DNA from: Ectocarpus siliculosus
Taxonomy: Eukaryota; Sar; Phaeophyceae; Ectocarpales; Ectocarpaceae
Direction: 5' to 3'
Length of the DNA stretch: 31,123 nucleotides
Assembly: GCA_000310025.1 (NCBI GenBank)
Contig: FN648885.1
Location: forward strand, 41,516 to 72,638
Shown: positions 1 to 31,123 of the stretch, one piece after another
How the letters are laid out: each line of letters begins with the position of its first letter
Position numbering within the stretch: the stretch's first letter is position 1
The notes under the pieces: model-generated
What the model was told of the DNA's origin: nothing
Databases searched by the model: none
The model's input: the letters and a program-made list of their open reading frames with translations, nothing else
Program-made: the position numbers and the translations under genes

Positions 1-165
1 CCAGCTACCGCGGGCGGGCCAGGGGCGGGGGTGGCGGGCGGGACTGCTCGGGGAGCATTGCTCGCTATGGGTGGAGGACCGGGGGCGGCGGCCGGGGCGA
101 ATCAGCAAGGGTTGCCCGCTGCCGGGGGTGGGATGCGGCCGCCACAAAACGAAACGCGCATTTGA
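1..165 (+). CDS. Possible 3' end of a Gly/Ala-rich open frame (partial)
   Basis: Frame 1 is open from the window edge to a TGA at 163-165 (54 codons). The deduced peptide is dominated by Gly, Ala and Pro and ends MRPPQNETRI. Base composition is very GC-rich to about 145 and drops sharply afterwards, as at the end of a coding exon. GC-rich DNA stays open by chance, no domain is visible, and the start lies outside the window. It could equally be non-coding. I do not recognise it. Confidence 0.25.
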   Translation, partial: PATAGGPGAGVAGGTARGALLAMGGGPGAAAGANQQGLPAAGGGMRPPQNETRI

Positions 166-1390
166 TTGAGTCTTGCAGCATTTGCTTAGGTCATGTAGAT
201 GAACAAATGCAGCATCTGTGACAATTTTTTGCATTTTTTCCTACAGGGGCGAGGGGGGCAAGCACAGACGAGCGTTGGGGCTGCACCTTGTTTTTTCTTG
301 GCGGGTTGTAGCGGATTTTTTTTTTAGTTCCGTAGGTTCTGATTTTGGTTTGGCCCATTTGGGATGTACAAGGTGTCACGTGTCGTGTTGCACCCATGCT
401 GTAACAACTGCTTTGGAAGCAATTAGACTACAAGTGTTCGCCCGACCGACGGACCCCGCACTGCTGCCGATAGAGCTTACCATGTATTGGTGCTGTACTA
501 GCTGCATCGGCGACGAAAGTTATCATGTTTCACGTTCACAGCGCTTCAATAGCTTGCGCAGTTCGTTTGCTTGGCGTCTGCTGTAGTACTCCAGATGCGG
601 AGTGCGCTGCCGTGGTATCGTACGGCCGGCACCTTACAGCGGCGCATACAAAACATTCAACGACAGAGTACACACAAACGGGCTTGCCAGATCATCATGC
701 TGCGTGCCCGCTGGTAATGTAGTACGCTGTCCCCCCGCCTAACACACAGCAGGGGCAGTAGACCGTTGGTCACGCAGGTCTTACATACAGGGTGATGTGT
801 ATATGCTGTCGTGTGTATGTGCATGCATACAGCACATATACACGTACATACACCGCCGATACACCCCCGTGCTGCCCTCCTACTCGCCGCCACACGCAGT
901 ACCTCATGGCGCACAGCATCACATGACATGGCAGACAGGCAGTACCATCGTTCGCCTTTCATGTTTTAAGAGGATGGCCGCTGGAGTGAGGAGGCAGTGC
1001 GGCGGTTGCAGTTGTTCAGTGTTCATTGTATGCGCGGCGGCGAATCTCGCTAAAATACTGTTGACTGCCAGAATCGAGCCGAACTGCTGAGGAGACAAAA
1101 ATCGACGTGGGAGACTATCTCAACGCAGAGTTATCTGCTCCATCCCACGGTGAGAATATCCTGTACACCAGGAGTCAGTCATCTGGGTCACATAATCTTC
1201 AGTTCGGTTGTGACGTGCTCCGCACAATGTGGACTTGCCCCCCAATTGCTGGGAGTTTACGGTGCGAACCCCCCCCAGAACAAAAAAAAAATCTAGGCAT
1301 GCCCAGAAAGTGCCCAGATGCCCAGAAATGACTTGAAAATAAAAAATTCAGTGGTCCATTTTCTTGCTCGGCAACCAATTCATTCCCAAA
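166..1390. other. Gene-less stretch
   Basis: Several 60-120 codon frames on both strands overlap one another without any motif, signal peptide or splice support. There is a CA/TG-rich stretch with small palindromes at about 785-860, and short repeats of the word TGCCCAGA near 1300-1325. I see no supportable gene. Confidence 0.5.
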
Positions 1391-1705
1391 CAGAGGACAC
1401 TTAGAACCAAAACCGTCCGGAGAAACAACCCCCCGGAAGAACCTTCCCGGCGATTGTTACGGCGGTACCCCGCGAGCATAGTTTAGGTGCTTTCATGCAG
1501 CGGATACTGCTGTAGGGAGGTGCACATTCATTTCTCTCCTGGGGGATATCGTTGTCCAGTAACCTCTTGAGGTAATTAGACACCCGCCACCTTCCGGAGG
1601 AATGCATGTATGTCAGATACCTCCGGAGGAACATTTTCGGGCTTTTTCCTCAGGAGAAAATTACACTACAAAAACTCCTCGACGAAGCAAGAAGGGCTTC
1701 CTCCG
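1390..1705. repeat. Left half of a CCTC-NN-GAGG dyad array
   Basis: Short imperfect palindromes of the type CCTC-NN-GAGG recur, for example AACCTCTTGAGGT near 1562, CTTCCGGAGGAA near 1591, CCTCCGGAGGAA near 1620 and TCCTCAGGAGAA near 1649. The array ends abruptly at the LTR element. The same motif resumes at 6496 on its other side, so the two pieces were one array before insertion. Confidence 0.65.
1701..1705. repeat. Target site duplication, left copy (CTCCG)
   Basis: The five bases directly left of the LTR element are CTCCG, identical to the five bases directly right of it at 6496-6500. Five bp is the usual duplication length for many LTR retrotransposon integrases. Confidence 0.85.
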
Positions 1706-1892
1706 TGTTTGGGTGCGGTAGCCCGTCAGAGGCCGAAAGAGAAAGAAGGTTGACTCAAGACCTTGGTTGATTAGAGAGTGAGAGACATGCGGTAGGCAAC
1801 ACCATCGCCATGCAGCATGCCCATCAACACATTTCATCCCCGTACCCCCCGGAGGCCCCGTAGACAGTATACTCTGCCGAGCACCCCAAACA
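1706..1892 (-). repeat. 3' LTR of the gag-only element
   Basis: This 187-bp LTR begins TGTTTGGGTGCGG and ends GCACCCCAAACA on the plus strand. It matches 6309-6495 at all but two positions (A/G near 1804 and C/G near 1840). It is the downstream LTR in the minus-strand orientation of gag. Confidence 0.88.
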
Positions 1893-1906
1893 GTCCCCCT
1901 GCTCGG
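1893..1906 (-). other. Polypurine tract next to the 3' LTR
   Basis: On the minus strand the bases immediately before the LTR read CCGAGCAGGGGGAC, a purine-rich tract in the position expected for plus-strand priming. Similar GCAGGGGGG words recur inside the element near 2455 and 2563. This fixes the element orientation as minus. Confidence 0.6.
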
Positions 1907-3520
1907 TACGAGATACGATCTACGAAATCCCCGTCACGACTATCATTGCCAGGTAAAACGGCGATAAATCAAACTACGCATCCAAACGGAAATCATCCAC
2001 CATTCATTCCAATTCAAACAATTTCCCAATAAAACAATGTTCTACGAAACCTGTCGATCTCCCAATAAAACATGCTCTACGAAATCTTTCAAATCTTCTG
2101 ATGATATCAAACTACTACCTCCTTAAAGGTCTGTCAATTAACAATCAACCCCTTTGAGAAAAATGCTTTACCAAATTCTCAAGAAGTCAAAACGCAAACA
2201 ATAACCCTTGGAAAAATCCCCAGCAAAGATACACATTACATCAGAATCACGTCAGAACGGGGACGGGTAACTCCGGGAAAACGTGTCCAACGTCCTAACT
2301 TACTCAGAACAAATTCCTCAGATAAACATTCATGTTTCAACTCATTTTCCAGCTCAAATAACCTTCGGAAGCACAAAGGCTTCAACCATGACTTACGAGA
2401 ACATGCCAAATCCTTCCTCCAATACCCAATACCTTCACAAATATACCAGTCCAACAGCCCCCCTGCTGTAACATCCATCCCAAACGCGAAGAAACCAAAC
2501 AAACAATTCCAAAACAAACATGAAGAAACTAACAAATCCAAAACAGACAATCAGCAATCCAGCAGCCCCCCTGCTGGGACATTTCATATAAACGCAACGA
2601 AAATCCCATTCAATATTCAATTCCATGTCACCTCCGCAGGTAAAACGCGGAAGACGATCCAAACATGAACTACCCAAGTACCATTAGCCAACATCAATTC
2701 CATATAAAATCCCCAGGGAAAACACGGAAAATCTCAACATGAACTACCAAACCCGATGTCAGAAACACTGCTTGTTGTGCTGCGGCGGACAGCATGGTAT
2801 CACATTCCCCCCCCCATGATTTCCGACAGCAGTGCAACAATCAGGCGTGATTCCGCAAAATCCAGCATGCCAATTCTGCATCCAACTTCATCAACTCCAA
2901 ACCGAAACAAGAAAACAAAACATATATTATCAAAGAAAAAGCGTCACACGTCCAGCACATACCAGTCTGCCGTACAGGCCTACTTGGAAAGGAAAATTGG
3001 TACTCCGCAAGGATTGACTCGTCGGGTACGGCACATCGGAGGGACAGAGAAACGGTGCGTGCCCCCCAACGTCTTTACCCAGCACGTCGCACGCCAAGCC
3101 AACGCCTACGAATATCCAGTACCACCAGAAAAACATAGCGGTAACTACCATAGAGACTGTTATCCCAACAAAGAGGGAAAACCAAAGTGGAGCAAACCGT
3201 ACGCAGAATAATACTACCAACGCCATATTGTGAGATATTTTCTTGGCAAACAACAGCCCCCCGGCCGCAACATTCCATTTGCCTCCCAGAAAAACAACAG
3301 TAATCTACCATGGAAATTTCCTGCCATTTGGCCGTGGAAATTAGTATCGCTGCAAGGTAAAACGCGGGTGGGCATCTCGACAGAACAAAACAAAAACAAA
3401 TCCAAACCTCCAAATGTGCCAACGATAGGAAAAATGATTTGCAGACGGTGAAAAATGCAGCATTGTATCTGACGATCAAAACACAAGAACAACATCCTGC
3501 ACAAAACAAATTTCAGAAAA
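1907..3520 (-). other. A/C-rich, G-poor non-coding 3' region of the LTR element
   Basis: The plus strand is strongly A- and C-rich and poor in G, so the element's sense strand is T/G-rich. No long motif-bearing frame is present. Degenerate short repeats occur: GGTAAAACGCGG-like words near 1951, 2270, 2640, 2711 and 3356; CAGCCCCCCTGCTG near 2455 and 2565; AACATGAACTACC near 2667 and 2738; and a duplicated CCAATAAAACA..TCTACGAAA near 2025 and 2062. No pol remnant was recognised. Confidence 0.6.
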
Positions 3521-3638
3521 ATGACAAGAATACGCAAACAAACATCACGTGCCTTGGCGAGTTTAAGACCCCAGCAGAAGTCGCGCTGCTTGCCGTCATT
3601 GTTGGACTCGCCCGGTCCTCCGCACTCCCTTCCCCGCT

Positions 3639-3941
3639 TCATGATCCTCCTGTCGTTGTTCCGGTCGCGAACACGGGCTCCCCGGCCGTTGCCCCCCGCG
3701 ACATCTTTCCACGGTCGAACGGGGTGTCCATCCCCATCACCGGCCCCACTCTCCCAGCCTTCAGCCGGCACAGCTCCCCCGGGTCGAAGGGGCGCAGCAG
3801 TGCCCCAAACCAGGCCACATCCATCCTCTCTGCCTTGTCGTTGCTACTGCTGCCGCTGCTGCTGCTGCTGCTGTTGCTGCTGGAGCCATCGACCAGGTCG
3901 TCCACCCCGGGATAGTTGGCGCCGCGCACCCCCGAACACAC
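3639..3941 (-). pseudogene. Probable frame-shifted C-terminal part of the Gag-like protein
   Basis: Near 3940 the main Gag frame becomes an implausible Arg/Cys/Ala mix. A different minus-strand frame reads GVDDLVDG, a Ser-rich tract, then NDKAERMDVAWFGALLRPFD, which looks more protein-like. A single indel between about 3940 and 3990 would join the two. The Ser/Ala/Gln tract comes from a CTG-type triplet repeat at 3844-3883. The frame stops at 3639. The assignment is an inference from composition only. Confidence 0.4.
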
Positions 3942-4114
3942 GGTGCCGGGATCGAAAGGGTGCGTGGACGGCCCCCTCTCGCCACAGACGCTGTCATCCT
4001 GCAGCCATCAACCTCCCCTGCGCACCAACCGCCATCATCGCTGCCGTCGTCGATGCCGTTGACCACCGCTTCTCCGTTGCTGACCGCCCCCCCAACCGAT
4101 ATGGTGGGGGAAAC

Positions 4115-5155
4115 GTTACCGACGGTTGCCATCGTAACGGCCGGTGCCGTCGCCGCGGTCGCGGGTCGTGCCGTCACCGATGTCGCCACTTCAGCCGCCG
4201 ATGCCGCCACTGTAGCCACCTGCGCGGGCTCTCGAGCCATTCTCCCCGCCGCCGCAGCGGGAGAAACAACACCGTCGGGTGCCGCCGCCGTTGCCGCTGG
4301 AACCGCCGTCGATACCGGCGCTCCAACCACCAACGCGGGCGCTCCGGTTGTTCTCCCCGCCACCGTCGCGGAGATAACAGTGTGGCCGGGCACCGCCGCC
4401 GTCGCCGCTGGAACCGCCGCCGATGCCTCTACTCCAGCTGTCGCCGCGAGCCCTCCGGGCGCTTCCTCCGCCGTCGCTGCGAAGAAAACACTACCGCCGC
4501 CGTAGGTCGCCACCGTCGCCTCTGGAGCTGCCGCCGATGCCGCCGCTCCTGCCACCACTGCAGGGACCCCGGCAGTCCCCCCCGCCGCCGTCGCGGCGAC
4601 AACACTACCGCCGCCGTAGGTCGCCGCCGTCGCCTCGGGAGCTGCCGCCGCTCGTGCTGCCACCGCGGGGACTCGGGTCATCCCCCCTGCCGCCGCCACA
4701 GGGAAAACACTGCCGCCAGAGGTCACCGCCGTTGCCGCTGGAGCTGCTGCCGATGCCGCCGCTCCTGCCGCCACCGCGGGGACTCTGGCCATCCCCCCTG
4801 CCGCCGCCGCGGGGAAAACACTGCCGCCAGAGGTCGCCGCCGTCGCCGCCGGAGCTGCTGCCGATGCCGCTGCTCCTGCCGCCACCGCGGGGACCCCGGC
4901 CGTTCCCCCCGCCGCCGCCGCGGGGAAAACACTGCCGCCGGAGGTCGCCGCCGTCGCCGCCGGAGCTGATGCCGATGCCGCCGCTCCTGCCGCCACCGCG
5001 GGGACCCCGGCCGTTCCCCCCGCCGCCGCCGCGGGGAAAACACTACCGCCGGAGGTCGCCGCCGTCGCCGCTGGAGCTGCTGCCGATGCCGCCACTCTAG
5101 TCGCCAACGCAGGCGCTCCGGCCATTTCCCCCGCCCCAGCAGCGGGGAAAACATC
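4115..5155 (-). repeat. 111-bp coding minisatellite (37-residue Ala-rich repeat)
   Basis: In the Gag frame about nine to ten copies of a 37-residue unit run in tandem, each starting near VFPAAAAGG and ending near ATAATSGGS. At DNA level the word GCCGATGCCGC returns about every 111 bp (near 4749, 4860 and 4971). Later copies diverge, with some shorter or longer by a few residues, but the frame is kept across the array. The GC-rich repeat produces several long but spurious frames on the other strand. Confidence 0.8.
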
Positions 5156-5829
5156 ATCGCAGACACTGCCACCAGCGTGAACTATGTCCACAGAATCATT
5201 CCATCCAAACCATCCGTCATCATCACTGTCCACAGCGCCGCCAGCGTGAACCATGTCGACGAAATCAGAGCGGTACTCGCTCTCTGCCATCACCTCGGCG
5301 CCAATGTGAACCAGGTCGACAAAATCAGAGCGGTACTCGCTTTCTACCACCACCTGCTGCTGTACGACCGAGCTTCCACCGATGTCTATGCAGCTGCCGC
5401 CGCCATTGACGCCCATCCAGCAGCCACCGCGGACGATACGGCCGTCATCCTCGCCGCTGCTGCCATGAAGATGCACGGCGCAGTTCCGCCACATATGGCC
5501 GTACTGACCACAGGCGCCGCACGTACCCTCGAACCTGCGGGGTGCGGCGCATTCTTCGCCGTGGTGGCCGTTCCTGCCGCACCGAGTGCAATGGTATACC
5601 GTACCAGGCGGAGGGGGTGATTCCTGCTGGAAATACACGGCGTTGCTCCCGTAGTCATATATCCCACCAACTCCGGTTGGCGGCAGCTGCTGTTGCTGCC
5701 GCGCCAACTGCTGGTGCTGCCGCGCCTGGTGGCTCTGAGTGAAAACGCAGTGTTGGTTCTGCTGAGGGACAAAACCACCACGAGAACACTGCTGTACCTG
5801 CGATGGCTGCTGCTGCCATTGAGCACTTC

Positions 5830-5868
5830 ATCGCTGCTGCTGCTGTTGTTGTTGTTGTTGCTGCCGCC
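5830..5868. repeat. CTG/TTG triplet tract encoding poly-Gln on the minus strand
   Basis: Runs of CTG and TTG on the plus strand read as CAG/CAA, about ten Gln codons, on the minus strand, directly before the in-frame TGA of the Gag-like gene. Mixed CAG/CAA use is typical of a selected or old poly-Gln tract rather than a fresh pure expansion. Confidence 0.8.
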
Positions 5869-6308
5869 TAAGTCTCTCCTTCTCATACTCGGCAGCCTCC
5901 GCAGCTCTGAGCACCTTCACCAGCCTCTCCACCTCCGACTCGGCAGCTCGTAGCTTCTCTGCTGCGTTGCGCGACCTCTCCTCCATCTTGATGCGCACAA
6001 CTGCTGTAGTCTCCTCCCTTTGGGAATCTCTTCCTATTCCGCCGCTTCTCTCCGCCATAGTCTACACTTGAAAATATCCCGTACCCTGCTGTCCCAGCCC
6101 TGAAGCGCTGTCCCAGCAATACACCCCGTGCTGTCCCGGTCCCCGATGGCCACCGTCCCAGCTATACACTACCCGCTGCCGTGCTGTCCCGTCCCCGTTG
6201 GCCACGTCCCAGCTTAGCTATATATATCGTATTCGCCGCCCCATTGGCCCGGCACATACAGCTCAGACGCCAATACCCACTACCAACACCAGGCCATACA
6301 ATATATTG

Positions 6309-6495
6309 TGTTTGGGTGCGGTAGCCCGTCAGAGGCCGAAAGAGAAAGAAGGTTGACTCAAGACCTTGGTTGATTAGAGAGTGAGAGACATGCGGTAGGC
6401 AACACCGTCGCCATGCAGCATGCCCATCAACACATTTCATCCGCGTACCCCCCGGAGGCCCCGTAGACAGTATACTCTGCCGAGCACCCCAAACA
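6309..6495 (-). repeat. 5' LTR of the gag-only element
   Basis: This 187-bp LTR is nearly identical to 1706-1892 and has the same TGTTTGGG/CCCAAACA ends. It lies upstream of the Gag ATG in the minus-strand direction, leaving a leader of about 250 bp (6059-6308). No strong primer-binding match directly abuts it; a TGG word occurs about 14 bp inside. Confidence 0.88.
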
Positions 6496-6975
6496 CTCCG
6501 AGGGGAAATCGTAATCCAGTCAACTCCAGCGATTCAACTTTCAGATCTCCCCTGGAAGATTGTGAAGTGTTGCCCTCCGAGGAACTGGCTGTTCGACATT
6601 AAGTTTTCCTCTAGGGCAACCCGTTCGTTATGTAATGCTCTGGAGGATGCCGAATCTGCTCCCTCTGAGGAAATCGTGCTTTCAAATCCTCGGAGGACTC
6701 CAATTGCCTACCCTCCGAGGAATACATCAGATATATATATATGTACCCCCCAGAGTAGCGTTTCTTAGGCAATGCTCTGGAGGGTGCTGTTACATCGTAC
6801 CCTCGGCAGGTTTTTTTTTTTGACATCCTCGGAAGGGGCCGATTGTCTCCCCGCCGAGCTTTGTTTTTTATTCTCGGAGTATATCGTCCACAAATCCTCT
6901 AGAGGGTTAAATATCCTCCAGAGGATTTCGAACCCTCAAGAGGAGTATTTTTCCTCAGAGGAATATGGGTGGGTA
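6496..6975. repeat. Right half of the CCTC-NN-GAGG dyad array
   Basis: About eighteen imperfect 10-bp dyads of the form CCTC-NN-GAGG lie here, including CCTCCGAGGA near 6577 and 6712, CCTCGGAGGA near 6690, CCTCTAGAGG near 6895, CCTCCAGAGG near 6912, CCTCAAGAGG near 6932 and CCTCAGAGGA near 6952. Spacing varies from about 17 to 37 bp. The first five bases are the right copy of the CTCCG target duplication. The intervening sequence is not repeated, so this is an array of dyads rather than a simple tandem repeat. Confidence 0.7.
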
Positions 6976-9485
6976 GCCACTTGTCCACCTGTGTAAAATA
7001 ATAGACCTGCATGCTGAACGCATTTCGTGGTAGGATAAATAGCGCATCTACAGAAAAAACTAATGAAGACTGAATTAAAATTTATTAATTTTCAGGGCGC
7101 GTGTACAAAGAACATGTAGGGTAATGTATGTATGTAGGAAGTGATGGGAGAGAGGGTAATAATACGCACGGCGGGCTTCGCAAGGTACTGATCACTGCAT
7201 GCAATTATCCGACCTATGGCAACGTTACAAGAATGTCCTGTAGGAAAATAGACAACGGAAAATAATACGAACGGTCTTCTGCGCCTTTTACCCGCATTAG
7301 TTGCTGCTGCTGTGAACCGGTTGATAGAGTCCACCGCGCGTAGAGAGGAAAAGGGAGAGTCCAGAGATAGATGGAGGCGGGCCACACCGCTCCGGGACAA
7401 GAAGACAACTCTATGTGAAACAAGATCGGAACGGTTTTTCATGTGAAGACTACAACAACAACAACAACAACCGCGCGTTATTAGGCCCAAGGTCAGGGGT
7501 GGGTCAGAGATGTATTGTAGGAGACTGAGCGGAAAACCCGCTTTCTCGATGATGCGCTATAACAAATTCCGTTCCTCAGCAATCAATCAGTTAGAATAGA
7601 AGGCACGCATTGATGACGTCAGCCAGGGGAGGCAAGATCGAACGCCAAGTTTTCTAAGCACGCACGCTGCACACACAAGCCGTCACTCATCACTCCTCCC
7701 ACTATAATACTCGCCACCCTGCAAGCAGCAAGAAGAAGAAAACACACATCGCGAAAACCTACGTCGTCATCTGCAGGTAAGCATCTCATTATTAAGGCGG
7801 ACTTCATGTACCATTAGGTCGTGTGTGCTTCGTACCACAACCAACCGCCGCGCGGTTGTTCACTCCATCACTCTTGTCTTGTCGTTGAGAAACTTATGCC
7901 AGATAAAAACAAGAATCTACGGGAAGAATTTACACAGCAGAGCACAGATTACCGTAAGAAGAGTCGGAGAGATCGCACCGGGTGTGTACGCATGTCATGT
8001 GTTTATATATGCATATGTTTGTCCCATCTATACTGGCGCCGGTTTGCAGGCCTCTCGGCGTATATATCTGACGTATGCATATCAGCCGGGGTCACCGGTG
8101 CGATCGCTTTGTTGAATGTGTGTGTGTCTTGTTCCGTGTTTTTTTTTGTTGCGCCCTGGTACCATCTCTCCGACCGACCGGAACGATCTCTCTCTCTCTC
8201 TCTCTGACCATGATGCGGAAACTCCAATGAATCACCCCATTAATCTTTTTCAAGGCACCCGTCCCGGTTCAAACTCTTCGACCTGTGCGATGCCCAATGA
8301 AACACTCACAGCGCGCCTTACTCGCACTACTATACCGTATACGTACGGCGGTGTAGTTTGCGCGCACCCCGTTTGTTTGCCATCTCCCCGACTGGTGCTA
8401 TCTTCCGCCTATCTATTTATGGGTATTCTGCACCATTTCCACAAGTAGACGATGTGCGGTGTTCCGTACAAGAACTTAGGCTATTTAGCTTTCCATGCAG
8501 TGAGTGGTCATGGGTTTGAATTCGAGTTTGGCTATAATGGCGTCATATATATGCATATGTACCAAAGACAACAAACGGTGTGATTTGCATCTGGGGTACA
8601 GGTACATATATTACTACTGCAGTTTTCTTCTTTGTTCCTGCCGCTCCCGGACGGGAATGAACGATGTTCTCACAGCGCGGGCGTAGCGCGCCCACTGTAT
8701 GCACTGCTGTGAGCCTCAACACAAATACTGTACCCGCACGGACACGTGCACTTCCTTTCATCCCAAGCACATACCGGAGTACGACGTATCTATTACTGTA
8801 GCTCTTGTCCCTTCTTTCGGATCCGACGTTTTTTAGGAACAAAATTACCTCGTGTGTCCATCCGTACCACAGCAAAACGTTCTCGCATGAATGTTCTACT
8901 TTTTATACACACTACTACCGCAACCAAATGACGCTGTGCGATCTGGTTGTACTCCATATTGTATGCATATCGTATAAGGCATGTTGAACCACGTATCGCA
9001 AGTAGTAAAACTGAACACGACTGTATGTTCAGGGCGGGTGTGTAGCTTGCAGATTGATGTGTTGGGCGCACGACAGCGGCCTCAACTTCCCCTGCTTTCG
9101 TTGTGATGGATAGGCACGCACGAAACCATGCATAGCAGTGTAGGGTGGTTTGTCTCGCGTCATGCGGAGAAAGTTAATTGCCTGAGGATGGGTTGGTAGA
9201 ACACGACGTTTTACTTCTATCGGAGGCGGCGATGAGTACGCTTTATTCATAAGTCAGGGTACAGCCGGCAGCCAGTCCGTGAAAAGTCAACAACACTGAA
9301 ATGCGAGGATGGAGTGCTAAATGAAGTTGTTGTTGTTGTTTTTGTCTTCACATTAAAAACCGTTTCGGTCTTCACTCAGCACTTTCTAATGTCTGTATAG
9401 TACTGGTCCAACTGACGCGGACGCCTTCCGTGGTCACAAGCCAACTGCCCCCCACGGGGGGGGTTACACCTTTCTAAAAAAACCA
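6976..9485. other. Gene-less stretch with scattered microsatellites
   Basis: No gene could be supported. Visible are a CAA run near 7451-7471, a CT run near 8188-8204 and a GTT run near 9323-9340. Near 7690-7780 a TATAATAC word is followed about 80 bp later by CTGCAG|GTAAGC, a good splice-donor context, but with no ATG-led frame. Overlapping frames of 60-130 codons lack motifs. Confidence 0.5.
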
Positions 9486-9830
9486 AAACAAAAAAATGGC
9501 AACCAGAAATTCTTCCAAGGCGCGATTTGTTGTCCAACCGAAAATAGACCAATAGTACGGAACGACGATCGACGACCCCGGTCAAAGGGATGAAAGAACG
9601 AAACGCAAAAAAAGAAAGAAAAGCAAGAGAGAAAAAAAACAGAGAGAGAATAACAAAACAAAAAAAATGGCAACCAGAAATTCTTCCAAGGCGCGATTTG
9701 TTATCCAACCGAAAATAGACCAGTAGTAAGGAACGACGATCGACGACCCCGGTCAAAGGGATGAAATAACGAAACACAAAAAAAGAAACAAAAGCAAGAG
9801 AAAGAAAAAAAACAGAGAGAGAGAAAGACA
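9486..9830. repeat. 171-bp tandem dimer with purine-rich tails
   Basis: A unit starting ATGGCAACCAGAAATTCTTC occurs at 9496 and again at 9667, a period of 171 bp. Both copies contain GGTCAAAGGGATGAAA and end in a long A/G-rich stretch (AAAGAAA, GAGAGA). The copies differ by a few substitutions. I do not recognise the family. Confidence 0.85.
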
Positions 9831-10408
9831 ACGAAAAAATATCGGCAGATGGACAGGTCCACTTCCAACGCTCCAGTCTACCGGAACAACAACGAAATAG
9901 GCAACTACTAACGCGACATCAAACAGATACATGCCGACTTCCGACGACGACACAACATCAAGTCGGGGGCACTGCGAGGGGAGGGGGGGGGGGGTTAGCC
10001 ACCCTACGGGAAAAGTATGGGGATAAATCCAGCTGGTGTTCCTGCTATCGTCTCCATCATCATCATCATTCCGGGACACATCTCTCTATCCGTTCAGCCA
10101 TCTCCGTCCTGTTCTCTTCGGCTGCAGTCGTGTCTCCCGTCTTTCCACGTTTCCCCCCCCCTATTTCCTTACCCCCCTGCTCTGCCGTCCTTTTGATATT
10201 ATTGTCGGTGTTTATCTTGTTCCCTTCCTCCGCGCGTGTTATGCTTAGCTTCTGTCATTTGACCATGAACTTCGAGACACATGACTTAATCGAAAATCGG
10301 GATCCATCCGTGGAATGGCGGGGGGGGTAGTTTGCGGGCGGGAGCGGGGACACGAAACAGATATTCACGGGTTTTCAGCTTAGGCATTTTCGCTGAGGCG
10401 GGGACCTA
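9831..10408. other. Gene-less stretch
   Basis: The region contains a G-run near 9983-9996, C-runs near 10147-10180 and a CAT run near 10050-10070. Short frames on both strands have no motif. Nothing further is supportable. Confidence 0.5.
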
Positions 10409-10513
10409 CTAAACTCTGTCAGATTCGAACTCGACAACTGCTTGCTTTCCCCCACGAGCAGGTCGAACAGATGTAGCTTTAGCCTTTCCAACCAACTGAG
10501 CTGCAAAGAGTCT
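10409..10513 (-). ncRNA. tRNA-like segment (A box and B box), probably a tRNA pseudogene or SINE head
   Basis: On the minus strand GCAGCTCAGTTGGTTGG (about 10505-10489) matches a tRNA D-arm/A box, and GAGTTCGAATC (about 10432-10422) matches a B box. The outer segments AGACTCT and AGAGTTT can pair over seven positions with one G-T wobble, like an acceptor stem. The box-to-box distance is about 27 bases longer than in a standard tRNA, the D stem pairs poorly and the T stem has an extra base. It is therefore not a normal tRNA gene. A tRNA pseudogene, an intron-bearing tRNA or the head of a tRNA-derived SINE are all possible. The overlapping 84-codon minus-strand frame is probably a by-product. 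Confidence 0.33.
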
Positions 10514-10961
10514 CTCCAATTCATGTGATATATGCACATATTTTCGTACGTGCAGTCGAACTGCTGTTTCATCTCCGGAGAAAGATCAGGCTTGGAGATA
10601 TAATATGCGGAACATAACCATCTCGACATGATCGGGCGTCAGTGCCGGCGAACGATGTGGTTATGCACGAGTCCCTGCCATGCGACCCCCCCCTCTCCTA
10701 TTGGCAACTACTGCAATGGACTGTCCATGTTTAAGTGTACATAGTGTACTTGGGGCGGCGGTACCCAGGGGGCGCAGGTATTTTAGTTTGATGTGGGTGT
10801 GTATGCGGAAGTTCGTGAACACACATCACGTCATATGGAGCGGGTGGTGAATGGATGATATATGAGGGACGTGGTGCTAGACCTAATCTGACCTAACACT
10901 GGCATGACGAAGTCAAACAAGAGGAGGGAGAACTACGTAGTGACACTCTCCCGCACTCTTG

Positions 10962-11381
10962 ACAGTTTTGCTAAAACGCCCACGGGACACGCATGGCTGA
11001 TGCCAATGGGCCCATGAAGTGCCGATGAAGTGCCGATGAAGTGCCCGCCGTGGGCACTTCAACCTAGAACTTCGCCACTAGCATATCAACCTAGAACATC
11101 AACCTAAACCTAGCCACCAGCGCAAACCTGGCACGTATCGTGTGGGCTTGAGGATAGGGTTGGGCTTGTCGTTAGGGATATATTCCGCTAGAGTGTCCGT
11201 TCCAAAGCAGATAACAAATTCAACGGCTCTCATTAGCCGCTATTGGGCTGCCCACGGGCTACCCATGGGCATGCTCATGGGCACCCATGGGTCAACCATG
11301 GGCAACAAAGTGCCCATGGGCGGCCCATGGGTCACCCATAGGCTGCCCGTGGGTTTCCCATTGGCGTTTTAGAAAAACTGT
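10962..11381. mobile_element. About 420-bp element with terminal inverted repeats and internal palindromes
   Basis: The left end reads ACAGTTTTGCTAAAACGCC then CACGGG. The right end is its inverted counterpart, CCCATTGGCGTTTTAG then AAAAACTGT. The ends match over about 24 bp with three to four mismatches. Inside are an 11-bp tandem repeat (GAAGTGCCGAT near 11018-11050), a perfect inverted repeat GAAGTGCCC/GGGCACTTC at about 11038-11060 and a CATG-core palindrome array. No coding potential or clear target duplication is seen. A MITE or foldback-type element is the likely class. Confidence 0.5.
11251..11364. repeat. CCCATGGG palindrome array with about 11-bp spacing
   Basis: Ten exact or one/two-off copies of CCCATGGG occur. 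The central triplets lie near 11254, 11265, 11277, 11287, 11298, 11316, 11327, 11338, 11349 and 11360, so successive centres are 10-12 bp apart with one gap of 18. Bases between the palindromes vary. The spacing is close to one turn of B-DNA. Confidence 0.8.
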
Positions 11382-11411
11382 AGAATGTGTGGGATATAAA
11401 ATAGACAAAAT

Positions 11412-11550
11412 ATGGATGTGCTACTTCCATGGAATTTAACTTGCACGGAAGCCCCAAGGAAATCCCATGGAAATTGAATGGCTTCCATGGAAGTCGAACC
11501 TTAGGCTTCCATGAAAGTTATTCAAAACAGGTTTAGGGCAGCTTCCACGG
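11412..11550. repeat. TTCCATGGAA-type palindrome array
   Basis: Palindromes of the form TTCCATGGAA and relatives (CCCATGGAAA, TTCCATGAAA, TTCCACGGTC, CACGGAAG) recur from about 11412 to 11550. The type differs in flanking bases from the neighbouring CCCATGGG array and shares the CATG core. Spacing is less regular, about 8-17 bp. No protein is encoded. Confidence 0.6.
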
Positions 11551-11556
11551 TCTTAT

Positions 11557-11590
11557 CGGGGTTAGGGTAAGGGTCAGGGTTAGGGTAGGG
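11557..11590 (+). repeat. Degenerate interstitial telomere-like repeat (TTAGGG type)
   Basis: GGGTTAGGGTAAGGGTCAGG followed by GTTAGGGTAGGG gives about five consecutive TTAGGG-like units, two exact. Isolated TAGGG words also occur nearby at 11154-11186 and 11533. It lies inside the window rather than at an end, so it is an interstitial telomere-like tract, perhaps from repair of a break. Confidence 0.6.
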
Positions 11591-12219
11591 AAGCTAGAAT
11601 GAATGTATGTCCCAACCCTTCCGTGGTGCAAGTTTACACCGATCCTTCTTCCTATATTTTGTTTTTCAATCTGCCACCCTGTTCTCGACACCGGCGACAT
11701 GTCTCGCTTGGAAGCACCACCCCCCGACCGTCTCCAGGGCTCCCATCACCTCACTAGCGCCCCTGCCCTCGCCTTCCTCCCCCGCATCTCTTCACCAAGT
11801 CAGTGCTTTCGTTGGCGCGTCCAAGAATCACTTCCCCCGAATTATCCTCAACGGAAAAGACGAAAGACGCCTCCATTGTCTTACTGCCCATATATCCCGC
11901 TCCTAACCCCTCCCCGAGATACCACTGCCACCTAAACCAGGTGGTACCCACTTCCCGCCGAGCTCGCAGTGTATTGACCTCAATCATGATGCACCGAGGA
12001 CACGGCTGCGGACTCATCGCCTTCGAGGCCACCTCAACCTTGTGCAATGTAGATATGTCGAGATGGGCGCCACCGCCACACCGTCAAAGCGGGCCGACCG
12101 ATCGGTTGCTTCATATCGAAAACGGAACACTCCTGGTCCTTGCGTTGATCGAATGCCTTTTCTTGATTGTTCGTTCTGAACCGTACGCTGCCCCTTGCCT
12201 GATTTGATGCAGGATAACC
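11591..12219. other. Gene-less stretch upstream of the candidate secreted-protein gene
   Basis: Frames of about 100-130 codons on both strands overlap and lack motifs. On the plus strand TTGATGCAG ends just before the ATG at 12220 and could be a splice acceptor for a 5' UTR exon, so part of this stretch may be promoter and leader. Nothing firmer is visible. Confidence 0.4.
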
Positions 12220-13192
12220 ATGGCGATGAAGATGACCACGGCAGCGAGGATCGGGATCGCGTCTATTCTCCTTATCGTGCTACTGGCCCTTAGCGGTACC
12301 TCGGCCTCCGCCGGCTCGGCTTTGAGGGGCAGGGACGTTGACCACGAGGTACAAATAAATCACATCGTCACTTGTAACTCGGGGCAAAGCGGCTTCAAAA
12401 TGCTTTCAAACCAGATGAGAAGTGGCAAAAAGGTGTCGCCATCGTTTTGAGTATTTTTACGCACAAGCCGGGGCCGATGTAAGGTGTTCTTTCATCGTGC
12501 GACAGTATTGCAAAGGTTTGTTTGTCAGTCATCCCCCAGCGTACGTGTGGACCATTGTTAGTTTTGTTCGTCTTGATGGAATTTGGAACTGCGTTGGGAA
12601 TTTTCTTCATTAGAATGCTGGCCACCCAACGGGTTTCTTCTACGGAGCGATGCTTAATTATTGACCGTAGGACAATACAAACACGACAGCACGACGCATG
12701 GACGTCGTTGGGATAAGCGTATAAAATGCAGATGGAGCCTTTCGCTCGAACCACCGTTGAGAATACGCGCTGCGTCATGGGCGAATTGACGGATAAGTTC
12801 TCCCGTTGAGTAAATCGACGTACTTGTATAACCTGCCAACTACATGGTTGGATGGGTCGTCTTTGTCAACAGGGAGACGTCGACCTTCTCGCCGAAGCTG
12901 GAGAGATCAACTGGCGTGGCCTCCAGGGCACAGGTAAGCAGAAGAGGGGGCGGAGAACGCCGAGAGCATGAGTGGAAGTACAATAATAGCCAATGCAGGC
13001 CAGCCGTTCTTCTGTTCTCGAGCGATCGCCTGCGTCAGTGAAAGCCCTCGCCAGGGGATCGGCATCGAGCATAGGCACACAGTACTCGTCGACCGTACTT
13101 CTTGTAGACCTACCCGATCTGTATCACCCTACGTCCCCCCCGCCCACTGTATCAATTTTCTCAACGGACATGTGTTTGTTCCACAGTATTGA
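12220..13192 (+). CDS. Candidate spliced gene for a small secreted protein (three exons)
   Basis: Exon 1 (12220-12348) starts in a good context (ACC ATG GCG) and encodes a signal-peptide-like N-terminus: a basic region (MAMKMTTAAR), a hydrophobic core (IGIASILLIVLLAL) and small residues suited to cleavage near SASAGSA. It ends DVDHE at a GTACAA donor, phase 0. Exon 2 (12873-12933) follows a CAACAG acceptor and encodes GDVDLLAEAGEINWRGLQGT before an excellent CAG|GTAAGC donor. Exon 3 most simply starts at 12999 after AATGCAG and stays in frame to the TGA at 13190-13192 (GQPFFCSRAIACVSE...NGHVFVPQY). Exons 1 and 2 join in frame and look convincing. Exon 3 is uncertain, because another frame there also looks protein-like. 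I recognise no family. Confidence 0.45.
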
Positions 13193-13985
13193 GTTGAGGC
13201 CACCGTGTGCCACGCCCACATGACGTTGTAGGCTTGTCATGTCCGGTTATTGAAACACAGCGACAACCATTGTCTAATGGCGACGTGATCTAGTCTATGA
13301 GGGCATCAGTATATTTTTCGATACGAGGTAGCGAGCGTGTGTTGAGGCCGACCCAATCATCCCTGGGTACCGTCTGTCAGGGTTATTTACGTGTCCATGT
13401 AGTGACCAAGTACGCTGTTGGCAACATAGACAGCAGCAGCGCACCCAAGCAGTGGCAGCCAAATTTGCGTGAGCGCGGTAGGTCTGTAGTATGCGTACGC
13501 ATACCTTCGTATCAAAGGATTCGCGGCAGGTAGGCACGAGCTCATATTTTTCAACTTTTTTCTGAATTTTGTTTGGTTGAAAACCCGCAGCCGCGCGAAT
13601 GGATGTGTATATGTGCATGCCGACCTCCCGACCTCTGACTCGGCAGTCTGCACGGAGATGCATGCACTGCTTTGCATCTCTGCTGACACCGCCACGAGCT
13701 TTTTCATCGATACTTAAAGAGATCCCTCTGGAGGATTTTTGCTGCAAAAGAAGTAGTTTCTGAGTTTTTGGGGTTGAAAGCCCGCAGCCGATCGGATGGA
13801 TATGTGTATACTAGGGTTGGAGGATTGGCCCCCGCCCCCGTCATGGGGCTGGGGGGCCACCCCAGGGACGGATGGTGGTGAGTGTCCGGGAGGAAGAAAA
13901 GAAGAAGAAGGGGAGAGGATTCGTAGGGGGTGGAAGAAGAGACGGTGTTGGGAGAGGGAAGGAAGTGGTAAAGAATTTCGGCACT
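13193..13985. other. Gene-less stretch with a short dispersed duplication and a polypurine tract
   Basis: A segment of about 53 bp (TTCTGA...GTTGAAA.CCCGCAGCCG then GGAT.TGTGTATA) is present at 13560-13613 and 13758-13810. Between them is a perfect 8-bp inverted repeat, GAGATGCA/TGCATCTC at 13655-13680, and one lone dyad of the CCTC-NN-GAGG kind near 13724. From about 13885 to 13975 the plus strand is almost all purine. The long minus-strand frame across this region has no motif and is not called. Confidence 0.5.
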
Positions 13986-14170
13986 CGACGAGCGCGCGGT
14001 CCCGTCGGGGGTGAAAGGGACATGTCAGTCCGTAGTCTTGTCTATCGGAATCGGAAAGCCGAAAAAATCGAGGTATACATAATGCACATTGCCATGGAAA
14101 GGCCGACGAGGAAGGTACGAAGAGAGGCAATGGCACCCAACGTTCGAAGTCGGTGTGAAAACATCGACTC
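13986..14170 (+). repeat. Dispersed repeat of about 180 bp, copy 1
   Basis: It begins CGACGAGCGCGCGGTCCCGT and runs through GTCAGTCCGTAGTCTTGTCT and GACGAGGAAGGTACGAAGAG to TTCGAAGTCGGTGTGAAAAC. The same blocks in the same order are found at 19476-19660 with scattered mismatches and small indels. It directly precedes the 1.1-kb tandem repeat here. Family unknown. Confidence 0.8.
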
Positions 14171-16970
14171 CGGTGTGTCATGTCGTGAAATGCTCTACGG
14201 CAACAAACGTTGTGTCTTATCGTTGGAGTTTGCTCGTCCCTCTTCGGGCCCTCTGTAACTGCACAGTTGTTCCTTTCTGTGCCCTCATTCGGTCTCGGAG
14301 CGCTACTTGTAAGCGGTAGTAACTTGACCTGCAAACGAAGGGCAAACCGACCAGCTGATTTCGAAGGATTGGCCGGCCACATGGGGGATGCATTTAAACT
14401 TCCGAGTGAACAAAGCATGTTTTATACGCAGCTGTAAGCCTCGTACTTGTGGCTTGTTGACGCAGCCGTGTCTAACCCCGACCGGAAGCATCAAGGCGCG
14501 CCATTGCTTCCGTTTCCCTGCATCCACAAATTCCGTCGACCGTCTTCTTCTCTTGCACCACTGCGCCGACAACAATACACTGTACGCTCTCGCATCCGTT
14601 GTGCAACAGGCACGCCCTCTCCGACGGCAGTTCCGACATCTGCAACTGCCACAGGTCAGTAGTGCTCCGTTGCCGATTTCATCCAGTATTTTTTTTAGCA
14701 TCAATATCTCATCGATCTCAATAGTACCCACCGATCTGCTGTACCCGACGTGTCAGTCATGGGTCTTCGAAACTGCCAGTGCTTCATGCTACTGCTTCGA
14801 CGTGCATCTACTCATCATAACGGGTGACCCATGGGCGGCTTAGCAAAACTGTCAGTAGTGTCGGAGATTGAGCCCGACGCGCTATCGTTCTGAGCTTTTC
14901 GCCAAGACCCTCCGTTTCCCTGCTACCTGCTACCCTCGAAGCAGGCGCCCTCCCTTATGATTTGCGAACCCCACCCCCTACGACGACGCCGGCGCCTGCA
15001 GCTGAAAGTGACCGGTCGTTGTTTTTGTCCGTACCGCTTAACGCAAATACTGTAGATATACTCACATGTACGGTGTGTTTCGCTCGTTTTTCGTTGTGGC
15101 TTCGGGTATTTCAGACCCTGTGACGTTAGTAACGTGCTTCCTTCTGCAGCTTTGACGCGCACCTGAATTATTTTCAGATCCAGACGCATACGGCGACATG
15201 ATCTTGACTTCTCCCGTGATGTTCCCAGAGTTCCGTGTCAAGACGCCGACTCTGGTGTCATGTCGTGAAGAGCGCGACGTCGGTAAACACCCGTTGTGTT
15301 CCGAGGTAGTGTTAGTCGTCAGAGTTTGCTCGTCCCTCTCCGGACCCTCGGCAACTGCACAGTTGATCTTTTGTGTGCCCTCATTCGGTCTCGGAGCGCT
15401 ACTTGTAAGCGGTAGTAACTTGACCTGCATACTTGAAGGGCAAACCGACCAGCTGATTTCGAAGGATTCGCCGGCCACATGGGGGATGCATTTGAACTTC
15501 CGAGTGAACAAAGCATGTTTTATACGCAGCTGCAAGCCTCGTACTTGTGGCTTATTGACGCAGCCGTGTCTAACCCCGACCGGAAGCATCAAGGCGCGCC
15601 ATTGCTTCCGTTTCCCTGTATCCACGAAATTCCGTCGACCGTCTTCTTCTCTTGCACCACTGCGCCGACAACAATACACTGTACGCTCGCTCGCATCCGT
15701 CGTGCAACAGGTACGGCCCCTTCGGCGGCTGCTCCGACATCTGCAACTGCCACAGGTCAGTAGTGCTCTGTTGCCGATTTCATCCAGTATTGTCTTTAGC
15801 ATCAATATCTCACCGATCTCAACAGTACCCACCGATCTGCTGTACCCGACGTGTCAGTCATGGGTCTTCGAAACTGCCAGTGCTTCATGATACTGCTTCG
15901 ACGTGCATCTACTCATCATAACGGGTGACCCATGGGCGGCATAGCAAAACTATCAGTAGTGTCGGAGATTGAGCCCGACGGGCAACCGATCTGAGCTTTT
16001 CGCCAAGACCCTCCGTTTCCCTGCTACCTGCTACCCTCGAAGCAGGCGCCCTCCCTTATGATTTGCGAACCCCACCCCCTACGACGATGCCGACGCCTGC
16101 AGCTGAAAGTGACCGGTCGTTGTTTTTGTCCTTACCGCTTAAGCAAATATTGTAGATATACTCACATGCGGTGTGTTTCGCTCGTTTTTCGTTGTGGCTT
16201 CGGGTATTTCAGACCCTGTGACGTTAGTAACGTGCTTCCTTCTGCAGCTTTGACGCGCACCTGAATTATTTTCAGATCCAGACGCATACGGCGACATGAT
16301 CTTGACTTCTCCCGTGATGTTCCCAGAGTTCCGTGTCAAGACGCCGACTCTGGTGTCATGTCGTGAAGAGCGCGACGTCGGTAAACACGCGTTGTGTTCC
16401 GAGGTAGTGTTAGTCGTCAGAGTTTGCTCGTCCCTCTCCGGACCCTCGGCAACTGCACAGTTGATCTTTTGTGTGCCCTCATTCGGTCTCGGAGCGCTAC
16501 TTGTAAGCGGTAGTAACTTGACCTGCAAACGAAGGGCAAACCGACCAGCTGATTTCGAAGGATGGGCCAGCCACATGGGGGATGCATTTGAACTTCCGAG
16601 TGAACAAAGCATGTTTTATACGCAGCTGCAAGCCTCGTACTTGTGGCATGTTGACGCAGCCGTGTCTAACCCCGACCGGAAGCATCAAGGCGCGCCATTG
16701 CTTCCGTTTCCCTGCATCCACAAATTCCGTCGACCGTCATCTTCTCTTGCACCACTGCGCCAACAATAATACACTGTGCGCTCGCTCGCATCCGTCGTGC
16801 AACAGGCACGCCCTCTTCTCTGGGTGGCAATTAATTCACCGAACCGGCACGTGAAGGTCAGTGGTGCTCCGTTGCCGATTTCGCCATTATCGGTCTCAAT
16901 CATGGCTCCTCGACACTGCCAGTGCTTCATGCTACTGCTTCGATGTGCATCTAATCATCAGAACAGCATG
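14171..16970 (+). repeat. 1.1-kb tandem repeat, two full copies and one partial copy
   Basis: Copy 1 is about 14171-15250, copy 2 about 15251-16348 and copy 3 about 16349-16970. The word CATTCGGTCTCGGAGCGCTA lies at 14286, 15382 and 16480, giving periods of 1,096 and 1,098 bp. Copies 2 and 3 are closer to each other than to copy 1. Copy 3 has a replaced internal segment near 16815-16905 and stops matching near 16963. Long frames of up to 256 codons occur on both strands but shift between copies, so I call none of them. In copies 1 and 2, near 14828 and 15931, the words CCCATGGGCGG and TTAGCAAAACTGTC match the TIR of the 10962-11381 element. Confidence 0.9.
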
Positions 16971-18058
16971 ACTAACGTGGGTTTGAACACCCCGTCTAGC
17001 TCATGTAGCACGGACGCCTGCCGCATCTGTGTGAAATCATCATGATGTAGTAGGTCAGTCTATGTTGTGTTGCATCTATTGGACAGACAAGTTACCCCCA
17101 CCGCTCGCACTACAAGTAGCTGTCTTCGAGTCTGCTGGCAGTGTGCTGACTGCGTAGAAAATCTGCTGCCAGGCGCAAGAGTCGCTTCAAGCTGATCTGA
17201 AACCGACGACGACCCCAGATTCCCGAGAGTGCGCAATCAATCGACCATTTGTCACGTCTATTCTGCGTCTGCCCGTTTTTTATTCACCTCCCTTAAGACC
17301 GGTGGTGATTCCAATGACGTGTTCATCCAAAACGAACAGTGGAGATGTGCGACGGCGGGATTTTCGGAATCCAGACGAGCAATGTATGGTGTTCCTTCAA
17401 GCTGCGGGTCAGGTTCCGGGTGCGGTTCCAGGACCGGTGGAAGCCTGGTGTGCCGGCCGGGTCAGGGACTCCGGGCTCGATCACTCTGTTTCGTGCAAAG
17501 CAGGGCCCGCAGTGGCCCGAGCAGTAGGGTGAAAGCAAATCGTTCCAGGATTTCTGCCTGGGCCCGCCTGCTTCCTTTGTCCGCAACGGGTCAGTTGCTG
17601 TGTATGTATAGTGCGTGAGGCATACTGCCAAGCGCAAAGGTGTTGCGTTGGTCTTAGCCGCTAAGAACCGTAGTACTACATATTTGTACAAGGCTCACCT
17701 CCCTAACGGGGATTAGGGGACATGCCTCCCGGGGGCGACGCAGGAGGACATGGTCAATCAATGTCATCGCGGTCGCATGGTTGCATCTCAACGTCATGAC
17801 GTTCGGTAGTGCCGGTTTTGCGTGCAGCCTGCAGAACTTGCCCCCGAATTTGCGTCGTGTGGGGTATTTTTTTTCCCCCGCCGGGACTTTTCGCTTGCGC
17901 GGTGTGTGCTTCCAGGCTCGTGGCAGCTGCAGGTCCTACTGCTGTAATCCGCTGCGTTTGATCACTTACTTGTGTGATCGTGTTGTCCATGGTCCGTGGG
18001 ATGTTGTATATGGTCCGTGGGACAATTTCGCGTAAACACCAACAACGGATAAGTGTTG
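16971..18058. other. Gene-less stretch
   Basis: Frames of 60-130 codons on both strands near 17230-17690 overlap and have no recognisable domain. A 20-bp duplication ATGGTCCGTGGGA occurs near 17989 and 18010. No gene is supported. Confidence 0.45.
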
Positions 18059-18109
18059 ATTTCTTTCGAATTGCTTCATTATTTTTCTTCGGTTTCTAAG
18101 CCACATATT

Positions 18110-18199
18110 GGGGAGTGAGACACGCGGATTGCCATCTTCTCGCCAGCCACATTGACTACGTGGCGCGTCGTTTCCTCTTACAAACCTGTCTCACTCCCC
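18110..18199 (-). other. 3' hairpin of the recombinase-element remnant
   Basis: GGGGAGTGAGACA at 18110-18122 and TGTCTCACTCCCC at 18187-18199 form a perfect 13-bp inverted repeat with a 64-base loop. Within the loop are further pairing words (CGCCA and TGGCG). It occupies the same place as the hairpin at 25518-25610 in the other copy, with compensatory differences. Confidence 0.75.
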
Positions 18200-18912
18200 G
18201 CAAATAATACCAGCCGGGGGACTACGACTGCAAACAAAGGAGTCCCGAAACTGACCAAGCACCCAGATTCAACAGCACCCACATCGAGGTCATTTTCTGT
18301 ACAACTACGGTACAAGTTGACTCTTTCCCCCCCCCGTACATTTCGTTCTCCCGGCCGACTCGTTGCTGTTCTGCTGCCGTCCGCAATTTCCCCGACGTCC
18401 GTCGCGAGTGCTCTAAGTTATTGTGCGACTTGTATGCATCCCACCTCCATTGTTCCTATCTCTCTGAATCACTTCACGTACTGCAATGTCTCCGCCTGAA
18501 CCTACAGCCGTCGCTCCTCCGATCTGCCGAAGGAGTCCAACTTGGAACCCCCGGTTCGCGATCATATCCCTAGCCGTACGGAGGCAGCGCTAAACTTCGC
18601 TACTTCAACTGCTTAACAAGACTCCACGACGTCAACGGTACGGAGTCAGGCAGACGTTGCATGAAACGACAACAAGTCAACCACAAGAGCAACTGCACCG
18701 CTGTCTGCTCTCACGCCTAACCGCGGCCCGGTGACCTCGTCTCTGCTCATCGATGGTGGTCCAACCTTGTCTGGACCGGTGTTCTGACGCTCCCTTTGTC
18801 CGCAATCTCTCCCTGCTGCCCAAGGTAGCCCCCGCTACGCGGACGGGCACCCCTGGGTGAAGAAATGGGCAGCCTTGGGCGCCGTACCGTCCGCTCCTGC
18901 GGAGCGCTTCTC

Positions 18913-18960
18913 GCCCCCGCCCCCGTTCCCGCCCCCGTTCCCGCCCCCGCCCCCGCCCCC
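18913..18960 (-). repeat. GGGGGCGGGGGC-type tract with G-quadruplex potential
   Basis: The plus strand is a short repeat of GCCCCCGCCCCCGTTCCC. On the minus strand this gives more than six runs of three to five G separated by one to three bases. It is translated as a Gly-Ala/Gly-Thr stretch in the minus frame 18747-19259, which has no other recognisable feature. Confidence 0.75.
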
Positions 18961-19475
18961 TTTGCCGTGACCGGCGGTGTGACTACCATCCCTGCCTCCG
19001 GTGAAGACCTCCGCCTCCGGCCGGTTCCCGAGCTCGCGCTTTCGTCTTTCGCCGTGGGGCTCGCGGTAGCGCTTTTTACGGCGATATGAGCTGGTCCCCG
19101 CCCCATAACGGGCGATACTACACTGCCGTGCCGACCCCCGCCCCTGCCGATGAAGCGAGACGCCATGTTACGCTCGACGGTGACCACCGGCAGAAAGTCC
19201 GCCATGACAGCTGGTGGCGCGAACCGGGTGGGTTCGAAGCTGATATCGGCGTCGAACAACTTCGACGCGAGAGCTTTTATGTTTTCGTTGATGAATGTCG
19301 CAGACCGGAATTGCTCACGTCGATTCGATGCTCACGCACCCTCTCCAGTCCAGATCTTCGACATCGTCGCTTGAGCTGCCGTTGATCGCCTGCGGCCTCG
19401 TCACGCTGCCGCTGCTGCTCATCCTCCAGTCCACCCCCAGTCCGCGGAAAATAGCCACCCCGATCACGTCGGTAG

Positions 19476-19660
19476 GGGCGCGACGAGCGCGCGGTCCCGT
19501 CGGGGGGTGAAAGGGCAATGTCAGTCCGTAGTCTTGTCTCTATCGGAATCGAAAAGCCGAAAATTCGAGGTATACATTTTGTACATAACGATGGAGAACG
19601 CCGACGAGGAAGGTACGAAGAGAGGAAATTGCACCCCACGTTCGAAGTCGGTGTGAAAAC
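19476..19660 (+). repeat. Dispersed repeat of about 180 bp, copy 2
   Basis: This matches 13986-14170 over its full length (CGACGAGCGCGCGGTCCCGT through TTCGAAGTCGGTGTGAAAAC). Here it abuts the 5' side of the decayed recombinase element. Sequence diverges directly after GTGTGAAAAC. It may be a mobile element or a piece of one. Confidence 0.8.
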
Positions 19661-19939
19661 CGCCGCAAGGAAGGAGTGCGGAGGGGACAAAAAAACAATG
19701 GAGACGTGGACGTTTGCGTCGTGGAACGATCTTTCCGTATAACGTAGGTACTCACCAATGCAAGACAAAGAGAGGTAAAATACCCATCGTGAACGTCAAA
19801 GCGCAGGTCATAACTGCATATGACTCATGCGCGAAGAAATTCATTACACAATAATGTTGTAGTCTGCAGAAGTTAGATATTTGCTGGAAGTTGGTCAGAG
19901 GTTAGAATATATGCTGAGTGAATGAAAGAGTGCACATCC

Positions 19940-20030
19940 CGCATGGGACCCGTGGGTCGGCCAATGACTGGCTCATGGGATACATGGGCTGGCCCATGGG
20001 ATACATGGGCCGGCAAATGGCTCCCATGGG
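19940..20030. repeat. Second CATG-core palindrome array, 9-12 bp spacing
   Basis: Copies of CCCATGGG and its variants (CATGGGA, CCGTGGGT, TACATGGG) have ATG or GTG centres near 19943, 19952, 19964, 19975, 19984, 19996, 20005, 20017 and 20026. The steps alternate between 9 and 12 and average about 10.4 bp. Weaker copies (ATACGTGGGAC, CCCGTGGAAC, CCATGAGG) continue to about 20095. The TIR found around the first array is not seen here. The flanks 19661-19939 and 20096-20480 hold no supportable gene. Confidence 0.75.
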
Positions 20031-20095
20031 ATATTAGAGGCGTCCCTGTGATACGTGGGACAGTCATTGGACGCCCCGTGGAACATCCATGAGGC

Positions 20096-21393
20096 TTATG
20101 GAATATCCAATGCTTGAGGGGAGCCCTACAACATATGCCTTGCAGGCGTCCCGTGATTCGTCCTACCGCTTTCTGTAGACGCAAAGGAGAGTTAGCGCGT
20201 CTATTGCTGTATATGTATATATAGGAAGGTTTGTTCGTCGAAGCAGATAGAATAAACTGGTGTTTATTTTGTAACAGTCGAATTAGAATTTGGCTTCATT
20301 TGTGTGTACTCGTGTCCAACATCCATCGTGTCGGCCGTGTTCCTATTCGCGTCCCGCTACTCTTGTGACCTCACCGCTGCGTGCATTTAGCACGAGGGGG
20401 GAGGGTGCAGTAAGATAAGCGGCGGCAAGCCACCGCAGTCTCGCTCGCCGCGCCGCTCAGATAGGTCCCTTCCCAAACATGGGATGCGGTTCATCCCAAC
20501 CGAGACGTACTCTCGCTGAAGAAAAAAAATGCGGTTCGTCCCAACCGAGACGTACTCTCTCTGAAGAAAAAATTCAACGGCAAAAAGAAAGAGCGGGGCC
20601 TGTTGTATGGTCGCACGCTGACTTGTCGCGGTTGATAGCAGCCATTGTACTGCACGGGGTGGAGGAACCCTGCGGCATCGGACATAACCAATCGACCCGC
20701 GGCAGTAGGGCATGATGCTGTCACGAGTATGCACATGAGGCAGGTGCCCTGTTTTTTCTGTTTCCCCCGGCTTACTAGGGACTACTTGCCGGTACAATCT
20801 TGTCTGTGCCGCGCACAGAGGGGCATATAGCTGAAGGAATCGACGATAATATGCCCACTCACGTAAGCAATCGTCTCCACGGATGGTATTGACAAGTCCC
20901 CACTGATGGTATCGACAAGTCCCATGGCATACAAAGCGGCCGCATACGTAATCGGAAAGTGCATTCAACAGCATTCACGGGAACGGATAAAAGCAAAAAC
21001 ACATGCATGCGAGAGAAAGACTCAAAGAAAAAGACTGAAAAACAAACAAGACGAGAAAAAAAAACGAGACAGCGAACTACGTGCTGTATGCATAAGGAAA
21101 AAGAAGATGAGAAAAAAATAGGGGGGGAGAGGTGAAAGTGACACGCGAGGTTCGAACTCGCGAGGAACGTCAGGTAGCGGTCCACGTGAGTGCATCACGG
21201 TCTCGAGGGGCATCACGTCAAATTTATTGCCGCTGTGACACAAACCTTCTATAAGAATACGTCACGTCCATCGACGATTAAGCGACCAAAAACGCCCGGA
21301 CAGCAATTGATGCATGCCAAAAACTCGTCAACGTGCCGTAGGATTGTCTATGCGGAAGTGATCTCAATGAAAAAAAAAAACAAGGACACGCAC
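20096..21393. other. Gene-less stretch with small tandem duplications
   Basis: A 45-bp unit beginning ATGCGGTTC.TCCCAACCGA is duplicated at 20484-20528 and 20529-20573. A 23-bp unit GATGGTAT.GACAAGTCCC is duplicated at 20882 and 20905. From about 20980 to 21120 the plus strand is A/G-rich. At 21144-21162 CGCGAGGTTCGAACTCGCG resembles a tRNA T arm but no tRNA fold could be built around it. The 195-codon minus-strand frame over the duplications has no motif. Confidence 0.5.
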
Positions 21394-22880
21394 CAGCACG
21401 GGACGCGCCAATAGTGGAAGCACTCGTCCGTGCTGTTGGCGAGTGGAAGTTAACCGATCTCAACGCAACGAAACACGAAGTCATACATGTATCAGCACGG
21501 GATGCGCCAATGAGTGGAAGCACCCGCGCTGTTGGCGAGTAGAGTTAACCGAATTCAACGCAGCGGTAGAAAAATACCACAAATCATGCATCAGTACGGG
21601 ACGCGCCAATGAGTGGAAGCACCCGTGCTGCATATGTGATGTCAGCCTCAGCACGGGACGCGCCAATGAGTGGAAGCACTCGTGCGGTTGGTGAGTAGAG
21701 TTAACCGATCTCAAAAAGAAAGAACAAAACGCCGTACATGTATCAGCACGGGACGCGCCAATGAGTGGAAGCACCCGCGCTGTTGGCGAGTAGAGTTAAC
21801 CGAATTCAACGCAGCGGTAGAAAAATACCACAAATCATGCATCAGTACGGGACGCGCCAATGAGTGGAAGCACCCGTGCTGCATATGTGTTGTCAGCCTC
21901 AGCACGGGACGCGCCAACGAGTGGAAGCACTCGTGCTGTTGGCGAGTGGAAGTTAACCGATCTCAAAAAGAAAGAACAAAACGCCGTACACGTATCAGCA
22001 CGGGACACGCCAATGAGTGGAAGCACCCGCGCTGTTGGCGAGTAGAGTTAACCGAATTCAACGCAGCGGTAGGAAATACCACAAATCATGCATCAGTACG
22101 GGACGCGCCAATGAGTGGAAGCACCCGTGCTGCATATGTGTTGTCAGCCTCAGCACGGGACGCGCCAACGAGTGGAAGCACTCGTGCGGTTGGCGAGTAG
22201 AGTTAACCGATCTCAAAAAGAAAGAACAAAACGCCGTACACGTATCAGCACGGGACGCGCCAATGAGTGGACGCACCCGTGCTGTTGGCGAGTAGAGTTA
22301 ACCGAATTCAACGCATCGAAAACAAAGTCGTACACGTATCAGTACGGGACGCGCCAATGAGTGGAAGCACCCGTGCTGCATATGTGTTGTCAGTTTCAGC
22401 AAGGGACGCGCCAATGAGTGCTGTTGGCGAGTAGAGTTAACCGATCTCAAAAAGAAAGAACAAAAACGCCGTACACGTATCAGTACGGGACGCGCCAATG
22501 AGTGGGCGCACCCGTGCTGTTGGCGAGTAGAATTAACCGATCTCCACGCATCGAAAACGAAGTCATACACGTATCAGTACGGGACGCGCCAATGAGTGGA
22601 AGCACCCATGCTCATATGTGTTGTCAGTTTCAGCAGGGGACGCGCCAATGAGTGGAAGCACCCGCGCTGCGTACAAGTATCAGTGCGGGTCGCGCCAATG
22701 AGTGGAAGCACCCGTGCTGCATATGTGTTGTCAGTTTCAGCGAGGGACGCGCCAATGAGTGGAAGCACCCGCGCTGTTGGCAAGTGGAGTTCACCGTATC
22801 CAACGCATCGAAAAAAAAAAAAAATACGTATCAGCACGAGACGCGCCAATGAGTGGAAGCACCCGTGCCGATGGCGAACC
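21394..22880 (+). repeat. Minisatellite with 19 cores and higher-order organisation
   Basis: A core of about 38 bp, CAGCACGGGACGCGCCAATG then AGTGGAAGCACCCGTGCTG, starts at 21394, 21493, 21592, 21649, 21744, 21843, 21900, 21996, 22094, 22151, 22246, 22340, 22397, 22481, 22575, 22631, 22681, 22738 and 22832. Spacers come in a few types, and three cores with their spacers repeat as a block of about 251 bp (21493, 21744, 21996, 22246). The outer nine bases CAGCACGGG and CCCGTGCTG are inverted repeats in the consensus. A second pair, CGCCAA and TTGGCG, links the core to the following spacer in many copies. Frames across the array simply translate the repeat (GRANEWKHP) and are not called as genes. 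Confidence 0.93.
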
Positions 22881-23137
22881 GGGGTTCACCGAATCCAAGA
22901 AAATATATATACAAAAAAAAAAAAAGAGAAACCATCGCTAGTGTTCCAAAGAGAGAAATATTCGGGATTGGTCGACGTCCGGTGACCGTAGCGTCAGCAG
23001 CAATAATCACTCCATTCAATCCACAGGCGTCGAGAACGAACTAACGCGAGCTCGCGATATAACAACGCGTCGTTCTGGGCCCGACGAAAACCCACGTCAG
23101 ATAGTTTCGCCCGAAGATAGGATTTGTAGACCATTCT

Positions 23138-24139
23138 AACTGCAGATCCAGGCGCGCGATCGACTACGCCCACGATGAAGAGGAAAAGAAGTGTTCCCGC
23201 AACGCCGCCCTGACGCTCGCCCGCCGCCTGCCGCCGGTCCGCTGCTTATACGACTCCAACCGCGACCAGATGCCGACACGGGCCTCCACGCGGAGCGGCA
23301 GGGCAGCGGCTGGGCAAGCAGGGCGAGGTCGGGCGGCGACACCTTCGACACCACGCACGAGGAGGTCTACCACGCGATCGGTGGCGAGCTCGACGGCTCG
23401 CCCCTCGACGCGCAGCGGATCACGTACTCCCGCGAGGCGTCGAGCGGTATCCTCCTCGCGAGCGCCAGGGACAGGCACCCGCGGCGACCCCCCCGCTGAT
23501 GAGACTGAGCTCGCTTCTCTCCGCGGGCTGGTGGACGGCCTGAGGGAGGAGCTGCAGCGGAAGCGCGATGAGGCTGCCGGCGATCGCCAGCAGCTTCAAG
23601 CAACGATCGACGACCTGATCGCCACCCAAGCAGCAGGACCTGGCCTTCCGGGGGGGGGTGCAACTTGTGGGCACAACCGCCCCACCATCGGCCTCTCGGG
23701 CCCCCGCTACACCCAGCGCCGAGGCGGCTAAGGCTACGGCAAAGGATAGAGCGCGGATGTGGGGGGACCTCCGCCGGGTAAAAGCGTGGCTCATCCTGGG
23801 GCGGCCTCCGGCAGTTTCAAAACTGTCGCAGATGGAGTGGCAATCCTTGCTTCGCAAAGGCGTCCTGGTGACAGAGAAAGTGGCGGCATCGCTCGACGCG
23901 CTCGTGGTTACTGCTTCGCCTTCAACTCGTCGTCCGGTTGCCATGATCGTAACTGCCCACACATCCACGCCCAGAACCCTTCCCACGCTAGGCGCGGAGC
24001 GTCCGAAACTCCGGCAACCGGCGCGCGCGGCGTTGGCCACGGCAACGGGGGAGGGCGCGGAGGAGAGGCGCGCGCCGCTGGCGAGGGCGGCGCGAGACCC
24101 AAGGCCGCTGGCTTCTTCACCCACGGGAAAGACAAATAG
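23138..24139 (+). pseudogene. Gag-like N-terminal region: coiled coil and CCCH zinc motif, with frameshifts
   Basis: One frame runs from about 23138 (AIDYAHDEEEKKCSRNAALT) to a charged helix (LRGLVDGLREELQRKRDEAA, about 23520-23590). At a nine-G run (23650-23658) the plausible reading moves to the next frame: ATAKDRARMWGDLRRVKAWL, then SLLRKGVLVTEKVAASLDAL. Near 23900-23915 it returns to the first frame, giving CFAFNSSSGCHDRNCPHIH, a C-x8-C-x4-C-x3-H motif. The frame ends at a TAG (24137-24139). The net frame is restored, so two compensating indels, or sequencing errors at the G run, explain the pattern. The motif suggests RNA or DNA binding, as in Gag-like proteins; the function is inferred. 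Confidence 0.55.
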
Positions 24140-25388
24140 GGGTGCGGGCTCTCCCGCGTAGCGGGGGGGCCTACCTCGGATGGCAGCGCACCTGCGGCTA
24201 AATCGAACGGCAGCACGCCGGTCTACACGAGGTTGGCTCCAGGGCTATCAGCAGGTTCAGGACCTGGGACAGGCAGGACGGGACTTTGTTACCGACGTCT
24301 TGGCATGCAGCTCGTCGAGCACTCAGTTGCGTCTTCGTCTAGAAGGACTTACACGTCAGGCTTCAACTCTTGGTGCACGTTTCGCAGGCTGACGGAGAAG
24401 CCCAAGTTCCTAGGGCAACGTGCCGGGGACCTTCATGTGTGGGAGTTGATAGACTTCGTAGCCTGGTGTTTCGAGTCTGAGGGTAATCTAGCGAGTACAA
24501 TATCCGGAAAACTCACGGCTGTACAACATTTTCATAGGCTGGAAGCTTCTGTCGAGCTAGACTTGTCGTCTCCGATGTTGAAATGTGCGCTAAGGGGGAT
24601 TGCGAGGAACCACGTGGCTGTGGGGACGGTACGCCGTGTGCGCCTGCCTGTGTCTTGGCGTATGCTGCTGGACGGGGAAAGCGCAAGCCAGAACTGGGGG
24701 GGAAGGGGGCAGAGTGATGTGGCTGTGTCTGTGCTTGTCCTATCTCTTTATCACACGGTCTGATGAGGTGTTCGCGAATGATGCGGGCAGGGTGCATGAG
24801 GCACACTGTCTTACGAGGGCGGACGTAGCATTGTTTGCTGGCGAGACGCAATTAGTCTTTAGTCACTATCGTAGAGCAGACCGTGTCGAAATGAGGTTTA
24901 GAGGGCACAAGGCCGATCAAGAGCAGAAAGGAAACATACGGGTTCGTACGCGAGACGAAGTCACCGGACCGCAGTCAGGTGTGAGAGCACGCGGTGGCGC
25001 GGTGGCTCTTGTGGTGGAGCTGTTATCGTGTCATGCGACGTTCCCTGACTCCGCACCGTTGGCTTCGTACCGTAGTGGAAGAGCAGTGAGAGTAGTGAGG
25101 TATACTGCTGCCCTCCGTGCACTCAGAGAAGTGGTAGCGAAGTCGGGGCGTAACCCCCAGGAGTACGCGTTGCACTCGTTGCGAATTGGAGGCGCGACGG
25201 CTCTTGCATCGGGCGGAGACATCGCAGGACGAGTGATTCAGAGAGAAGGGAAGTGGAGGTCGGATGCATACAAGCCGTACGCGCGAAACAATGTAGAGGA
25301 TTCGCGGCGAGTGTCACGGAAAGTTACAGACGGCAGTAGGATCGTATCGAGACAGCCGGGGGAGGGGACCGTCTGGGGGAACGGATAG
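24140..25388 (+). pseudogene. Tyrosine recombinase/integrase with one frameshift
   Basis: Likely catalyses strand exchange for the element. The N-terminal core-binding part reads RRTYTSGFNSWCTFRRLTEK and GNLASTISGKLTAVQHFHRL. In the stretch of seven G then AA then five G (24696-24709) the reading must shift by one to continue into LCLSYLFITRSDEVF, whose Arg (24756-24758) fits the first catalytic Arg. Further on are HSLRIGGAT (H-x-x-R, His 25173-25175, Arg 25182-25184), GKWRSDAYKPYARNN (Trp in the usual His/Trp place and a candidate nucleophile Tyr) and a stop at 25386-25388. The frame is open back to the TAG ending the Gag-like region, with no ATG near the junction, so expression may have needed readthrough or splicing. 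Confident as a tyrosine recombinase; subfamily uncertain. Confidence 0.78.
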
Positions 25389-25473
25389 TTGACTTATTCG
25401 GTAGTCGTCCAGAAACTGACCTCGATGTGGGTGTTGTAGAATGGTGTGTACCATTTGAGGACTTGGTCAGTTT

Positions 25474-25503
25474 TGGGACTCCTGCGTTTGCAGTCGTAGT
25501 CCC
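25474..25503 (+). other. Small conserved hairpin in the element 3' region
   Basis: GGGACT and AGTCCC flank CCTGCGTTTGCAGTCGT. The same arms appear in the remnant near 18218-18246 around a slightly changed loop, so this pairing is shared by both copies. Confidence 0.55.
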
Positions 25504-25517
25504 CCGGCTAGTATTTG

Positions 25518-25610
25518 TGGGGAGAGAGATGGATTTGTAAGAGTTGACGCCGGCCTTTGCAGCTAACGCGGCCGGAGAGACGATGAGCGTTTCGTGCGTC
25601 TCTCTCCCCA
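25518..25610 (+). other. 3' hairpin of the recombinase element
   Basis: GGGGAGAGAGA at 25519-25529 pairs with TCTCTCTCCCC at 25599-25609. The stem is extended inward by one T-G and one G-C pair and outward by T-A. An inner stem CCGGCC/GGCCGG lies in the loop at about 25550-25575. It is collinear with the hairpin at 18110-18199 of the other copy. Confidence 0.75.
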
Positions 25611-25655
25611 ACACGTAGCCTAGAAACCGAAGAAATAATGAAGCAATTCGAAAGA

Positions 25656-27056
25656 AAACAAAATAAACCATCACATTAATAGCACTCGCAAACACGCGAA
25701 ACCCTCATCGGCAACACAAACAAACAGGCGGGGCACGTGGAAAAGAAAGTGTAATAACGAAAAACTCAGCAGAGAGCAACGTCTTGTCAACTCGTACGCT
25801 GCCCACCTCCCTCCCGGCACGTACCTTTCCTTCCCCGCCCTCTCTTCTCTCACTTTCGGACACAAGCAAAGAGGATGAAAATCGTTGTGTTACACGCGCA
25901 CGTCCCACACCTAGCAGAACAGCCATGTCGTCTCCAGTCTCCCTCTTTTGGGCTTTTCAATACTGTAGACTTTTCCTGCCTGCCCTTATCCTTGTACGAG
26001 CTACTGCAAGACCAGGACACATACGTGCACCACCCTGCCTGTCCGAAAACACACGGGCCATTCGAATACAAGCCGAATACCACAATGAATGGTCCCTATA
26101 TCCCCGAACAGAGTTGTATACCCAATACTTCCGAACAGAGTGGTACCGGTATGTATCTGGTAAGTAAGACTAAACCCCGCCGATAGATCGTATATGTATA
26201 TGATATATTTACAGGGGCTCCGGGATTCGGGCGCAGAGGCGCCCTCGTCTTCAGTAGTAGGCTTGAAGGGAAGGTGTCAAGGCTGTGCACAGCATACCAA
26301 GGGCATGAAGCCGCAGGGTGATCGAATGAACGAAGTGAAGATGTTCGCGTTGTATTTGAGAAAGGTGCCGTTCCCGGTGTACGATGAAGCCAAATTAGTC
26401 GCGTGTAGGTGAATTTTTGTCTAGCTTCGCCCGGTGCGGACGAAAAAGAGTTGTTGTTGTGTTTCAAAACTGCTTGCATAGACTGGAATGCGTTTTTTTC
26501 GGTGTTGGGCACGCGGAAATTTCGAAGAACGTTGCATTCAATACGTCGGAGCTACTTTGCCAGCGGCGGCAGACAGATGGTTGAGCCGACTCAGAACACC
26601 AAAAATATAATTATTTCCGACCTTCCGCTTCCACCCCATTAAGGTCTACTGTAACTGCACCCCCCAGCTGACTAAGTAGTCATGGAGAAAACTGATGGAG
26701 CAACGCACCCACTCATGAACAGGCGGTTGGCCCAGTTCAGTTGCCGGAAGCGCATGGGAAGCGTAGCGCCGCAAACAGCGGAGGCATGCATGTTAGGGTG
26801 TGTCTTATCAGGCCGAAAAAATACGTATTTGGTTACGAAACCGTATTTTCTTGAAATATATGGAGGCGTTCCTCTACGTTTCCGTAAAAAGAGCAAGGCG
26901 TATTTTTTGGGGGCTTGCTCCTTTTACTGTTCGGTGAAAAATTTCCCGCTTTTTTTCGGCTACCGGAGCAGACACCGGTCACGCGTGCTGTCTTCATCAC
27001 ACCACACCTAGACAGCACCAACAGCACCCCAAAGTGCTTCCCAAGGCAACTCCACT
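25656..27056. other. Gene-less stretch between the two transposon genes
   Basis: Short frames only. A near-perfect hairpin, GTAAAAAGAGCAAG (26884-26897) with CTTGCTCCTTTTAC (26914-26927), has 13 of 14 matches. TTTACAG near 26213 is a fair splice acceptor followed by an open stretch to about 26410 (GLKGRCQGCAQHTKGMKPQ), but I cannot assign it. No Harbinger second ORF (MYB-like) was recognised. Confidence 0.45.
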
Positions 27057-27156
27057 ACCATGCCTGAGCGTGGGAAGCGTCAAGGTCCCAGGGGGATCGC
27101 AGCGCAACGCCGGGAGAAGCGCCGTCGGCGAGCTATCGACGAGGAGGATGTAGCCC

Positions 27157-29708
27157 ATGACAAGAGATTCACAGTCTTGGGTCGTAGTAGTGGCGGCGGG
27201 CGTCGTGGCAGCAGGAGAGGCTCATCGTGCCCACTGCCCTCAGGAACGGGAGCCCATCTACGAGCCCAAGCGTCTTCCGTGGGCTCAACACGAGGCGGAC
27301 CTCGATAAACGGCACGGGTGGCGGCGGTCGTACCGCATGGAGAAAGGCAGTTTCCACAAGCTTGTCGAGCTACTCCGCCCTTCGCTGGAAGTCAACGCAG
27401 CAGTTCGGCGGTGAGTGTTGATGTGTAGATGCAGCCGCCCACGGCAGGTATGCGTGATGAGGGTTCTTCTGGGTGTATATGTAGAAAGCAACGGGGAAGA
27501 GCACAAGTCTAAAACATGTGCTGTACATAGACTACTGCTGTAGTCTATGTTCCTGCTGCCTTTTTTTAAAAAGCAACTCGCTCGTCGAACATGCGGCAGC
27601 AGGGTACGTACAGCGCAGCAGCAGTATTGTACGATATACTGTTGCAAGACACATACTTGTACAGCAGCGGTCATTGTATGGGTTAAAGGCGGAGGTACTA
27701 TTCGTGACGCTCACTACTGTGCAGCAGTATTCACAGGGCGTACAGTACACGCCGGCCCCACTAAACGAATACAGCCTCGTCGGGAGCCGATACAAATTGT
27801 CGTATCCCGCAATGACACAACAGCTGTCGACACGTGCTCATCATGTGCAAAATGCGTACGTAGGTGATGAACACAGAGCCGTCTCCGTACCGTAGTACAT
27901 AGGTAGGTGGATTGGGCCGGCAATCTGACGAGTTTGCGGAGAACATGCGCCCCCCGTCGTAGGTTGCTAAACTAGGTGCTGGCGATTGCAAACATGCCCC
28001 CTTTGACACTCGTACTTCTGTCCTGAACGACTCACGCTCATCCTGCAAACGTTATCTGCGCGTCGCTCGGAAACCCCACAGCACTGCGATCGCCAACCAA
28101 CGGCGCCATAGCTGTGGAAGTCCGCGTTGCCGCGGCGTTGAGGATCCTGGCTGGCGGCAGCTACTGGGATGTTGCCCTCATGTTTGGCTTGTCGAGGGCG
28201 GTCACGTTCGACATCTTGTGGCAAGTGATCGATGCCATCAACGAGACGCCTGCGATTGGGGCATTTGACTTCCCCCTGACCGAGGAAGGCCGCATGCGAA
28301 ACGCCAATAGATTCAAGGTGAGACCTAACGGTGGTCAGTACTGCAACTACGGTTATTCTTGGCGGCATTCTTTCGACCAACCGCGGGATATCGTGTATTT
28401 TTTCACGTCTGCTGTTTCCAGCCGTTTTAGCGTAGGGAGGACTATCTATACGCAGCCCTCGTTGATAAGAGAGAAAAAAAAGTGTTGTCGCCGGCGGGTA
28501 CGAGTTCGGGTTGTCATCGTGGTCAGCATTGTTCGAACCGAAAAATATCCCCCGGGTCCCGGGTGGTTCGCCAGCTTTCGGTGTCCTTTACAAATAAATG
28601 TTGTTGTCATCCTTTGTGTATGCTGGCCACGTTGGTTCGGCCCCGCAACAGCAGTGGCCCGGCAACAGCTTTTAGCGATACAAGAGTGTGGAATCAATGC
28701 AGTCACCTCCGTGGCTCTAAAATGCCCTGATACCTTTGTACCGCTGTACGTGACGCATGATTATGATTAGGATTATCAAACGGCCCAACTCTCAGTTTAC
28801 ATGGTATGCCCGCCGTTGCTGGCGATGGCGCCGTCGCCGATGACATCAACCCACACAACGTACAGCTGAACACTGTTACCAATTTTTGTCAATGTATCTC
28901 TCGACTTATTTTATATCCCTTCCCGACACTGCTACTTTCCCGGCCTCGTGTCTGCCGTCTACAAATGCAGGAGAAGAGCACCGATGGCATTTTCTCCTGG
29001 GTCGTCGCCGCCGTGGATGGTCTGTTCATCAAGGCCAAGGCTCCGTATGCGAAAGACACCGCCAACGTCCTCGCGTACTACTCTGGCAGCAAGTCCGCGT
29101 ACGGCATCAACGTACAAGCGATGTGCACCGCCGACTACCGGTTTTGCGCGATGTCGGCGATCTCACCAGGCTCTACGAACGACTGGGTAGCATGGAATCG
29201 ATCTTCCCTCGCCAAGGCCGTCGCCCGCTTGCCCACCGGATTTCACATCATTGGTGACGCCGCCTACCCCATTGGAGAAAAGCTTCTGACTCCGTACCCT
29301 GGGAGGCTGCTGCCGGCGGGGGAGGACTCGTTCAACTTCCACCTGAGCCAGCTTCGTGTCAAGATCGAGCAGAGCTTCGGCATCCTGGTTTCGACTTGGG
29401 GCATTCTGTGGAGACCTCTCCGCGTGCAGTTCGCAGGACGCGCGGATCTCATCACGGCTCTTTTCCATCTGCACAACTTTCTGCAAGACGAGAAGGTATC
29501 GCCGATCCAGCTTGCAGAGGAGGACTCGCGCAGCGGACGCAACCGGCCGGCCCTCTGTGCTACGCAGCGCACCTTGCCGGATGACTGGCAAACGGAGCAG
29601 CCGGCTCCTTCGAGGAGCGGTGAGACCCCGGCCCGAGCGGCTATCCGCACGGCCCTGGAGTTGAAGAAGCAGTGGAGGCCGGACTACAACCGCCAGAGGA
29701 ATTCGTGA
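27157..29708 (+). CDS. PIF/Harbinger-type transposase (DDE_Tnp_4/HARBI1-like), three exons
   Basis: Catalyses cut-and-paste transposition. Exon 1 (27157-27410, perhaps starting at an ATG at 27060 if a frame break near 27200 is allowed) contains YRMEKGSFHKLVELLRPSLE, the usual N-terminal region. Exon 2 (28082-28317) reads VAAALRILAGGSYWDVALMF and ends RFK at a GTGAGA donor. Exon 3 (28971-29708) starts after AATGCAG, joins in phase and carries the catalytic triad: Asp in AAVDGLFIK (29016-29018), Asp in IIGDAAYP (29256-29258) and Glu in VKIEQSFGIL (29367-29369), spaced 80 and 37 residues, then LHNFLQDEKV. The exon 1 to exon 2 junction (27410 GTGAGT to 28081 CCACAG) is one base out of phase, so the copy has an indel or uses another site. 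TIRs and the MYB-like partner were not found. Confidence 0.85.
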
Positions 29709-30500
29709 GCACGTATCCAGCCCGGCGGCATCGCGTCGCGCGCGCACAAGCGGGAAGTGGGGACGGGTCTACATAGGGGCGGATGGGGGCGGATGGGGGG
29801 GAAGGTCGCTACTACAAGCGGGCGAGAGGCGCGGCGGGGGGCAAGGGGGGTGGGGGTGGGGCGCGCGGGGATGCGATTCTTCCCGTGGCGGGTACACTAA
29901 ATGGGCGGGTTGCGGTTAGGGGCCACATGAGCGGATGGCGGCAGAAGTACGCTAGCTTCCACGGTATGACGAGACGCGTGAAAGGGAGGATAGCGGCGCG
30001 GGAGGGAGAGGCGCGGGAGGGAGGTACCTCAGTGTAGAGGGCGGAGGGCGCTGGAAGAACGTGTTTTGGGTGTTGGTGGTAGGGTGTCGGCGCATCCCGG
30101 GGAGAGGTGGGGGGTGTGATGTGTGACATGTTGATTCTCGCTGACATGTTTTGTGGGTGTCGGTGTGGAGCGTTCTGACCAGATGTGTCACACTACACTT
30201 GGTTCGTAATGTGTGTGTTCGTGCCGGCAACACTTTATGGTTAACATGCATCGTGTGCGGATGAAAGCGGGGTCCTGTGGGTCTTGGAGGGTGCTTGTTT
30301 TGCCTAGGGCATTAAAAGTGTGGGCATGTTCGACTTTTTTTCCTAATTGATAGGAGGGTGTGAATCGAAAACGTTGTTGTCGTTGATACAACTTTTAATG
30401 ATGTCTCTGCATCCCTGTATTAAATATTCGTCGCGTGGGTGAAACATTGCTCCAGGTTGCAGACCTGAAGGAGACCCACACACACGCTAAAAATTGGGGT
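29709..30500. other. Gene-less, G-rich stretch
   Basis: The plus strand is G-rich to about 30120. At 29835-29861 four runs of four or more G lie close together (GGGGGGCAAGGGGGGTGGGG then GTGGGG), a strong G-quadruplex candidate. Open frames here reflect composition. The 3' end of the Harbinger element should lie here, but I could not find its terminal repeat. Confidence 0.5.
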
Positions 30501-30841
30501 TGTTAGATATACTCGCAGCAGTATCTGGTCGTGAGGATCCCAGGGGGATACGTGTTGGGAATTTCGTGTGTTGCAGGGTACCATCGGTGCGGTCACGGGG
30601 ACCCTTTTGGCGTGGTTGGTGCGATGAAGCTTGCGTGCGTGCTGCGCTCACTTCTTCCTCTCTCTCTCCACCACCACCACCGTCTCTCTCCAATCAAGTT
30701 TCCTTCTCCCACTCTCTCTCCAACTCTCTCTCAATCTCTCTCTCTCGGCCTAACACGGCCGACTACCCAGTGCCCCAAGTAACGTCCAGAACGTGCTTGC
30801 TGCACCCCGCGTAGTTTACCTTTCACACTAGTGCGATATCA
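30501..30841 (+). repeat. Possible 5' LTR of a second LTR retrotransposon (partial element)
   Basis: A segment starting TGTTAGATATACTCG and ending GCGATATCA has TG...CA ends. It is followed at once by a primer-binding-like sequence and 80 bp later by a Gag-like start codon. The second LTR would lie outside the window, so the ends cannot be verified; TGTTGGGAATTTCG at 30552 is an alternative start. It includes a C/T-rich stretch at about 30645-30755. Confidence 0.35.
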
Positions 30842-30853
30842 CGGTATCTGCGC
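30842..30853 (+). other. Possible primer-binding site
   Basis: CGGTATCTGCGC resembles the plant Copia primer-binding site TGGTATCAGAGC at GGTATC and in overall pattern. The matching tRNA acceptor would begin A and pair with U before the discriminator, as in eukaryotic initiator tRNAs. The first base is C rather than T. This is an inference from one short match. Confidence 0.35.
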
Positions 30854-30920
30854 GCGGGCGTAGCCATCCGGGGGTTGTGCAGTCACGCGCAATCGGTAGA
30901 CTCCCACAACACCAAACACC

Positions 30921-31123
30921 ATGGAGGACATCGACCTCTCCGCCCTCAGCGGGGAAGAGCTACAACAAAAAGTGGAGGAGATCGTCCAGCAACGAGTGCA
31001 AGCCGAACTCGAAGCCAACAGGATCAACGAGGGTGAAGTCACCATTGCCCAACCACCAGCCGGCAACCCAGCCACTCCAACCGGCAACCCAGTCCCACCT
31101 ACTGGCAACCAACCATCACCCTC
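30921..31123 (+). CDS. Start of a Gag-like or coiled-coil protein (partial, runs off the window)
   Basis: The ATG at 30921 sits in a good context (CACC ATG GAG), and the frame is open for 67 codons to the window end. It starts MEDIDLSALSGEELQQKVEE, an acidic and Gln-rich helical stretch, followed by repeats of the PxxGNP type (PPAGNPATP, PTGNPVPP, PTGNQP). A short coil then a Pro/Gly/Asn linker fits the N-terminus of a retrotransposon Gag. The preceding LTR-like and primer-site-like sequences support that reading. Without the rest of the gene it could be any coiled-coil protein. Confidence 0.5.
   Translation, partial: MEDIDLSALSGEELQQKVEEIVQQRVQAELEANRINEGEVTIAQPPAGNPATPTGNPVPPTGNQPSP

Follow-up and report, generated by a model that had tools for sequence, protein, structure and literature searches.

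Gag-only retrotransposons are usually read as parasites, or as donors that share a full Gag with their helper. An element family in the genome of Ectocarpus siliculosus departs from this picture and raises the question of whether non-autonomous retrotransposons bring along their own packaging genes. We address it through the copy found in a stretch of 31,123 nucleotides (contig FN648885.1, positions 41,516 to 72,638), here called the window; the same genome offers a helper family and a mosaic copy that would record the joint copying of both RNAs. Sequence comparisons make it probable that the window element belongs, as one of its young copies, to a non-autonomous Ty1/copia family, and that an autonomous copia partner of about 6.7–7.3 kb in the same genome mobilises this family in trans.

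Structure of the window element

Positions 1706–6495 hold, on the minus strand, a complete LTR element without pol (Table 1). The two LTRs share one orientation and differ at two positions. We find the 187-bp LTRs, their TG/CA ends, the CTCCG duplication and the minus-strand polypurine tract as the first-pass annotation of this DNA had described them. Inspected by eye, the primer-binding position in the leader is occupied by the palindrome CAATATATTG and has no TGG; a TGGTGTTGGTAGTGGG lies about 17 bases further in.

Table 1. Features of the element in the window; positions count from the first nucleotide of the window, and LTRs are named in the sense of gag.
Feature	Position	Strand
Target site duplication CTCCG, left copy	1701–1705	
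3' LTR, 187 bp, from TG to CA, with imperfect inverted termini of about 12 bp	1706–1892	-
Polypurine tract GAGCAGGGGGAC, adjoining the 3' LTR	1893–1904	-
3' non-coding region	1893–3640	-
C-terminal module with GERGPSTHPFDPG, GALLRPFDPGELC and GMDTPFDRGK; in the window copy its frame differs from the rest of the ORF	3639–4007	-
111-bp tandem repeats, 8.3 copies, encoding the Ala-rich part	4236–5153	-
Pair of CCHC zinc knuckles with homology to the nucleocapsid part of the partner Gag	5480–5590	-
688-codon open frame past the in-frame stop: Q-rich stretch, knuckles, Ala-rich repeats	3761–5827	-
ORF start, from the ATG at 6058: coiled-coil-like and poly-Q stretch; in-frame stop codon TGA at 5830–5828 (window copy)	5828–6058	-
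Leader; palindrome CAATATATTG as its first 10 bases (6308–6299), the primer-binding position	6059–6308	-
5' LTR, 187 bp	6309–6495	-
Target site duplication CTCCG, right copy	6496–6500	

In the window copy the ORF is broken twice, at codon 77 by the in-frame stop and near position 4,000 by a frame change that shifts the C-terminal module into another frame. The opposite orientation of the element was also considered and is ruled out, because the polypurine tract, the leader and the conserved ORF all agree on the minus strand.

A young family without pol

A census of LTR/leader junctions in the 189-Mb host genome, allowing at most one mismatch, yielded 71 junctions: 45 of the element type, 24 of the partner type and 2 of neither. 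A polypurine tract/LTR junction lies downstream of 37 of the 45 element junctions, at a spacing of 4.05–4.55 kb in 30 of these 37; the 22-base junction itself has 172 genome matches at three or fewer mismatches, against 2 for a reversed control. Among the 150 RVT_2 places listed (150 of 519 candidates scored), none falls within 9 kb downstream on the same strand of any of the 45 family junctions. The absence of pol noted for the window copy therefore extends to its relatives, and the full-length relatives that the first-pass annotation proposed to look for exist, likewise without pol.

Eight further full copies, taken from LTR pairs among 40 scored of 258 LTR candidates, all have identical LTR pairs. 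The 5-bp target duplications vary between copies and are perfect in 8 of 9 full copies, the window copy included; in the exception, L071, 4 of 5 bases match. Over the 3' non-coding region, the window copy is 91–95% identical to the other 39 family copies listed. An ORF of 744–765 codons is present in 4 of the 9 full copies, and frames of about 600–830 codons are found in many family copies. The family is young, and the window insertion, with two mismatches between its LTRs, is complete and fairly recent, as had been proposed. Independent MITE insertions, raised earlier as a reading that would undo this picture, are excluded because the 187-bp LTR pairs recur, mostly 4.1–4.6 kb apart, each with its own target duplication outside the pair. 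Chance is likewise excluded as the source of the paired repeats, given the recurring pairs and the target duplications that differ between copies.

An autonomous copia partner with shared ends

The search for an autonomous relative with pol was also successful. The partner is a related Ty1/copia element in the same genome; it has integrase and reverse transcriptase as well as Gag. Its Gag comprises capsid and knuckles and lies, together with a protease motif and the integrase, in one frame of about 1,337 codons; reverse transcriptase occupies a following frame of about 473 codons. We read 2.9 kb of one partner copy (C8) as letters, and the partner structure elsewhere rests on coordinates. C8 has an in-frame stop after the knuckles that is specific to this copy; C24 and C74 read on and contain the whole Gag-to-integrase frame (1,336–1,337 codons). 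Downstream of the 24 partner junctions, a polypurine tract junction follows in 19, an RVT_2 place in 12 and the integrase stretch of P0029 in 19. The partner Gag matches Pfam PF14223 at 1.1e-9 and, in Ectocarpus sp. CCAP 1310/34, finds 80% identity over 52% of the query. For the integrase domain of P0029 the score is 28.1 bits, under the Pfam cut-off of 32.6 bits; a search with rve listed no partner locus (150 of 658 candidates scored), while the search with P0029 did list partner loci. We note that the genome contains many other RVT_1 and RVT_2 elements, so helpers other than this partner are possible.

Element and partner have in common an R-U5 that is identical at 72 of 72 positions, the polypurine tract, and a leader start that matches at 48 of 49 positions over about the first 50 bases, with one 3-base gap (element copy L074 against partner C8). 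Over the last 322 bp of the 3' region, nine copies show 91–95% identity to the partner, the window copy standing at 91%. In U3, by comparison, identity is 86/113 (76%, one partner copy read). The first-pass annotation had held that pol between the same LTRs would reduce the element to a simple deletion. R-U5, the primer-binding side, the 3' end and the polypurine tract are indeed common to pol-bearing copies, but the U3 of the one partner copy read and the zinc knuckles (dS of about 1, see below) are too far apart for a recent deletion of the present partner.

One further copy, C259, is an integrated mosaic, its 5' half being of the partner type and its 3' half of the element type. The U3 of its 5' LTR is element-like (112/115), its leader is partner-like (238/239), and it is flanked by TGGAC on both sides, i.e., by matching target duplications. 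Such a mosaic is what a template switch between co-packaged RNAs would leave. The ends and the part of Gag that the element has in common with a pol-bearing copia element fit Ty1/copia; the element itself has no copia-type order of pol, and its placement rests on the partner.

Taken together, these comparisons favour the earlier proposal that the element depends on the enzymes of another, and suggest a route. Element RNA would be packaged into partner particles via the shared R-U5 and leader, copied there by the partner reverse transcriptase and integrated by the partner integrase. Template switching within the particles would keep the ends alike, with the coding part evolving separately.

A Gag derivative without capsid

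The element protein consists of a coiled-coil-like start, a Q-rich stretch, two zinc knuckles, Ala-rich repeats and a conserved C-terminal module. Its homology to the partner Gag is confined to the knuckle end; the Gag capsid domain is absent, and a Pfam search of the ORF returns no match at all. The description of the only gene as a zinc-knuckle Gag-like protein is thus correct as to a single ORF with zinc knuckles, but the capsid domain is missing and the ORF of the window copy is broken. A protein of this kind cannot be expected to build particles alone and, since the capsid part is missing, the element should not be donating them. Its likeliest role, which we put forward tentatively, may be that of an RNA-binding adaptor: it would connect the element RNA with the Gag or the particles of the partner and thereby promote its own packaging.

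Over 66 codons, the knuckles differ from those of the partner at a dS of 0.93–1.11 and a dN of 0.075–0.086 (8 readable of 9 copies); this low ratio could have built up in an autonomous lineage before the element took the knuckles over. Indels are multiples of three in 18 of 30 cases in the ORF against 8 of 30 in the 3' region. Across codons 1–300 of 31 copies, pN/pS is 0.66, compared with 0.665, 0.78 and 0.889 in three frame controls, and a comparison of singleton with shared changes shows no difference (p 0.80, codons 1–197). Because pN/pS is no better than one control and singletons resemble shared changes, we claim no selection signal for present copies. Nonsense changes make up 3 of 262 singletons where a model expects about 13, a count taken from best-matching copies over a stretch that in part aligns poorly. 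Antisense frames reach 647 codons; they lie across the GC-rich ORF and appear to be its shadow, the antisense control for pN/pS standing at 0.889.

The C-terminal module in other proteins

The module region (residues 560–753) is matched by 218 proteins, and the module is present in 141 of 231 proteins mapped. By phmmer against the partner capsid and knuckles, the capsid region occurs in 110 of these 141 and the knuckles in 3. Where the tail is joined to a part of Gag among the 231 proteins, this part is capsid or knuckles and never both; other genomes carry the complementary half, a capsid without knuckles, linked to this module. The tail has three PFD[PR]G motifs. The motif columns of the module are 90–100% conserved in a 75-row alignment that was not picked by motif and in which 45 rows form one group at 75% identity. 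In a second alignment (85 rows, the element included), rows were picked by parts of the same motifs and the conservation is partly built in.

The module has no Pfam match, pol domains are found in 0 of 75 proteins scanned, and Pfam recognises Retrotran_gag_2 in only 1 of the 75. Of 35 module matches in the host genome (69 of 577 candidates scored), 34 belong to the element family; on the partner side, no match to the module turns up across 676 residues read from Gag and beyond. An AlphaFold model of P0137, a relative with capsid plus tail, has a mean pLDDT of 35.9, with the N-terminal helix alone confident.

These observations hint at a long-lived class of non-autonomous Copia elements in Ectocarpus and, judging by proteins, in other genomes. 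Members would combine half a Gag, Ala-rich repeats and a PFD[PR]G tail that is absent from every pol-bearing protein examined. The tail might be the parasite's own adaptor, docking onto the helper Gag or particle and outlasting any one helper partnership, while template switching refreshes the ends from the current helper. We consider this possible, though somewhat short of an even chance.

Alternative explanations

The ends common to both elements, from R-U5 and leader start to 3' region and polypurine tract, would also be expected if the element had arisen from the present copia partner simply by deletion of capsid and pol; its ORF would then be a relic carried along passively, and the ends alone would count. 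The weak selection signal among copies and the broken ORF of the window copy agree with this. We nevertheless consider it very unlikely: the knuckles stand at a dS of about 1 and a dN of about 0.08 against an identity of 91–95% over 322 bp of the 3' end, U3 reaches just 76%, frames of about 600–830 codons persist in many copies, and the module, unmatched in 676 partner residues, is conserved in proteins elsewhere. The Ala-rich part and the module could instead have been captured from a separate cellular gene family, in which case the conserved tail would be uninformative on retrotransposition. The missing Pfam match of the module and the single Retrotran_gag_2 among the 75 proteins scanned point that way; the phmmer matches to capsid (110/141) or knuckles (3/141) in module proteins and the confinement of 34 of 35 host matches to the element family speak against it and make it rather improbable.

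Gene conversion between dispersed copies can homogenise repeats, and the similar ends and C259 might have arisen in this way between DNA copies instead of by reverse transcription of co-packaged RNAs. However, C259, with its element U3, partner leader, element 3' half and matching target duplications, needs two DNA exchanges where one template switch is enough; gene conversion, named as an alternative in PMC9744471, is thus distinctly unlikely here. Finally, the protein could be an interference factor and not a helper. As a partial Gag, it would bind the Gag or the RNA of the partner and hold the partner in check, in the way that p22, a C-terminal fragment of Gag, limits yeast Ty1 (PMC4599808). 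Its RNA-binding end and the Ty1 precedent fit such a role, as does the occurrence in other genomes of this module with the complementary half of Gag, a capsid that lacks knuckles. But p22, as described there, acts on Gag and retains a portion of the copia capsid domain, which the element protein lacks; moreover, a parasite would gain nothing from stopping its helper unless the effect were selective. We regard interference as unlikely, and retain mobilisation in trans, possibly with an adaptor protein, as the preferred reading.

Relation to known systems

PMC12477816 describes Copia families of Ectocarpus, Copia-N1_Ec32 and Copia-11_Ec32, that have a single ORF and at least partial homology to gag; it cites its reference 27 for them (by context, the 2010 genome paper). 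The occurrence is therefore not new, contrary to the first-pass annotation, which would have counted it as a separate one if the host were an alga or other stramenopile. Compared by description only, these families are probably of the same kind as the window family and possibly the same family; as far as the description in PMC12477816 goes, it names no autonomous partner, missing capsid or C-terminal module. What appears to be a new variant is the combination of a missing capsid with a conserved module.

With the TR-GAG elements of plants the family has LTRs, a single Gag-derived ORF and the lack of pol in common (PMC6022998). TR-GAGs are defined there by a Gag domain, or Gag plus protease, and the layout, proposed earlier for the window element, does not hold in the strict sense, the capsid part of Gag being missing and no Gag domain detectable. 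A domain search alone would lead to LARD (domain-less, 2 kb or more; PMC6022998). That class has a non-coding interior, in contrast to the 744–765-codon ORF in 4 of 9 full copies and its motifs conserved in proteins elsewhere.

Further parallels are the wheat pairs RLG_Quinta/RLG_Cereba (PMC11302176) and RLG_Sabrina/WHAM with RLG_Wilma (PMC9744471), in which a non-autonomous gag-bearing element and an autonomous partner likewise share LTR, primer-binding and polypurine tract features. Quinta carries an extra domain of unknown function (DUF1), comparable to the module, and Quinta A and B have divergent gag between similar flanks, ascribed to template switching (PMC11302176). The wheat pairs are Gypsy, whereas the window family is Copia. 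Quinta Gag is thought to serve particle formation (PMC11302176), which the capsid-less protein should not; semi-autonomy of the Quinta/Sabrina type, by supply of a full Gag, does not apply.

Ty1 p22/p18 are similar in being a partial Gag, p18 interfering with nucleic-acid chaperone function, but they come from an internal transcript of the autonomous element, include part of the capsid domain and restrict their parent (PMC4599808). Similarly, non-autonomous grass pararetroviruses have non-coding control regions kept alike between partners by recombination, although these partners are pararetroviruses and not LTR elements (PMC5491270).

The element and its family

The element is a real, complete, non-autonomous retrotransposon of Copia type. 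Its two LTRs differ at 2 sites, the target duplication CTCCG lies on either side, and, read in gag sense, GAGCAGGGGGAC is found directly 5' of the 3' LTR. A search of the host genome (189.5 Mb, 492 contigs) with the LTR gave 258 first-look candidates; all 40 that were scored match at ≥98% over the full length, many of them paired at a spacing of 4.1–4.6 kb. Eight more full copies (L069–L076) measure 4.42–4.81 kb and have identical LTR pairs. With the window copy counted, the 5-bp duplications are perfect in eight of nine copies (4 of 5 bases in the remaining one), and pairwise identity among the nine is 95.3–99.7%. The family is young and multi-copy.

An ORF of 744–765 codons, starting at element position 439, is present in four of the nine copies and is shorter or interrupted in the others; in the window copy, a stop at codon 77 and a shift of frame near position 4,000 disrupt it. 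The encoded protein comprises a coiled-coil-like start, poly-Q, a Q-rich stretch, two CCHC zinc knuckles, a linker, Ala-rich repeats (unit of 37 residues, 111 bp), poly-Ser and a C-terminal tail. Pfam returned only a non-significant zinc knuckle (E 0.88) for the window frame and no match for the protein of copy L074.

A conserved tail

Searching with residues 560–753, a query that takes in some Ala- and Ser-rich sequence, retrieved 218 proteins at E 0.001, and none of the 120 listed has a precomputed Pfam domain. Tail parts occur in 141 of the 231 proteins gathered: 110 with the capsid region, 3 with knuckles and 28 with neither, while capsid region and knuckles are together in none of the 141. 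An alignment of 75 tail bearers reveals columns of ICGERGASTHPFDPG and GALLRPFDPGK.C conserved at ≥90%, nearly all of which the element retains. Clustered at 75% identity, these 75 proteins fall into seven groups, with 45 proteins in the largest; one of the 75 carries the Pfam copia Gag domain, and none an integrase or RT. In P0018 and P0159, database proteins likely from brown algae, knuckles, Ala-rich part and tail follow the element's order. Among the 69 scored of 577 candidates in the host genome, the element family accounts by coordinates for 34 of 35 tail matches, and one, on C387, is unassigned; the capsid half of the query used in this genome search matches the Gag of the partner, a related Ty1/copia element, and other Gag-like frames.

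The tail is better evidence on selection of the protein than copy-to-copy comparison and indels. Over codons 1–300 of 31 copies, pN/pS is 0.66 (knuckles 0.46) against 0.78, 0.665 and 0.889 in the frame controls, and singleton and shared changes do not differ; in this stretch, stops occur in 3 and out-of-frame lengths in 5 of the 31. Indels in multiples of three make up 18/30 in the ORF versus 8/30 in the 3' region, the ORF figure being helped by repeat units of three. Our best guess, a tentative one, is that the protein may act as an RNA-to-particle adaptor. On C225, the Ala-rich part and tail lie inside or adjoining a frame that stays open for 4,119 codons and may be an expanded repeat array.

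A partner with shared ends

A 20-base pattern spanning the LTR end and leader start (≤3 mismatches) has 121 genome matches versus 3 for its reversed control, and the junction of polypurine tract (PPT) and LTR has 172 versus 2. We classed the 71 listed LTR–leader junctions with ≤1 mismatch (60 exact) by downstream content. Forty-five lead into the ORF of the element family, 37 of them with a PPT junction downstream, and none of the 150 listed RVT_2 places lies downstream of any of the 45. Another 24, including the mosaic copy C259, lead into other Gag or RT and form the partner group; two have neither kind downstream. PPT junctions follow 19 of the 24 and RVT_2 places 12, and 14 of the 19 PPT junctions lie at 6.29–6.89 kb, which puts partner elements at ~6.7–7.3 kb. 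P0029, an integrase-bearing Ectocarpus relative, maps downstream of 19/24 partner junctions (11.6 kb off in C5) and 0/47 others. Each of the 60 exact junctions, whichever of the two families it belongs to, has a perfect palindrome at the primer-binding position; the search pattern itself contained this palindrome.

In the partner Gag, as read from the C8 copy (L077), the copia capsid domain PF14223 (E 1.1e-9) is followed by knuckles and these by a protease-like DSGA motif. Gag through integrase is a single frame of 1,336–1,337 codons at C24 and C74, and RT occupies a separate frame (473 codons at 7 of 12 loci, 247–489 at the others); C74 illustrates this split layout. The partner is very probably the element's helper.

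Comparing partner C8 with element L074, R-U5 is identical (72/72), U3 matches at 86/113 (76%), and the leader at 48/49 over its first ~50 bases, with a 3-base gap, and 141/180 over the remainder. The last part of the 3' region is 91–95% identical over 322 bp, depending on the copy (91% in the window copy), and the knuckle stretch 77–78% over ~240 bp. Protein similarity extends from the Q-rich stretch to the stretch ahead of the protease motif (BLASTP 3e-50, 43% over 258 positions); homology of the N-terminal coiled-coil-like parts is not demonstrable, and the element lacks any counterpart of the roughly 240 capsid residues of the partner Gag. Across 66 knuckle codons, dS is 0.93–1.11 and dN 0.075–0.086 (eight of nine copies, L072 left out). 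Taken together, these figures indicate a much earlier split from the partner for the coding part than for the ends, and recombination keeping the ends alike is the simplest account.

C259 is a recombinant flanked on both sides by TGGAC. Its U3 is element-type (112/115; 78% to the partner) and its leader partner-type (238/239; 84% to the element). As far as a CAG tract, the interior is a Gag of partner type that includes the capsid and has an interrupted frame; beyond it come the AGC tract and 3' region of the element. This comparison covers all but ~190 bases between the Gag part and the 3' region, and the 3' LTR by two junction patterns only. Reverse transcription takes the U3 of a 5' LTR from the 3' end of its RNA template, so a single template switch accounts for the two joins; DNA exchange would need two events.

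According to PMC12477816, which refers back to an earlier report and to the paper on plant TR-GAG elements, several Ectocarpus Copia families have just one ORF, with homology to gag over at least part of it; the layout is thus not new for a brown alga. The closest analogue by mechanism is wheat Quinta/Cereba, for which PMC11302176 describes diagnostic ends in common, a Gag accompanied by a domain of unknown function, and template switching. Among the titles and abstract openings of the open-licence papers listed by our searches, we found none on a capsid-less, tail-bearing Gag element.

Other features

Coordinates of the element, related loci and other window features
Feature	Position	Strand	Remarks
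Element, whole extent	window 1706-6495	-	
Element LTRs	window 1706-1892, 6309-6495		187 bp each
Stop at codon 77	window 5830-5828		
Palindrome CAATATATTG	window 6299-6308		
47-bp inverted ends GATCGGAACGG...CAACAACAA	window 7422-9372		1.86 kb apart, 89% complementary; likely a DNA transposon
Head-to-tail repeats, ~1.1 kb each	window ~14214-16818		94–96% identical
Two overlapping frames, HSLRIGGATAL...	window 24140-25388	+	tyrosine recombinase-like by eye; no Pfam match at E 0.01
Open frame with DDE_Tnp_4	window 28767-29705	+	E 6e-25; a Harbinger/PIF-like transposase
Partner, split layout	C74:99964-106410		
Mosaic copy	C259:13569-17351		
Ala-rich part and tail	C225:11198-12271		
L003	C122:1834-5020		

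L002, on C212, contains a shorter stretch with ends like those of the inverted-end unit, located upstream of the point from which L002 matches the 3' region of the element. L003 has an LTR of the same 187-bp type and 12 bp of polypurine tract; its interior matches neither the element nor the partner stretches read and holds a frame rich in Gly and Arg that runs for 422 codons in antisense to the LTR. It is perhaps a third element kind on the same ends.
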